Source of the DNA: Bacteroidota bacterium
Lineage (GTDB): Bacteria; Bacteroidota; Ignavibacteria; Kapaibacteriales; Kapaibacteriaceae
Direction: 5' to 3'
Length of the DNA: 64,000 nt
Assembly: GCA_018266735.1 (NCBI GenBank)
Contig: JAFDZT010000004.1
Coordinates: forward strand, 220,094-284,093
The notes below the pieces were generated by a model that was given only the letters and a program-made list of their open reading frames with translations, did not search any database and had not been told where the DNA came from. The first letter of the stretch is position 1. Each line of letters opens with the position of its first letter. This document shows positions 1-64,000 of the stretch, piece by piece. The position numbers were made by a program, and so were the translations under genes.

Positions 1-597
1 GACGACTTTGCACGCAACACCATCACGGCCGAACTCGCCGACGTCCATACACTGATCTCGGATCTCCCACGGGAGCTTGGAGATCGCTGGAATGGCACAC
101 TTCACATCGTCGGCCATTCCCGTGGTGGCGGCCTTGCCCACATCGTCGGGCGCGAACTCTTGCAGGCAGCGCAAGGACCGTTCGCCCTTGGCAAGCTGGT
201 GGTGTGGAACTCCATTGCCGAATGGCAGCGGTGGACGCCACGTCAGCGCGATGCCTGGCTCGCCGCCGGACGCATCGACATGGAGAACACGCGCACCGGT
301 CAAATGCTCGCCATGAACTCCTCCTACCTTCTGGATGTTGAGGATAACGCCACGCGATTCGATCTACTCGAAGCGTCGCGTGCACTTGCAGGACGCATGC
401 TCTATCTTCATGCAGAGCAGGACGTCACGGTCCCCCTTCGCGAGGTCGAAGGACTCGTGAGGGCGGCAGGGACGGAAGAACAACTTCGCACACTTTCTCA
501 AACAGGTCATACGTTCGGGATCACGCATCCCGTCGATCGGATCACTCCGGCATTCGTGTCGGCGATCGAACAAACTGCAGACTGGCTTCTCCAATGA
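1..597 (+). CDS. alpha/beta hydrolase, 5' end outside window
   Basis: The reading frame is open from base 1 and ends at a TGA at 595-597, so the N-terminus lies upstream. The visible 198 residues have the marks of an alpha/beta-hydrolase fold: a nucleophile elbow GHSRGG with its serine at bases 118-120, a later LYLHAEQDVTVP strand giving the acidic residue, and a TGHTFG motif giving the catalytic histidine. This triad and order fit serine esterases and peptidases of the family. The substrate cannot be told from sequence. Its stop overlaps the ATG of the next gene by 4 bp (ATGA), so the two are probably co-transcribed. Confidence 0.85.
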   Translation, partial: DDFARNTITAELADVHTLISDLPRELGDRWNGTLHIVGHSRGGGLAHIVGRELLQAAQGPFALGKLVVWNSIAEWQRWTPRQRDAWLAAGRIDMENTRTGQMLAMNSSYLLDVEDNATRFDLLEASRALAGRMLYLHAEQDVTVPLREVEGLVRAAGTEEQLRTLSQTGHTFGITHPVDRITPAFVSAIEQTADWLLQ

Positions 598-1022
598 AAC
601 ACACTACCATCGTAACGCTCTTCCTCACTACAGCCTCGCTTGTCGGCTGTGAACTCTTCGTTGTTGGCGGGTCGAAGGCGAAGCCGCAGATCGAGCGAAG
701 TCAGCGAAGCTCTGTTGGAGTGGTCTATCTGTTCAAGGCCGAACTGGACAGCGGGAATGCCGACGCGGCCACCGATCTTCTTGCCCATGCCAGTGGACGG
801 AAGTTGTTGGCCATGGAGAAGTACGAACTCAAGGACGAAGTGCGACGCTTGCAACGGTTGATGGCAAGCAAAGAGATCACCTCAACAAAAACGGACACGC
901 TGAGTGCCGTAGCACACAATGTGTCCGTTCAGATCGACTATATCCGCACCATGTCGTTCGGGACCACCCGACTCAACGACCAGTGGTTCATTACGCGTTG
1001 GCCAACTATCGCTGCACAGTGA
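594..1022 (+). CDS. small predicted lipoprotein
   Basis: A 142-residue protein beginning with a hydrophobic signal and a lipobox LVGC with cysteine at residue 19, so it is probably lipid-anchored to a cell membrane. The mature part has no motif I recognise. The ATG overlaps the upstream hydrolase stop by 4 bp. Its last 17 bp overlap the 3' end of the convergent gene on the other strand. It might assist or share a compartment with the hydrolase, but that is only an inference from position. Confidence 0.7.
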   Translation: MKHTTIVTLFLTTASLVGCELFVVGGSKAKPQIERSQRSSVGVVYLFKAELDSGNADAATDLLAHASGRKLLAMEKYELKDEVRRLQRLMASKEITSTKTDTLSAVAHNVSVQIDYIRTMSFGTTRLNDQWFITRWPTIAAQ

Positions 1023-2367
1023 AGGTGCCGGAGCGAACCGTGCCGTTCGCTTCCACACGATAGCAGTAGACACCAGATGGCAGATACGCAGTTGCGAACG
1101 TGATGTCGTGCGTACCGGCCTCGAACATTTGCGTATATGGTTGCAGTACTTCCATCCCGGTGGAGGCATAGACACGAGCCGTGACCGATGCAGGGACATC
1201 GAGTGTGAGTGGCATGTGAATGCGATCGACACCTGGATTCGGCATTGGTGCGCCCAAGGACAGCACCTCAGGAAGAGGGTTGTCCTGAACGTACGTGGTG
1301 GGATCGATATGGCGACTGACGAAACCACCCAGTGTACCGATGAACACGTGATTCCGATACGTCACCACGAGTCCGTTGGCACTTCCATCGGTTTGATCGC
1401 CGTTGAAGTCCACCATGCCGTCCTTCTTCTCAGACCAGTTGTCGCCGGCATTGGAGCTATAGAACGTACCGGACTTGAACGTGGTCGCAAAGATCTCGTC
1501 GCCCTTGCCAACACCGAAACCGCTGACGTAGTTGCTCTGGAAGTTCGCCGTCGGCCATCCGGTCAGACAGTACTTCCACGTTTCACCATCGTCATCGGAG
1601 CGCAGAACGCAAGCGTTCTGACACTTGGCGCTACCTTGCAATTGATTCCGTCCTACGAAGACGCGCGTATTCGAGGTCCACACCATGTTCCGATAGTTAT
1701 CGCTGTCTTCACCCGAGGATGGATCCGTGTCGATCCGGCGCCAGCTTGCTCCGACATCTGTCGTACGGAACAGTCCCTTGTTATACCCGATCATACACCA
1801 CAGCTTCGTGCTGCTGGGGTCCGGACTGATATGAACTTGGAAGACGGCCGTATAGGCAACGCCTGGCAACGACACTTGCGTCCACGTTGCACCGGCATCT
1901 TCGCTTAGATACATGCGACGCATGGAAGGGCCGCCATCGATCCCAACGGCAACCATCGTGGGCTGTCCGGGACGGTTCTTGATCGTGGCATGCACCACTT
2001 GCTTGCTTGGTAGTGAAGCGTTGTTGCAATCGATCCAGCTCACACCATCATCGGTGCTCTTGTACACACCATTGCCGGCCTGGCAAACGAAGATCACATT
2101 GTTGGCATCCACATCAACGGACTTGATGGGTTTATCAAGGTCGAGACCGGAACCTTCGTTCCCATCGTTGAGCCATTCCCACGTTTGACCGAGGTCACTC
2201 GTGCGATACATGCCGGCGAGGTCGGTACCTGCGAAGACCATCCCTTTCGTGTTCGCTGCCAAACATGTGACGGAAGCAGCAGGCCCTGTTGTCGACTCCC
2301 AGAATTTCTGGGCGTGAAGGGCAACCGTTGATAGCACAAGGGCCAAAAGAGAGACAACAAGACGCAT
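1006..2367 (-). CDS. secreted BNR/sortilin-type beta-propeller protein with T9SS sorting domain
   Basis: 453 residues from the ATG at 2365-2367. I chose this start because it gives a clean signal peptide (MRLVVSLLALVLSTVALHAQ); an in-frame extension upstream lacks signal character. The body carries repeated phrases such as YRTSDLGQTW, YKSTDDGVSW, FRTTDVGASW and LRSDDDGETW, the BNR/Asp-box repeats of sialidase and sortilin-like beta-propellers. The last 80 or so residues are a T9SS type A sorting domain: a PNP motif, then beta strands ending in SGVYCYRVEANG and a final basic residue. It is likely secreted through the outer membrane. No enzyme active site is recognised. It ends in a 17-bp convergent overlap. 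Confidence 0.85.
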   Translation of the reverse strand: MRLVVSLLALVLSTVALHAQKFWESTTGPAASVTCLAANTKGMVFAGTDLAGMYRTSDLGQTWEWLNDGNEGSGLDLDKPIKSVDVDANNVIFVCQAGNGVYKSTDDGVSWIDCNNASLPSKQVVHATIKNRPGQPTMVAVGIDGGPSMRRMYLSEDAGATWTQVSLPGVAYTAVFQVHISPDPSSTKLWCMIGYNKGLFRTTDVGASWRRIDTDPSSGEDSDNYRNMVWTSNTRVFVGRNQLQGSAKCQNACVLRSDDDGETWKYCLTGWPTANFQSNYVSGFGVGKGDEIFATTFKSGTFYSSNAGDNWSEKKDGMVDFNGDQTDGSANGLVVTYRNHVFIGTLGGFVSRHIDPTTYVQDNPLPEVLSLGAPMPNPGVDRIHMPLTLDVPASVTARVYASTGMEVLQPYTQMFEAGTHDITFATAYLPSGVYCYRVEANGTVRSGTFTVQR

Positions 2368-2379
2368 TGGTTCAATCCA

Positions 2380-2387
2380 TAGATTTG
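2380..2387 (+). promoter_or_regulatory. TAnnTTTG -7 promoter element of mpl
   Basis: TAGATTTG matches the Bacteroidota -7 consensus exactly. The expected transcription start about 5 nt later leaves a leader of roughly 24 nt before the mpl ATG. No clear -33 TTG lies 19-21 nt upstream. No Shine-Dalgarno precedes the ATG. Confidence 0.6.
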
Positions 2388-2415
2388 CACACAATTCTCA
2401 AGATACTACTTTCCT

Positions 2416-3849
2416 ATGAACATCCATTTCATTGGCATTGGTGGCTCGGCCATGGGTTCGGTTGCCGTTGCATGCAGGGCGGTGGGGCATACCGTTACGG
2501 GGTCCGACACGGCCATCTATCCTCCCATGAGCACCGTGCTCGCCGATGCCGGCATTCAATGGTACGACGGATACGATGCCGAGCGGATGATGCAGGCCAT
2601 ACCCGACCTTATCGTGGTCGGCAATGCCATCTCGCGCGGCAACGTCGAGCTGGAGCACACGCTGACCGAGCGATTGAACATGACGTCGATGGCCGGTCTT
2701 GTCGGCTCCTTGTTCATCGACAAGAACATGTCGATCGTGGTTTGCGGCACCCACGGAAAGACCACCACGTCGAGCATCACCGCGTGGCTTTTGGAGTCCG
2801 CGAACCGTCACCCCGGATTCCTGATCGGTGGCGTCCCGGGCAATTTCGACGTTGGCTGCCGACCTGTCCCCGATGCCTTGCACAATACAGCCGATGGTGT
2901 GTTCGTGAGCGAAGGCGACGAGTACGACACGGCCTTCTTCGATAAGCGCAGCAAGTTCGTGCACTATCGCCCAACTGTTGCCATCATCAACAACATCGAA
3001 TTCGATCACGCCGATATCTTCCCCGACCTTGCCGCCATTCTTCGTTCGTTCGAACAGATGGTCCGCATCGTCCCATCGAATGGCGCCGTGATCGTGAACG
3101 CCGACGATGCGAATGCTCTTGCCGCTGTCCGCAATTCCTATGCTCCGGTCGAACCTTGTGGCACAGCGCCGGATGCGTGGTGGCGGATCGACGCGCTGAA
3201 CTATGGGGCGAATGCGTCCACATGGACGATGTATCGCAACGGCGCACTGTATGGAACATTCACCACGTCCATGCCGGGCGAGCATAGCGTGCGCAACTGC
3301 GCCATGGCCATTGCCGCAACGGCCCATGCAGGCCTTACCGTCGAAGAACAACAACATGGCCTTGCCACCTTCCGCCTTCCAAAACGCCGACTCGAAGAGA
3401 TCGCACGGTGGAAGGGCTGCGTGGTGATCGACGATTTCGCACATCATCCAACGGCCATAGCTGCAACGATGCGTGCCCTGCATCAGAAGTATCCGACAGC
3501 CCGCATTGTGGCCGTGTTCGAACCGCGTTCGAACACAACGACGCGTGCCTTCTTCCAGCATGAGTTGGCCGAGTGTTTCGCAGGTGCAAGCGCTGTGTGC
3601 ATTGGACCGGTGAACAGACCGGAGCGCTATGCGGTTGAAGAGCGACTCGACACGGCGAAGCTGGTGCACGACATCGAAGCTCAAGGGATCGCAGCATTGA
3701 GCATCGCTGCAGACAGAGCTTCGGATCCGCTATGGGGAGCCGATGTAGTGGCATTCCTTGAACGACATGTTGCGTCCGGCGATGTGATCGCCATTCTGAG
3801 CAATGGCAACGTCGGCCGCCTGCGCCAGATGCTTAGCGATCGATCCTGA
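2416..3849 (+). CDS. mpl: UDP-N-acetylmuramate:L-Ala-gamma-D-Glu-meso-DAP ligase (Mpl)
   Basis: 477 residues of the Mur ligase family. Mpl attaches the recovered tripeptide L-Ala-D-Glu-meso-DAP to UDP-MurNAc, recycling peptidoglycan in the cytoplasm. The N-terminal Rossmann motif is GIGGSAMGS (residues 7-15), the ATP-binding P-loop is GTHGKTTT (111-118), and the block DEYDTAFFDKRSKF followed by NNIEFDHADIF is characteristic of Mpl rather than MurC. The length fits the family. It implies a meso-DAP cell wall. It is the first gene after its own TAnnTTTG box. Its 3' end overlaps the convergent subtilase gene by 17 bp. Confidence 0.93.
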   Translation: MNIHFIGIGGSAMGSVAVACRAVGHTVTGSDTAIYPPMSTVLADAGIQWYDGYDAERMMQAIPDLIVVGNAISRGNVELEHTLTERLNMTSMAGLVGSLFIDKNMSIVVCGTHGKTTTSSITAWLLESANRHPGFLIGGVPGNFDVGCRPVPDALHNTADGVFVSEGDEYDTAFFDKRSKFVHYRPTVAIINNIEFDHADIFPDLAAILRSFEQMVRIVPSNGAVIVNADDANALAAVRNSYAPVEPCGTAPDAWWRIDALNYGANASTWTMYRNGALYGTFTTSMPGEHSVRNCAMAIAATAHAGLTVEEQQHGLATFRLPKRRLEEIARWKGCVVIDDFAHHPTAIAATMRALHQKYPTARIVAVFEPRSNTTTRAFFQHELAECFAGASAVCIGPVNRPERYAVEERLDTAKLVHDIEAQGIAALSIAADRASDPLWGADVVAFLERHVASGDVIAILSNGNVGRLRQMLSDRS

Positions 3850-6800
3850 GCTTCTTCATCGACGACTCGACCGATGCACCGCTCGCATCGGTACCGGTGA
3901 CGCGATAGAAGTAGTATCCGGGCGGCACCGTTGTTCCTGTGGCATCACGCAGATCCCACGCCACGCCACCATTCGCATCACTGGTGCGCACCACGATAAT
4001 CGACGTGAAGTTCTGATCGAAGATCTCGATCTGCGCGGTTCCCGTGAGATTTGCAAAGGTCACGGAGCGATCGGTGTTCATATGCACAGGGTGCGGGAAC
4101 ACATACACGTCGCTGAGGTCGGGCGCGGTGAACACCAGTCCCAGAGTATTACCTGCACCGTTCGTGATGAGCCGACCTGATGTTGCGCGCACATCTCGCA
4201 CCGTAAGGTAGTAGGTCTTGCCCGTGGCACCCAATGGTTCCGACGGATCGAACTCGATCTGCACACTATCCGACCCATCGCTTCGCACGGTTCGTACCCG
4301 TCCGGATGGCGTCAGTTCATACTTGTCCGCTTGCTCCACCTCCGACCCCGACACGGGCTCGGTGAACGTAAGGATGGCTTCGTTGCGACCGATGGCGCGC
4401 AACGAACGTAGCGCAAACGTCACAGGAGGAGAAGTTGGTGTGACCGTCAGCAATAATGTTCCGGAGCGCGTGGGCATACCATTGGCATCGGGCATCGGAG
4501 AACACTGCAGCGTCCACGTACCGGGCTGTGCGCGGAATGGCGGGAAGGAGACCATCACAGTACTGTCTCCGCCACGAATGGCAGTTGTGGCCACCACGGT
4601 CGACTGTCCGTTCTCTGCAATGAGCGTGAACGTCGATGGCTCCATATCGCGTGAACGCAGTGCACCCGAATACGACACCGCAACAGCGAGACCGCGCGTG
4701 AGCGCGGTGTCTTCGACCGATGACGGCGTGATGCGAAGCGGCGTCGCGGAAGGATCGTAGCGCACCTCCACAACATTCGAGCGGAAGCTCTCCTGCAGCA
4801 ATGGATCGTTGGGAATGGTCGACACACGATAGCGATACAACGTGCGCGGAAGCAGCGAGTCCAATCGGATCTGCGGCTCTACCGATGAGGTGAATGTTCT
4901 GAAGATCGGATTCGTGCCCACTGCGCGCTGAATATCGTACCGCGCAGCACCGTTCACACCATCCCAGCGAAGGTCCACCACCGAGTCTCGCACGAGCGAC
5001 GCACGCAATCCCAGCGGTGCAGCGATGCGTTGCGTGGTGGTGTCCGCTTCCATGAACATCATTCCCGTACCGAACCCAACCTCGGGACTCGTGATGCAGA
5101 AACCAAGCTCGTTGATCCCGTTCCGATCGAAGTCGTACGTGAGCACGCGCGATGTGGCCACGTCTGATCGATAGAGCACTGGCTCCAAGCGACGAGTGGC
5201 CGTGTTCCAGCGGAACACATAGAGACGCGGAAACACGGAGATGGCAACTTCCTTGCCTCCTCGCATGTCGAGCTGTCCGCCATCCACTCCATTGCGATAG
5301 CCGATGCCATACCGTACACCTTCGAAGTGATCGGTCCACACCGTCTCATAGTTCCCAACACCAGCGGCCTTCAACATGCGGTACGTCCACACGTTCCTGC
5401 CATAGTCCATCTCGGCGTTCGGCTGTGTGCTATCGGGCACACCGACCACCACTTCCATTGTGCCGTCGCCATCGACGTCGGCACCATAGACGTAGCCGGA
5501 TCCGCCGGCACCTTCAAACGTTTTCACAGCCGACAGGTTGAACTGTCCATTCTTGAATTCGTAGATGACCACATCGCCATCCGTATCACTGAACACCAAC
5601 TCCGGCGCGCCGTTGCCATCCATATCGCCGACGGCACAACTGATCTCGTCGTATCGATTGTCCGTGGTTCCCGGTGGTGGCGGCGATGTGTTCACGGCAG
5701 CGGCAAGGAACTGATACTTCCCGTCGCGATACGTATAGGCCACCATTCCCGAGTCGGTGAACATGAAGATCTCTTCGCGACCATCACCCGTGATATCGGC
5801 CATGGCTGCGGCGGACAGGTTCGAGGTCGAATCGGCGAACAAGAGCGATCCGAACGGAGATGTGCCGATGGATCGCGGTTGGTAGAGATAGGTCTTGCCA
5901 ACAACATGACAGAGCACTTCCGGAATGCCATCGCCATTGCTGTCTCCCGTTCCACGCGGAATGAGCGTTGCGGCAGAGTCCTTGAACGTGAACGCAGATG
6001 GTGTGTATGACACTGTTCGGATACGACCGAACGATCCGCTGCTCATGTCGTTCATGTAGAACGTTGGCTCTCCGTTCCCGTACACGGGCTTCACGTCATT
6101 CAGCACGTAGCCGACCATCACAGGTGTTGCGACGGTTCTCCAGCCTGTCGTAGGGGCAGCATCGCGTGATGGTGTGAACGTTGTGGTGCGAAGCACAGAA
6201 TCACCCGTGGATGTGGTCGCGACAACGACCACATCGTACTGCACACCCGGCAGCATGTCGGGCAGTGCAAGTGAGTGCGTCCTTGTAAAGCGTCGCGTAT
6301 CGGTCGTGGTCTGCCAACCGCCTGTTGAATCGGTAGGCTTGAACCGCACGCGCAGCATGGTCGTGCGCGAAGCACGCATTGTGAGCACGGGCACCATACG
6401 GTCATCCCGCCACGCCGAAATGATATCGAGCGAGGAGATGGAAGGCGGCGCGGAGGCAAAGCGAATGCGTCGTCTGCTCTCGATGGTGCGACCGTTGCGC
6501 GATTCAACACGAAGGCGAATGGTGTGGTCGCCATCGGCATAGGGCGTGATCAACACATTGCCGAGAATGGCATTGATGCGTTGCTCGGAAGAGCGCACCA
6601 ATGTGGTCCACGACGTGGGCTCGATCCCGGTACCGATGTCGATGGTATAGGCGCTGAACGATGTCGAGGTGGCCGTCCCGATGATGTTGATCGCGGACTG
6701 TGTGGCATGATCGATCTCTTCTTCGTTCGAGGGTGCATCGATGCGGACAATACTTGCACCCGGCATGTCAAGAGCTGCATCGACGCGGAGTCGGCCCGCA

Positions 6801-8077
6801 CCGTAGAACGGGTCCCATCCGGGTTCACCAAGATCGACGCTTGATTCGCAGAGGATGCCGCGGATCTCGTCGGCCGTGCGTGTGGGTCGTTGTTCCAACA
6901 GCATGGCCGCGGCGGCGGCCACGTAGGGTGATGCGAACGACGTGCCCTGTACCGTGCGATAGCGATTCCCGGCGGCCGTGGTCGTGATGGCCTGTCCCGG
7001 AGCAGAAAGCGTAAGCAGCGATCCTGTGCTGGAGAATGGCGAGCGGACATCGGTCTCTCCCGTGCTCGCCACCACGATCACATCGTCGTAGCCGGCTGGA
7101 TACTGTCGCGACGTGGTCCCGGTGTTCCCTGCCGACGACACGAGCACACATCCGAACGATGCGGCCAGGCGAATGGCATCACGGATCACGGGAGAATCAA
7201 CGACATCGCCAAAGCTCATGTTCACAACGCGAACGTTGTTCAACGCTGCATAAAGGAGTGCGGCGGCAACATCATCCTCTTCTGCATTGCCTGTTGCATC
7301 GAACGCACGGAGTGCGACGAGTTTGCAATCGTAGGCAAGTCCGGCAATGCCCGTACGATTATTGGCATGCGCACCGATCACGCCGGCCACCGACGTGCCG
7401 TGCCCTTGTTCGTCGAACGGAACACCATCGGGATCTCGATCATCACCGAGGTTCCGATTGTCCTGATCCACAAAGTCGAATCCGATCACGTCGTCCGTAT
7501 AGCCATTCCCGTCATTATCGATCTCGTCGAGATCTCCCGTCCTCCCCGCATACGTCACATCCGTCGGCCACGGATCGAAGCGTCCGTTCCGATTCACATC
7601 CTCTGCGGCATTCACGGCGAACCGATCGAACAGATCCAAGTGGTCCCAATCGATCCCGGTATCGATCACACCAACGGTGATCCCTTTGCCGGTGGCGCGT
7701 TTCCAGGCTGCAGGTGCACCTATGAGCGGGAGCGCCCACTGAGCTGCACTGAGCGAATCATTCGTGACGGCATCGTGCAAGGCGATACGACGGTTCGGTG
7801 TGATCTCTTCCACCCACGGCAGTGCGCGAAGTGAATCCGCTTGTGCCGGGGTGGCCTCGACGACGACGTACAAGGCGAGGCGTTCGATGGCGCGTTGCTG
7901 TTCGACCTGCTGAAGTTGATCGGCAAGGCGGTTGCGCACGGCGCTTCGTATCAGCGGACGCATGGCGGGTCCGAGCACTGATGCCGGTGTGGTCGGACGC
8001 ATGCGAAGGATGTACGACTCCGTAGCGAACACGGATGCCGCACCGACCACCAACAGGACAAGGACCAAGCGGATCAC
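3833..8077 (-). CDS. large secreted subtilisin-like (S8) protease with T9SS sorting domain
   Basis: 1414 residues. GTG start at 8075-8077, preceded by a good Shine-Dalgarno (GAGGAG) 7-8 nt away and 1 nt after the recQ stop. It has a short signal peptide (MIRLVLVLLVVGAASVFA). The S8 catalytic domain spans about residues 130-440: Asp139 in DTG, His226 in GHGT, oxyanion Asn318 in SAGNTG and Ser380 in GTSFASP, so the triad is intact. It is followed by Ig-like strands, an FG-GAP/VCBS-like region (about 640-980, repeated DxDxDG and DMDGNG calcium-type loops), a fibronectin-III-like domain and a C-terminal T9SS-like sorting domain ending GYYFYRVTG and KLRIDR. Likely a surface or secreted protease. 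It is the last gene of the operon running from 16757. Confidence 0.93.
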   Translation of the reverse strand: MIRLVLVLLVVGAASVFATESYILRMRPTTPASVLGPAMRPLIRSAVRNRLADQLQQVEQQRAIERLALYVVVEATPAQADSLRALPWVEEITPNRRIALHDAVTNDSLSAAQWALPLIGAPAAWKRATGKGITVGVIDTGIDWDHLDLFDRFAVNAAEDVNRNGRFDPWPTDVTYAGRTGDLDEIDNDGNGYTDDVIGFDFVDQDNRNLGDDRDPDGVPFDEQGHGTSVAGVIGAHANNRTGIAGLAYDCKLVALRAFDATGNAEEDDVAAALLYAALNNVRVVNMSFGDVVDSPVIRDAIRLAASFGCVLVSSAGNTGTTSRQYPAGYDDVIVVASTGETDVRSPFSSTGSLLTLSAPGQAITTTAAGNRYRTVQGTSFASPYVAAAAAMLLEQRPTRTADEIRGILCESSVDLGEPGWDPFYGAGRLRVDAALDMPGASIVRIDAPSNEEEIDHATQSAINIIGTATSTSFSAYTIDIGTGIEPTSWTTLVRSSEQRINAILGNVLITPYADGDHTIRLRVESRNGRTIESRRRIRFASAPPSISSLDIISAWRDDRMVPVLTMRASRTTMLRVRFKPTDSTGGWQTTTDTRRFTRTHSLALPDMLPGVQYDVVVVATTSTGDSVLRTTTFTPSRDAAPTTGWRTVATPVMVGYVLNDVKPVYGNGEPTFYMNDMSSGSFGRIRTVSYTPSAFTFKDSAATLIPRGTGDSNGDGIPEVLCHVVGKTYLYQPRSIGTSPFGSLLFADSTSNLSAAAMADITGDGREEIFMFTDSGMVAYTYRDGKYQFLAAAVNTSPPPPGTTDNRYDEISCAVGDMDGNGAPELVFSDTDGDVVIYEFKNGQFNLSAVKTFEGAGGSGYVYGADVDGDGTMEVVVGVPDSTQPNAEMDYGRNVWTYRMLKAAGVGNYETVWTDHFEGVRYGIGYRNGVDGGQLDMRGGKEVAISVFPRLYVFRWNTATRRLEPVLYRSDVATSRVLTYDFDRNGINELGFCITSPEVGFGTGMMFMEADTTTQRIAAPLGLRASLVRDSVVDLRWDGVNGAARYDIQRAVGTNPIFRTFTSSVEPQIRLDSLLPRTLYRYRVSTIPNDPLLQESFRSNVVEVRYDPSATPLRITPSSVEDTALTRGLAVAVSYSGALRSRDMEPSTFTLIAENGQSTVVATTAIRGGDSTVMVSFPPFRAQPGTWTLQCSPMPDANGMPTRSGTLLLTVTPTSPPVTFALRSLRAIGRNEAILTFTEPVSGSEVEQADKYELTPSGRVRTVRSDGSDSVQIEFDPSEPLGATGKTYYLTVRDVRATSGRLITNGAGNTLGLVFTAPDLSDVYVFPHPVHMNTDRSVTFANLTGTAQIEIFDQNFTSIIVVRTSDANGGVAWDLRDATGTTVPPGYYFYRVTGTDASGASVESSMKKLRIDR

Positions 8078-8078
8078 G

Positions 8079-10724
8079 TCAACTCCTCGCTACATCAAAC
8101 AGATCATTGCGTGCAAAGGCCAGGGCAACACGAAGGACCGTTGGGTCCACATCAGCATCGATGCTCTCTCGCACATGTCGAAGCTTCGCATACCGATGCG
8201 TTCGTACGTACTCGAGCACGTCGGTGTACACAGAGTCAGGCACCAGTCCCCCGCGTTGGAGGGGTAGACCCAACTCAATGGCCCGCTGTACAGCGTGCGC
8301 CGTGGCTGCAGGTGTACGATGCATCGCACTAGCCAATTGTTGCAGGTCCCACAACGGTTGCACCAGAGCCGCAGCTCGGTGCGCATCGTCTTCATCGCTT
8401 CGTGGCTTGGGAACACCAACAGGACCGCTGTTGAAGCTTGCGATGGCCGCAATGAACTCTTCCCCGAATCGGTCGATGAAGATCTTGCCGCCATGCCGCC
8501 CTTCCCGCATGGCCTTCACGGACTCGGGTGCGTCCATGGCGATGGACTCGACCTCTTTCAATCCCAGCAACGATGCCGGCGTGACGCCCTCGCGTTGTGC
8601 GATCGCATCGCGGAGGGCAACGAGGGTGTTGAGAAGGGCCGTCGACACTTTCTTGCGTTGCGGAGCAACAAGCGTGAGGACAGCGGGCTTGACGTCGAGC
8701 GTGGCGATGGCTTCTTCGCTTGCATGCACGGTTGGATACAGATCTGCCGTTTGTTCAAGCAGTCCCTTTGCCAGACATTCATCGATGGTCTCGAGAACCT
8801 CGAAACGAGAGCGATCGGCACAGGCCTGCCACACGATGCAGCGCTCCAGCTTATAATCCATCACCTTTTCCGACACAGTGCCCGTCACGATGTCGGCAAG
8901 CACATGTCTGCCAAACCGCCCATTCACTTGGATGGCGGCCTTGATCACGGCATCGACAATGGGTGCACGTCGTTCAGAGAATGTTGGCTGCAGCACGGGC
9001 GCAACGCATGAAGAGCATCTCCCGCAGGTCCCATTGAATTCGTGGTCGCCGAAATACTCCAGAATGAAATTGCGTTTGCACATCGTCGTGCTCACGTAGC
9101 GCACAACAACGTCGAGCTTTTGGAAGGCATGGGCGCGACGCAGGTGCAACGCTTCCATGTCGATCGGAAGTGAACGCACCGGAATGCGTGCACCGATGAT
9201 CGTGATGCCGCCGTCGGCATGCGGCGGTGTGAAGCGAAGCATACGGGCCATTTGCGCAGCATGCATCGTATCCGCGAACTCCTTCGGCGTACATCCGCAG
9301 CGCAGAATGAACTCACGAACAGAGAACTCTGCCGTGTCTCCTTGTCCCTTGCCGCCGATCACGCGCACGATGGCGTCCATCACGAGCTTGCGCTCCGGCC
9401 GTGCATGTTCTGCAAAGGCACGAAGGCGTTCATTCGAGGTGGCAATGGTGATGCGAGCGTTCCCGCCTGCCGTGGTGCGAAGGATGCAGCCGTGACGTTG
9501 AAGGATGGCAAGGATGGAGGTTACGGTGGCTCGAGGCAGACCCAATTCTGTTGATGCGCGTGATTCATCGGCAAGGACGGGCCCTTCTGCCTCGCTGCCC
9601 TCCTGCACCCCTGCCAGATCACACAACCACGTGTAGACGGCAGCGATCTGTGCACGCTCGGGATAGGTGGCGTTCAAGAAGAACTCCATCAGTCGCCGAT
9701 CCTCTGGCATGGCGATCATCGTGCACGTTGATGGGAGTCCATCGCGTCCAGCGCGACCGGCCTCTTGATAGTAGGCTTCGAGTGTGAGTGTGAGGTCGGT
9801 ATGGATGACGTGACGGATATCCGGCTTGTCGATCCCCATTCCAAAGGCGCTCGTGGCCACAAGGATCCGACACGATCCGTGGACGAAGGCGTCTTGGATC
9901 TCGGAGCGCTCCGCCTCGGTCTTGCCAGCGTGATAGCCGCGTGCAGCGAGTCCGCGTTGCTGCAGGTCGTGCGTGAGCGCATCGACACGTCGACGTGAAC
10001 CGCAATACACAAGGATGGATGCATCGGCATCGCGTTTCGCGATGCGCGTGATGGTCTCGGCCTTGTATTGCGTTTGCACGACGGTGAAGGTGAGGTTCGG
10101 TCGGTCGAACCCACGCACCACGACGGTTGGCGTTCGCAATGCGAGGAGTGCTGTGATGTCGGTACGCACATCGGGCGTGGCCGTGGCCGTCAGGGCAAGG
10201 ATCGGCACGCGAGGGATCTCGTCGAAGATCGATGCGATGGCGCGATAGGAGGGACGGAAGTCGTGCCCCCATTCGGAGATGCAATGCGCCTCGTCCACGG
10301 CAAGCAGCGACAGCGGAATGGAACGGAGCAGACGTCGGAAGGTCACAGTCGACAAGCGCTCCGGTGATACATACAACATGCGAACGTCGCCATTCTTCGC
10401 TCGCGCGAGAATGTTGTTCACGTCACCCTGCGACATGCCGCTATGGATCGCCTCGGCCTTCACATTCATGGTACGCAATCGGTCGGTCTGATCTTTCATC
10501 AGGGCGATCAATGGCGACACGACAACGGTGACATCCGGGAACATGAGGGCAGGGATCTGATAACACAACGACTTCCCTCCGCCCGTTGGCATCACGGCCA
10601 AGGTATCGTTCCCGTTGAGCACCGACGTGATCACGTCATGCTGTCCGTTTCGGAAATCCTCAAAACCGAACACGGACCGCAGGATCGCTCGTGCGGCATC
10701 GATCGTCAACGGCGTGTTGCTCAT
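8079..10724 (-). CDS. recQ: ATP-dependent DNA helicase RecQ
   Basis: 881 residues, longer than the roughly 600 of E. coli RecQ. Superfamily 2 helicase motifs are present: Walker A MPTGGGKS with Lys51, DEAH at 144-147 inside AVDEAHCISEWGHDFR, and QEAGRAGRDG (motif VI). A RecQ zinc site follows (CKRNF, then CGRCSSC), then winged-helix and HRDC regions. The extra C-terminus (about 775-881) resembles the helix-turn-helix domain found at the end of longer RecQ proteins. It unwinds DNA 3'-5' in recombination and repair. Its ATG overlaps the stop of the upstream gene by 4 bp. Confidence 0.95.
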   Translation of the reverse strand: MSNTPLTIDAARAILRSVFGFEDFRNGQHDVITSVLNGNDTLAVMPTGGGKSLCYQIPALMFPDVTVVVSPLIALMKDQTDRLRTMNVKAEAIHSGMSQGDVNNILARAKNGDVRMLYVSPERLSTVTFRRLLRSIPLSLLAVDEAHCISEWGHDFRPSYRAIASIFDEIPRVPILALTATATPDVRTDITALLALRTPTVVVRGFDRPNLTFTVVQTQYKAETITRIAKRDADASILVYCGSRRRVDALTHDLQQRGLAARGYHAGKTEAERSEIQDAFVHGSCRILVATSAFGMGIDKPDIRHVIHTDLTLTLEAYYQEAGRAGRDGLPSTCTMIAMPEDRRLMEFFLNATYPERAQIAAVYTWLCDLAGVQEGSEAEGPVLADESRASTELGLPRATVTSILAILQRHGCILRTTAGGNARITIATSNERLRAFAEHARPERKLVMDAIVRVIGGKGQGDTAEFSVREFILRCGCTPKEFADTMHAAQMARMLRFTPPHADGGITIIGARIPVRSLPIDMEALHLRRAHAFQKLDVVVRYVSTTMCKRNFILEYFGDHEFNGTCGRCSSCVAPVLQPTFSERRAPIVDAVIKAAIQVNGRFGRHVLADIVTGTVSEKVMDYKLERCIVWQACADRSRFEVLETIDECLAKGLLEQTADLYPTVHASEEAIATLDVKPAVLTLVAPQRKKVSTALLNTLVALRDAIAQREGVTPASLLGLKEVESIAMDAPESVKAMREGRHGGKIFIDRFGEEFIAAIASFNSGPVGVPKPRSDEDDAHRAAALVQPLWDLQQLASAMHRTPAATAHAVQRAIELGLPLQRGGLVPDSVYTDVLEYVRTHRYAKLRHVRESIDADVDPTVLRVALAFARNDLFDVARS

Positions 10725-12067
10725 TCGTTGGATACCAAGACAAGGGAGGCCGATGCTTCACCGCTGCATCGAAGGATGTAGGGTCCAGGCGGCAATGGCG
10801 AGGTGCTGGCGCGGCCACTGTCGGACAGCACCTGTGCAACACGATCGCCAACAAGGGAATACACGGTCAAGGTCTGTTGCATAGCGCTTTCATTGAATTC
10901 AACGGAAATGCATCCGTTCGACGTACTGATGGAACGGATGGAACTGATCGCGCGTGTCGGATCGAACAATCGCTGACGTGGATCTGTGCAGACGCCAAGA
11001 AGATCGAGACGGCCATCGCGAATGGTCACCAAGAGTGGTGCGGGATTGAAGCTATAGGAGCGGATCCGCAATGCGGAACGGTCGCTGCTCCCGAGTGCGA
11101 CACGGAACGGTAGTTGAAGCAACGGTCCACTTCCTGTTCGCAATGGTACGCGAAGGAAGAGCACACCGAGCTGTCGAGAGATCTCGTACGGCAACGGGGC
11201 AAGGGGCACGAGCAATGTTGGATCGTAATCGAACTCGATGGACATGGTCGACGTGCTCAGATCCACACTCGAGGCAACACTGTCTTGCCAAATGGTCACG
11301 TTCACATTCTCGCCCGGACGTGCAGCAAGCGTGTCGACGCGGACCACAAGACATGGCGCTGTCGACACAATGGCCTTCATCCAAAACTCTTTCAAGACGA
11401 AACAACCGCTTCCCGAAAAGCCGAACGTACCAAGGGTGGCATACGGAGAACCGCTCACATTCCCGATGAACGTGATCCGAACGATGCGTCGCTCCCCGGG
11501 CAAGATGTTGGCGAATGATTCTGGCTCCCATTGAAATCCGTTACGCACAGAAGCGGCGGGTGCACCAACGACGAGCGATCCATCGTTGATGATCGTGATG
11601 GTGTCCGATGCAGTGCCGCATGCCGACAGTGTTCCGAAGTCGATCGTATCGCGCGAGAGACGGACGGATAACAGTTCACGGCGTGCGGCAAGAGGAACGG
11701 GCGTCTGGGCGAAACCGCCGAGTGAGTTGCTTCCAATGGTGGCGGTCGCCACGGACACGCCCGGAACATTCATCGTGATGCAGATCACGAGCGATGCTCG
11801 TTCACCGGGCTGGAGCACAGGAAGCGGGATCGTACAGCTTGCGAAGTCTCCGGCATTGGGACCCGTGAACGTGAACGAACTCACGATCAGTGGAGCATCA
11901 CCGGAATTGCGGATCACGATCGAGTCTGTGGCCACACTGGCACAACCAAGTCGCGTTGTATCGGGGGCACGTTCGATCGCAAGGATCGGCTGCGCATGGA
12001 CCGATGCGCAGAGGCACCACATCAAGGCCACGATCAAAGGGCCAATGCGGTATAGCATACGGTTCAT
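10721..12067 (-). CDS. secreted choice-of-anchor D-like protein with T9SS-type tail
   Basis: 448 residues with a signal peptide (hydrophobic stretch, then ASVHAQP). Two repeats of the HYDIN/choice-of-anchor-D type are visible (DSIVIRNSGDAPL and DTITIINDGSLVV, each followed by a PGER turn), giving an Ig-like beta-sandwich. A cohesin-like segment (VSSVDLSTSTMSIEFDYDP) follows, then a degenerate sorting-domain tail (TVYSLVGDRV, LPPGPYILRCSG). No catalytic motif. Probably an exported structural or surface protein. It is embedded between purM and recQ with 4-bp overlaps at both ends, which makes separate transcription unlikely. Confidence 0.78.
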   Translation of the reverse strand: MNRMLYRIGPLIVALMWCLCASVHAQPILAIERAPDTTRLGCASVATDSIVIRNSGDAPLIVSSFTFTGPNAGDFASCTIPLPVLQPGERASLVICITMNVPGVSVATATIGSNSLGGFAQTPVPLAARRELLSVRLSRDTIDFGTLSACGTASDTITIINDGSLVVGAPAASVRNGFQWEPESFANILPGERRIVRITFIGNVSGSPYATLGTFGFSGSGCFVLKEFWMKAIVSTAPCLVVRVDTLAARPGENVNVTIWQDSVASSVDLSTSTMSIEFDYDPTLLVPLAPLPYEISRQLGVLFLRVPLRTGSGPLLQLPFRVALGSSDRSALRIRSYSFNPAPLLVTIRDGRLDLLGVCTDPRQRLFDPTRAISSIRSISTSNGCISVEFNESAMQQTLTVYSLVGDRVAQVLSDSGRASTSPLPPGPYILRCSGEASASLVLVSNE

Positions 12068-13062
12068 CTTTGTGCGGTAACGGTGCCCACCACGAACGGA
12101 TGTTCATCCGCGAGGAGGCGCATCACTTCATCTGCCTTGGTCTCGTCGACCACCATGATCATCCCAACACCAAGGTTGAACACGTGTCGCATCTCGTCGT
12201 CTGAGATGTTCCCCGCATGTTGGATCACGTTGAAGATCGGAGGGATCGTCCACGATCCCCAGTTGATGTTCAACTGCAACCCTTCGCGAAGGATGCGCGA
12301 TGTGTTCCCCACGATACCACCGCCGGTGATGTGCGACAGTCCATGCACGAGATCGGCTTGCAAGAGCGGGGTGATCTGTTTCAGGTAGGAGCGATGAATG
12401 GCGAGGAGGGCAACATCGAGTGTACCACCCAACTCTGCAACGTGGGCATCAATGGCATATCGAGGGAATAAGGCGGCACGGGCAAGCGAGTAGCCGTTGG
12501 TGTGGAGTCCGGAGGATGGCAGTGCGATGAGAACGTTGCCTGCCTGGACGCGCGATCCGTTCAGGATCTTCGACTTCTCGACCACACCAACGATGGTACC
12601 GGCCACATCATAATCGCCATCGGAGTACATGGCCGGCATCTCTGCCGTTTCTCCACCGAGCAAGGCCGCACCGTTTTCAGCACAGGCCAAGGCCATCCCT
12701 TTGATCACATCGCGTGCAACATGGGGTTGGAGCTTTCCGGTGGCGAAGTAGTCCAGGAAGAACTGCGGCATCGCACCGCAGGCAAGGATGTCGTTCACAC
12801 AGTGGTTGACAAGACATTGTCCGACGGTGTCGTGCTTATCGGCCATGACGGCCACCATGAGCTTCGTCCCTACGCCGTCGGTGCTTGCCACGAGCACGGG
12901 ATGTTCGTAGCCAGGGAACCGTGCATCGAAGAAGCCTCCGAACAGTCCGATCTCGGACAGCACATTCGGAGTGCGTGTTGCTTTCACAAACGGTTTGATC
13001 GCGTCGACGAGAGCTTCACCAGCTTCGATACTGACGCCTGCGGATGTATAATCCAATGCCAT
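12064..13062 (-). CDS. purM: phosphoribosylformylglycinamidine cyclo-ligase (PurM)
   Basis: 332 residues, normal for PurM. It makes aminoimidazole ribonucleotide from FGAM with ATP in de novo purine synthesis. The AIR-synthase signatures are present: LVASTDGVGTK near residue 60, the VNDILACGA segment, the GGETAEMP loop near residue 137, and HITGGGIVGN in the C-terminal domain. It is followed by the T9SS gene with a 4-bp overlap and preceded by the GT2 gene with a 6-bp gap. purN, a second purine enzyme gene, lies about 11 kb away at 23944. Confidence 0.95.
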   Translation of the reverse strand: MALDYTSAGVSIEAGEALVDAIKPFVKATRTPNVLSEIGLFGGFFDARFPGYEHPVLVASTDGVGTKLMVAVMADKHDTVGQCLVNHCVNDILACGAMPQFFLDYFATGKLQPHVARDVIKGMALACAENGAALLGGETAEMPAMYSDGDYDVAGTIVGVVEKSKILNGSRVQAGNVLIALPSSGLHTNGYSLARAALFPRYAIDAHVAELGGTLDVALLAIHRSYLKQITPLLQADLVHGLSHITGGGIVGNTSRILREGLQLNINWGSWTIPPIFNVIQHAGNISDDEMRHVFNLGVGMIMVVDETKADEVMRLLADEHPFVVGTVTAQR

Positions 13063-13068
13063 AAGATG

Positions 13069-13818
13069 CTACCGTACTGGTTCCCATTCGTCGGATGAGG
13101 AGTGCCCTGTGAACATGACGGAGAGCGCATTGAGCGTCCACCACCAGAGCACACGAAGATACCCAAATTTGCGGAACCGTCTGGGCGACTCGATCACGAC
13201 GATCTCCGATGCGAAGCGCACGCGCGCGATGCGCGAGATGCGTGCGAACAGATCGAAGTCCTCTCCGGCAGCAAGCGACGGACGGTATCCGCGCACACGC
13301 TCGAACACTTCCTTGCGGACGATCTGACATTCTCCCCTTCCTGCGCCGATCCGACACCAATTCAACAACCGCACATAGGAGTTGTAGAAGGTGTGGAAGA
13401 TCTCGTCTGCCGTGGTGCGTTCTTCAACGGGGAAATCCACGGCACATGCCAGGGCCGATGCGCGGCGATATCGACCACGTCGGACACGAAAGTCCTCGAT
13501 GGTGGCGATGAACACGTCGGTATCGGCCGGATAGGTATCGCCATTGATGAACACGATCACCTCGCCCCTTGCCACCTTTGCTCCTGCATTGCGCCCTTCG
13601 GCAATGGTCTGTTTGCGCGCTTCCGTATGTCGCACGACCACGTCTGCCATGCGCGTGGCGATGTCGATGGATGCATCGGTGCTTCCGCCATCGCTGACGA
13701 TGAGCTCAAGGCCATGCTCACGTCGGAAGGCTGCGGGGAAACATGCCAGCGTGTGTTCCAGCAACTTCTCTTCTTGCAAGACCGGAACAACGATGCTGAT
13801 GGTGATGGCGACGCTCAA
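13069..13818 (-). CDS. family 2 glycosyltransferase
   Basis: 249 residues starting with the GT-A nucleotide-binding strand ISIVVPVLQEE, then VSDGGSTDAS, a GRNAGAKVARG segment, and FINGDTY where GT2 enzymes have a DxD-like metal site. A later AGEDFDLFARI matches the ED acceptor/catalytic motif of the family. One hydrophobic stretch sits near the C-terminus (WWWTLNALSVMF). It probably transfers a sugar from a nucleotide or lipid donor at the inner membrane; donor and acceptor are unknown. It overlaps the preceding DUF2279 gene by 4 bp. Confidence 0.85.
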   Translation of the reverse strand: MSVAITISIVVPVLQEEKLLEHTLACFPAAFRREHGLELIVSDGGSTDASIDIATRMADVVVRHTEARKQTIAEGRNAGAKVARGEVIVFINGDTYPADTDVFIATIEDFRVRRGRYRRASALACAVDFPVEERTTADEIFHTFYNSYVRLLNWCRIGAGRGECQIVRKEVFERVRGYRPSLAAGEDFDLFARISRIARVRFASEIVVIESPRRFRKFGYLRVLWWWTLNALSVMFTGHSSSDEWEPVR

Positions 13819-14825
13819 AACGGAACCGTGATCTTGATAGGATAGAAGAATCGGAAGGAAGCGCCATCGGACGTGAATTCAAGCGTTGGTCCCGGGAAGC
13901 GAATATAGTTGAGACTTTGTCGGAGATAGTTCAAAAAACTCACGCTCGAGGGAGGGATGATCTTCACCCAGTCGTAGTCGAGGCCCACCATGAAGCGCGA
14001 CTGCACCGGGGCTTGTGTCTGTGTTGGGTCCGACACGCCATAACTCCGGATCCCATAGCCGATATCGAGCATCAACCAGTCGGGCCAGATGTCCTTCACT
14101 GCCCCGTTCGGCAGCAGGTTGTTCACGTTCATGGCAAGCCAGAACGTGGTGCTGTTGTAGTCGTCGATGAACGTGGCAGGGCGCTCGCTCAATGGCTGCT
14201 CTCCCGACCATGACGAAGGGGTGTAGTTCCACCGTGGCGTGAAGTTCTGCAGGAATGGACTGAAGCTCTGGGCAACGAAGAAGCCTGCACCGACGGCGTT
14301 GGAGATGGCATCGGAAGGACTGAATCCCCAGTTCTTGGCGTAGCCATCTTCGATCTCCACATAGGTTTGATAGGCCAGTCCCAATGCGCCCCCGACGATC
14401 ACCGATGGGGTCTGCGACATGCCTGCCTCTGCGAGGATGTCGTGCCATGCGGTGGACATCACATAGGCACTGTAGAAGTGCCCACACTTATCCACCTGAT
14501 TCGCATACGGCCAATCCTCCTGCACATGAAATGGACCGCGATCGTCGGCCCACCATGCATTCGTCTGGATCACGTGCAGTGTGATGAAGATGCCAACATA
14601 GCCAACGCCAAGGGCGATGGCCGGAAGGGTCTCGACCTTTGTTTCCCGACGCGGAGTGTGTCCGAAGAACGTATAGCGCGGATTATCCGCATACATGTAC
14701 TCGCTGCGCGAGAGATACACGGTCGTGTCGCGCACGTACGATGGGTCATCCTGAGCGATGGCGCTCTGACACATGGTGAAGAGCGACAACCAGACGAGGG
14801 AGAGGGTGCGGACGTTATACCTCAT
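13815..14825 (-). CDS. DUF2279 (YfiM-like) secreted/periplasmic protein
   Basis: 336 residues from the ATG at 14823-14825; a GTG two codons earlier is possible. The start gives a signal peptide ([25 protein letters not shown]). The DUF2279 core is recognisable by [13 protein letters not shown] followed by a glycine-rich hydrophobic segment ([17 protein letters not shown]) and [15 protein letters not shown]. Function is unknown for the family; the protein probably sits in or at the outer membrane. It overlaps AtuA-like (11 bp) and GT2 (4 bp), so it is translationally linked to both. Confidence 0.72.
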
Positions 14826-16173
14826 CCACACGAACGGACATGGTCACGACGGACTTGTCGAGCAATGCCGGGAAGTAGGCAACGACGTCGCTTGGCTTTG
14901 GTCGACCACCACTGAATCCTGTCACGGACGGAGGTCCGGTGAGGATCAACGGTGCGATCTCCTTGCCGAACTTCTCGACGCTGCTGCGATCGCTACTGCG
15001 GACGCCCACACGCAACATCACTTCGTTGGGTTCGATGGGGGCAGCGAGCGGACCATAGCATGCATTCAAACCAACATACTCCGTTCTGATCTCGTCGAAC
15101 GTGCAGCCAAGGCGCTCGAGTCGACCGCGAAGGATCCTGTCCGCCGCCTGTGCCTTCTCATGGGCATCCGGCGCTGCATAGGTCAGAGAACCGAAGGAGA
15201 CGAAGCCATCGAGATAACTCGCACTCACCTTGTAGAATGGAGTATTCGGAAGTCCTTTGACGCCGTACACGCGTACGCGATCGTTCCCGAGGTCTTCGAG
15301 ATGAATGCTGGTGAAGTCCGCGATCACATCCGGTGTGATGTAATCCTTCGGATCTCCGATCTCATACATGAGCTGTTCACTCACGGTTTCGCGAGTGACC
15401 ATACCACCGGTGTTCGGATGCTTGGTCACGATGAACGAACCATCAGGAAATGCCTCGATGATCGGAAAGCCAGGGACGGTAAGGTCCGGTACGGAGCGCC
15501 AATCGCCAAGGAAGTTCCCGCCCGATGCCTGTGCGCCACACTCGTTGATGTGACCAGCAACGGTACCGGCCGCAAGCAGGTCCCAATCTGTTTCCTTCCA
15601 TCCGAACTCATGGATCATCGGCGCGAGCGTGAGTCCGGTATCGGTGGTACGTCCGGTGATGATGATCTGCGCGCCAAGTCGCAACGCTTCGACCAATGGC
15701 CATGCGCCGGTGTAGACATTTGCGCTCAGCAGTCGGTCACGCACGGTGGAGATCGGTTCACCCGACTCCATGTTCTTCATTACATGACCGCCCTCGATCA
15801 GCTCATCGATGCGTGGAAGGATATTGTCTCCCGTCACCACGCCGATCTTCAGTCCTGTGATCCCCAGTTTCTTCGCAACGTCGAAGATCCTGTCACGCGC
15901 TGCCTCGGGATTCACCCCGCCACCATTTGTGATCAAGGTGATGCCTTGCTTCATCATGTGCGGAAGGATCTCTTCGCACACGTTCACGAGGTCTTTCGCA
16001 TACCCGGCATTCGGGTCGCGCATCTTCTGTTTTTGCAGGATCGACATCGTCACTTCTGCAAGGTAGTCCATCATAAGGTAGTCGATCTGACCACCCGTTA
16101 CCTGTTGCAGAGGAGCGCTTTGAAGGTCACCCCAGAACCCTTGTCCGGAAGCAATGCGAATAGAGGATTTCAT
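14815..16173 (-). CDS. acyclic terpene utilisation AtuA-like (DUF1446) protein
   Basis: 452 residues matching the AtuA N-terminal/DUF1446 family: start [68 protein letters not shown] and a [13 protein letters not shown] block. In pseudomonads AtuA belongs to geranyl/citronellol catabolism, but related proteins occur widely without that pathway and their reaction is not established. No carboxylase or acyl-CoA partners are nearby, so terpene catabolism is not supported here. Its ATG overlaps the upstream membrane-protein stop by 4 bp. Confidence 0.8.
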
Positions 16174-16757
16174 AGATCGTTCTTGGCAGAGGTGGAGAAC
16201 CGTTGTCCGTTCGTATCAACGTGGCGCACATCGCAACCGCACGACGTATGGATCATGCTTGCGAGCAATGGAGCCGAATGCGGGAAGATACGAAACCGAA
16301 CGCGCTCGCTTGGCGTGCTCACGATCACGTTGATGCGCCCGGTACCGTGACGGAACTCAACATCCCCTACTTCGTCAAACGGAACGACCTTCACCTTGTC
16401 GAACAGGACGGAGCGAACGACCAGCCCCCGAGTCTTAACCTGAGAGCGCTGGAACCAGACCCGGGCCGCCATTTGCAGGCCCTGCACGCCAAGGATCATC
16501 GGAAGGGCGTACCAGTAGATACTGGGCTCGCGGAAGGCCACTACGGCGATCCCAATGGCCAGGGAAAGGAGGAGGGCGGCAAGGACAGCGGCTGTTGCAA
16601 GCGGATCGAGAAAGGCCGATCGATCCTCGCCCACCCGCTTCCTTCGGAGCTCCAGGTCGTCCAGGATCTGCCGAAAGGCCAGGGCACCAAAGAGCAGCAC
16701 GGCAAAAACGAAGGCCACGTATGCTGAATAGTACAAAGTCTGTACGTCGATGTTCAT
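16170..16757 (-). CDS. small integral membrane protein, unknown function
   Basis: 195 residues from the ATG at 16755-16757; this start avoids overlapping the divergent rodZ-like gene. The N-terminal half has about three hydrophobic helices ([20 protein letters not shown], then [20 protein letters not shown], then [13 protein letters not shown]), with a KR-rich loop between the first two. The C-terminal half is a soluble domain that looks like a small beta barrel with PH-like strands ([21 protein letters not shown]). I do not recognise a family. It heads the eight-gene operon. Confidence 0.65.
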
Positions 16758-16765
16758 AGCGTCAT

Positions 16766-16773
16766 TACATTTG
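16766..16773 (+). promoter_or_regulatory. TAnnTTTG -7 element giving a leaderless rodZ-like transcript
   Basis: TACATTTG matches the Bacteroidota -7 box exactly and ends 5 nt before the ATG at 16779. With the usual distance from this box to the start site, transcription would begin at or next to the A of the ATG. There is no room for a Shine-Dalgarno. The divergent gene begins only 9 bp to the left. Confidence 0.65.
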
Positions 16774-16778
16774 CACAC

Positions 16779-17882
16779 ATGGATCAACTGGCGGAACGAT
16801 TACGAACGGAGCGAGAACGGCAAGGACGAAGTCTGACCGAACTATCGGCACAGACGAAGATCCGTGAACCATTCCTCGAAGCGATCGAACTTGGACGATA
16901 CGGGGTCTTGCCTCCCGTCTACGTTCGATCGTTCATTCGTACCTATGCCCAGGCATTGCGACTTCCATCGGCGGAGATCAACGGCTTGATCGAGAAGGTC
17001 TTGGCCGTTGACGACGACGAACGTTCTTTCGTGCCGCAGAGTTTGCGCAACCCTTCGCGCATCCCGCAACCGGACGCACGCCCCTCCGCTCCTCGCGTGT
17101 CGGCCAAGGAGCAGGTGACCACGTTCATCGCTTCGATCCCCAAACCAACGTTCACCCTTCCAAGTTTCCTGCACGGCAGACGTGGCCTGTTGATCCTGGC
17201 CATCGTCGTCGTCGTTGCAGGGACATTGTATTTTATCCTGCATCGATCGTCGGAAACGGAAGATGCCAACGGCACTGTTCCTGACGCGTCGACGGCGATC
17301 ACGGTCGGTCAGACCGAAAACCCTCTTGACTCGATGGTCCTCAATGCCCTTGCGTCTGATACATCCTGGCTCACGATCACGATGGACGCGATGCGGACAC
17401 AGCAGATCGTGATGCTGCCCGGACAGGAGCAGCGTTGGAGTGCAATGCGGGAATTCAAGGTGGCGCTTGGAAATGCGGGAGCGCTGACGTTCTCGCGGAA
17501 TGGCATCACGTTGCCACCACTTGGAAAGAAGGGCGAGGCGGTTCGTTCTGTTGTGATCACGCGCAACGATGTGATCTCGTCTGCATCGGCCGCACGTCAG
17601 ACCATTGCGCCGCGACCCACCTCGCCACCTCCCGTCGTGCAGCAACAACCAAAGCCCGTACAGCAGCAAGCAAGGCCGATCCAGCAACGGCCCGCGGTTC
17701 AACAACAGAGAACAGCAGCGGCGCAGGTCACACGACGACAGCCGACACGACGCGCCGCACCTCAGTCCAGAAGACGTTGGCAACAACCTCAGCGTCGAAA
17801 GCCGGCACCGGCAGTGCGACGGGCTCCGGCCAATGCACCACGTCGACCCACGATCACGCCTGCGCCGGTGATCCCACGCTGA
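16779..17882 (+). CDS. RodZ-like HTH membrane protein
   Basis: 367 residues. Residues 1-75 form an XRE-type helix-turn-helix of the RodZ kind (LRTERERQGRSLTELSAQTKI, PPVYVRSFIRTYA). Residues about 136-154 form one transmembrane helix after a GRRG turn. Residues 185-270 match the periplasmic DUF4115 beta domain (SWLTITMDA, LPGQEQRW, GNAGALTFSRNG). RodZ links MreB to the wall-elongation complex and sets rod shape. The last 90 residues are a low-complexity Gln/Pro/Arg-rich basic tail, unusual for RodZ. Probably transcribed as a leaderless mRNA. Confidence 0.82.
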   Translation: MDQLAERLRTERERQGRSLTELSAQTKIREPFLEAIELGRYGVLPPVYVRSFIRTYAQALRLPSAEINGLIEKVLAVDDDERSFVPQSLRNPSRIPQPDARPSAPRVSAKEQVTTFIASIPKPTFTLPSFLHGRRGLLILAIVVVVAGTLYFILHRSSETEDANGTVPDASTAITVGQTENPLDSMVLNALASDTSWLTITMDAMRTQQIVMLPGQEQRWSAMREFKVALGNAGALTFSRNGITLPPLGKKGEAVRSVVITRNDVISSASAARQTIAPRPTSPPPVVQQQPKPVQQQARPIQQRPAVQQQRTAAAQVTRRQPTRRAAPQSRRRWQQPQRRKPAPAVRRAPANAPRRPTITPAPVIPR

Positions 17883-17894
17883 TCCAAGGGTGCA

Positions 17895-18863
17895 TCACAG
17901 TTGCAATCGAGCAATGTCGTGCAGTCGCAGAACACCAACACACCGTCCGTCATCTACCACCGGCAACACGCCGATCTGGCGCTGCCGCTGCTCCATCCGC
18001 ACGAGCGCTTCGTGCAGCGTGGCCGACGATGAGATCGTCGTGGGATCGACCGTCATGATCTCGTCAGCGAGCATGGACGCCACAATGATGTTGCGTTGCA
18101 CGGCTCGTCGGACATCTCCATCGGTGATGATGCCCAGCAACGCGCCGGCAGCATCGCAGACGCAGACACAGCCGAGTCCTTTCGATGTGAGCTCTACGAG
18201 TGCCTCGCTCATCGACGTGCCATGCAGGACGGTCGGAAGAGCACTTCCCGTGTGCATCACATCGGCAACCGTCCCTTTCAATCCAGCACCGATCATACCC
18301 TGAGGGTGCGACCGCCGCAGATCGTCTGCCGTATCACCACGCACGGCACTGACACCAATGGCGATCAGATCGGCAAGGACCAATGACACCGTCGTGGACG
18401 CTGTTGGCAGGATGTTGTGGGCATCCAGTTCTCGCTCGACCGGAGCGATCAATACGTGGTCACACTGGTCGCTCAGCAAAGAACGTCGACGTGTGACAAT
18501 AGCAATGGTCGTACATCCCATACCGCGCGCCTGTGATGAGAACTTCACGACCTCGGGTGTTTCGCCGCTCTTCGAGAACAGGATCACTACATCGCCACGA
18601 TTCAATAGTCCACTATCTCCATGCGCCGCTTCCACCGGATGCAGGAACACCGAAGGGACATTGATCGAGTTCAGCGTGGCCGCAAGCTTCCGTGCAATGA
18701 TGCCAGACTTACCGATGCCGGACGTTACGACCTTCGGTGCTGCAGCGATCAATTGGATCGTCGTATGATACGTTTCTCCCAACTCAGCACGCAACAGTTC
18801 AATGCTCGACTGTTGAGAGGTAAGGGCTGCGAGGGCGGCTCCGACAATGTCTTGTTGATTCAT
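17895..18863 (-). CDS. kdsD: KdsD/GutQ-type arabinose-5-phosphate isomerase
   Basis: 322 residues from the ATG at 18861-18863, which has an AGGA Shine-Dalgarno 9 nt upstream; a longer in-frame start is less likely. An N-terminal SIS domain (VTSGIGKSGIIARK, FLHPVEAAHGDSG, FSKSGETPEV) is followed by two CBS domains (DVMHTGSALPTV... and EIMTVDPTTI...), the exact KdsD/GutQ architecture. KdsD converts ribulose-5-P to arabinose-5-P, the first step to KDO for lipopolysaccharide. It implies a KDO-type outer membrane. It ends 12 bp from the convergent rodZ-like gene. Confidence 0.9.
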   Translation of the reverse strand: MNQQDIVGAALAALTSQQSSIELLRAELGETYHTTIQLIAAAPKVVTSGIGKSGIIARKLAATLNSINVPSVFLHPVEAAHGDSGLLNRGDVVILFSKSGETPEVVKFSSQARGMGCTTIAIVTRRRSLLSDQCDHVLIAPVERELDAHNILPTASTTVSLVLADLIAIGVSAVRGDTADDLRRSHPQGMIGAGLKGTVADVMHTGSALPTVLHGTSMSEALVELTSKGLGCVCVCDAAGALLGIITDGDVRRAVQRNIIVASMLADEIMTVDPTTISSSATLHEALVRMEQRQRQIGVLPVVDDGRCVGVLRLHDIARLQL

Positions 18864-18900
18864 TTCGTGCGATCCTGGAACGAAGAGGTACACAACAAAA

Positions 18901-18934
18901 GAAGGCCCCCTGCTGGAACCAGCAGGGGGCCTTC
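18901..18934 (-). terminator. strong intrinsic terminator of the 1585-aa T9SS gene
   Basis: A perfect 16-bp inverted repeat with a 2-nt spacer. Read on the minus strand it lies 19 nt beyond the stop at 18953 and is followed by a T-rich TTTTGTTG. It separates the large T9SS gene from kdsD. Confidence 0.9.
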
Positions 18935-18952
18935 AATTTACGTCAGCAGTTC

Positions 18953-21900
18953 TTAACGAACGACTGTGAGGGTCTTCGATGCTACTGTTTCGCCGGCTGT
19001 GATCTTGTACAGGTACGAACCTGATGCAACTTCATAGCCATTGGCATCGCGGCCATCCCACTCAACGGCATAGGCACCCGTGTTACCGGCTACTTCTGCA
19101 TTGTAGAGCGAGCGGACCATGTTACCGAGCATGTCGAAGATCTCGAGCTTCACATTCGTGCGATATGGAACACGGAAGGCGATCGTTGTCTTACCATTTG
19201 ATGGGTTTGGATAGTTGTCTTCCAATGCGATCGTGTTGTCCGAACCGAACTGCACGTTGATCACATTCGAGAAGCTTTCCGTACCATCAAAGTCAACCTG
19301 ACGCAGACGGTACTCATACACCGAGTTCGGTGTGACCGCATTGTCAAAGTGACGGTAGTTCGACGTTTGCGAAGAGTTACCAGCACCCTTCACAAATGCG
19401 ATCTGAGACCATGGAGCATCTGTCGCCGAAGCATTGTCCACACAGCTAAGTGTGGTCTTGCCCGTTGTCAGATTCGTCGTTTGCTTCATTGCACGACGCT
19501 CGACCGTGAATCCTGCGTTGTTCTTTTCCGATGCTGTTTCCCAGAAGAGGTCTACACCGGCATTCCGTGGCTTGCCATCGAAATAGGTGAGTTCAACTGG
19601 AACGATACAGTCGACGAAGAGCGGAGGATTGTTGAACGAACGATTGCCGAAGTATGGACGAAGCAGTGGGATCCAGGATCCACGTGTCCAGGTCCAGTAT
19701 CCAAGCGATGCACCAAGTGCGTCAAGGTGACCATATGCTGGGTTACCGATACTTGGCGTAAAGGTATTCCAGTCACCGGATCCACCCGTCAGTTCGAAGG
19801 CAAATCGACTGTCGTTCAACAGAGCGCCGGAACGCGTACGAACGCGGAAGTTCTTGTCAACGAGCAGCGAACGGTTTCCGTCGCCGAATGCAGGCACGTC
19901 ACCATACGTTGTCGTGACCATACCCATGCGCGACTCCGAAGCACCAAGCTCGTAGCCTTCTGTACCTTGTTGCATGACCGATGCCCAGTACTCACCAGGA
20001 GCAAGGACAACAGGTGCAGGCATGAGATAGGTGATCATCTTACCGAAGACAGGGTCTGGGGAATTGTCCAGCTCGTCTTCACCGCGACGCTTGAAGATGC
20101 GCGAGTTGGCAATACGCTCGTCACCTGGGATACCGCCTTGATCCTTATAGAGTGCGAACGAAATGTTCAGCACGTCCTGGTTCAGCTCAGCCCAGTATGC
20201 TTGATAACCGAGAACAGTGTCCTGGGAGAACAAGGTGAAGCGCATGGCCACTTGACCAGAGGCGTTACCTGCATCTGCACCGTAGGACTCGTCTGCCGTC
20301 ATTGTGAGCGGAACCTGTCCCCAGCCACTACCGGTATACTGAGCGGATGGACCAGGGTTATTACCCCAGTTCGAACCGCTACCACCTGTTGCATAGGCCT
20401 TGTGGTTCAATCCACGACCCGTAACGCCGGAGAACTGGATCTTCGGAACGTCGTTCGTTGGTGCAAGCGGATTGTTCTCATAGGCGAATGCAGGACCGAA
20501 GGTCATCGTGAACATCGTGAACGTTGAGTCGTTCAGCGTGTCAAGGTCATTACCTGGGAAGAAGATACGTCCCGTGACCTTGTAACGGCCTGGGGTTGTC
20601 GTACGGAAGTTCGCATCCGGGAACGGAAGCAATACTTCGCGGCTACCGGCAAGTACCGGAACCGTGATCGTACGGCAATAGATCTGCTGCGACTCATTAC
20701 CATCAGGCTTGATCTGGATGCGAACCGAGAATGCAGGTGCTGCAAGGCTCGTATTGTTCGAAAGCTTCACACGGATCGGAACCCGTGTTGCCTGCGAGGC
20801 AGGCGCCATCGTATATGGCCAGATCAGCTGAATGTTGGAGAACTCAACATCGGTTACTTCATCAGGATACAGGATCTTGACGTTGTCGATGAAGAAGTTA
20901 TCCTCGTCATCTTGTGGCTGTGGAGGATTCGAGTTCGCGATCGCCATCGTGCGCAAGCGGAAGCGGAAGTTCCGTGCGCCTTCGTTCACCCAACGGATGA
21001 TCGTGTCAGGCAGCGGGATCGTGATCTTGAAGAACTCATTGTCCTTACCATCATCATACAGATCGATGCGCTGACCACCAAGTGGTGCGGTCGATGTGCT
21101 GTTGAGCTGCATGTTCTTGTCGGCGATATCATAACCACGAGTGTATCCACCGCCACCCCAGACTCGGAATGGTTGCGTGTACGTTGAACCGTAGCCCTTG
21201 ATGTCGAAGACCCACGACTGAATGTTCGTGATACCGGTGATACCGTCGCTCGATGGTCTTGCAAACTCGACGAAGAGTTCATCCTGCTTACGGATGAATG
21301 GCGAGATCTGCTGCACGTTCGTGACATCAACACGGTGCTCAGGTCCGATGAGTCGATTATCGGAGAAGCCGCGCCCAATGTTCGTCAACTTTCCAGCGCG
21401 TTGATACGAGATGGAGAGTACGGCGTTCTTACGCTTTGAAACGTCAACAGGGAAGGAACGCAGTTCGTCACCACCATATGAGTTGAACGGTGGGATCTCT
21501 TGGTTACCAAGTGTCACACGGTTCATGCGGATCACTGGCGACTTCAGACGATAGATGTCTGCGTTCGCAGCTGCAACTTCACCACGTGGTGGCGGTGGGT
21601 TGTTCGTTCCTTCGTCACCGTCAACAACGTCGGCCTCAAGATTCACCCACTTGAAGACGGATGGCATGGAAGCACCGCCAACAAGGTGGAACTCGTTCAC
21701 GTCGTCATTGAAGTTTGCAAGACGACGCATCGAGAACAGGCGAAGACCTGTAGTATCGTCGAATGGCCACTGATCACCGAGCGATGCGCTCATCGAGTCA
21801 CGTGGCTCGGCGATGACCTTCGTGATCAAACGACCGATCTGCATGTCGATGAACGGATTTGGCTCGAATGGAGGGAAGGTGACCTTGACGAACTCATAAG

Positions 21901-23710
21901 GACGAACAAAGGCGCCAGTCCAAGCGTAAGGCTGGTTGACACCGTTGATGTCGCAACGCTGAATACCGGAGAGAGCAGAATCACGAAGGGCAGCGTCGGT
22001 GACGCTCTTCGATGTGTTGTACACGATCTTACCGTACGCTTCATTCTCAATACGGAAGCGGACACGGAAGTTCGTTCCTTGGTTGGTGTAGTTCACACCT
22101 TGAGGACCTTGAATGCTGTTCGTCAGATGCTGCACGATGGCAACAGGCTGAATGGCGCCGATGCGTGGCTCACCAGCAAGCAATTCATAGTTATTCGCTG
22201 CAGATGCAGGAACAATCACGGAGAAGTCCAACGGACCTGTGATCGTCTGAGGGCGAATACGATAGTACACGTTGATAACGCGCAGCACGTTCTTCCACTG
22301 CTTGAACTTGATCGCGAGGTAATCCTTCGGTACGGTTTGATCGTCGTTCCGTGTGGATGTTGCACGAACCGAACCACCGCCCGGTCCAACATTGTACAAA
22401 TACTCCGTGTACTGCGTGTACTTCGGAGCACTGAAGTCCAATGTCGTGTTCGTTGGCATTGGCGTCGGAGGCGTTGTCGAGATCGGCACACCAGCCCAGT
22501 TCAGGCGGCGAGCAGGTCCCGTAACACCTACCGTGGAGTTACAACGCATCCAAACGGTCGCAGCGTATGGCGAGGTGGCACTACGAGGTGCAACACCGAT
22601 GAAACGCTCATACTGAATGACGATCGAGCTGTCTTGGCGATTCAAGATCACCTGACCGCTCATGCGATAGTGCTCTCCAACGCCCGGACGATTGTTCTTC
22701 AAGAAGGTCACGTTGTACGTTGGTCCACCACCCGATTGTGCTGCCTTTGCACCGATCGGTGTCAGGTTCACGTAGTAGATGATGAGCTTGTCGTTCGACA
22801 GTGAACGCTTGTAGTAAACCTTTCCGAAATCGTCCACAGCATTCGTGTTGTCATTGTAAACAGAGACCTGAAGGTCATCCCAGAACGGGGAGATAAGCGC
22901 CGGGCGAATTGGTTGGCCGTTCACGGTTCCCCAGACGCCTTGCAACGCACCTTCATCGAGCGTTCTGTTCGTGTTGTTGCGGATACCGGCCGTCGACGAC
23001 GTCGGGTTGTTCCCGCAGGCAACCATCGTGAAGCCCCAGTTGTCGGCTGTATTGTCCGTGGTCGTATCAGCAGCATTGCTGGAGCGGGTGCGATTGTCGT
23101 CCGACATCGGATCGTACATCGAGAACACGCCAGGCGAGACTTCAAGTACCGAGCGTTTCGTTGGGAAACCACTGTTATCGGTCTCCCAGAAGTACCGGCG
23201 GTTCGACAGTGCAATGAGTCCGTTGGTCGACACGTAGAACGAGTCATAACGAACACCATTGAAGTAGAACGGGAAGCCGATCGAGATCGGTCCCGCAAAG
23301 GCATTGTCCGTAGAATCCGATGCATCGCCAGGATTGCGGAAGAATGCACTTCCACCGAACTGGTTCAACGTAGAATTCGTCCAGAATGAGGCAGCATACT
23401 GCTTCGGTCCGGATACGATGCGGCGCCATGTTCCAGGCTCCGAGAGCGTATCAATGAACTGTGACGGATCTGGTCGCCAGAAATCCGGTGCTTCGTCGTC
23501 GGAGTCGACGAAGTAATACCCTGTCGAGATGGCCGGGTTTGTGACAGCATTGGCAGCGGTCAGTGTGAACGGGAGGGGATACGAAGAAACCGGGCTCTTC
23601 GGACCACTCTTCCGCAACACATCCTCGCCGTCCTTACCGTCTCCAGCAAAGGCAAGCGATACACTTACCAACCCGGTCACGAGGGCAAGAAGTAGAAGTC
23701 TGCTTCTCAT
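18953..23710 (-). CDS. 1585-aa secreted T9SS type A sorting-domain protein
   Basis: A very large exported protein with a signal peptide (MRSRLLLLALVTGLVSVSLAFAG). No enzyme motif is visible. Features seen: an early segment SIGFPFYFNG...FYVSTNGLIAL resembling nidogen/PA14-associated surface proteins, several jelly-roll-like beta regions, and a C-terminal type A sorting domain (LEDNYPNPSNGKTTIAF, LEIFDMLGNMVRSL, VASGSYLYKITAG). Codon use looks less GC-rich than its neighbours (many a/t third positions), which suits a highly expressed protein. It stands alone, with a 233-bp upstream gap and its own terminator, so it is probably monocistronic. Likely a major surface or extracellular protein. Confidence 0.85.
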   Translation of the reverse strand: MRSRLLLLALVTGLVSVSLAFAGDGKDGEDVLRKSGPKSPVSSYPLPFTLTAANAVTNPAISTGYYFVDSDDEAPDFWRPDPSQFIDTLSEPGTWRRIVSGPKQYAASFWTNSTLNQFGGSAFFRNPGDASDSTDNAFAGPISIGFPFYFNGVRYDSFYVSTNGLIALSNRRYFWETDNSGFPTKRSVLEVSPGVFSMYDPMSDDNRTRSSNAADTTTDNTADNWGFTMVACGNNPTSSTAGIRNNTNRTLDEGALQGVWGTVNGQPIRPALISPFWDDLQVSVYNDNTNAVDDFGKVYYKRSLSNDKLIIYYVNLTPIGAKAAQSGGGPTYNVTFLKNNRPGVGEHYRMSGQVILNRQDSSIVIQYERFIGVAPRSATSPYAATVWMRCNSTVGVTGPARRLNWAGVPISTTPPTPMPTNTTLDFSAPKYTQYTEYLYNVGPGGGSVRATSTRNDDQTVPKDYLAIKFKQWKNVLRVINVYYRIRPQTITGPLDFSVIVPASAANNYELLAGEPRIGAIQPVAIVQHLTNSIQGPQGVNYTNQGTNFRVRFRIENEAYGKIVYNTSKSVTDAALRDSALSGIQRCDINGVNQPYAWTGAFVRPYEFVKVTFPPFEPNPFIDMQIGRLITKVIAEPRDSMSASLGDQWPFDDTTGLRLFSMRRLANFNDDVNEFHLVGGASMPSVFKWVNLEADVVDGDEGTNNPPPPRGEVAAANADIYRLKSPVIRMNRVTLGNQEIPPFNSYGGDELRSFPVDVSKRKNAVLSISYQRAGKLTNIGRGFSDNRLIGPEHRVDVTNVQQISPFIRKQDELFVEFARPSSDGITGITNIQSWVFDIKGYGSTYTQPFRVWGGGGYTRGYDIADKNMQLNSTSTAPLGGQRIDLYDDGKDNEFFKITIPLPDTIIRWVNEGARNFRFRLRTMAIANSNPPQPQDDEDNFFIDNVKILYPDEVTDVEFSNIQLIWPYTMAPASQATRVPIRVKLSNNTSLAAPAFSVRIQIKPDGNESQQIYCRTITVPVLAGSREVLLPFPDANFRTTTPGRYKVTGRIFFPGNDLDTLNDSTFTMFTMTFGPAFAYENNPLAPTNDVPKIQFSGVTGRGLNHKAYATGGSGSNWGNNPGPSAQYTGSGWGQVPLTMTADESYGADAGNASGQVAMRFTLFSQDTVLGYQAYWAELNQDVLNISFALYKDQGGIPGDERIANSRIFKRRGEDELDNSPDPVFGKMITYLMPAPVVLAPGEYWASVMQQGTEGYELGASESRMGMVTTTYGDVPAFGDGNRSLLVDKNFRVRTRSGALLNDSRFAFELTGGSGDWNTFTPSIGNPAYGHLDALGASLGYWTWTRGSWIPLLRPYFGNRSFNNPPLFVDCIVPVELTYFDGKPRNAGVDLFWETASEKNNAGFTVERRAMKQTTNLTTGKTTLSCVDNASATDAPWSQIAFVKGAGNSSQTSNYRHFDNAVTPNSVYEYRLRQVDFDGTESFSNVINVQFGSDNTIALEDNYPNPSNGKTTIAFRVPYRTNVKLEIFDMLGNMVRSLYNAEVAGNTGAYAVEWDGRDANGYEVASGSYLYKITAGETVASKTLTVVR

Positions 23711-23943
23711 GAATACCTCGAAAATGAAACTGTGAACAAGTACATGTAGTTACGATTCGATCTCGATGTTAAGAGTCATGCAATTCCCCTACCCTCCCAA
23801 TTCAGAAGGGTACATGGCGGTAAAAATGACCAATTCGCGGGTATTAGTCAAGAGGAATTTTACCGTCATGTGCGGAATCTTCCTTCAATTGAGCTAACAA
23901 CAACGGGTTGCGTAAAAAGTTTCGACAAAAGAGCCTGTTCAGT
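23711..23943 (-). promoter_or_regulatory. upstream region of the 1585-aa gene with a long inverted repeat
   Basis: This 233-bp AT-richer gap holds the leader and presumably the promoter of the large T9SS gene. No exact TAnnTTTG box is present. An imperfect 16-bp inverted repeat (arms 23812-23827 and 23856-23871, 14 of 16 positions matching, 28-nt spacer, core GGTAAAA) is the most notable structure; it could be an operator pair or an RNA hairpin. No coding sequence is seen. Confidence 0.45.
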
Positions 23944-24573
23944 TTACTGATCTGAGTTCCCTTCGGAGTTCAATCTCCGAACATGGTCCGAGATGGCCTT
24001 TGGATACATTTCGTGCTCAAGTCGCTTCACCCGCTCCTGCAAGGAAACCGCAGTATCACTGGGTTCTACGGCGATCGACCGTTGCGCGAGGATCTCACCT
24101 TCGTCGTACCGGTCGGAGACCATATGAACGGTCACACCGGTGGTACGATCCTGCGCGCGGACCACAGCTTCGTGGACATGAATGCCGTACATCCCTTTTC
24201 CTCCATGACGTGGCAACAGCGACGGATGAATGTTCACCACAGCACCGTTCAAGCGATGGATCACTGCTGCATCCAGGATCCGCATGAACCCGGCAAGTGC
24301 CAACATCTCAATACGGTTTTCCTCGATGTACCCGAGCAGCTTTCGCGTGAACTCGTCGCCACGCTCTTCGATGACCTGACAAGGGATGCCGTTGCGCCTT
24401 GCAACATCGACGATGCCCGCTTCCGCCTTGGTCGAAACGATCAGCGCCACTGTAAACCCTGAAGTTCCATGCTGTTGCGCGTAGTGAACGATGGCCTCAG
24501 TGTTCGTACCGGTCCCGGATCCGAGGATGGCAAGTCGGCATAGATGTTGGGCTGAGCGTGACAGTTCGTTCAT
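23944..24573 (-). CDS. purN: phosphoribosylglycinamide formyltransferase (PurN)
   Basis: 209 residues from the ATG at 24571-24573; an upstream in-frame TTG at 24612 would add 13 residues without conserved sequence. The enzyme formylates GAR from 10-formyl-THF in purine synthesis. The nucleotide loop GSGTGTN, the catalytic stretch VNIHPSLLPRHGG (Asn and His) and the VSDRYDEGEILAQ block with its Asp are all present. It is divergent from the TonB receptor, with 76 bp between starts. The closest look-alike to a promoter upstream has two mismatches to TAnnTTTG. Confidence 0.93.
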   Translation of the reverse strand: MNELSRSAQHLCRLAILGSGTGTNTEAIVHYAQQHGTSGFTVALIVSTKAEAGIVDVARRNGIPCQVIEERGDEFTRKLLGYIEENRIEMLALAGFMRILDAAVIHRLNGAVVNIHPSLLPRHGGKGMYGIHVHEAVVRAQDRTTGVTVHMVSDRYDEGEILAQRSIAVEPSDTAVSLQERVKRLEHEMYPKAISDHVRRLNSEGNSDQ

Positions 24574-24635
24574 GAGCGCTGAGAATCTAGGCAACGAAAG
24601 CTCCGTCGACAAACGGAACTTTTACACAATGCCCT

Positions 24636-24643
24636 TAGTTTTG
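24636..24643 (+). promoter_or_regulatory. TAnnTTTG element giving a leaderless TonB-receptor transcript
   Basis: TAGTTTTG is an exact -7 match that ends 6 nt before the ATG at 24650. That ATG begins a good signal peptide, so the promoter and the start choice support each other. In-frame ATGs further upstream would lie before the promoter. Confidence 0.65.
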
Positions 24644-24649
24644 CTGGCC

Positions 24650-26989
24650 ATGATCAGATACACCCTGCTTACGCTCGTTCTCCTCCTTTCCACCCTCCCT
24701 TCGCCTTCCCAAGTGGCCGACACGGCAAATGCTCCTCGTGGAACGATCTCGGGGAAGCTTGTCGACGCGGTCACCCAGGCTCCGATCGCGGGTGCGACCA
24801 TCCTGGTCGTGGGTACGAAGAAGGGGGCCGTGAGCACGACGGACGGGAAGTTCGTGATCAAAAATGTCGAGCCGGGGATCGTGACGTTGCGTGTTTCGAG
24901 GATCGGCTACGGTCCCGAACTGGTGAACGACGTCGTGGTGAGCCCAGGAAAGCCTGTCACGGTCTTTGTCCAGATGCAGGAACTCGTCGTGACGTCAAAA
25001 GAGGCAGTGATCGTCGAAGAGGCGTTTCGGAAGGATGCCGAGCTGGTCACCAGTACGCAGATGCTCACCTCGGAAGAGGTACGCCGCGCCCCGGGCGTGC
25101 AGGAGGATGTGGTACGAGCCGTGGCACTCCTTCCCGGTGTGGCTGTCACGCAAGCCGGACGGAACGATCTGGCCGTACGTGGGGGTGCCCCGTTCGAGAA
25201 TCTCTTCTTGGTCGACAACATTGAAGTACCGAACATCAATCACTTTGGCACGCAAGGATCATCGGGCGGACCGCTGTCGATCATCAACATCGACTTCGTG
25301 CGTGATGTTTCGCTCTCTACGGGAGGTTTTGGTCCGAGATATGGCGACCGACTCTCTTCCGTGACGAACATTCAGCTCCGCGACGGGAACGATCAGGAGC
25401 TTTCTGGTGAGATCAATCTATCGGCGACGGGCTTTGGCGTGATCGGCGAAGGCCCCCTTGGGTCCAACGGATCGTGGATGGTCTCCGCGCGTCGAAGCTA
25501 CCTTGACCTGATCTTCAAACTGGCCGGATTCGGCTTCATTCCCGAGTACTACGATCTCACGGCCAAGGCCTCGTATACGCTGGACCCTTCGAATTCGATC
25601 TCCTTCCTTTTGATCGGGGCCCTCGGTACGGTGACCTTCAACAACGACTCCGCCGATAAACGCTACTCGAACAGCCGCGTGGTGGCCCCGACGCAGAACC
25701 AGTACTTCTCCGGTCTTACGTGGCGGCATCTGTTCGACAAGGGCTTTCTGACGGTAACCCTTGGTCGGACCTTCACCGATTATAAGACGACCCAACAAGA
25801 CAGCTTGGGTTCGACGATCTTTCAGACCTATTCGACAGAAGGCGAGAACTCTCTTCGCGCCGATGTGACGCTGTTGCCGTCGTCGACCGTCGAGATCACC
25901 TTTGGTTCTCTCTCCAAGTATGGCTCGCAGCTCTCGTACGACATACTCGTACCGGGCTATGCACGACTTGATCAAAATGGTGTGCCACGTCCGTTGGTGG
26001 TCGACACGTCATTCCAGGCGTTTCGCACCGCACTCTATGGTCAGATGGCATGGCAATTCAGTGAACGATGGAAGTTGACCCTCGGTGGGCGCTTTGACTA
26101 TTACGCCTACCTGCCAACGAGTGCCGTGGTCTCCCCGCGTCTTGCCCTCGCCTACGAACTCACGTCAACCACGACGATCGCCCTGAGCGGCGGCCGATTC
26201 TATCAGGCACCGCAGTACATCTGGCTTGTGGGCGATCCGTCGAACACGAAGACCATGGGACCTATGCACACGGACCAAGCGGTCCTGTCGTATCAGTGGA
26301 TCGTGACGCCTGAGTTCAAGGTTCAGGTTGAAGGCTACTACAAGGTCTATGGTGGATATCCGGCCCGACTGTTCCGTCCGCAGGCCGTGTTGGCACCAAG
26401 TGGATTCGATGACATCTATAGCGACATCCCCTTTGGCCTGGAACCTCTTTCGAACGGCGGGACAGGGACGGCCTATGGAGTGGAGATCTTCATTCAAAAG
26501 AAGCTCTCGTCGGAGCTTCCCTTCTATGGGTTGACGAGTATCAGCTTCAACCACACGCAGTTCGTTGCCGCTGATGGAGTGCAACGTCTGGGCGCTTTCG
26601 ATACACCGATCATCGGAACGATCGCCGTTGGCTATCGACCTTCAGAGAAATGGGAAGTGTCATCAAAGCTTCGCATGTCGCAAGGACTTCCTTCCACCCC
26701 ATTCATCACCACTCCGCAAGCAGCCGCGGAAACGAACTTCCCCATAGGCTCCTACGACTTCCGCTACTACAACGCGGGACCGCGTCTCCCCTTTTTCTAT
26801 GCGCTGGACGTGCGTGTTGACAAACGATGGTTCTTCTCCGGGTGGCAGCTGATCACGTACATCGACGTGCAGAACATCACCGGACGGAAGAACGTGAGTG
26901 GCTACAAGTGGAATCAGCAAACACAACAGGTGGAAGCTCAGCAGAGCATTGGTGTCCTGCCGTCCATCGGTGTGAACATCGAGTTCTAA
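24650..26989 (+). CDS. TonB-dependent outer-membrane receptor with carboxypeptidase-like domain
   Basis: 779 residues. Signal peptide MIRYTLLTLVLLLSTLPSPSQ, then a carboxypeptidase-D regulatory-like domain (about 33-115: GTISGKLVDAVTQAPIAGATI, TTDGKFVIKNVEPG), a plug domain (about 140-260: LLPGVAVTQ, LAVRGGAPFENLFLVDNIEVP) and a beta-barrel rich in alternating aromatic strands that ends in a C-terminal phenylalanine (VNIEF). These features fit energy-coupled import of a ligand of unknown nature. No SusD partner or siderophore genes flank it. Its stop overlaps the convergent gene by 4 bp. Confidence 0.92.
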   Translation: MIRYTLLTLVLLLSTLPSPSQVADTANAPRGTISGKLVDAVTQAPIAGATILVVGTKKGAVSTTDGKFVIKNVEPGIVTLRVSRIGYGPELVNDVVVSPGKPVTVFVQMQELVVTSKEAVIVEEAFRKDAELVTSTQMLTSEEVRRAPGVQEDVVRAVALLPGVAVTQAGRNDLAVRGGAPFENLFLVDNIEVPNINHFGTQGSSGGPLSIINIDFVRDVSLSTGGFGPRYGDRLSSVTNIQLRDGNDQELSGEINLSATGFGVIGEGPLGSNGSWMVSARRSYLDLIFKLAGFGFIPEYYDLTAKASYTLDPSNSISFLLIGALGTVTFNNDSADKRYSNSRVVAPTQNQYFSGLTWRHLFDKGFLTVTLGRTFTDYKTTQQDSLGSTIFQTYSTEGENSLRADVTLLPSSTVEITFGSLSKYGSQLSYDILVPGYARLDQNGVPRPLVVDTSFQAFRTALYGQMAWQFSERWKLTLGGRFDYYAYLPTSAVVSPRLALAYELTSTTTIALSGGRFYQAPQYIWLVGDPSNTKTMGPMHTDQAVLSYQWIVTPEFKVQVEGYYKVYGGYPARLFRPQAVLAPSGFDDIYSDIPFGLEPLSNGGTGTAYGVEIFIQKKLSSELPFYGLTSISFNHTQFVAADGVQRLGAFDTPIIGTIAVGYRPSEKWEVSSKLRMSQGLPSTPFITTPQAAAETNFPIGSYDFRYYNAGPRLPFFYALDVRVDKRWFFSGWQLITYIDVQNITGRKNVSGYKWNQQTQQVEAQQSIGVLPSIGVNIEF

Positions 26990-27516
26990 TATTCAGGGGC
27001 CGCTTGCTTGATCACCCACGCCGGGAACACGCCCCACTTCGGGTACTTCTTCAAGGCCGCCGCCACGTCGGCATCGTGAGCAATCTCTGACGTTGCTGGT
27101 GCGAACATGCCGGTAGACCAGAACACGATACTTCCATAGTTGCGCCCCACGTGTTGCGCAACCGTCGACATCGCTCCCTCTCGTGACGTGTCCTGACTTG
27201 CAAAGACCTGCGGCGCCATGTACATCTTCATGTTCAGCGACACGCCGTGTACGGCTCGCATGTTGTAATACCATCCCGTGCCATTGGCGATCGGCGTACT
27301 GTCTTTGATCACGATGGCCACGAACTTCGTTGAGTCATCGTTGAACACGCCGTACACATTCGTTCGAGGGACATCTTGCAGCCCACGCAGTCTGGTCACA
27401 CCGCGATAGAATCGCTCGCTTGGTTCTGACCTACGCATCTCCTCTTCAAACTTCTGGACATCATTCTGTTGAAACAGAACGAACGGAACGATCATCGTCA
27501 TCAACAACGTGCTCAT
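26986..27516 (-). CDS. small secreted protein, unknown function
   Basis: 176 residues with a short hydrophobic N-terminus ([15 protein letters not shown]) that may be a signal peptide or anchor. The rest is soluble, with no motif I know; a phrase [18 protein letters not shown] and a C-terminal [12 protein letters not shown] stand out. The ATG overlaps the metH stop by 4 bp, so it is translated from the metH message. Its 3' end overlaps the TonB-receptor gene by 4 bp. No function is proposed. Confidence 0.65.
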
Positions 27517-30500
27517 GCGCTATATCCCAATTGTGGTGCCAACCACCGCTCTGCCTCCTCGATCGTCATCCCTTTTCGCTGCGCATAGTCGGCCACTTGA
27601 TCTCGCATGATCTTGTTCACTGCAAAGTAGGCAGCATCGGGATGCGCGAAATACCAGCCACTGACACTGGATGCAGGATACATCGCATAGTTCTCCGTAA
27701 GGCGCACACCAATGGCCCGCTCGGCATCGAGCAATGAAAAGAGCGTGGGCTTCTCCGTATGGTCCGGACATGCAGGATATCCGGGTGCCGGTCGGATCCC
27801 TTGATAGTGCTCGTGTACCAATTCGTCATTCGACATCGACTCGCCTTCAGCATATCCCCATAGATCCTTGCGAACGTGCTCATGGAGCCACTCTGCGCAT
27901 GCTTCCGCCAATCGATCGGCAATAGCCTTGACCATGATCGAACTATAGTCATCGTGTTCCGCCTCGAACGCCGCACACAACTCGTCAACTCCCTCGCCCG
28001 CTGTAACGACAAATGCGCCGATGTGGTCGCGCACTCCCGATGCTTCGCTGGCGATGTAATCCGCCAAACTCCGTTGCGGGATGCCGGGTGCCTTTCGACT
28101 CTGCTGGCGGAGCATGTGCAATCGAGTCTGCTCTAGGACGATATCATCTCCATCTCGATGCGCAGGGAACAGACCGCACACAGCGCGTGCCTTGATCGAC
28201 CCGTTCTCGACAATGGAGTGCAAGAGTCGTTGCGCATCGTCAAACAACTTCCTTGCCTCCTTGCCAACCGTTGGGTCTTCAAAGATCACCGGATACTTGC
28301 CACGAAGTTCCCACGACTGGAAGAATGGCGTCCAATCGATATAGGGTTCTAAGGTGGCAAGGGGCACATCGTTGAACACTGTGACACCAAGCGATCTCGG
28401 TGCCGGTGCAACAGAACTGAGGTCTAGTTGGAATGCAGCTTCGCGCGCTTGTTGTATGGTCACGTACGACTTCTCGTCGCTGCGTTTCGCATAGTCGGTG
28501 CGGACAGATTCATATTCGGCGCGGACGGATTCTTCGAAGGGCCCACGAAGATCTGCATTCACGAAATTCCCGGCCACGGGTACGGCACGAGAGGCGTCAA
28601 GAACGTGTACCACTGTTCCGCTGTAGGACGGAGCGATCTTGACAGCCGTGTGTGTGCGCGACGTGGTCGCACCTCCGATCAACAATGGCAACTTCATCCC
28701 GCGACGTTCCATTTCCTTGGCAACGTGCGTCATCTCGTCGAGCGACGGAGTGATCAGTCCGCTCAGACCGACGATGTCAACATTCTCCTTGATGGCCGCA
28801 TCCAGGATGGTATCGGCAGAGACCATGACGCCAAGATCGATCACGCGATAGTTGTTGCATCCGAGCACAACACCCACGATGTTCTTTCCGATATCGTGCA
28901 CATCGCCTTTCACTGTGGCCATCAACACCGTGCCGGTTGGTGAGGATGCCACGCCAGCGAGACGTTTCTCTTCTTCCATGTACGGCGTGAGGATTGCAAC
29001 GGCCTTCTTCATCACACGGGCTGACTTCACCACTTGAGGCAAGAACATCTTGCCGGCACCGAAAAGGTCTCCAACTTCGTTCATCCCGTCCATCAGGGGA
29101 CCTTCGATGATCGAAAGTGGCGAGCCATAGTTCTGTCGTGCATCTTCGACATCGACGTCGATGAATTCCGTGATCCCCTTCACCAAAGCATGACGAAGTC
29201 GCGACTCAACGCTCTCTTGCCGCCATGCCTCATTCTTGACCTCTTGCTTCTCCGAGCCCTTGACCGTTTCCGCGAAGACGAGCATGCGCTCTGTTGCATC
29301 GGGCCGTCGATTGAGGAGAACGTCTTCCACATGCTCCAACAGGTCCTTTGGGATCTCATCGTATACGTCGATCTGTCCTGCATTCACGATCCCCATATCC
29401 AGTCCAGCCTGGATCGCATGAAACAGGAATGCTGTGTGCATGGCCTTGCGAACCGGTTCATTCCCGCGGAAGGAGAACGAGATGTTGCTCACGCCTCCAC
29501 TCACGTGTGCATACGGCAGGTGCTGCTTGATCCAGTGCGTTGCACGTAGGAAGTCGACCGCATAGTTGTTGTGTTCATCGATGCCGGTACCAACCGTGAG
29601 GATGTTCGGATCGAAGATGATGTCCTCTGCCGGCATGCCCACCGTTTGCGTGAGGATCCTGTATGCGCGTTCACAGATCTCGATCCTCCGCTCGAAGGTA
29701 TCGGCTTGTCCGCGTTCATCGAACGCCATGACGATCACGGCCGCGCCATAGTCGCGACAGAGGCGTGCATGATGGACAAAGGCCTCTTCGCCTTCCTTCA
29801 GCGAGATGGAGTTCACGATGCCTTTGCCTTGCAGGCATTGCAACCCAGCTTCGATCACGGACCACTTTGAAGAGTCCAAGACGACCGGTACGCGCGAGAT
29901 GTCCGGCTCTGAACCGATCAACTGCAAGAAGCGCGTCATGGCCGCTTCCGAGTCGAGCATTCCTTCGTCCATGTTCACATCGATGAGCTGTGCTCCATTG
30001 TCGACTTGCTGACGCGCAACATCGAGTGCCTTCTCGTACTCGTTGTTCAGGATAAGCTTCGCGAATGCGCGGGACCCTGTCACGTTCGTTCGTTCGCCGA
30101 TGTTGACGAAGTTCATCGATGGCGTGATCTCGACAGGTTCAAGGCCGCTTAGTCGCAGGTGTCGCTCACGAGTCGGAATGCGACGTGGTGCGATATCGGC
30201 CACTGCTTCGGCGATGGCTCGGATATGGTCTGGCGTTGTTCCGCAACAACCGCCAACGATGTTGATGAAGCCCGCTGTTGCATACTCTCGTGCCTGATCG
30301 GCCATGTAGTCCGGCGATTCATCATAGCCACCCATGGCATTCGGGAGGCCGGCGTTTGGATACAGCGAGACATAGGCCGTCGCAACGTTGCTGATCTCTT
30401 CGATGAATGGACGCATCATCGAGGAACCCAAGGCACAGTTCAGCCCAATGCTCAGCAGGTCGCGCGCATGCGAGAGCGATGTCCACATGGCCTCGGGTGT

Positions 30501-31166
30501 TTGACCTGATAGTGTGCGACCCGACATGTCGACGATCGTGCCACTGATCATGACCGGGATAGCGGGCATGCCTTCGTCCCTCACCTCGGCATAGGCCTTG
30601 ACAGCGGCCTTGGCATTGAGCGTATCAAAGATCGTCTCGATCAGAAAGAGATCGACGCCGCCCTCGTGAAGTCCACGCATCTGTTGCTTATAGGCTTCGA
30701 CGACCTCACGGAAGGTCACCGAGCGATATCCCGGATCGTTCACATCTGGCGAGAGCGAAAGCGTCTTGTTCGTCGGTCCCACCGCACCAGCCACGAACCG
30801 TGGTCTCGACGGAGTACGTTGTGTCATTTCTTCGGCTGCCGAGCGAGCGAGACGTGCGGCTTCCACATTCAATTCATGCACGAGATGTTCCAGCGCATAG
30901 TCAGCCTGTGCGAACACATTGCAACTGAACGTGTTGGTCTCGATGATGTCGGAGCCTGCCTCCAGATACTCCATGTGGATGGAGCGTATCACGTCGGGAC
31001 GTGTGAGGACCAAGAGGTCGTTGTTCCCTTTCAGCGAGCTCGGGTGATCGGCAAAGCGATCTCCTCGAAAGTCGGCTTCCTCCAACGAGTATCGTTGGAT
31101 CATGGTGCCCATGGCACCATCAAGGACAAGAATGCGTTCGGCAAGGAGCTGTCGGATATCGATCAT
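27513..31166 (-). CDS. metH: cobalamin-dependent methionine synthase (MetH)
   Basis: 1217 residues, full length for four-domain MetH. It methylates homocysteine with methyl-THF via methylcobalamin. The homocysteine domain (1-330) begins [12 protein letters not shown] and has the zinc ligands NCALG and [11 protein letters not shown]; the pterin domain has [14 protein letters not shown]; the B12-binding domain has the [11 protein letters not shown] signature; and the C-terminal activation domain (AdoMet-binding) ends with [12 protein letters not shown] and [11 protein letters not shown]. No B12 riboswitch fits upstream because the promoter lies inside trmO. It is followed by a small secreted protein. 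Confidence 0.96.
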
Positions 31167-31169
31167 AGT

Positions 31170-31844
31170 TCACAAAACTACGATTCGATGCACCATAACC
31201 GTTGTTGACGAGATGGTATAGTGGATCCGCGTGGTGCGAACCGAGAGGATGTAGGTCCCATCATCGCATGCTTCGGTACGTCGATACGGATGCGGATAGG
31301 GATCCGTGCTCAACACCCGCTCCACATGTGCCTTGAGCACATGGTCTCGTTCGAGGACCGTGGCAACATCCGGATCGAAGACCACGGCGAAGGACGGCTG
31401 CAACGCAGCATCATCCACCCATCCCGCCTTGCTGCCTTCGAAGGCATCGGCATAGGAGAGATAGGGTTTGATGTCGAGGATCGGTGTGCCATCGAGCAGA
31501 TCTGTTTCTGCGATGGTGACGCGAAGGCCACGGACCTCGACAAGTCGAGCAACACTCAAGCCAATAGGATTCGGGCGATGAGGGGATCGCGTGGCGAAGA
31601 CCCCGCGTTTCACGGCACTTCGCGGCGGGAGCACCTTCGGCTTCCAGGCTTCGGCACGATGGAACCAAGAGAGGATCCAGATCCGCTCAAAGCCGTCGAG
31701 GTCCTGCAGGGCCTGTTCGAAGTTGTGATGTGGTTCAAGGTCTATATGGGCAAGGTCGATACGCTCGTCAACTCCGGGCTGACGTGGAGCATCGTACTTG
31801 TTCACGTAGGGTGAACGCAGAAAGCCGATGGGGACAATGTTCAC
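31170..31844 (-). CDS. trmO: tRNA m6t6A37 methyltransferase TrmO (TsaA)
   Basis: 224 residues of the TsaA/UPF0066 family: start IVPIGFLRSPY, the LDGFERIWILSWFHRA block and the strongly conserved FATRSPHRPNPIGLSVARL. TrmO N6-methylates t6A37 of tRNA-Thr using AdoMet. A C-terminal domain (about 140-224) matches the longer E. coli-type form. It starts with a 4-bp overlap on the upstream barrel gene and ends 3 nt before metH, but metH has its own promoter inside it. Confidence 0.9.
   Translation of the reverse strand: MNIVPIGFLRSPYVNKYDAPRQPGVDERIDLAHIDLEPHHNFEQALQDLDGFERIWILSWFHRAEAWKPKVLPPRSAVKRGVFATRSPHRPNPIGLSVARLVEVRGLRVTIAETDLLDGTPILDIKPYLSYADAFEGSKAGWVDDAALQPSFAVVFDPDVATVLERDHVLKAHVERVLSTDPYPHPYRRTEACDDGTYILSVRTTRIHYTISSTTVMVHRIVVL
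31173..31180 (-). promoter_or_regulatory. TAnnTTTG element of metH, inside the trmO 3' end
   Basis: On the minus strand TAGTTTTG ends 6 nt before the metH ATG (31164-31166). The element itself encodes the last Val-Val-Leu residues of trmO, and the trmO stop codon occupies half of the 6-nt gap. The implied metH mRNA is leaderless. Confidence 0.6.
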
Positions 31845-32590
31845 CGTTGATTGCCAACGGAGAGCGAAAGGAACAGGCCACCGAAGTTCGTGATCGGAAG
31901 TCCTTGCATGCTCTCGAGACCCGGTGAGCCGAATGGTATCACATAGTACCGCATGTTCACGCCGATCATGTTGCCCTTCGTGATAGCGCCAAAGTTCGCA
32001 CCAAGTCCAATGAAGCCTCCGAACCGGCCATGGACCGTAGCGTCACCGAACGAGCTGAAGAACTCGTGGTAGTAGGGTACCCCATTCGGACCTTCGGTGA
32101 TATAGGGCGTCTGGATGATCATCGAAGGGCCTACCCCCATGCCGATGTAGGGACGGAACGAATCGGACAGGCCCTTGGAGAACAATCGATACTGCACGCC
32201 GATGGTAAGTGGCACGACGAAGAGTCGGTTCACCTTTCCATAGACAACAGGGATGTTGCCCAAGTAGACGTTCTCGATCTCGTCGGTGCTACGGTAGGGC
32301 GAGAAGAACAGATTGATGAACCCGGTCAGATCCTCTGCCAACTTGGTCTGATAGAATCCGCCAAAAGCCCACCCGCTGTTGGAGAAGATCAGGTCGAGTC
32401 CGAACGCCTTGGTCGCCGGTTTGTCAAGTCCATCGTTCTCGAGCAGTGGACGCGGCGATGTGAACACGATCACCGTGTCTTCCGGTTTGCGTGGACCTTC
32501 GGGCGTGCCTCCGGTCTCTTGTGCCACGACCGTGGACGAGCAGAGAACGAGGCTACAGAGGAGACCAATGAGAAGGAGTGTACGGCGCAT
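31841..32590 (-). CDS. outer-membrane beta-barrel protein
   Basis: 249 residues from the ATG at 32588-32590, with a signal peptide rich in Leu (MRRTLLLIGLLCSLVLCSS...VVAQ). The mature protein is made of short amphipathic strands with glycine and aromatic residues (FSNSGWAFGGFYQTKL, RPYIGMGVGPSMII, GRFGGFIGLGANFG), typical of small OmpA/OmpW-like barrels. No ligand can be inferred. It overlaps trmO by 4 bp and is divergent from nif3 with 111 bp between starts. Confidence 0.72.
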   Translation of the reverse strand: MRRTLLLIGLLCSLVLCSSTVVAQETGGTPEGPRKPEDTVIVFTSPRPLLENDGLDKPATKAFGLDLIFSNSGWAFGGFYQTKLAEDLTGFINLFFSPYRSTDEIENVYLGNIPVVYGKVNRLFVVPLTIGVQYRLFSKGLSDSFRPYIGMGVGPSMIIQTPYITEGPNGVPYYHEFFSSFGDATVHGRFGGFIGLGANFGAITKGNMIGVNMRYYVIPFGSPGLESMQGLPITNFGGLFLSLSVGNQR

Positions 32591-32701
32591 TCCTTGCAAG
32601 TTACCGTCAAGCGTTGAAAGTTACAGAACCGAGCGACTGTGGATAACATTGTTAGTCCGTGCCAATTCCGTAGTTTACCTATCCGACTTGATAACGTCCC
32701 C

Positions 32702-33514
32702 ATGCGCCTCAGAGACCTCCAACGCCTCATAGATTCCGTTTTCTTGCCCGATGCCGCCATGCGCGGTGACAACATCGGAGTACACGTCGAATCGGCGAGC
32801 GGCGAGGTGCATTCGATCCTTGTCTGTCTGGAAGTGACCGATGCCGTTGTGGCCGAGGCCGTTGAACGCTCCTGCGATACGATCATCGCCTTCCATCCGC
32901 TGATCTACACACCAATCTCTCGCCTGCAACGCACCGATAGGGTTGGTCGGATCCTATGCGAGCTGATCGCCCGCGACATTTCTCTGCTCTGCGTTCACAC
33001 GGCATTCGATGCCTATCCGCAGGGTACCAACTACCTCCTCGCACACAAACTCGGCCTTACGCCGGAACGTCCTCTCGTCCCTTCTGAATCCGGCAACGGA
33101 TATGGAATGGGTATCGTGGCAAGGGTGGAAGGTGGCATGGCCTTCGAAGAACTCGTCGATCGTGTTCGCACCGTCTGCGGCGCACCGGTCCGCTTCAGTC
33201 CTCCACCTTCCGACACCGTTTCGACCGTGGCCATCGTCGGAGGCAGTGGCGACTCATTCACATCCGACGCATTGCGGTGTGGAGCTGATGTGTACATCAC
33301 CGCAGATCTGAAGTATCATGCCTTCCATGCCGCCCTTGGTCGCATCGGATTGATCGATCCCGGCCATTATGAAATGGAACAGTTCGTGATCGACGGTATC
33401 GTCGACACGCTCCGCCCGCTCATCACTTCAACCATGTCCATCCAACGAAGCACAGTGATCACCAACCCTGTTCAGTATGCTTCATCAACAACAGACAGTA
33501 CTTCTCAATCATAA
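32702..33514 (+). CDS. NIF3-like (DUF34) protein
   Basis: 270 residues of the NIF3/YbgI family, a conserved dinuclear-metal fold; a GTP cyclohydrolase I type 2 label is common but unproven. Visible signatures: the AFHPLIYTP metal-site strand, CVHTAFDAYPQGTNYLLA, VAIVGGSGDSF, and the C-terminal ADVYITADLKYHAF and DPGHYEMEQF with metal-binding His and Glu. I chose the ATG at 32702 because the family sequence begins there (MRLRDLQRLID). It is followed by the zinc-ribbon protein after 15 bp, an order also known from other phyla. Confidence 0.88.
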   Translation: MRLRDLQRLIDSVFLPDAAMRGDNIGVHVESASGEVHSILVCLEVTDAVVAEAVERSCDTIIAFHPLIYTPISRLQRTDRVGRILCELIARDISLLCVHTAFDAYPQGTNYLLAHKLGLTPERPLVPSESGNGYGMGIVARVEGGMAFEELVDRVRTVCGAPVRFSPPPSDTVSTVAIVGGSGDSFTSDALRCGADVYITADLKYHAFHAALGRIGLIDPGHYEMEQFVIDGIVDTLRPLITSTMSIQRSTVITNPVQYASSTTDSTSQS

Positions 33515-33529
33515 CCACACGGAATCTCC

Positions 33530-34273
33530 ATGGAGCAACAGATCACACTCTTAGCGCGCCTGTCGTACATCGACGCGCATCTGGACGAGTTGCATGACGA
33601 ACTGGGCGACTTGCCACAAGAGGTAAAGCGTCACGAAGAGATCGTGAAGGCGAAGACGCTCGTCACGGAGGCCACAGCCAAGTCCCTGCACGAGATCGAA
33701 CACCTCCATGGAACGGCCCATGTGACCATGCAAGAGATGACGGACAAGGAAACCAAGCTCACGGAGCAGCAGTTCCAAGTCAAGAACAATCGCGAATTCG
33801 ATGCGATCACCAAGGAACTCGAGCACATCAAGGTCGAGCGGGCCGCATTGGACGAACGCTTGCGTACGAGCGCTGTCAAAGAAGAGAACCTTCGTTCCTT
33901 GCTTGAAACGCAACAACGGGATCTTGACGAGGCAAAGAGTGTGCTTGCCGACAAGGAAAAGGAACTTGAAGAGGTCAGCGGTGTGAACAACGACGATCTC
34001 CGTCGCTATCTCGAGCTGCGCAAGAAAGTGGTCGTGCAGATCGAAGACTCCCTGCAAACCGAATACGAGCGTATTCGCACGTTCCATCGTGAAGCTGTGG
34101 TGGCCCTTCGCCGCAACAGTTGTTCAGGATGCTACAGCGCCGTCCCAAGTCAGCGCATCATGGAAATGAAGTACAACCGCCACAAGGTGTACACCTGCGA
34201 GAACTGCGGTCGGATCCTCGTAACGGAAGACGTCACGTTGGACATCGAGGCAGAGGTCGAAGGAACAGCGTAA
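33530..34273 (+). CDS. coiled-coil C4 zinc-ribbon protein
   Basis: 247 residues. Residues about 10-180 form a long antiparallel coiled coil (heptads rich in Leu, Glu and Lys, QVKNNREFDAITKELEHIK in the middle). The C-terminus is a C4 zinc ribbon with CSGC and CENC pairs. This is the zf-RING_7/CdsZ-like family, often found next to NIF3. The DNA- or RNA-binding role is suspected from the ribbon but not proven. It lies between nif3 and rnpB; its stop is only about 15 nt before the start of the RNase P RNA, so the RNA may be transcribed through it. Confidence 0.85.
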   Translation: MEQQITLLARLSYIDAHLDELHDELGDLPQEVKRHEEIVKAKTLVTEATAKSLHEIEHLHGTAHVTMQEMTDKETKLTEQQFQVKNNREFDAITKELEHIKVERAALDERLRTSAVKEENLRSLLETQQRDLDEAKSVLADKEKELEEVSGVNNDDLRRYLELRKKVVVQIEDSLQTEYERIRTFHREAVVALRRNSCSGCYSAVPSQRIMEMKYNRHKVYTCENCGRILVTEDVTLDIEAEVEGTA

Positions 34274-34287
34274 GGAAACGGACGAAC

Positions 34288-34684
<397 letters not shown>

Positions 34685-34690
<6 letters not shown>

Positions 34691-35035
34691 ATTCCTCCCT
34701 TTCCCTACCCGGTCCCCTCATCCGTTCCAGCCGACCCGGTGTTACGCGAATTCTATCCGGAGTTCGTCGAACGGTGGCTGGCCGATCTCACGTCGCAATG
34801 GCCCGAGATCGTCGAACGGAACGATGCGGAAGAGATGTATCGTTTCGGTCATACGATCAAAGGTTCCTTTCTTCAGTTCGGACTGAAGGAATTGGCCGGC
34901 ATCGGCAAGGACATCATGGCAGCGTCGGCCGAGAACGACTGGACCACAGCAACGTACTACGTCAACGGTCTGACGGAGATCTTGCAGGTCCTGCATCAAC
35001 GCAACAACTCATCTGAACCAGGAGCATCCGAATGA
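34685..35035 (+). CDS. orphan HPt-domain phosphotransfer protein
   Basis: 116 residues with the histidine-phosphotransfer core FGHTIKGSFLQFG, His56 being the phosphorylatable residue. HPt proteins relay phosphate between response-regulator receiver domains. I chose the GTG at 34685-34687 because AGGAG lies 7 nt upstream and residues after it begin a proline-rich N-terminus; an in-frame ATG at 34646 would lie inside rnpB. No kinase or response regulator is nearby, so it is an orphan. Its start codon lies in the 3' arm of the rnpB P1 helix, and its stop overlaps the next gene by 4 bp. Confidence 0.83.
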
Positions 35036-35544
35036 AGAAGAGCACATTCCGTAGCATTGGCACGTTCATCGTAACAACAATGGTGTTCGCATTGGTCACG
35101 GTCGCCGTCACGGCGCAAACGCGTGTTGCCGTTCTCCCCTTTCGCAACATGGATGGGGCCATCAAGTACAATCCATGGTGCATTCAGCTTGCCGACTCGC
35201 TCACCAAAGAGCTCTTGGCCATCGACCCTGCACAGAAGAAGTTCATGATCATTCCTGCGGACAGTATCGAGATGGCCATCAGCGAGTTGAATCTCGATCC
35301 TACGAATCCGCAATACGAGAGCGATGTATGGAAGGCCGTGAAGTCGCTCCATGCCGATCGTGTGATCCAGGGGAATTTCTTCATGCAGCACGAACGCGTT
35401 CTTTTGAACGCCTACATCTTCGATCCCGAGACCAAAATGTCGGATCCAACGAATCAAGCAAAGAACATGTACAAGTCTCCGTCGGCCATCCTTGAGGTGA
35501 TCAAGCCCATGGCACGGAAGCTTCATCCGGGACTCATGCAATGA
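35032..35544 (+). CDS. secreted FlgO/TolB-N-like protein
   Basis: 170 residues with a signal peptide (about residues 1-28, ending TAVTAQ). The mature protein opens [12 protein letters not shown] and has [13 protein letters not shown], resembling the N-terminal fold of TolB and of FlgO/CsgG-like periplasmic lipoproteins. No lipobox is seen. Role unknown. It is translationally coupled to the HPt gene (4 bp) and to lipA (4 bp). Confidence 0.68.
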
Positions 35545-36431
35545 ACGACGTCACGTTTGAACTTCCCGTCCTCCAACCATCGGCGGAACAACTGGCAGGT
35601 CGTCGGCCCGAATGGCTGAAGGTTCGCGCACCGGGCGGAGAAGACTATGCCCGTGTGAAGTCCATGATGCGCACAAAGGATCTGCATACCGTGTGCGAAG
35701 AGGCACGCTGTCCGAACATCACGGAATGTTGGAATGCCGGAACGGCCACGTTCATGATCGGTGGCGACACGTGCACACGCTCCTGTGGTTTCTGTGCCGT
35801 TAAGACCGGTCGCCCCATGCCGATCGATGATGGTGAACCGATGCGAGTGGCAGAGGCCATTCATTCCATGCATCTCAAACACGCTGTCATCACATCGGTC
35901 AATCGCGATGAGCGAAAAGACGGTGGCGCCATTCTGTGGGCAGAGACGATCACGGCCTCGCGTAGCTTGAATCCAGATACATCGATCGAAGTGTTAATCC
36001 CTGATTTCAAGGGCAACATGGAGAATCTTCAGCGTGTGATCGACGCACGACCGACCATCCTGGCGCATAACACCGAAACGGTTCCCCGACTGTATCGTCG
36101 CGTTCGACCGCAAGGCAAGTATCAATGGTCGCTCGATCTGTTGAAGGAGGCGAAGCGGCAAGGAATGCGAACCAAGACCGGCATCATGTTGGGCTTGGGT
36201 GAAACACCGGACGAGATCTTTCAAACGATGAAGGACCTTGTTGCTGTGAACGTCGACATTCTCACGCTTGGTCAGTATCTGCAGCCAACGAAGAACCACC
36301 TCCCGGTCGATCGATTCGTGCACCCCGACGAGTTCGCCTACTACAAGAAGGTCGGGCTCGAGCTTGGATTCGACTACGTGGAATCCGGTCCACTCGTGCG
36401 CAGCTCCTACCACGCCGAACGTCACGTATGA
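35541..36431 (+). CDS. lipA: lipoyl synthase (LipA)
   Basis: 296 residues. LipA inserts two sulfurs into octanoyl-lipoyl domains using radical SAM chemistry. The auxiliary cluster cysteines are in [12 protein letters not shown] (CX4CX5C) and the radical-SAM cluster in CTRSCGFC. Further matches: [30 protein letters not shown] and [17 protein letters not shown]. Length is normal. No lipB is visible in the window. It overlaps both neighbours by 4 bp. Confidence 0.96.
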
Positions 36432-37198
36432 TCACGGTCACCGTCCTCGGAAGCGGCACGTCCACGGGCGTCCCTACCGTGGCCTGTACTTGTGCTACGT
36501 GTTGTTCCACCGACCCTCGCGACAAGCGCCTGCGGACGTCGCTTCTCGTGCAAAGCACAACGACCACGATCGTGGTCGACACATCAATGGACTTCCGCCG
36601 GCAGATGCTCGATCATCATGTGATGGACATCGATGCCGTTGTGTACACGCATCACCATTTCGATCACATCGGTGGGTTCGACGACATCCGTCCGTACAAC
36701 TTCCGTGCGCAAAAGAACATGCCCATCTATGCGCTTCGGCGTACGATCACAGCATTGCAACAAACGTTTCCCTATGCATTCGAAGAACCCGAGCAACTTG
36801 GTGGCGGCGTGCCGATGATCGATGTGATCGAGATCGACGACGAGCCGTTCGTGATCGGCGACATTTCCGTGCAGCCGATCCCACTCCTCCATGGTTCCCT
36901 CCGCGTGAATGGATATCGCTTCGGTTCGCTCGCGTATTGCACCGACACCAATGACATTCCGCCTGACTCGATGGACCTCCTATCAGGTGTGGATGTGTTG
37001 ATCTTGGATGGACTGCGTCCCCAGCCCCATCCCACGCACTTCACCATCAACGAGGCCGTTGCCATAGCCGATCGATTGCAGCCACGCATCACCTATCTGA
37101 CCCACATTGCGCATCAGATCAAGCACGATGTGGTAGAGGCATCGCTGCCCGATCATGTGCGGCTCGCCTACGACGGACTCTGCCTCTCGCTCTCCTAA
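36428..37198 (+). CDS. MBL-fold metallohydrolase, PhnP-like phosphodiesterase
   Basis: 256 residues. The metallo-beta-lactamase metal site [10 protein letters not shown], an N-terminal [18 protein letters not shown] zinc-ribbon-like loop, and the later HxxH-type residues [14 protein letters not shown] and YLTHIAHQI match the PhnP / phosphoribosyl cyclic-phosphate phosphodiesterase group. Related enzymes also cleave other cyclic phosphates, so the substrate is uncertain; no phn genes are nearby. It ends the lipA run; its stop is followed by nine A residues that are the T tract of a terminator on the other strand. Confidence 0.83.
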
Positions 37199-37204
37199 AA
37201 AAAA

Positions 37205-37226
37205 AGCCCAGTATCTCTACCGGGCT
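37205..37226 (-). terminator. intrinsic terminator read on the minus strand
   Basis: On the minus strand this is a 9-bp stem (one G-U pair) closed by a GAGA tetraloop and followed by nine U. On the plus strand the same stem has an A-C mismatch and no T tract, so the minus orientation is favoured. It lies about 190 nt beyond scpB's own terminator. Confidence 0.75.
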
Positions 37227-37360
37227 TCGCAGGCTAGGGATCGGGGGTTGACGATCCCTTCACCTGCTTGGGGTGTCTGCGTTCGGTCGGGTTGTAAGGG
37301 GGTTTTCTTGGAGGCGCATGAGCTACAGTGAAAGGACCCGACCGACATCATGCATGTATA
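37205..37360 (-). ncRNA. candidate structured small RNA, strand provisional
   Basis: The 258-bp gap between the MBL hydrolase and scpB carries nested inverted repeats: a 10-bp stem (37283-37292 with 37336-37345) and a two-level hairpin (37229-37233 with 37263-37267; inner 37237-37242 with 37253-37258), followed on the minus strand by the terminator at 37205-37226. scpB's terminator lies upstream of all this. Two terminators in a row with structured sequence between suggest a separate RNA gene. The 5' end is a guess; no TAnnTTTG box is seen. It does not match tmRNA, 6S or SRP RNA that I can recognise. Confidence 0.45.
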
Positions 37361-37374
37361 GACGCGTCAGCGTG

Positions 37375-37393
37375 AAAACTGTTTCAGTTTTTT
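37375..37393 (+). terminator. possible terminator of the lipA run
   Basis: A 7-bp AT-rich stem (AAAACTG, loop TTT, CAGTTTT) followed by T residues on the plus strand. It would end transcripts from the MBL hydrolase after about 180 nt of 3' UTR. The stem is weak. Confidence 0.4.
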
Positions 37394-37415
37394 GAGTTTC
37401 CCGTAGGGTAAAAAA

Positions 37416-37443
37416 AGAAGGACGCTCTTTGTCACGTCCTTCT
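37416..37443 (-). terminator. scpB intrinsic terminator
   Basis: A 9-bp perfect stem (37416-37424 with 37435-37443) with a 10-nt loop. On the minus strand it begins 14 nt after the scpB stop and runs into seven or more T. Confidence 0.85.
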
Positions 37444-37456
37444 AACTGCTTGTTAT

Positions 37457-38386
37457 CTATTCGCTTGGCGGGTTTTCCACATCTTCGTCCGGCTCTGATC
37501 CAGATCCCGTATCTGATTCTGGCTCTGGCTCCGATTCCACCTCCGAACCTGATTCCACCTCCCAATACGCGCCGGAATTCGCCTCTTCGTCGATCTTAAC
37601 GCTGAGATGCTGCTCTTCCATGAGGATGGCAAGTTGTTTCCGGAGTGTCTTATGATCCGTCTTCACCGAATAGGACTCGTCTGTTTCGATCAACGTTGTC
37701 GTGGTCTTCAGCAGATCGTCGATCTCTCGCAACTTTGGAAGGTCTGACATCGAGTTCAAGCCAAAGATGCGCATGAACTCATCCGTGGTGCCGTAGAGGA
37801 GTGGCTTGCCGATAGCTTCGGACCTGCCAACGATGGAAACGAGTTGTTTCTCGACAAGGGAGTTCACCACTTCGCCACTGTTCACGCCGCGGATCGCTTC
37901 GATCTCTGCCTTGGTGATGGGCTGTCGATAGGCCACGATGGCCAAGGTCTCGAGTGCAGCTTGCGTCAGACGTTTCCGATTCTTGGCCTTCAGGAGCCGT
38001 TGGACGAGTTGACCGTGTTGCGGTGTCGTGGCAAACTGAAAACCTCCGGCGATCTTCACGATGCGGAACGGTCGATCGGTCTTCTCCAGTTCGTCGTTGA
38101 TCTCATCCACCAATTCGTCAAAGTACCCGGGCTTCACTTCGAACACGGGGCGTGGTGCTTCGGGCTCCGCCGGAGCCTCACCATCAAGAGGAAGTTGTTG
38201 CTGACCGGGGATCTCTTGCGTTGGGTCTTCGTCCACGAGCACACGCTTGATCGCACGCGCCGTGAGCGGATCATCGCTTGCGAAGATCAACGACTCCAGT
38301 GCACGCAGCTGATCGTAGCGCGACAACGTGAAGAAGTATGGGATGTGAAGGTCCGAAGGGACGATCTCTTCAATAGTATCAGTCAT
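37457..38386 (-). CDS. scpB: segregation and condensation protein B (ScpB)
   Basis: 309 residues. ScpB is the winged-helix dimer partner of ScpA in the SMC condensin. Family signatures: LRALESLIFASDDPLTARAIK, ALETLAIVAYRQPITKAEIEAIRGVNS and LYGTTDEFMRIFGL. It is longer than the usual 200 or so residues because of an inserted acidic segment near 60-90 and a C-terminal Glu/Ser/Pro repeat tail (about 275-309). Its ATG overlaps the scpA stop by 8 bp. Confidence 0.93.
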   Translation of the reverse strand: MTDTIEEIVPSDLHIPYFFTLSRYDQLRALESLIFASDDPLTARAIKRVLVDEDPTQEIPGQQQLPLDGEAPAEPEAPRPVFEVKPGYFDELVDEINDELEKTDRPFRIVKIAGGFQFATTPQHGQLVQRLLKAKNRKRLTQAALETLAIVAYRQPITKAEIEAIRGVNSGEVVNSLVEKQLVSIVGRSEAIGKPLLYGTTDEFMRIFGLNSMSDLPKLREIDDLLKTTTTLIETDESYSVKTDHKTLRKQLAILMEEQHLSVKIDEEANSGAYWEVESGSEVESEPEPESDTGSGSEPDEDVENPPSE

Positions 38387-39119
38387 GGCTTTCTTCCTCG
38401 TCTGTCTTGTTCACCACCACAATATCGTCGAACGATCCGTCTTGCTGAATGCGGATCAACTGATTCTTGGCGAGCTCAAGCAATGCCAAGAATGTCACCA
38501 CGATATGCATCTTCGTCAACCCCACCACGAGTTCAAAGAACCGCACGCTCGGCCGAGCACGAAGCAAGTGGACGATCTCTTCTGATTTCTCTTCCACGGT
38601 GATCGGAAACCTTGTGACAACGTGGGCACTTGGTTCATCCGGTGCTCGTTCGATGGCTCTCTTCAAGGCCTTGAGCAGATCGAACAACGTGGCGTTCCGA
38701 TAGGCGCCATCACTTTGTGCGTGGATCTCCTCGGCCTCGAACAATTGCCGATACATCACATATCGCTGCTCTTCGGCCGCCGTGTTCATGCTCTCTGCAG
38801 CTTCCTTGTATCGCTTGTACTCGATCAGGGCCTTGACGAGTTCTGCGCGCGGATCTTCTTCTTCCAGATGTTCACCGGGGATCCCTGTTGGATCACGTGG
38901 TAGGAGCATCTGCGCTTTGATGCTCACAAGCGTCGATGCCATCACCACGAATTCCCCCGCAAGCTCAAGGTCCAGCAGCTCCATGAGCTTCACGTACTCA
39001 AGGAATTCCGCCGAGATCGAGGCGATGGGAATGTCGTAGATATCCAGCTCGTCTCTCTTGATGAAGAACAAGAGCAGATCGAGCGGACCTTCAAAATTGC
39101 TGAGCTTGACGTTATACAT
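38379..39119 (-). CDS. scpA: segregation and condensation protein A (ScpA)
   Basis: 246 residues from the ATG at 39117-39119, where the family sequence starts (YNVKLSNFEGPLDLLLFFI). ScpA is the kleisin that bridges the SMC heads. DELDIYDIPIASIS and a C-terminal winged helix (VVTFLALLELAKNQLIRIQQ) are typical. It overlaps alr by 8 bp (ATGTATAA) and scpB by 8 bp. An upstream GTG at 39134 is possible but adds only five residues. No smc gene is in the window. Confidence 0.94.
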   Translation of the reverse strand: MYNVKLSNFEGPLDLLLFFIKRDELDIYDIPIASISAEFLEYVKLMELLDLELAGEFVVMASTLVSIKAQMLLPRDPTGIPGEHLEEEDPRAELVKALIEYKRYKEAAESMNTAAEEQRYVMYRQLFEAEEIHAQSDGAYRNATLFDLLKALKRAIERAPDEPSAHVVTRFPITVEEKSEEIVHLLRARPSVRFFELVVGLTKMHIVVTFLALLELAKNQLIRIQQDGSFDDIVVVNKTDEEESHD

Positions 39120-40221
39120 ACTGTCTCGGTACACGGGCCGAAATGGCCGTCGTTATCTCATATGGGATCGTGCCGGCCCATGCCGCCACTTCCCGCGCAT
39201 CGATCCTCTCAATGCGAGCATGCGGGTCTTGCTGTTCACCGATCAAAACCACAGGGTCATCGATCGCGACCTCGTCCGACCCCACGTCGACCATGCATTC
39301 ATCCATGCAGATCGTGCCAACGATGGGATATCGCTTGCCACGGATCAGACACGATGCGGAACCTGTGAGGCCGCGCATATAGCCATCTCCGTATCCGATC
39401 GGGATCGTGGCAATGGTCGTGTGACGCTGCGAGATCCACCGGCGTCCGTAGCTCACCGAATCACCGGCCTCGATCGTTCTCGTGCTGAGCACTTTCGTGT
39501 GCAGTGAGAGTACAGGACGGAGATCGTGATGTGCGTCGGGGTAGGCATAACCGTAAAGCGACAGACCAGGTCGGACCATGGTCCAGGGTCCTTCGGCCGC
39601 CTGCCAGATCCCTCCGGTATTGGCCGCATGAACATGGGCAAAGCTACGACCTCGGGCCGACAGCTCCGAGATGAGGGTGCGGAATGTGGACAACTGGTGG
39701 TGCATGAACTCGCTGCCCTCCTCATCGGAGGTCGCAAAGTGCGTACAGATGCCATCAAGGGCAAGGTTCGGAAGGGCGGCAAGGGCCTCGATGAAGGTCG
39801 GAGCATCGGCAGGGGTCACGCCTTCGCGGTGCATGCCGGTGTCGATGTAGATGTGGATCGATGCCACATGCTCGGCGCGACGTGCGGCCTCGCTGAGTGC
39901 TCGAGCCTGTCCGAGATCGCACACCACGCTGGCGAACTTGTGCAGGACAACGGCATCCGCTTCCGCCGCTGCAATGGGCGTGAGGATCATGATGGGTCGG
40001 TGCACACCGGCATAGCGGAGATGCACCCCTTCGTCAACAAAGGCAACACCGAGCATGTCGACGCCAAGGTCCTGCAAATGTCGACTCACGGCCAGCATGC
40101 CATGTCCGTAGGCATTGGCCTTGACCATGGCCAGCACGGCCATTCCCGGCGCCATGCGTCGGATCACGTCGAGATTATGACCAAGCGCACCGAGGTCGAT
40201 GCGAGCAACGGTACTCCTCAT
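39112..40221 (-). CDS. alr: alanine racemase
   Basis: 369 residues from the ATG at 40219-40221 (4-bp overlap with the asparaginase stop; a longer frame is less likely). It supplies D-Ala for peptidoglycan. PLP lysine in MVKANAYGHG (Lys34), the HFATSDEE segment, RPGLSLYGY, the catalytic tyrosine in DSVSYGRRW and the ICMDECMVDVG block are present. The rest matches the fold I TIM barrel plus C-terminal beta domain. It sits in an operon with scpA, scpB and asparaginase. Confidence 0.95.
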   Translation of the reverse strand: MRSTVARIDLGALGHNLDVIRRMAPGMAVLAMVKANAYGHGMLAVSRHLQDLGVDMLGVAFVDEGVHLRYAGVHRPIMILTPIAAAEADAVVLHKFASVVCDLGQARALSEAARRAEHVASIHIYIDTGMHREGVTPADAPTFIEALAALPNLALDGICTHFATSDEEGSEFMHHQLSTFRTLISELSARGRSFAHVHAANTGGIWQAAEGPWTMVRPGLSLYGYAYPDAHHDLRPVLSLHTKVLSTRTIEAGDSVSYGRRWISQRHTTIATIPIGYGDGYMRGLTGSASCLIRGKRYPIVGTICMDECMVDVGSDEVAIDDPVVLIGEQQDPHARIERIDAREVAAWAGTIPYEITTAISARVPRQYV

Positions 40222-41225
40222 CGTCCAATGCCCTCCAACGGGTCCACCCATTCAAAGGCGCGACGTATCTCGTCGATCGGTAGTCCGGCCCCAACAGCGC
40301 ACAGCAACTTGATCCTGGCCTTCTGGCCATTCAGATAGTCGGCAAAGATCACGCCCGCATCATAAAGGCCACGCCCTGCACCTTCGTAGGCATACGTGTG
40401 CTCGATGCGACCAACGGGACATCGGGAAACGAGGACAACGGGAAGTCCGGACCGCACAGCATCGGCCAACGCATAGTAGACCGACGGGGTGACGTTTCCA
40501 ACACCAAAGGCCTCTACCACAAGGCCCTGTGCCCCTTCCGCCCTGCACAACGTTATCAGTTTCTCATCCATGCCCGCATAGGACTTCAGGAGCGGGACGA
40601 ACGATGGCAGCGAGGTGGTCGAAAAGACCTCGCGGTGCAAGGGGCGACGTGTGAGGAGGACGTGTCCATTGGTGATACGTCCCAGTGGCCCGAAGTCGAA
40701 GGATGCAAAGGTGGAAAGGTCTTCAGTATCCGTTTTGGATGCCTCGCTTGCAGCGTTGATGATGCCGCCGAGGATGACGGTGACGCCGCATCCGCGAAGG
40801 ACAGGGTTTCCGGCTGCATCGATAGCATCGCGGAGGTTCCGTGGTCCGTCCCAGTCGGGCTCGCTCGAGTTACGCATGGCGCCGATCACGACTACTGGTT
40901 TCTCGGTAGCAACGGTGCAATCCAGGAAGTAAGCCGTTTCCTCAAGGGTATCCGTGCCGTGGGTGACGACCACGCCGTCAACGTCGGGATCGTCCACATA
41001 GCGCTGCACGAGACGCGAGATCTCGAGCATCCGCTCGGGGGTGATGTGCGGTCCGGGGTAGGTGCCGTACTCATGCACCGACAAGCGGGCTCGGTCACGA
41101 ATTCCGGGGATCCGTTCGAGGATCTCACCGCCGGAAAGGCTTGGCACCACTCCACCAAAGTCGGTATCAAGCTTCGAGGCAATGGTCCCACCGGTGAAGA
41201 TCAGGACAACATGGGGAAATGTCAT
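40218..41225 (-). CDS. ansA: type I L-asparaginase
   Basis: 335 residues, no signal peptide. The first catalytic threonine is in IFTGGTIAS (Thr14) and the second block is VVTHGTDTLEETAYFL, with a lysine in SEASKTD. This is the cytoplasmic asparaginase I (AnsA) layout, hydrolysing Asn to Asp and ammonia. A GatD-like amidotransferase role is less likely because the N-terminal GatD domain is missing. It heads the alr-scpA-scpB operon and is preceded by a TAnnTTTG box 4 nt before the ATG. Confidence 0.9.
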   Translation of the reverse strand: MTFPHVVLIFTGGTIASKLDTDFGGVVPSLSGGEILERIPGIRDRARLSVHEYGTYPGPHITPERMLEISRLVQRYVDDPDVDGVVVTHGTDTLEETAYFLDCTVATEKPVVVIGAMRNSSEPDWDGPRNLRDAIDAAGNPVLRGCGVTVILGGIINAASEASKTDTEDLSTFASFDFGPLGRITNGHVLLTRRPLHREVFSTTSLPSFVPLLKSYAGMDEKLITLCRAEGAQGLVVEAFGVGNVTPSVYYALADAVRSGLPVVLVSRCPVGRIEHTYAYEGAGRGLYDAGVIFADYLNGQKARIKLLCAVGAGLPIDEIRRAFEWVDPLEGIGR

Positions 41226-41229
41226 GCTG

Positions 41230-41237
41230 CAAAGATA
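41230..41237 (-). promoter_or_regulatory. TAnnTTTG element giving a leaderless asparaginase transcript
   Basis: TATCTTTG on the minus strand matches exactly and ends 4 nt before the asparaginase ATG. Confidence 0.62.
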
Positions 41238-41243
41238 TGACGT

Positions 41244-41256
41244 CGGCGTACCGCCG
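41244..41256. promoter_or_regulatory. small inverted repeat centred between two divergent promoters
   Basis: CGGCG-tac-CGCCG lies almost midway between the asparaginase and hisC -7 boxes (41237 and 41272). It could be an operator or just overlapping -33 regions. Confidence 0.3.
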
Positions 41257-41271
41257 TGCCTCTCTCCATGT

Positions 41272-41279
41272 TATTTTTG
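41272..41279 (+). promoter_or_regulatory. TAnnTTTG element giving a leaderless aminotransferase transcript
   Basis: TATTTTTG matches exactly and ends 6 nt before the ATG at 41286. In-frame starts further upstream would fall before the promoter. Confidence 0.62.
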
Positions 41280-41285
41280 AAGTCT

Positions 41286-42410
41286 ATGATCATCACGCCA
41301 TCACATTTGCGATCCATCGCCGCCTACACTCCGGGAGCCTCTCCCGAACAGATCAGAGAGCAGTATGGATTGACGAATGTTGAGAAACTCGCGTCGAACG
41401 AAAATCCGCGTGGTCCATCGCCACTCGGTGTGGCCGCTGCGCACAATGCGCTGACCAATGCGCACATCTATGCCGACGGTGGTCTGAAACTTCGGATCGC
41501 CCTCGCTCGCCATCATCACTGCACGTCCGACCACATCACGGTCCATAATGGCAGCGATGCCATCATCCATCAGATCATGCGGACGTTCCTGTTGCCGGGA
41601 GAGACGGCGCTTTCGTGCAAGGGTGGCTTTGTGAGTTTCGGAATCGCCGTTGCGATGAATGGCAACGAGCCAACGTATGTGCCACTGACCAAGGACCATC
41701 GCTTCGACGTCGAGGCACTTGCCGTGGCGGTGACAGATCGCACGAAGGTGGTCTACATTCCGAATCCGAACAATCCGACCGGTACGTACATCACAACCGA
41801 CGAACTGACGTGGTTGCTCGATCGCATCCCGGAAGATCGGATCGTGATCCTGGACGAAGCGTACCATGAGTATGCGATGATGCTCGCACCAAATGATTAT
41901 CCGGACGCGATCGCCCTCGGTCGCCCGAACGTGATCGCACTGCGAACCTTCTCCAAGGCCTATGGTTTGGCCGGCCTTCGGATCGGATATGGCGTAGGAC
42001 ATCCCGACGTGATGCAGCATTTGATCAAGACCAAACTCCCCTTCGATCCGAACGCCATTGGTTGCGCCGCAGCGCTGGCCGCGCTGGAGGATGTTGACTT
42101 CGTGCAGCAAACCACGGCACTGAATGCTGATGGACTTCGCACGCTTCAAGCGGCATTACGCGAAAGCGGCTATGTGACCGCAGCGAGCGTCGCGAACTTC
42201 GTGATGGTGGACTGCGGAAGTATCGATCTTGCCAAGGCGTTTCATCACGACCTTCTGCAACATGGATTCATCACTCGCCCCCTCGCCGGATTCGGCTTGC
42301 CGCACTGCGTGCGGATCAGCACCGGAACAACGGCACAAATGGAACGACTCTCTGCCGTCGTTCGCGAGATCGCACCGAACTACACCTCACTCATCACAGA
42401 ACCATCATGA
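41286..42410 (+). CDS. hisC: HisC-type PLP aminotransferase
   Basis: 374 residues of class I/II aminotransferases closest to histidinol-phosphate aminotransferase: [48 protein letters not shown], and the PLP-lysine block [17 protein letters not shown]. HisC-like enzymes also transaminate aromatic amino acids. Here the gene overlaps hpd by 4 bp and no other his gene is visible, so a tyrosine aminotransferase role that feeds 4-hydroxyphenylpyruvate to Hpd is a serious alternative. Confidence 0.85.
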
Positions 42411-43510
42411 GCGCCGAAGCACAAGATTTTCTGCCCCTCAATGGCACAGACTACATTGAGTTCTATGTTGGCAACGCCAAACAAGCAGCGTACTTCTATC
42501 GTACAGCGTTCGGCTTCAGTCTGGTTGCCTATGCAGGTCCCGAGACAGGTGTTCGAGACCGAGCATCGTATGTGTTGCAACAGAACAAGGTTCGCCTGGT
42601 CCTGACCACACCAATGCATCCGGACTCTCCCATCAATGCCCATATCGCAAAGCATGGCGATGGTGTGAAGACGCTGGCCCTTTGGGTGGACGATGCCTAC
42701 AAGAGCTATGAAGAAACGATCAAGCGTGGTGCCAAGAGCGCACAAGAGCCGATCACGATAACGGATGAGTTCGGCGAGGTTCGCCTTGCCTCCATTCACA
42801 CCTATGGCGAGACGATCCATACATTCGTCGAACGCAAGAACTATACGGGTGCCTTCATGCCGGGCTTTGTGGCCATGGATGATGGCTACACAACAGAGGG
42901 CACGGGACTTCTCTACGTGGACCATTGCGTTGGCAATGTTGAGCTCGGACACATGAACGAATGGGTGGAGTTCTACGAGAACACGCTTGGCTTCAAGCTC
43001 TTGCTCACGTTCGACGACAAGGATATCAGCACTGAGTATTCGGCTCTCATGTCGAAGGTGGTGAGCAATGGTACGGGCTACGTCAAGTTCCCGATCAATG
43101 AGCCGGCTGCCGGCAAGAAGAAGAGCCAGATCGACGAGTACCTTGAGTTCTATCATGGTGCCGGCGTTCAGCACATTGCCATTGCAACGAACGACATCGT
43201 CAAGACCGTATCGGAACTCAAGCGCCGTGGTGTGCAGTTCTTGCAGGTACCGGACACGTATTACGACGATCTGCTCGATCGTGTGGGTCCGATCGACGAG
43301 GACATCGCGCCGCTTCGCGAGTTGGGCATCCTGGTGGACAGAGATGATGAAGGATATCTTCTTCAACTCTTCTCGAAACCCGTCGAAGACCGCCCAACCC
43401 TGTTCTATGAGATCATTCAACGCAAGGGCGCAAAGTCCTTCGGTAAAGGAAACTTCAAGGCACTGTTCGAGGCCATCGAACGCGAACAGGCACGCCGCGG
43501 AAATCTGTAA
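42407..43510 (+). CDS. hpd: 4-hydroxyphenylpyruvate dioxygenase
   Basis: 367 residues, two vicinal-oxygen-chelate repeats. It converts 4-hydroxyphenylpyruvate to homogentisate. Iron ligands are recognisable in VDHCVGNV (His), VQHIAIAT (His) and [10 protein letters not shown] (Glu); the C-terminal helix [14 protein letters not shown] is typical. No homogentisate dioxygenase is in the window. 4-Hydroxymandelate synthase is related but the full C-terminus favours Hpd. Its ATG overlaps the aminotransferase stop by 4 bp. Confidence 0.93.
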
Positions 43511-43548
43511 GAATTTGTCATTTCTTGTTCCACACACAATGTGATGTT

Positions 43549-45012
43549 ATGAGTCCTGCACCCGCAAAGGGCAGCAAAGCGAAGAAGGCAGCCGCCGTGA
43601 GCCATGCGAACAACGAGTTCCTGGAATCGGTCAACTACTACTTCGACAAGGCTGCTGCGACGATGAATCTTTCTGCCGGTCTGCTCGATCAGATCCGCGT
43701 TTGCAATTCTGTTTACTACATGCAGTTCCCTGTGCGTATCAAGGGCGACATCAAGGTAGTGCAGGCATGGCGCGCAGAACATTCGCACCACAAGCTTCCT
43801 GCCAAGGGTGGGATCCGATACGCATTGTCGGTCGACCAAGACGAAGTGCAAGCACTTGCTGCACTCATGACGTATAAGTGTGCAGTGGTGGACGTTCCAT
43901 TCGGTGGTGGTAAGGGTGGAATTCGTATCGATCCGAAGGCCTATACGGTCGAAGAGCTCGAGCGCATCACACGCCGCTACACTGTGGAACTCATCCACAA
44001 GAACTTCATCGGGCCATCGGTTGACGTCCCTGCTCCTGACTATGGTACCGGTCCTCGCGAAATGGCTTGGATCGCGGACACGTATCAGGCATTCGCAACG
44101 GGTGAGATCAACGCGCTTGCCTGTGTGACCGGCAAGCCTGTCGGCCAGGGCGGTGTGCGTGGCCGTACGGCAGCTACGGGCCGTGGTCTCTTCTTCGCTG
44201 TTCGCGAAGCCGTGAACGATCCGAAGTTGATGAAGAAGTTGAAGATGGACGTCGGATTCGCCGGGAAGCGCTGTATCGTGCAGGGATTTGGCAATGTGGG
44301 CTACCACGCCGCGAAGTTCCTTGCCGAGGGCGGCGCCACGGTCATCGGTGTGATCGAATGGGATGGCGCTGTTGTGAACCCGAAGGGCATCGACATCGAA
44401 GCCCTCAATGCACATCGCAACAAGAAAGGATCGATCACCGGCTTTGCAGGCGCCAAGACCATCAAGGATGGCAACAGCGTTCTCGAGCACGACTGTGAGA
44501 TCCTCGTGCCGGCAGCGTTGGAGTCGCAGATCCACAAGGGCAACGCTTCCAAGATCAAGGCGAAGATCATTGCCGAAGGCGCGAATGGACCGATCACATC
44601 CGACGCAGAGGAGATCCTTCTCAAGAAGGGCATCTTCGTGATGCCGGACATGTACGTGAATGCCGGCGGTGTTGTTGTGTCGTACTTCGAATGGCTGAAG
44701 AACATCAGTCACGTTCGCTTTGGCCGCATGGACAAGCGCTTCGAAGAAGGCTCGAACATTCGCTTGGTCGAGACCATCGAGTCGCTCACGGGCAAGAAGC
44801 TCACCGGTGCGGAGAAAAACCTTATCGCACGCGGTGCCGATGAGGAAGACCTGGTGAACTCCGGATTGGAAGACACCATGATCTCGTCGTACAAGACGAT
44901 CATGGACATCTATTACAACAATCCGAAGGTCAAGGATATGCGTACGGCAGCCTTTGTGAGCTCGATCGATAAGATCGCGCAATCGTATCTGTCGCTCGGT
45001 ATCTTCCCATAA
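43549..45012 (+). CDS. gdhA: glutamate dehydrogenase
   Basis: 487 residues from the ATG at 43549, with a Lys/Ala-rich N-terminus. Oxidative deamination of glutamate to 2-oxoglutarate, or the reverse. Signatures: [24 protein letters not shown] (catalytic lysine region), [30 protein letters not shown] (dinucleotide fold) and the GANGPIT block. It lies 38 bp after hpd and could regenerate the 2-oxoglutarate needed by the aminotransferase. A bidirectional terminator follows. Confidence 0.93.
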
Positions 45013-45035
45013 GTCGAGTAACGTTGACAACATGA

Positions 45036-45069
45036 AAAAGCCGATCGCTCACAAGAGCGATCGGCTTTT
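45036..45069. terminator. bidirectional intrinsic terminator
   Basis: A perfect 15-bp stem with a 4-nt ACAA loop (arms 45036-45050 and 45055-45069), T tract on the plus side (TTTTCTTTTT) and A tract before it, so it serves gdhA and the convergent Ig-repeat gene. Confidence 0.9.
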
Positions 45070-45096
45070 CTTTTTGACCTTGATGATCTTAGGCGA

Positions 45097-47487
45097 TCAA
45101 CGGATCACCGAAATCGTACGCGTAGTGATCGTACCTGATCGCTCGATGCGCACGAGGTACATTCCGCTTGCGACCCCTGCCGTGTTCCAAGTTGCAATGC
45201 CACCCTCTGCCTGCATGCTTGCCACCGTTGCTCCGGTACCGTCGATGATCGTGACCATCATCGGTGATGCGTTGCCGGAGGAGATCGTCACCACGTCGTT
45301 CGTTGGATTTGGTGCGATGGCCAGTGCCGATGCTCCTTCTTCCTGCACCGAGACAGTGCTTGCACGAACCCATGGGATGTCGATGGTTCCTGCCGTCGTT
45401 ACCACGGACACTGAACCTGAGCCACCATTGCCGCTTGCAACCGTCTTGAAGCACACTTCGACAGCGCCGGCTTTCGCAACGGAGAACGGAAGTGTGGGTG
45501 CGTGGTATACAAGAACGCCTTGATCACCCTTGATCTCCGTAGCACTGATCGTGAAGGCGCACGGTGCCGAGGTCGTCAGGGTCACGCACTGCTGGTTGTC
45601 GGCATCGGACGTGAACTTGAGCGTGTCCTTGCTCAACGAGAATGGCAAGAGCACCGTTGCTTTGATGACCATGGTATCGGCCGAGCCACCGGTTGCCGCC
45701 GTGGCCACGATCGTGCCCGTGAAGGTCCCGGCCTTGGATGGACGGAACTGAACGGAGTACGAGGAAGATGCGCCCGGTGCGATCACGGCCGGAAGGGCAA
45801 GACCAGAGATCGTCAGTTCAGAAGATGTCGTGCTGAGTGTGGCCACCGTGACCGGTGACCCACCTGAATTCGACACGGTGGTCGAGAAAGTCGTATCGGT
45901 GCAGGTGTAGACAGTACCAAGGTTGAGCGTATCGGAAGCCAATGCCACCTTGCCCGGCCCCGATGCGTCTGCGACCGTCACGTTGGCAACGGCAGAAAGC
46001 TCATTGCCACAGCTATTTGTGACCGTACAGGTATACGGACCTGCGTCGGTCTTCGCAACGGCCGGGACACGGAACGTTGCCGTGGTGCCTCCAGGTAGGG
46101 GAGCGCCACCCTTCTTCCACACGTAGGTGAGATTGGCACCATCTGCCTTTACGGTCAGGAGGAGTTCATCACCAACCTTAAGCGCTTGTGCCTTTGGTTG
46201 TGTCGTGATCTTCGGTGCGATGTTCACGGTGAGCTTGACGGCTGTCGACATGACGGCCGGATCGCAGGTACCGCGCACCTCACACTTGTACATGCCTTCG
46301 TCCGCTGAGCTGGTCAACGGGATCTTGAAGGACGCCGCGGTCTTTCCGACCATCACTTCGTCGTTCTTGAACCACTGATAGGTAAGGCCTGTGCCCGTAG
46401 CAGCGATGCTGAACGACACACTGTCGTTCTCGCACACGGTGCGTGCAACCGGTTGTGTGGTGATGGCCGGCTTTGCGTCGATGACGATCACAGCCGGGTT
46501 CGTTGTCGACGAAAGATTGCAACCGAAGATCACGCAGTCGTACGTACCTGCATCATTCGCCGTTGTGACTGCGATCTGGAACTGCTGATTCGTGCCGCCT
46601 GGAATGTCAACTCCATTTTTTCTCCAACGATAGGCCGTGGCACCCGTAGCATTTGCCAACAAGACCAATCCTCGACCAACACAAATGTTCTGACCGATCG
46701 GTTGTGTGGTGATGGCCGGTCCGGCACTGATGGCGAAAGGATTCGACTGGCCAACGGACACGCCACGTCCGACATCAACGAGGCGCAATCGGTACGACGC
46801 CCCCGCAGCCTGATTCGTCGGGATGTTCCACGTATAGGTGTTCGCCGTTGCGGCCACCGATCCAAGGTTCGTCCAGTTGTTCCCATCGGAGGAATACTCA
46901 ACGTTGAACGTTGTCATTCCGGTTTGCGTCCATGTCATCGTGATCGACTGGCCTACGCAGATCGTCTGTCCCGCGGCCGGGGCCGTGATATCAGCTCCAC
47001 GAACGGTGAGCGTTGATGTCATGGTGTTCCATACATCACCGGCGGCATTGCCATTGCCGTTCACGGCATTGCCAGCTGCCCGGACCGTGTACACACCGTG
47101 GCCAGCAGGAGCCGTCCATCGGAATGGGAATGGCGCGGAACCGCCCGCCATGTTCTTACGAACAATGTGCGTGAGTTCACCGCCGCTGACCTGACTTCCG
47201 TCCAATGCCTCGAACGTGCCGTTTGCCGCACCGGCCTTGGTGATCGAGAGGTTATAGCCGGCAGCGCCCAGTGTCGCATGACCAACAATGAAGGTGAAAT
47301 CCGTTGTCGACCCGGCATCCACAACGGTAGGACCGGTCAGGCTCACGCTCGTGGCCGCGTTTGCAGCGCCGCCATGACATCCCCCTCCGCCACAGCCATT
47401 GGCTGACTGTCCGGTGATGCCCCCGGGGTTTGCCATCAATAGGATCGGAGCGCAACAAAGCGCAAGGAAGAAGCTCAATGACTTCAT
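45097..47487 (-). CDS. secreted Ig-repeat protein with choice-of-anchor V and T9SS domains
   Basis: 796 residues from the ATG at 47485-47487, with a signal peptide (MKSLSFFLALCCAPILLMA). Just after it, NGCGGGGCHGG resembles the cysteine/histidine motif at the start of choice-of-anchor V domains, but with four rather than two residues between the cysteines. Three Ig-like repeats follow (each ITTQP..., a W, and DAGTYDC / DEGMYKC / DAGPYTC), then a choice-of-anchor D repeat, and a T9SS type A tail (LAIAPNPTNDVVTI, VASGMYLVRIERSG). Extracellular; possible adhesion role is inference. A GAGGGA Shine-Dalgarno precedes the ATG. Confidence 0.85.
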   Translation of the reverse strand: MKSLSFFLALCCAPILLMANPGGITGQSANGCGGGGCHGGAANAATSVSLTGPTVVDAGSTTDFTFIVGHATLGAAGYNLSITKAGAANGTFEALDGSQVSGGELTHIVRKNMAGGSAPFPFRWTAPAGHGVYTVRAAGNAVNGNGNAAGDVWNTMTSTLTVRGADITAPAAGQTICVGQSITMTWTQTGMTTFNVEYSSDGNNWTNLGSVAATANTYTWNIPTNQAAGASYRLRLVDVGRGVSVGQSNPFAISAGPAITTQPIGQNICVGRGLVLLANATGATAYRWRKNGVDIPGGTNQQFQIAVTTANDAGTYDCVIFGCNLSSTTNPAVIVIDAKPAITTQPVARTVCENDSVSFSIAATGTGLTYQWFKNDEVMVGKTAASFKIPLTSSADEGMYKCEVRGTCDPAVMSTAVKLTVNIAPKITTQPKAQALKVGDELLLTVKADGANLTYVWKKGGAPLPGGTTATFRVPAVAKTDAGPYTCTVTNSCGNELSAVANVTVADASGPGKVALASDTLNLGTVYTCTDTTFSTTVSNSGGSPVTVATLSTTSSELTISGLALPAVIAPGASSSYSVQFRPSKAGTFTGTIVATAATGGSADTMVIKATVLLPFSLSKDTLKFTSDADNQQCVTLTTSAPCAFTISATEIKGDQGVLVYHAPTLPFSVAKAGAVEVCFKTVASGNGGSGSVSVVTTAGTIDIPWVRASTVSVQEEGASALAIAPNPTNDVVTISSGNASPMMVTIIDGTGATVASMQAEGGIATWNTAGVASGMYLVRIERSGTITTRTISVIR

Positions 47488-47580
47488 ACAGTATTCCCTC
47501 AAGTGTGCAGATCTTGTGTTCGGCGCATAAGGAGTCCGAACTTGGTTGAATGTTACAACACAGGTCGGACGTGGGCAACT

Positions 47581-48450
47581 TTAGGTCGTGTAGTTCCGAT
47601 ACTCAAACGGTCGCTTCCCGGTATACCGTTCTACCCAATCGCGGCATCTATCCTTGAAGGACCGCGTGCTGAAAGACGGATCGTATTCGAATTGCCAGTT
47701 CATGGCCTTGATCCGCGGGAGCATCACCTGAGGATGCGTGCCGTTGAATCGCTCAAGCGCATCAATGGTAGAGTAGTCGAACTCTTCGGTTTTCGCGACG
47801 TGTTGCTCGACCCATGCATCGTCGTGCCACAGCTTGTTGAAGCTCTCCTGCTTTCGCTGCATGGCGGCAGGGGGCTTCACCCAACCATAGTGATGGATCC
47901 AGGCATCGAGGGGACGGACGTGAAGTTTTTTGTCGCCAGCTATTCGAAACCCTTGCGCATCGCGCCACGAGAAGATGCGCTTATCGTTGCGAATGATCCG
48001 AACTTCGTTGCGGTACCATGCGCCAGAGGAGCCAACGAAATCGTAGGACCCATAGAAGTGGCGATATCGGAAGACAAATCCCTGGACCGAAGGCACATCG
48101 AGGTACGTCAGCATGGCCTCTCTGCAGGTCTCGATCCCGTCTTCATGGAGCACTTCATCCCCCTGGATGTAGAAGGCCCAATCGTACTCCGAAGGAATGG
48201 CCTGAAAGGCCTTGTCGGTCTCGACGGCAAGCACCCTGCCGCCCTCCCGTAGTGAATCATCCCAAATGGTGGGGATGACCACGATCTTGTCACTACCGAT
48301 GCTGCGGATAAGCTCTTCGGTGCCGTCGTCTGAATTGCCAACGGCGAGATAGAACATATCGCACAGTGGTAGAATCGAACGGATCGATTCTACCACCGGA
48401 TAGTCATACTTGACGGCATTTCGTATGAAAGAAAAGCCGGCGACCTTCAT
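47581..48450 (-). CDS. glycosyltransferase, GT2-like
   Basis: 289 residues: SFIRNAVKYDYPVVESIRSILP, then VGNSDDGTEELIRS, WAFYIQGDEVLHE, where the QGDE sits at the DxD position, and a LDAWIHHYGWVKPP segment. This looks like a single-domain glycosyltransferase with a GT-A fold, often in surface polysaccharide or glycoprotein sites; donor unknown. Its ATG directly follows the YceI stop (TAAATG). Confidence 0.75.
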   Translation of the reverse strand: MKVAGFSFIRNAVKYDYPVVESIRSILPLCDMFYLAVGNSDDGTEELIRSIGSDKIVVIPTIWDDSLREGGRVLAVETDKAFQAIPSEYDWAFYIQGDEVLHEDGIETCREAMLTYLDVPSVQGFVFRYRHFYGSYDFVGSSGAWYRNEVRIIRNDKRIFSWRDAQGFRIAGDKKLHVRPLDAWIHHYGWVKPPAAMQRKQESFNKLWHDDAWVEQHVAKTEEFDYSTIDALERFNGTHPQVMLPRIKAMNWQFEYDPSFSTRSFKDRCRDWVERYTGKRPFEYRNYTT

Positions 48451-49104
48451 TTAGCAGTTCGCATAGAGATTGACGTCGAGGGCGATCGTCTCGCCGACGC
48501 TCTTGCCGACCACGCCGGCCTTGCCCACAACATTGAAATCCTTCAGCGCAACGATGAATCGCGCGTTCACGAGCACAAGATTGCCCGGTGCACGCTTTGC
48601 GGTCTCGGCGCTTGCGGGAAGATACGTCAACGTGATCTCCGCCGTGATCGGTTTCGTCACACCGTGCATGGTGAACTGTCCAACCGCCATAGCCTTTGCT
48701 TGATACCGACCGTCGGCCATCGCCGCCTTCACATCCTTCAATCCTTCGAGGGAGAAGGTGATCGTCGGGAACTCATCGGCGCCGAGCCACGATGCACTAT
48801 ACATGTGTTCATCGCGCTTCGACATTGCCGTTGTCATCGAACGAACGGCGACCTCGATCTTCCCCTTCGTTGCCTCGAGATTCGACGCATCCAGTGTGAA
48901 GGAGCCCGAAACGCCATCTGCCGTTCCCGTGATCTTCTCTGCGGGAGCATCGCTCACGAAATTCGCTACGCTCTTCCCCACCGCGGTGTTCAGCGTGTAC
49001 TTCTTTGCGCCACCCGACTGTCCCTGAAATCCTGTTCCTGCCAAAACGGTGCTCGCCATTACCACGGTTGCCGCGATGCCGGTGAAAAGCTTCGTGCGGA
49101 TCAT
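48451..49104 (-). CDS. YceI-family periplasmic lipocalin-like protein
   Basis: 217 residues from the ATG at 49102-49104, with a signal peptide (IRTKLFTGIAATVVMASTVLAG). The YceI domain is seen in KYTLNTAVGKSVANFVSDAP, MTTAMSKRDEHMYSASWLGADEFPTITF, and GQFTMHGVTKPITAEI. YceI proteins are small beta barrels that bind isoprenoid-type lipids, their role being poorly known. It is cotranscribed with the cysteine desulfurase (32 bp upstream). Confidence 0.88.
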   Translation of the reverse strand: MIRTKLFTGIAATVVMASTVLAGTGFQGQSGGAKKYTLNTAVGKSVANFVSDAPAEKITGTADGVSGSFTLDASNLEATKGKIEVAVRSMTTAMSKRDEHMYSASWLGADEFPTITFSLEGLKDVKAAMADGRYQAKAMAVGQFTMHGVTKPITAEITLTYLPASAETAKRAPGNLVLVNARFIVALKDFNVVGKAGVVGKSVGETIALDVNLYANC

Positions 49105-49136
49105 TGCTCGTCCCAAGAAAATCAAAAAATGTGTGT

Positions 49137-50267
49137 TTAACCACGCATTATACGAACGATGTCGGAAAGTATTGCCACTGCCTTCTCTATCTCGTCGACC
49201 GTTGTGTCCTTCGACACGCTCAATCGCACAGCGGCCCGAGCTTCGGCATCGCTTCTGCCCATTGCCTTGAGTACGTGACTCGGCTGCAACGACCCGCTCA
49301 CACAGGCACTGCCATTGGAAACGGCAAGGCCACGCATGTCGGTGGATTGCAGCAGCGACTCTCCATCGATCTTCTCTGCGTCGAGGAAGGAAAGATTCAA
49401 AATGTGCGGAAGCGTTTCATCCAATGGCGTGTTCAATCGCACGTTCGGGATCTCCGCCGCGATCAGGGCCCGTGCGCGATCGATGAGCGACCGCATGTGC
49501 GTTGCTCGATCGTCAAGGGCCGCCACGGCCTTGCGAGCCGCAACCTGGAATCCGACGATCAGGGCTGTCGGCTCCGTGCCTGCCCGGCGGTTCCGTTCCT
49601 GCGCCCCACCCTGCTGATGGGCTTTCAGGTCGAGTCCCTTCCGAATGAACATCGCTCCGACACCCTTTGGTCCGTGGATCTTGTGCGCCGAGAACGACGC
49701 AAGGTCAACGCCAAGCGCTTGGACATCGAAGGGCACCTTTCCGAACGACTGTACAGCATCCGTATGGATGAGCATCTGTGGCATAGCCGCTCGCAGAGCC
49801 GCTATCGGCTGAAGAACGCCTGTCTCGTTGTTCGCATGCATCACCGTCAACAAGGTGGAAGCATCGTTGAAGGTTACAAGGGAGGCAGGGTCAACGCGAC
49901 CGTTCTCATCAACCGAACACGTATGCACCTCGCCGCCTTGCTGCCGTATCACATCGAGTGGATGGAGGATGGCATGATGCTCCGTGGGCGAATGAACGAT
50001 GCGACGGACAAGCGCCGACTCATACAGGCAGCTCTTCAGAATGGTATTGTTCGCTTCGGTGCCGCCGCTCGTGAAGATGAGCTCGGCAGGATGGGCGTTC
50101 ATGAGCGATGCGATCTCTGTTCGCGCATCTTCGATGGCCACACGAGCAGAGCGTCCGAGGGCATAGACCGATGACGCATTGCCATATCCGTCGCGGAGCC
50201 ACGGCAGCATGGCCTCGAGCACGTCGTCATCAATGCGGGTGGTGGCGGAGTTGTCGAGGTAGATCAC
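49137..50267 (-). CDS. cysteine desulfurase (IscS/NifS-like)
   Basis: 376 residues, GTG start at 50265-50267 with a 4-bp overlap (GTGA). It moves sulfur from cysteine to Fe-S cluster or thio-cofactor pathways. Signatures: IYLDNSATTRIDD, TSGGTEANN, SPTEHHAI, DAVQSFGKVPFDV, the PLP lysine in SAHKIHGPKG and the active-site cysteine in NGSACVSGSLQPSHVL. No iscU or sufE is adjacent. Partner choice is therefore unknown. Confidence 0.92.
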   Translation of the reverse strand: MIYLDNSATTRIDDDVLEAMLPWLRDGYGNASSVYALGRSARVAIEDARTEIASLMNAHPAELIFTSGGTEANNTILKSCLYESALVRRIVHSPTEHHAILHPLDVIRQQGGEVHTCSVDENGRVDPASLVTFNDASTLLTVMHANNETGVLQPIAALRAAMPQMLIHTDAVQSFGKVPFDVQALGVDLASFSAHKIHGPKGVGAMFIRKGLDLKAHQQGGAQERNRRAGTEPTALIVGFQVAARKAVAALDDRATHMRSLIDRARALIAAEIPNVRLNTPLDETLPHILNLSFLDAEKIDGESLLQSTDMRGLAVSNGSACVSGSLQPSHVLKAMGRSDAEARAAVRLSVSKDTTVDEIEKAVAILSDIVRIMRG

Positions 50268-50509
50268 GCGCGTCCGAAGCCCTTATAGAGGTCGAACTTC
50301 GCGCTGTAGAGCACGATGTTCAGGTTTGTATCGCGAAGCGTGCCGCCCGACGGAGAGAGGTAGAACGTGCCCACGACGCCGGTGTCGTGCTTTGCCAATC
50401 CACCGTTCTCCTCCACGTAGAATTCAAGGGTCTTGTAGCCAAGATGTTCCGGTGCCGTTGCCGCCTGGGCCAGCAAGTTCTCGGGGGTATAGATCTTCAG
50501 GTCTGACAA
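50264..50509 (-). CDS. 81-aa conserved-looking small protein of unknown function
   Basis: TTG start at 50507-50509 with an AGGGA just upstream; no in-frame ATG is available near the start. It has no recognisable domain. The overlap by 4 bp with the cysteine desulfurase start strongly suggests that it is translated and that it may be a partner or regulator of it. Confidence in the exact start is low. Confidence 0.55.
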   Translation of the reverse strand: MSDLKIYTPENLLAQAATAPEHLGYKTLEFYVEENGGLAKHDTGVVGTFYLSPSGGTLRDTNLNIVLYSAKFDLYKGFGRA

Positions 50510-50534
50510 CGCAGGTCCCTTTCGCGGTAGAAAG

Positions 50535-50565
50535 TTGGCGGGGCCACCAAATTACGATAATTTTG
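50535..50565 (+). promoter_or_regulatory. secA promoter with -33 TTG and -7 TAnnTTTG
   Basis: TTG at 50535-50537, then 20 nt, then TAATTTTG at 50558-50565. This is the only promoter in the window with both halves well matched. The leader to the ATG at 50639 would be about 70 nt. The -7 box overlaps a palindrome AAATTA-cga-TAATTT whose other half looks like a weaker divergent box for the 81-aa gene. Confidence 0.7.
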
Positions 50566-50638
50566 AGGTCTTGTCCGGCGCGTCAAATACGCTTCTCGGG
50601 CTTTCGTCAACGCGCCTTTGCCATTTCTCCCTACGAAC

Positions 50639-53600
50639 ATGATCAACCTGCTCAAGAAGGTCTTCGGTACGAAACACGACAAGGACGTCAAGGCCTTACT
50701 ACCGATCGTTGAAGAGATCAACAAGGTGTATGCGACGCTTTCTTCGTTGACGGACGACGAGCTCCGTGCGAAGACGCAAGAGTTCCGCGACATCGTGCAA
50801 GGGTCTGTGGTCCACTTGCAAGAAGAAGAGGACAAGATCCGCGAACAGCTGATCACGGATGCCGACATGTCGCACACCGATCGGTCGAATCTCTATGCTC
50901 GATTGAACGACCTCGAGAAGGAACGCTTCTCGACCATCCAAGCCAAGCTTGACGAATTGTTGCCACAGGCATTTGCCGTGGTGAAGGAAGCGGCGCGGAG
51001 ATTGAACGGACATCGGTATCTGGTGGCCGGACAAGAGTCCGTCTGGGAAATGGTCCACTACGACGTACAGTTGATCGGTGGTGCCGTCCTCCATGCCGGC
51101 AAGATCTCGGAAATGACAACGGGTGAAGGAAAGACGCTTGTCGCAACGCTGCCAATGTATTTGAATGCATTGGCCGGACGTGGCGTTCACCTTGTGACCG
51201 TGAACGACTACCTTGCTCGACGTGACCGTGAATGGATGAAGCCGCTCTTCGATGCGCTAGACATCACCACGGGCTGTATCCAAAGCAACATGCAACCGCA
51301 ACAGCGCCTTGCAGAATATGCAGCCGACATCACGTGGGGAACGAACAACGAGTTCGGATTCGATTACCTGCGCGATAACATGGTGGATCGCGCAGAGGAC
51401 ATGGTGCAGCGTGGACATTGGTTCGCCATCGTCGACGAGGTCGACTCGGTGTTGATCGATGAGGCGAGAACACCATTGATCATCTCCGGTCCGATCGGCA
51501 CTGCAAGCGATACGGCCTTCAACGACATGAACCCGCGCGTGAAGCGCCTTACCGAAGTGCAGGCACGCTTGGTGAACTCCCTTGTGGCCGATGCCGAGAA
51601 GCTCTTGCAGTCAACAGCCAAAGAAGACAAGACCAAGGCCGGCGTGAATCTGCTCATGGCATATCGAGCCATGCCGAAGCATTCGCGTTTGAGCAAGATC
51701 CTGCAGGATCCCGACAACCTGAAGTTGATGCGTGACACGGAATTGGACCACATGAAGGACCAAGGTCAGGCCATGCATGCCATCGACGACGAGTTGTTCT
51801 TCACGGTTGACGAGAAGAACCATTCGATCGACATCAGCGACAAGGGCCGTGAACTGCTGGCCGGTGCGCAGGAAGATCCTGAGATGTTCGTGATCCCGGA
51901 CATCGCCTCACAGATGAGCGCACTCGAGGGCGACCCCTCGATCCAAGGCGAAGAGAAGCAGTTGAAGAAAGACGAGTACATGCGCGTCTTTTCCGAACGC
52001 TCGGATCGTATCCATATCATCAATCAGCTCCTTCGTGCCTACACGTTGTATGTCCGCGACGATGAGTACGTGGTGCAGGACGGCAAGATCAAGATCGTCG
52101 ACGAGTTCACGGGTCGTATCCTCGAAGGCCGTCGCTATTCCGACGGACTGCACCAGGCCATTGAAGCAAAAGAAGCTGTGGTGGTCGAACAGGACACGCA
52201 GACCTTCGCCACCGTCACGCTGCAGAACTACTTCCGCCTCTATCACAAGCTTGCCGGGATGACCGGTACGGCTGAGACCGAAGCCGCCGAGTTCTATGAG
52301 ATCTACAAGCTCGACGTGGTGGTGATCCCCACCAATCGTCCGATCCAGCGCAAGGACATCGACGACTTCATCTATCGCACGAAGCGCGAGAAGTACAACG
52401 CCGTCACAGAGGCCGTGGCCGAGTACATCAAGAACGGCCGCGCTGTGCTCATCGGTACCACGAGCGTTGAGGTCTCCGAGATCTTGAGCAAGATGTTCAA
52501 GCGCGCCAACATCCAGCACAATGTGCTGAATGCGAAGCAGCACCAGCGTGAGGCCGAGATCGTGCAAGGAGCAGGGCGGAAGGGCGCCGTGACGATCGCA
52601 ACGAACATGGCCGGTCGTGGTACCGATATCAAGCTCGATCCGGACGTGAAGGCAAACGGCGGTCTGGCCATCATTGGTACGGAACGACATGAGGCACGAC
52701 GTATCGACCGGCAGTTGCGCGGTCGTGCAGGTCGCCAAGGCGATCCGGGTTCATCGCAGTTCTTCATCTCGCTCGAAGACGATCTCATGCGGTTGTTCGG
52801 TGGCGAGCGGATCGCATCTGTGATGCAGCGCTTGAAAGTACCGGACGGAGAACCCATCCAAAGTCCGCTCGTGACCAAGTCCGTCGAGAACGCCCAGAAA
52901 AAGGTCGAGACCAATAACTTCGGTATTCGGAAGCGCTTGCTCGAGTACGACAACGTGATGAATCAGCAACGCGAAGTGATCTACGACCGACGTCGTCATG
53001 CCCTTATGGGCGAGCGTCTCAAGGGTGATCTCTTTGAGTACGCTACAGAGATGGCGCAGGATTGGTATGATGAGTTCCACAAGGATCGAGATCTCGACGG
53101 ACTGAAGAATGCTGTTCGCACGACGCTCTTGTGTGAGGCGGACATCTCCGAGAAGGAATTCGATTCGATGAAGCAAGAAGAGGTCACCGACCGTATCGTT
53201 GCTGCTGCGATGGACTTCTTCGAGCGCAAGGAAGGACTCCTTGGTTCACAGTTCATGGCCGCCATTGAACGGTGGGCCGCACTACGTACGATCGACGATC
53301 GTTGGCGCGAACACCTTCGCGGAATGGACGATCTCAAGGAAGGGATCTACTTGCGCGCCTACGGTCAGAAGGATCCGATCCTCGAGTACAAGCAGGAGGC
53401 CTACAAGATCTTCCTGGAGTTGATCAAGGACATCAATAAGGACACCGTCCATCTTGCCTTCAAGTACTTCCCCGAAGAACAGGTCCGCCAGGAACCCGTC
53501 CGTCGTAAGCCCGTGGAAACAGCGGAGGCCCCGGCAGACGCACAGACGGCGGTCGCAACGGCCATTCCAAGTTTGCGCACAAGTGTGACCACGTCGCGAG

Positions 53601-53800
53601 CACTTCAATTCTCGCACCCGTCTGCATCAACAGCCTACGGCACGGCATCGGATGAGGGTGAGCAGCATGCGACCTCCACGGTACGGAACGTTGGACACGT
53701 CATGGGTCGCAACGAACCATGTCCGTTCGATGCCAATAAGAAGTTCAAGAACTGTTGCGGTGCAGCCGGACACAAGACCTGCGTTCGCACCACACCTTGA
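50639..53800 (+). CDS. secA: preprotein translocase ATPase SecA
   Basis: 1053 residues from the ATG at 50639, which gives the canonical MINLLKKVFGT start; a TTG seven codons earlier is unlikely. SecA drives secretory proteins through SecYEG. Matches: EMTTGEGKTLVATLP (Walker A), IVDEVDSVLIDEARTPLIISG (Walker B), ATNMAGRGTDIKL, LRGRAGRQGDPGSSQF, and a C-terminal SEC-C zinc motif GRNEPCPFDANKKFKNCCG. The extra length over E. coli (901) lies in the mid region, as in Bacteroidota. It exports the signal-peptide proteins of this window, including T9SS cargo. Confidence 0.97.
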   Translation: MINLLKKVFGTKHDKDVKALLPIVEEINKVYATLSSLTDDELRAKTQEFRDIVQGSVVHLQEEEDKIREQLITDADMSHTDRSNLYARLNDLEKERFSTIQAKLDELLPQAFAVVKEAARRLNGHRYLVAGQESVWEMVHYDVQLIGGAVLHAGKISEMTTGEGKTLVATLPMYLNALAGRGVHLVTVNDYLARRDREWMKPLFDALDITTGCIQSNMQPQQRLAEYAADITWGTNNEFGFDYLRDNMVDRAEDMVQRGHWFAIVDEVDSVLIDEARTPLIISGPIGTASDTAFNDMNPRVKRLTEVQARLVNSLVADAEKLLQSTAKEDKTKAGVNLLMAYRAMPKHSRLSKILQDPDNLKLMRDTELDHMKDQGQAMHAIDDELFFTVDEKNHSIDISDKGRELLAGAQEDPEMFVIPDIASQMSALEGDPSIQGEEKQLKKDEYMRVFSERSDRIHIINQLLRAYTLYVRDDEYVVQDGKIKIVDEFTGRILEGRRYSDGLHQAIEAKEAVVVEQDTQTFATVTLQNYFRLYHKLAGMTGTAETEAAEFYEIYKLDVVVIPTNRPIQRKDIDDFIYRTKREKYNAVTEAVAEYIKNGRAVLIGTTSVEVSEILSKMFKRANIQHNVLNAKQHQREAEIVQGAGRKGAVTIATNMAGRGTDIKLDPDVKANGGLAIIGTERHEARRIDRQLRGRAGRQGDPGSSQFFISLEDDLMRLFGGERIASVMQRLKVPDGEPIQSPLVTKSVENAQKKVETNNFGIRKRLLEYDNVMNQQREVIYDRRRHALMGERLKGDLFEYATEMAQDWYDEFHKDRDLDGLKNAVRTTLLCEADISEKEFDSMKQEEVTDRIVAAAMDFFERKEGLLGSQFMAAIERWAALRTIDDRWREHLRGMDDLKEGIYLRAYGQKDPILEYKQEAYKIFLELIKDINKDTVHLAFKYFPEEQVRQEPVRRKPVETAEAPADAQTAVATAIPSLRTSVTTSRALQFSHPSASTAYGTASDEGEQHATSTVRNVGHVMGRNEPCPFDANKKFKNCCGAAGHKTCVRTTP

Positions 53801-54967
53801 TCATTGAAGCGTAACGGAACTTCCATCCTCGAGTGTTTCCGGGGGATGGAGGACCACTTCTGTTCCTTCGTTCAACCCTCGTAGCACCTCTGCTGCCAAC
53901 GCAGAGCGATGACCGATCTCGACCGTGCGACGATGGGACTTGCCACCTTCGATCACATAGACCATCCATGCCTCCCCTTGTCGCATCAGTGCTCCAAGTG
54001 GCACGGTGAGCACGTGCGATCCTTCCCAGAGGACGATCTTTGCGTCGGCCTTGTAGGCATCCCCTAAGCGCGGTGGCGCGCTATCGATGGTGGCGATCAC
54101 GTAGACGCGCTTCTCTTCGACGCCAAGTGCAGACACCTTCACGCGTGCTGCCGGTTCGATCTTGTCGACACGGGCACGTAGCGGCGCATCTCCGCCCCAC
54201 CCTTCCAGAAGAACACTCATTCCGGGACGTACCTGGACGGCCTCTGCACTGAGAACATCGATCACGGCTTCCATGCGTTCTGCACTCCCAACCTCAACCA
54301 CGGGGGATCCGGCCGGCAAGAGACGTTCGAATTCCTCAAAGCGCCGAAGGACCACACCACGGAGTGGCGATGTGATGGGCACACGTGTTCCCGGAGCAGC
54401 GCTAACAGCAGCGCGGGCAGCATCGATCTCGTAGTCGGCCGTACGAATGCGAAGTTCGGCAGCAGCAACTTGCTTCGTCAGCTGGTCGTACGCGTCGCGG
54501 GCATTCTCTGCCTGCTCTTTGGGCACCGCACCCTCGGCAAGCAATCGTGCGAATCGCTCTGCTCTCCGTTGTGCCTGTTCGACCATCGGGCTCATTGCCT
54601 TGCGCTGCTCTTGTGCTTCCAGCTTCATGGAACGGGCAGCTTCGAGTCGCGACGTTGCCTGCGAACGCTGGCGTTCATCAAGGGCCGGCGGTGTGTACCA
54701 TGCGATCACCTCTCCGATCTGCACGGAATCGCCCGGTTCTTTCGCAACGTTACTCACAGTTCCGGTGATCGGAATGTTGATCACGTAGTGCTCCACGTAC
54801 CGTATCCGTCCTTCAGCATCGATGGTCTGGCGCAAGACCTGTTTGGTGGCCGTGCCCCGCTCCACAAGGATCGGCTTTGGGAGCAGTGCGAACATGATCA
54901 TGGCCAGGAGGATCACCCCCGATATGATCCATCCAAGATGTTTTGGTCGTCGAAGCTTCATGGTCAT
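53801..54967 (-). CDS. HlyD-family periplasmic adaptor (membrane fusion protein)
   Basis: 388 residues. One N-terminal transmembrane helix (WIISGVILLAMIMFALL), then the biotinyl-lipoyl-like half-motif (IPITGTVSNVAKEPGDSVQIGEVIAWY), a long coiled-coil hairpin (about 98-190) and beta-barrel (VRPGMSVLLEGWGG). It bridges the permease and an outer-membrane exit. Its stop abuts the secA stop with no gap, the two forming TGATCA. It overlaps the permease gene by 4 bp and has a GAGAGA Shine-Dalgarno. No TolC homologue is nearby. Confidence 0.9.
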   Translation of the reverse strand: MTMKLRRPKHLGWIISGVILLAMIMFALLPKPILVERGTATKQVLRQTIDAEGRIRYVEHYVINIPITGTVSNVAKEPGDSVQIGEVIAWYTPPALDERQRSQATSRLEAARSMKLEAQEQRKAMSPMVEQAQRRAERFARLLAEGAVPKEQAENARDAYDQLTKQVAAAELRIRTADYEIDAARAAVSAAPGTRVPITSPLRGVVLRRFEEFERLLPAGSPVVEVGSAERMEAVIDVLSAEAVQVRPGMSVLLEGWGGDAPLRARVDKIEPAARVKVSALGVEEKRVYVIATIDSAPPRLGDAYKADAKIVLWEGSHVLTVPLGALMRQGEAWMVYVIEGGKSHRRTVEIGHRSALAAEVLRGLNEGTEVVLHPPETLEDGSSVTLQ

Positions 54968-57327
54968 TCTCTCGATTTCAATACTGCCACAAGGTCCAAT
55001 GTGTTCAGTCGCCGACGGATCAGCGATCCCGTCACGATCGTCACAGAAAAGATCACCACCACAGCAAGACCAACGTTACGCAGAGTAAAGGAAAATGGAA
55101 TGCGGAAAATGTCGGTCTCGAATGCGGTTGGCAACCACGCACACATCGCATAGCCAATGGCCACCCCAATGGGGATCCCTGCCATTGTCAACGCCACCTG
55201 CTCTCCGAGCAGGATGATGGTGATCTCACCACGAGTGAGTCCCAACACACGCAGACTTGCCAATTCATTCCCGCGCTCCGAAAGAGCGATGCGGGCACTG
55301 TTATAGACCACACCAAAGGCGATCACCACTGCAAAGAAGACAATGGCCGTTGTGGAGATCCACATGTTCTCGGAGTAGGTCTCATTGAAGCTTCGGAGCG
55401 CCGTTTCACGCACCATCACACCGGCAATGGCAGGCGTTTGCTTCACACGCGCATAGAAGTCGTCCAACTTCGAGTGATCCACCTTTAGATAGGCTCCGGA
55501 GATGGTGCCATCTTCACGCACGAGCTTCCAGAGCTCTTCGTTCCGCATGTAGACCTGCACACCCATGATCTCGTCGACCACGGCCGTGATCGGCATTCGT
55601 ACCGTGCGTCGGTCTTGCTCCAACAGACCAACATCGATCGAATCCCCAACTCGTGCATGCAATTGTCGGGCAAGGAAGGACGTGAGCAACAGACCATGAG
55701 CAGGAATATCGACGCTACGGTTCCGTCCATCCACAACGCGTCGCAGATCGCGATCCTGCGGCAATCCGGTGATCGCTCCGCGCTTCACATACTGTCCGTT
55801 CCGCAGATCCACGCCCACCATGCGAAAGCACTCCACGCGCATCACGCCGGGAAGTCTGAGAAGGTCAAAGGCGGCAGGGCTCGATAACGGTTGTCGGAAT
55901 GTAAGTGCCGCATCATCGCGCTGTGCTCTGTTGAACTGCGTATCGATAACGCCATCGACGGCGTCGAACATGAACCTGCCGACGATCAAGATGGCCGTTG
56001 CAAGCGCGATCATCACGACACTGATGGAGCTCTTCACCGGTCGACGCTCAATGTTGCGAATGATCATGTGCGTGATCGGTGATACCGATCGCATGAAGGC
56101 GAACCGGTCCAGAATGCCGCTCTTGAACGCCTTTGGCGATTCGGGTCGCATTGCCTCTGCCGGTGGCAACTGCACGGCACTTCGCACCGCGCTACTTGCA
56201 CCGAACACGGCAGCGATCAGACTCACGACAACGCTCAGCACCAACACGTCTTCGGGCATCGTGAATCGAAGGATCGGGAATCGATAGAATCGCGTGTAGA
56301 GTTCCGTCATCTGGACGCCGAAATAGTAGCCCAGGATCATTCCAAGGACAGTGCCACCGAGCACTGCCACGACGGCGAATCCGATGTAATGGAGAGCGAT
56401 GCTCAGGTTCGAATAGCCGAACGCTTTCAGGATGGCCACATACATCCGTTGTGTGCTGACCAAGCGGACGAGGGCGATGTTCAGGAGGAACACCGCAACG
56501 CTGAAGAAGATGACGGGAATGTAGAGCGCCGACACTTCGTTCTGTCGGATCTCATCGCTGATCAGTCGATGCGAGAGCTGGTCGCCCCTTCCAATGGCCC
56601 CCATCGATCCATACTGTTTGAGGATCACATCGATCTTCTCGCGGACGGAGTTGACGGACGCTCCCGGATAGAGTGAGAACACGGCACTATTGAAGGCTCC
56701 CTTCATGTCGTACGCAGCGCTCAACGCCTCGCGCCCCATCCACATCACACCGTATCGCTTGTTGTCGATCATGATGGAACCCGGCGACACCTCGATGATA
56801 TACTCCGGGGAGATCGCAACACCCGTGATCAGTAACGACTTCCACTTTCCATTGATCACCACGGAGATCTGATCTCCTTGCGACAGATGGTTCGCTTCGG
56901 CAAAGGCAGCACTGAGGATCACATCATGTTCATGTCCGGGACGCACCCACGAGCCCGACATCATGTGCAGATCATTAAGATTAGGACGACGATCTTCCGG
57001 GATCGAGACCACCGTTGCAGAAGCCGGTTCTTTCAGACCGGGAACGTCGACCATTACATCAACGACAGTACGAGTCTCGATGGCGGCAACTCCATTGATG
57101 CTAGCCAATTGCGGGACGATGGTCTCAGGCACGCGACGGGCCGAAACGAAGACATCGGCAAACCGTGCGGTCTCATAGTACGAGGTGAGCGTGAGCAGGA
57201 GCGAACTGTACATGCTTCGCATCATCACGAAGGATGCGATGCCGCTTGCGATCACGAGGATGATGGCAATGAGTTGGCCACGCAAGTGGCGAATCTCTCT
57301 GAACAGTTTGATGTTGAGAGCCGTCAT
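54964..57327 (-). CDS. ABC transporter permease with two FtsX domains
   Basis: 787 residues from the ATG at 57325-57327, preceded by AGGGG over the ATPase stop. The first TM (LRGQLIAIILVIASGIASFV) precedes a large periplasmic domain (about 45-260), then three TMs (IPVIFFSVAVFLLNIALVRL and others); a second copy follows (SSISVVMIALATAILIVGRF, then the C-terminal three TMs). This is the FtsX/MacB-like duplicated permease. It should work with the adaptor and ATPase on either side as an exporter; cargo unknown. Confidence 0.92.
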   Translation of the reverse strand: MTALNIKLFREIRHLRGQLIAIILVIASGIASFVMMRSMYSSLLLTLTSYYETARFADVFVSARRVPETIVPQLASINGVAAIETRTVVDVMVDVPGLKEPASATVVSIPEDRRPNLNDLHMMSGSWVRPGHEHDVILSAAFAEANHLSQGDQISVVINGKWKSLLITGVAISPEYIIEVSPGSIMIDNKRYGVMWMGREALSAAYDMKGAFNSAVFSLYPGASVNSVREKIDVILKQYGSMGAIGRGDQLSHRLISDEIRQNEVSALYIPVIFFSVAVFLLNIALVRLVSTQRMYVAILKAFGYSNLSIALHYIGFAVVAVLGGTVLGMILGYYFGVQMTELYTRFYRFPILRFTMPEDVLVLSVVVSLIAAVFGASSAVRSAVQLPPAEAMRPESPKAFKSGILDRFAFMRSVSPITHMIIRNIERRPVKSSISVVMIALATAILIVGRFMFDAVDGVIDTQFNRAQRDDAALTFRQPLSSPAAFDLLRLPGVMRVECFRMVGVDLRNGQYVKRGAITGLPQDRDLRRVVDGRNRSVDIPAHGLLLTSFLARQLHARVGDSIDVGLLEQDRRTVRMPITAVVDEIMGVQVYMRNEELWKLVREDGTISGAYLKVDHSKLDDFYARVKQTPAIAGVMVRETALRSFNETYSENMWISTTAIVFFAVVIAFGVVYNSARIALSERGNELASLRVLGLTRGEITIILLGEQVALTMAGIPIGVAIGYAMCAWLPTAFETDIFRIPFSFTLRNVGLAVVVIFSVTIVTGSLIRRRLNTLDLVAVLKSRE

Positions 57328-57331
57328 TCCC

Positions 57332-58057
57332 CTACCACGTAAGTTCGGATGGCTTCTTACGTACGGTCGGTTCGAACTCCTCAACGATCTTGCCGCTCTG
57401 CATGCGGATCACACGATCGGCCATTTCTGCGATCGATGCGTTGTGTGTGATCAGTACAACGGTCGTGTCGAGCTCTCGATGGACTTGCTCGATCACGTCG
57501 AGAACGAGAATGCCGGTCTTGAAATCAAGTGCACCGGTCGGCTCGTCACAAAGCAATACATCGGGGTTCTTCGCAACGGCGCGCGCAATGGCCACACGTT
57601 GTTGCTCACCACCCGACATCTGCGAGGGGAAGTGATGCATGCGATCGCTCAACCCTACCAGTGCAAGGGCATCGGTGGCCTTCATTGGTGAGTCGGCAAT
57701 GTCGCAGACGAGCTGGACGTTCTCGAGCGCCGTAAGACTCGGGATGATGTTGTAGAACTGGAAAACGAAGCCAACACCACGACGTCGGAATTGCGTGAGG
57801 CGATCGTCATTTGCATGGGTAAGATCTTCATTGCGATAGAACACGTGTCCGGTCGTTGGCGTGTCCAGTCCGCCAAGAATGTTCATCAACGTCGACTTCC
57901 CACTTCCCGATGCACCAAGGATGACGAGTTGTTCGCCACTGCGGATCGTGAGCGATACATCGTCCAGTGCACGGACCTCCACTTCGCCCATGGAATAGGT
58001 CTTGACGAGGTTCTCGACCTTGAAAATGACCGGTCTATCAGAATGCGCTTCGTGCAT
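57332..58057 (-). CDS. ABC transporter ATP-binding protein (LolD/MacB-like)
   Basis: 241 residues. Walker [10 protein letters not shown] near residue 44, Q-loop region [10 protein letters not shown], signature [14 protein letters not shown] and Walker [13 protein letters not shown]. The sequence belongs to the LolD/MacB/FtsE subfamily that couples to FtsX-type permeases. It starts 45 nt after the di-haem peroxidase stop on the same strand. The 4-nt gap to the permease implies translational coupling. Confidence 0.93.
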
Positions 58058-58102
58058 ACGACCGCAATCTACGGCGCCGTACGCTTGGCCCCGCGAGCCG
58101 CC

Positions 58103-59110
58103 CTATGGTTTTGCGAAGCGCGGATTGGTGAGCACACTACGGTCGGTAAGGGCCTTCATGAATTCAACGAGCGAGGCCTTCTCGTCCTTTGAAAGTCGAA
58201 GGGGGACGACCCTTCGATCCTTGTTCCCAAACGGCTTTCCACCTTTATCATAATGCTCGACCACACTTTCGAGCGTCATCAGTTCTCCGTCCTCACTATC
58301 GCCACCGGCCATGTACGGGGGTGAGAGTTCCACATTTCGAAGTGTTGGTGTTTTGAACATGGCCTCGTCCGTATGATCACCCGTCACACGATATCGCCCT
58401 GTATCGAAGTAGTGACTGAACAATCCCACGTTCTGAAAGAGATTGTTCGTGAGGTTCGGTCCGTTATGACATGATGCACACTTCGTACGCTCACTGAAGA
58501 ACAACCGCATGCCGGCGATCTGCACGGGCGTCATCGCATCAACCTCTCCACGGAGATAGCGGTCGTAGGGACTGTTCGCAGAGACCAGCGTACGTACGAA
58601 TGTCGCGATGGCCTTCATCGCAAGAGGCATGGTCACGGTCGTGTCGTGAAATACCTGCTGCCACCGCTCACGATAGTCCGGTCCGCGGAGCAATGCAGCC
58701 ACGGCCATTGTATCTGCGGCCATCTCGATGGAATTCATGAAAGCGCCCATGGCCTGCTCTTCCAACGTCGCCGCACGACCATCCCAGAACTGATACGGGT
58801 TGTAGGCGGCGTTCACGATCATGGGTGAGTTGCGCTGTCCGCGAGCACCATGCACACCCTTGCTCACCTGATTGGGTGCATCGCTGAAGGCCACTTCCTG
58901 TCGGTGGCAGGATGCACAGGAGATCGTGCCCTCACTACTCAATCGAACGTCGTAGAAAAGATGTCTACCGAGTTCTGCCTTCTCAGCACTGTACGGATTG
59001 TCTGCAGGGAACGGCACCGGCGGCATGTGGGCCGGCAACTCCGGGATCTGCGCGGCCGGCACATTGGGAGACGTACCCTCGGAACATCCGAAGAGCATTC
59101 CCGCGGTCAA
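58103..59110 (-). CDS. di-haem cytochrome c peroxidase (MauG/CcpA type)
   Basis: 335 residues as drawn from a TTG. Two CASCH haem-binding motifs, one in GTISCASCHRQEVAFSD and one in RTKCASCHNGPNLTN, with GVHGARGQRNSP and the FKTPTLRNVELSPPYM loop, define the family. It acts in the periplasm; a lipobox LFGC near the start indicates a lipoprotein. The signal sequence is visible only if translation starts further upstream (a CTG at 59129-59131 would give MRLGLSALTAGMLFGC), so the true start is unclear. It follows thyX after 26 nt. Confidence 0.87.
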   Translation of the reverse strand: MTAGMLFGCSEGTSPNVPAAQIPELPAHMPPVPFPADNPYSAEKAELGRHLFYDVRLSSEGTISCASCHRQEVAFSDAPNQVSKGVHGARGQRNSPMIVNAAYNPYQFWDGRAATLEEQAMGAFMNSIEMAADTMAVAALLRGPDYRERWQQVFHDTTVTMPLAMKAIATFVRTLVSANSPYDRYLRGEVDAMTPVQIAGMRLFFSERTKCASCHNGPNLTNNLFQNVGLFSHYFDTGRYRVTGDHTDEAMFKTPTLRNVELSPPYMAGGDSEDGELMTLESVVEHYDKGGKPFGNKDRRVVPLRLSKDEKASLVEFMKALTDRSVLTNPRFAKP

Positions 59111-59136
59111 GGCCGAGAGACCGAGTCGCAGAAGCG

Positions 59137-59988
59137 TTACGATCGTTGCAGATGCAGGCGTACTTTCTCCAAGAATTCCCGTGCTTCACGTCCTTTGAGT
59201 CCAAACCGCTCAAGATCTGCTTCAGTCGGCAGATCCGTTGTAAGCATCGACGCCAACGCCGACAATTCGTTACGAGAGAATTTCGTGGAGTGCAGGATGT
59301 AGTCCTCGAAGGCCTCCCACGCTATTGGCACCACCTGCTTCACGAGCTCGGCCATGGCCTCGCCGTAGACGCGGATCTCGTACTGCGCATGCGGATCGAT
59401 ACGCAGACGCAAGAAGTGGAAGAGGTTATGGAGGTCGATCTTCCAATACCATTCCGTGTAGTTCGATACGGGCAGATTGATGCGTGCCAACTCACGAGCA
59501 AGGTCTTCGCCGAGCAATGACTGATACTCATCGTACAAACCACGCTGCGTTGCTTCCATTCTCGTAGCGATCTGCGCAGCGAGGTCCGGTGGGAGTGTGA
59601 GGTCTGAACGACCTTGCTTGTTCGTAGTGCTCTGTGGACGTATCTGCTCCAGCGACGGCACATAGAATTCATCCTTCATCTCGGAATACCGGCCGCTGTA
59701 TTCGTTCACGTTGGCCGTGCGATGTCTGATCCACTGACGTGCAACGAAGATCGGAAGCTTGATGTGGAACTTGAATTCCACCATTTCGAAGGGGGTTGTA
59801 TGGAGATGACGGAGCAGATAGCGGATGAGACCTCTGTCTTCCGTGACGCGCTTCGTTCCGGCTCCGTAGGAAACACGCGCCGCCTGCACGATCGCATCAT
59901 CGTCGCCCATAACGTCGATCAGTCGAACAAATCCTTTATCGAGGCAGGTGATCTCTTTTCCAAGAAGGTCGCGAACGTTGTCTTGCAT
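59137..59988 (-). CDS. thyX: flavin-dependent thymidylate synthase (ThyX)
   Basis: 283 residues. ThyX makes dTMP from dUMP using methylene-THF and FAD. The ThyX motif RHRTANVNEYSGRYS is complete, and GTKRVTEDRGLIRYLLRH and DLHNLFHFLRLRIDPHAQYEIR are also typical. It is slightly longer than the usual 220-250 residues. It implies no classic ThyA need; none is seen here. It is transcribed from a TAnnTTTG box at 60012-60019. Confidence 0.95.
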   Translation of the reverse strand: MQDNVRDLLGKEITCLDKGFVRLIDVMGDDDAIVQAARVSYGAGTKRVTEDRGLIRYLLRHLHTTPFEMVEFKFHIKLPIFVARQWIRHRTANVNEYSGRYSEMKDEFYVPSLEQIRPQSTTNKQGRSDLTLPPDLAAQIATRMEATQRGLYDEYQSLLGEDLARELARINLPVSNYTEWYWKIDLHNLFHFLRLRIDPHAQYEIRVYGEAMAELVKQVVPIAWEAFEDYILHSTKFSRNELSALASMLTTDLPTEADLERFGLKGREAREFLEKVRLHLQRS

Positions 59989-60011
59989 ATCTTCACAGAT
60001 TGTTGTGTTCC

Positions 60012-60019
60012 CAAATATA
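60012..60019 (-). promoter_or_regulatory. TAnnTTTG element of thyX
   Basis: TATATTTG on the minus strand matches exactly and ends 23 nt before the thyX ATG. Confidence 0.6.
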
Positions 60020-60020
60020 C

Positions 60021-60028
60021 TATCTCTG
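60021..60028 (+). promoter_or_regulatory. near-consensus -7 element of the M1 peptidase gene
   Basis: TATCTCTG differs from TAnnTTTG at one position. A TTG at 60000-60002 lies 18 nt upstream. A GAGGGG Shine-Dalgarno follows before the ATG at 60046. Confidence 0.4.
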
Positions 60029-60045
60029 CACGAGGGGTGTTATCG

Positions 60046-62295
60046 ATGAAGTTCTTCCTTGCCGCCATCGTATGCCTTGGTTGCGTTGCCACAGGCCGCT
60101 CCCAGCAGTTTTCCACCTATGCAGAGATGCGTCAGGCCTTCCTCTCGAGCCGTCCGGACTCCAAGCAGGTGTATGCGGTGGAGGGCCTGATGATCGAGGA
60201 TGGCGCCACGCTGATCTCACTCGATTCTGGAACGATCGTCCTTGGGACCGAAGTGCAGGGACGACGGTTCACAGCGGCATTTGTGGGCAAGGGTGCCGTG
60301 TCCTTCACACCTACGTTGCTTGTGGAGCGACGACAGCTCAAGCGATTCTACCCGGCCGATGTGTATAACGAGGAGTGCACGACGGCGTTCTTCATGTTCA
60401 CCGATAGTACAATCCTTTCCCAACTCAAGGGCATATCGCCATCATCGGCGAAGGTGCCAAAGGAAGTTGACGGATTGTTCTCGCGTGGACTTCCGTTGGG
60501 TTTTCATGGCGAGGACTCGACGATCGACATCCAGTACGCCAGAACTCTGTTGAACAACACGTCGGCACATTGCTTCTCGTTCGAGGCGAATGGTGAAGGG
60601 ACCTATGGATGCGTGGTCATCAACGATCCGTATGCCGATGAACCCTATACGTTCACGCTCTCCAAATGGACGAACGGCCAGCGCCGGTACACTCCCGTGA
60701 ATCAATGTCCGCCAACCACCGGCAGGGTCTATGCGGACGATCGCGGTGTGAACAAGGGCGAACAGGTCTACTTGGCCCAACACACTATGAACATCGCATT
60801 CGCAAGTGATCTGTCGATGCGCGTGGTCGACCGGATCGAGGTGCAAGTACTGGAGGAAGGCACCCGATGGGTCAACTTCTACCTGATGCCACAGCTACCG
60901 GTCGACTCTGTGCGCATGTATCGTGGCGATCGCCTCACGATGGTCCAGAAGAAGGATGAGGGTGACTTCTGGGTGCAACTTCCGGAGCGTGCACATGCCA
61001 ACGACAGTATGACCATCGAGATCTTCTATCATGGTCGGATCGTCGATCGCATTGGCGACTTCACCTTCATGACGGGCTCGATCAGTTGGTATCCGCACCA
61101 CGCATGGAGTCAGCTGGGATACTTCGATATCGAGTTCGATCACGAGAAACGCTACAAGCTCATTTCTGTTGGCAATCGGGTCTCGTCCACCGAACATGGT
61201 GATCGCGTCACGAGTCGGTGGGTGGTTGGCAAGCCGCAACGCAATGCGTCGTTCAACATTGGCGTGTTCAAGGAGTTCGAGATCAAAGAACCCGGGATCC
61301 CATCGATCTCGATCCACCACGTGAGCGCATCGCATGAAGAGGATGTTGCCCTTGACGTCAAGCAGTCCATGCAGCTGTTCACAAAGCTCTTCGGTCCACT
61401 CACCATCTCCCACATCTACGCAACGGAATTGCCGGGATATCACGGCGAAGCATTCCCTGGCATGCTGCACCTCTCACACGAGGCCTTCGAGAACTTTGGT
61501 GACGACTTCTTTGCGGAGCAGTTCATTGCCCATGAAGTGGGACACCAATGGTGGGGCATTGGACTCGACATGAAAACATATCGCGATCGTTGGCTCAGCG
61601 AGGCCTTTGCAGAGTATTCGGCGCTCATGTATTCCCAAGCAGCATCGGAAGATCGGTCCAAGTTCTTCCGTCTGTTGGACGAGACGGCCGAGGGTATCTG
61701 CGGTCGCGGCAGCAATACCATTGGCAAACCACAAGAAGCTCCGATGATCTCGCTCGGACACCGCGTCACCGATGGTGGCAAGAGCGAGGACTACAACAAC
61801 TTTGTGTACTACAAGGGCGCGTGGGTGGTGCACATGCTTCGCAACATGATGCTCGATCTGCGAACGATGAAGGAGGACAGTTTCATCACGATGATCTCTT
61901 CATTCTTCAAGGCGTATCAGGGGAAGCATGCGAGCACGGATGACCTTCGCATGCATATCGAGAAGCTCACCGGGAAGGATCTGCGCTGGTTCTTCGATCA
62001 GTGGGTCGACAACAACCAGATCCCCACATATCGTGTTGCCTGGAAGAAAGAGCGCCAAGCAGATGGCACATGGAAGGTGACGCTCCGTGTGAAACAGGAG
62101 GATGTGGATGATTCGTTCTACATGCTCATTCCGATCAAGGTGGCGTTCGACGGGAATGCCGTGCAACGCATGCGCATTGCGATGACCGGTGCGCAAGCGG
62201 AGATCGCCTTGCCACCCTTCCAACAAGAGCCAGATGATCTGATCTTCAACGACCTTCATTCCGTGCTCTGCACGGTGAAGACCGAAGGCTACTAG
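60046..62295 (+). CDS. secreted M1-type metallopeptidase
   Basis: 749 residues from the ATG at 60046, with signal peptide MKFFLAAIVCLGCVATGRSQ. The gluzincin motif HEVGHQWWG, followed about 18 residues later by the third zinc ligand in SEAFAEYSA, defines the M1 fold, and a C-terminal peptidase helix domain (DLRWFFDQWVD) is present. The upstream exopeptidase motif GAMEN is not seen; its place is taken by GEAFPGM. Its N-terminal region (about 30-260) has no match I can name. It may be a non-aminopeptidase variant. The stop overlaps the convergent AIM24 gene by 4 bp. Confidence 0.87.
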   Translation: MKFFLAAIVCLGCVATGRSQQFSTYAEMRQAFLSSRPDSKQVYAVEGLMIEDGATLISLDSGTIVLGTEVQGRRFTAAFVGKGAVSFTPTLLVERRQLKRFYPADVYNEECTTAFFMFTDSTILSQLKGISPSSAKVPKEVDGLFSRGLPLGFHGEDSTIDIQYARTLLNNTSAHCFSFEANGEGTYGCVVINDPYADEPYTFTLSKWTNGQRRYTPVNQCPPTTGRVYADDRGVNKGEQVYLAQHTMNIAFASDLSMRVVDRIEVQVLEEGTRWVNFYLMPQLPVDSVRMYRGDRLTMVQKKDEGDFWVQLPERAHANDSMTIEIFYHGRIVDRIGDFTFMTGSISWYPHHAWSQLGYFDIEFDHEKRYKLISVGNRVSSTEHGDRVTSRWVVGKPQRNASFNIGVFKEFEIKEPGIPSISIHHVSASHEEDVALDVKQSMQLFTKLFGPLTISHIYATELPGYHGEAFPGMLHLSHEAFENFGDDFFAEQFIAHEVGHQWWGIGLDMKTYRDRWLSEAFAEYSALMYSQAASEDRSKFFRLLDETAEGICGRGSNTIGKPQEAPMISLGHRVTDGGKSEDYNNFVYYKGAWVVHMLRNMMLDLRTMKEDSFITMISSFFKAYQGKHASTDDLRMHIEKLTGKDLRWFFDQWVDNNQIPTYRVAWKKERQADGTWKVTLRVKQEDVDDSFYMLIPIKVAFDGNAVQRMRIAMTGAQAEIALPPFQQEPDDLIFNDLHSVLCTVKTEGY

Positions 62296-62966
62296 GAACT
62301 GTGTGGCATGAAGGGGACGAGCAGTTTTGCGAATGCGCCCACGTTGCGTGTCTGCATGTACACGCGGCCCGGACCCACGAACTCACACACCAGGCCTTCG
62401 CCCGAGGCAAGTGACGAGAAGATCCCGCTCGCGGCCTTCTTCACCGTGTAGGCCATGGTGTGTTGGAAGGCGACCACATGTCCGGTATCGACGATATAGC
62501 GTTCGCCCATGCCAAGGTCGCGTGAGTAGATGGCACCGAACGAATTCAGGAAGACCTTGCCAGTGCCCGACATGGTGGCGAGGAAGAGTCCTTCTCCCGC
62601 TACAAGGGCCTTGAGGCTTCCCTTTGTGCCGACAGAGATCGAGACATCCCCGGCCAGATACGAGCCCGCCTGTGCATAGAGTGTCTCGTTCTGCAGATCG
62701 AAGGCAACGATGTCGCCGGGGCTGGAAGGGGCAAGGATGAGCTCACCAGGTCCGCCAACGGCTGTGAAGATCGATGCGAAGAACGACTCACCACCAACGG
62801 CCGCTTTGATCGTACCGAACAGACCCTTGCCGGCCGATGTGGCCTCGAGTTCAATGGTGGGGCTCATCGAGAGCATAGCGCCGGACTCTGCGCGGAATTG
62901 TTCGCCTTGTTCCATCTCTACGCGCAGGCTCGAATAGACATGTCCGTTTTCGATGGTGTTTTTCAT
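62292..62966 (-). CDS. AIM24 / TIGR00266-family protein
   Basis: 224 residues. The family signs are SLRVEMEQGEQFRAESGAMLSMSP, AGKGLFGTIKAAVGGESFF, GELILAPSSPGDI and GLGMGERYIVDTGHVVAF-like strands. The bacterial function is unknown; the yeast homologue is mitochondrial. No signal peptide, so cytoplasmic. AAGGA Shine-Dalgarno. It follows the deaminase by 24 nt and is likely co-transcribed. Confidence 0.88.
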   Translation of the reverse strand: MKNTIENGHVYSSLRVEMEQGEQFRAESGAMLSMSPTIELEATSAGKGLFGTIKAAVGGESFFASIFTAVGGPGELILAPSSPGDIVAFDLQNETLYAQAGSYLAGDVSISVGTKGSLKALVAGEGLFLATMSGTGKVFLNSFGAIYSRDLGMGERYIVDTGHVVAFQHTMAYTVKKAASGIFSSLASGEGLVCEFVGPGRVYMQTRNVGAFAKLLVPFMPHSS

Positions 62967-62990
62967 GATCGTCCTTTTCAGTAAAAATGT

Positions 62991-63533
62991 TCAACCATTG
63001 TAAATGATCCCGCCTGATGCTGCATAAGCATTGAGGACGCTAACGGCCTCGCTTCGCAACACATCGCGTACAACCTCAATCCCTCGTGACGTAAGAGCCT
63101 CTGTCCACGGTTGGGGCTTCACCCCTTCGTCGAATCCAATGGCACGAACATCTTCGTCGCGGGCTGCGCAGACCACACGACGCACGCCGCTCCACGGGAT
63201 CGCCCCAAGGCACATCGCGCATGGTTCTGCCGATGCGAACAACTCGAAGTCGCCATGCGGTGAGAGCGAATAGGAAGTCAGGGCCGACTCGGCCGCGATG
63301 ATGGCGACCATCTCGGCATGGAGGATCGAGCATGCATATGCCTGCACGAGATTCACTCCCTTCCCGACACATGCACCGGTCTCGATGTTGAAGATCGCCG
63401 ATGCGAACGGTCCACCTCTGCGGCGCACATTCTCAGCAGCGAGGCTCAACACGTACTGCATCCGTTGTTCACGTGTGGCATGGGCAGGTGGAAGCGGTAC
63501 ATCGTGCACCCACGTGGGGAGTTCGAGGTCCAT
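62991..63533 (-). CDS. nucleoside/base deaminase of the CDA fold
   Basis: 180 residues. Zinc motif HAEM and PCAMCLG are exactly those of guanine/cytosine/tRNA-adenosine deaminases, with an N-terminal GGPFASAIFN segment. Among them it looks closest to guanine or related base deaminases, not TadA, because of its length and lack of the TadA tail. The substrate is not certain. It starts 2 nt after the preceding gene's stop. Confidence 0.82.
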   Translation of the reverse strand: MDLELPTWVHDVPLPPAHATREQRMQYVLSLAAENVRRRGGPFASAIFNIETGACVGKGVNLVQAYACSILHAEMVAIIAAESALTSYSLSPHGDFELFASAEPCAMCLGAIPWSGVRRVVCAARDEDVRAIGFDEGVKPQPWTEALTSRGIEVVRDVLRSEAVSVLNAYAASGGIIYNG

Positions 63534-63535
63534 CG

Positions 63536-64000
63536 CTATTCGTACACCCGAACACCATTCGCTTCGAACACATACTCCTTTTGTTCGCCCACTATTGCGG
63601 CGATCTGCTTCTTGCTCTTTCCTGCATCCTCTGCGTAGTGCCGTGCGTCGGCCTCCGAGATCGTGCGCTCGCTGAGTTCACCTTCGATCACCACATGCTT
63701 CCCTGCCGTGTTCTTGGGAACGGTGAAGTCGTGGTTCTTGAAGGTGATGCGGACGACCGTCGCACCTTCCTTGATGATCATCCAGCATCCCATTTTCTGG
63801 CACACCTCGCTCGGTACGCCGTGGATAAGGATGGTGTTGTCGAATTTGTCTTGAGCAATGGCCTCGGTGACGGTGATCGGTGCAGGCGACGCTGACGGAG
63901 ATGCACCGAAGACGCTGATCTTCTTCCATTTCTGTTGCGATGGCGTCCACGACAGTTGTGCTGAGACAATGCTCGGTAGCACAACCAGTGCTACCACGAA
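63536..64000 (-). CDS. DUF4920-like secreted protein, 5' end outside window
   Basis: About 154 codons visible; the N-terminus runs past base 64000 and the visible start is inside a signal peptide (VVALVVLPSIVSAQ). The domain has ITVTEAIAQ, HGVPSEVCQKMGCWMI, IEGELSERTISE. The paired cysteines in CQKMGC suggest metal or redox binding as noted for DUF4920. It is first of a run with the deaminase and AIM24 genes. Confidence 0.75.
   Translation of the reverse strand, partial: FVVALVVLPSIVSAQLSWTPSQQKWKKISVFGASPSASPAPITVTEAIAQDKFDNTILIHGVPSEVCQKMGCWMIIKEGATVVRITFKNHDFTVPKNTAGKHVVIEGELSERTISEADARHYAEDAGKSKKQIAAIVGEQKEYVFEANGVRVYE

Follow-up and report, generated by a model that had tools for sequence, protein, structure and literature searches.

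The DNA analysed here (the window) is a stretch of 64,000 nt that forms part of contig C8 in genome G000, which has a size of 3.35 Mb. On the minus strand, the scpB ORF (37457-38386; Pfam SMC_ScpB, 3.6e-51) is preceded by a ScpA ORF (38379-39134) and followed by a gap, on the other flank of which an ORF with a metallo-beta-lactamase fold lies on the plus strand (36428-37198). The initial annotation had described two minus-strand terminators in this gap, and both were recovered in our terminator scan; the stems described there are likewise present at the stated places. The first is that of scpB at 37443-37416, with 10 pairs, a loop of 8 nt and a T run. The second is an intrinsic terminator at 37228-37197, in which 11 pairs (37228-37203) close a GAGA loop of 4 nt, with nine T at 37205-37197; the G-U pair that finishes its stem is indeed found in the minus reading only. 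Shuffled sequences contain 1.1 terminators on average (sd 0.9), so two are unremarkable in number alone, and the case for a separate RNA had to rest on comparison with relatives.

Predicted architecture of the RNA behind scpB

The minus strand of the gap is unusually stable when folded. Its stretch 37199-37415 folds at −74.5 kcal/mol, compared to −51.2 ± 4.3 kcal/mol for shuffled sequences (z −5.39), and none of 200 shuffles was as low. A similar stretch of the plus strand is less stable than the minus strand (z −3.21; 0/200 shuffles as low). The predicted small RNA covers about 155-160 nt (37197-37355, minus), with an estimated 5′ end and a 3′ end given by the terminator. On the RNA strand, the upstream element discussed below and a tetramer are followed by an outer stem (P0), an inner stem (P1) with its apical loop, a second hairpin (P2) and the terminator. 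In the model alignment P0 spans 37265-37354 (5′ arm 37354-37349, 3′ arm near 37271-37265); it is weak in the window, with two mismatched places, and clear in relatives. P1 (37283-37345) corresponds to the 10-bp long-range stem of the initial annotation, 37283-37292/37336-37345, which is an exact inverted repeat and closes an apical loop of 43 nt. Within this loop lies the motif UAGCUCAUGCGCC (37313-37325), the counterpart of AGUCAUGCRCC in relatives. A further hairpin of 8 bp (37236-37243/37252-37259), likewise an exact inverted repeat, forms P2 (37236-37259) with the loop UCAACCCC.

When the gap and all nine members described below were scanned, no Rfam 15 family was matched at its gathering score. 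The sole gathering match in the window is a class A RNase P RNA located at 34295-34687 on the plus strand (280.5 bits).

Related loci, covariance models and paired changes

ScpB was matched in 57 of 60 genomes. A plain DNA search of the same number of genomes (the window's own and 59 relatives) returned the window only and none of the 59 relatives. The same layout with largely different letters was found behind scpB in eight further genomes (G001, G004, G006, G012, G016, G018, G019 and G021), giving, with the window, nine of 23 genomes of the family. In all nine loci the RNA lies beside scpB and on its strand. Twelve family genomes carry scpB without the RNA segment behind it, and the RNA is therefore dispensable; two genomes were left out of this presence/absence call, G007 since its contig ends and G017 since no scpB was matched. 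In genus g3, which has most genomes, the RNA is present in 5/11 and absent in 6/11. In one genome (locus L004, G013) the first 120 nt behind scpB, the place of the RNA in other genomes, hold a short tandem repeat of GCTGACCTACCGTC units toward the convergent neighbour. Among the relatives, most named records are assemblies from metagenomes that carry the label Candidatus Kapaibacterium or Ignavibacteria.

The loop motif is conserved among the members. The form AGTCATGC is present in six of nine (G001, G006, G012, G016, G018 and G021); G004 and G019 depart from it by one change, and the window's copy carries one additional base. Furthermore, the fold of every member was below that of all 200 single-base shuffles and the mean unpaired probability of CCUCC exceeded 0.6 in 9/9, G006 being folded with a long 3′ extension.

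Covariance models were built from three members (R1), from five relatives with the window excluded (R2) and from seven members including the window (R3). R1 found G019 at E 2.5e-5 among the 23 genomes and, on the collected loci, G019 and G016. Without filters it gave low matches at the expected places in the window (14.5 bits), G001 (12.1 bits) and G004 (10.6 bits), with E-values of 0.07-0.43. When R2 was run unfiltered on the whole 64-kb window, which it had never seen, the stretch 37200-37354 on the minus strand ranked first of 10 matches (21.3 bits, E 0.00086), the runner-up reaching 12.9 bits (E 0.098). On the held-out loci R2 scored 24.3 bits for G004, 21.3 for the window, 12.1 for G001 and 7.6 for G006. 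When filters were applied, neither R1 nor R2 recovered the window's own copy in the genome searches. Five weak R2 matches elsewhere were inspected by eye and discarded as terminators, one of them behind a tRNA-like stretch, that lack the loop motif.

R3 was searched against 123 genomes of the order with stricter filters and 25 candidates scored per genome among the matches listed. Its seven members were found at E <1e-12, and the matches listed include one further, doubtful match in G014 (E 0.08); at E 0.1, none of the 100 genomes outside the family was among the matches listed. R3 gave just 19.4 and 16.7 bits on G001 and G006. On 30 of 80 loci from named records it gave five strong matches and three weak ones on the opposite strand.

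The five-member alignment showed changes on both sides in 11 of 32 pairs, and 98.1% of its 159 cells were paired. With seven members, in rows that were aligned to the structure and thus favour it, both sides changed in 24/32 pairs compared to 10.8 in shuffles (0/500 as high), and 98.2% of 219 cells were paired compared to 27.5-53.1% in slid controls. Such changes occurred in 7/8 pairs of P1, 5/7 of P2 and 6/9 of the terminator, a helix that is 100% paired in the seven members. G001 and G006 were left out of this alignment because the model misaligns both; their own folds have comparable stems.

The loci of the relatives, the paired changes and the test with the window held out strongly support the initial annotation in its claim of a separate RNA gene on the minus strand. 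As judged from sequence comparison, a small RNA gene outside the catalogued RNA families is very probably common to several uncultured Kapaibacterium-type bacteria.

A housekeeping RNA specific to the lineage, such as a 6S RNA missed by the Rfam models, would have a similar length (about 155 nt) and also stand alone, and 6S RNA (RF00013) was found at gathering in none of the 23 family genomes. 6S RNA folds into a closed rod with a central bubble. The members instead form two side-by-side hairpins, and up to an E-value of 5 the models of 6S RNA, tmRNA and SRP match none of the nine. In addition, most relatives have no such RNA behind scpB and the models find none elsewhere. We therefore consider a housekeeping role highly improbable.

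The upstream element and the relation to scpB

When the nine loci were aligned with it as an anchor, a conserved element of 28 bp, GGAAAC-N16-GTTTYC, was apparent ahead of the RNA (37374-37401 in the window, minus). It is exact at six of nine loci (the window and five others), near-exact in others and degenerate in G018; in that genome its position was set manually, guided by the right half. Its conservation averages 0.95 bits per column, compared to 0.17 over the preceding 12 columns and 0.39 over the 32 that follow. In 9/9 loci the distance to the loop motif is 48-59 nt; this AGUCAUGC-type motif sits within a stem and is followed by more hairpins and the terminator. Nine nucleotides behind the element lies a −10-like tetramer, CGTC (37361-37364, minus), and a YGTY tetramer (CGTC, CGTT or TGTT) is found at this spacing in seven of nine loci. 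The element may be a promoter or operator, with CGTC as a putative −10 box. No sigma-70 promoter was found in the gap by a promoter scan; the combination TGAAAC-N16-CGTC of the window and G004 presumably resembles ECF-type promoters.

The initial annotation had read part of this element differently. The A/T-rich dyad 37375-37381/37385-37391 (7 bp) is exact, as claimed. Its reading as a plus-strand terminator (37375-37393) did not hold: it lies inside the conserved upstream element and is absent from the terminator scan, which demands three G-C pairs and therefore does not list it. The overlap of opposing transcripts proposed in that annotation rests on this terminator, for which the upstream element of the RNA gene is the better reading.

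We also considered that the element might mark a regulon. Its pattern was matched 64 times in the 23 genomes (28 forward, 36 reverse), compared to 75 times for the reversed control, and these counts therefore give no evidence for a regulon. Reading five further places that carry the element revealed no second RNA copy. At locus L083 (G007), 422-530 on the plus strand, no more than 10 nt separate GGAAAC-N16-GTTTCC from a downstream TTCATGCGCCCACA located in a short ORF's leader; the resemblance to the small RNA's promoter and motif may be accidental or may reflect kinship.

Bacterial small RNAs linked to 3′ UTRs follow a protein gene in the same orientation and end with an intrinsic terminator. 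The RNA could accordingly be nothing but the 3′ UTR of scpB, made by read-through past the first terminator and stopping at the second, with stems that protect or end the mRNA. Its constant place behind scpB on the same strand agrees with this, as does the lack of an evident terminator between scpB and the element in several relatives, judged by eye. However, in the window a strong terminator lies ahead of the RNA, the distance between element and motif is kept in 9/9 loci, a terminator would need far less conservation than the loop motif and stems show, and 12 relatives have no RNA behind scpB. A mere 3′ UTR thus seems unlikely to us. The RNA could also arise by processing of the scpB transcript, or be controlled inside it, and act in trans like 3′-UTR-derived RNAs. 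Position and strand would fit, and in G018 and G006 the element reaches into scpB or directly adjoins its end. In contrast to 3′-UTR-linked small RNAs, however, the RNA in the window is set apart from scpB by both the scpB terminator and the conserved element between them, and we regard such an origin as equally unlikely.

A role as a cis-acting leader was rejected for five of the nine loci, since the neighbouring gene with the metallo-beta-lactamase fold is adjacent and convergent there. In G012, G018 and G021 the next ORF is on the same strand as the RNA, that of G012 encoding a 2OG-Fe(II) oxygenase (Pfam), so that a leader role is conceivable at these three loci alone. A small-peptide gene was likewise rejected. 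The motif does contain an AUG (GUG in G019) in 9/9 members, from which a short gene could start within the apical loop. However, the resulting reading frames span 7-56 codons, three of them running off the end of the stretch, and their peptides share no common sequence, and indels of one and two bases occur just behind the AUG between close relatives. Translation from this codon is therefore very unlikely.

We thus consider it probable that scpB is followed, on the minus strand, by an independent small non-coding RNA gene with its own promoter and with a terminator as its 3′ end. The RNA family is new, and its function is what we infer below.

Possible mode of action

Transcription would initiate from the RNA's own promoter (the 28-bp element and the CGTC-like −10), with a start near 37355, and end at the terminator 37228-37197. 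The transcript would fold into the outer stem and the inner stem, the large apical loop of which would present the AGUCAUGC-type motif and C-rich stretches. In the 3′ part, a second hairpin with a C-rich loop would be followed by the terminator hairpin. The exposed loops might then pair in trans with G-rich or start-codon regions of mRNAs. The RNA probably regulates other genes by base pairing, most likely as an antisense regulator with exposed C-rich loops.

A comparable design is known from the double-hairpin small RNAs of betaproteobacteria (RF02278, 'toxic small RNA'; ncS27 and its homologues), in which a terminator hairpin likewise comes after a hairpin whose CU-rich loop is exposed. Ribosome binding sites are predicted to be covered by their unpaired CU-rich stretches (PMC5688073). 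Three members have RF02278 as their highest-scoring Rfam match below threshold (30.8, 29.6 and 21.0 bits). Its gathering score of 50 is reached by none of the nine, and the window copy gives no match up to E 5. Moreover, RF02278 has no counterpart to the 5′ stem-loop bearing the AGUCAUGC motif, and its hosts differ from those of the Kapaibacterium-type RNA in lineage and translation initiation.

Several observations speak against a classic mechanism for such a regulator. Hfq (PF17209) was matched in none of the 23 family genomes and in 5 of 14 controls. Shine-Dalgarno sequences were not enriched in the window (24% of 37 ORFs compared to 29% of 600 controls, using mechanical ORFs with the first ATG as start). 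Bacteroidetes generally do not use Shine-Dalgarno sequences (PMC10783764). A strictly anti-Shine-Dalgarno action is weakened by this absent enrichment in the window and by what is published on Bacteroidetes ribosomes (PMC10783764). The C-richness of the loops was dropped as a special feature, as it does not go beyond that of shuffles (the C-over-G excess ranks under 0.05 against shuffles in 0/9 members). The exact 11-mer complement GGNGCATGACT was matched 21 times in nine genomes, compared to 34 times for the reversed control. Five of these matches are the RNA loci themselves, and no gene was common between genomes among the remaining 16. Two loci of G004, L174 and L185, are similar regions with about 83% identity over 522-524 residues that both contain GGCGCATGACT; they probably represent a duplicated or mobile gene.

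Since no loop C excess beyond shuffles, Shine-Dalgarno enrichment, Hfq or shared target was found, we take it as most likely that the apical motif and the C-rich loops pair with mRNAs near their start without Hfq. A more detailed proposal, which we put forward tentatively and consider unlikely in its entirety, is that of a new antisense family in a Bacteroidota-type lineage without Hfq and with little Shine-Dalgarno use: the near-invariant AGUCAUGC loop would pair over target start codons (GCAUGACU), the C-rich loops would add affinity, and expression would be driven by a dedicated factor reading GGAAAC-N16-GTTTYC and perhaps by an ECF-type sigma factor (TGAAAC-N16-CGTC in the window and G004).

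Few small RNAs have been described for the uncultured Kapaibacterium-type lineage. Our literature search on Kapabacteria or Kapaibacterium and small RNA found nothing, and with the term genome it returned taxonomy only. A structured RNA with covarying pairs and a nearly fixed element upstream, in a family in whose 23 genomes no Hfq was found, offers a concrete entry to RNA-based control in this lineage, and the covariance model can be used for searching metatranscriptomes.
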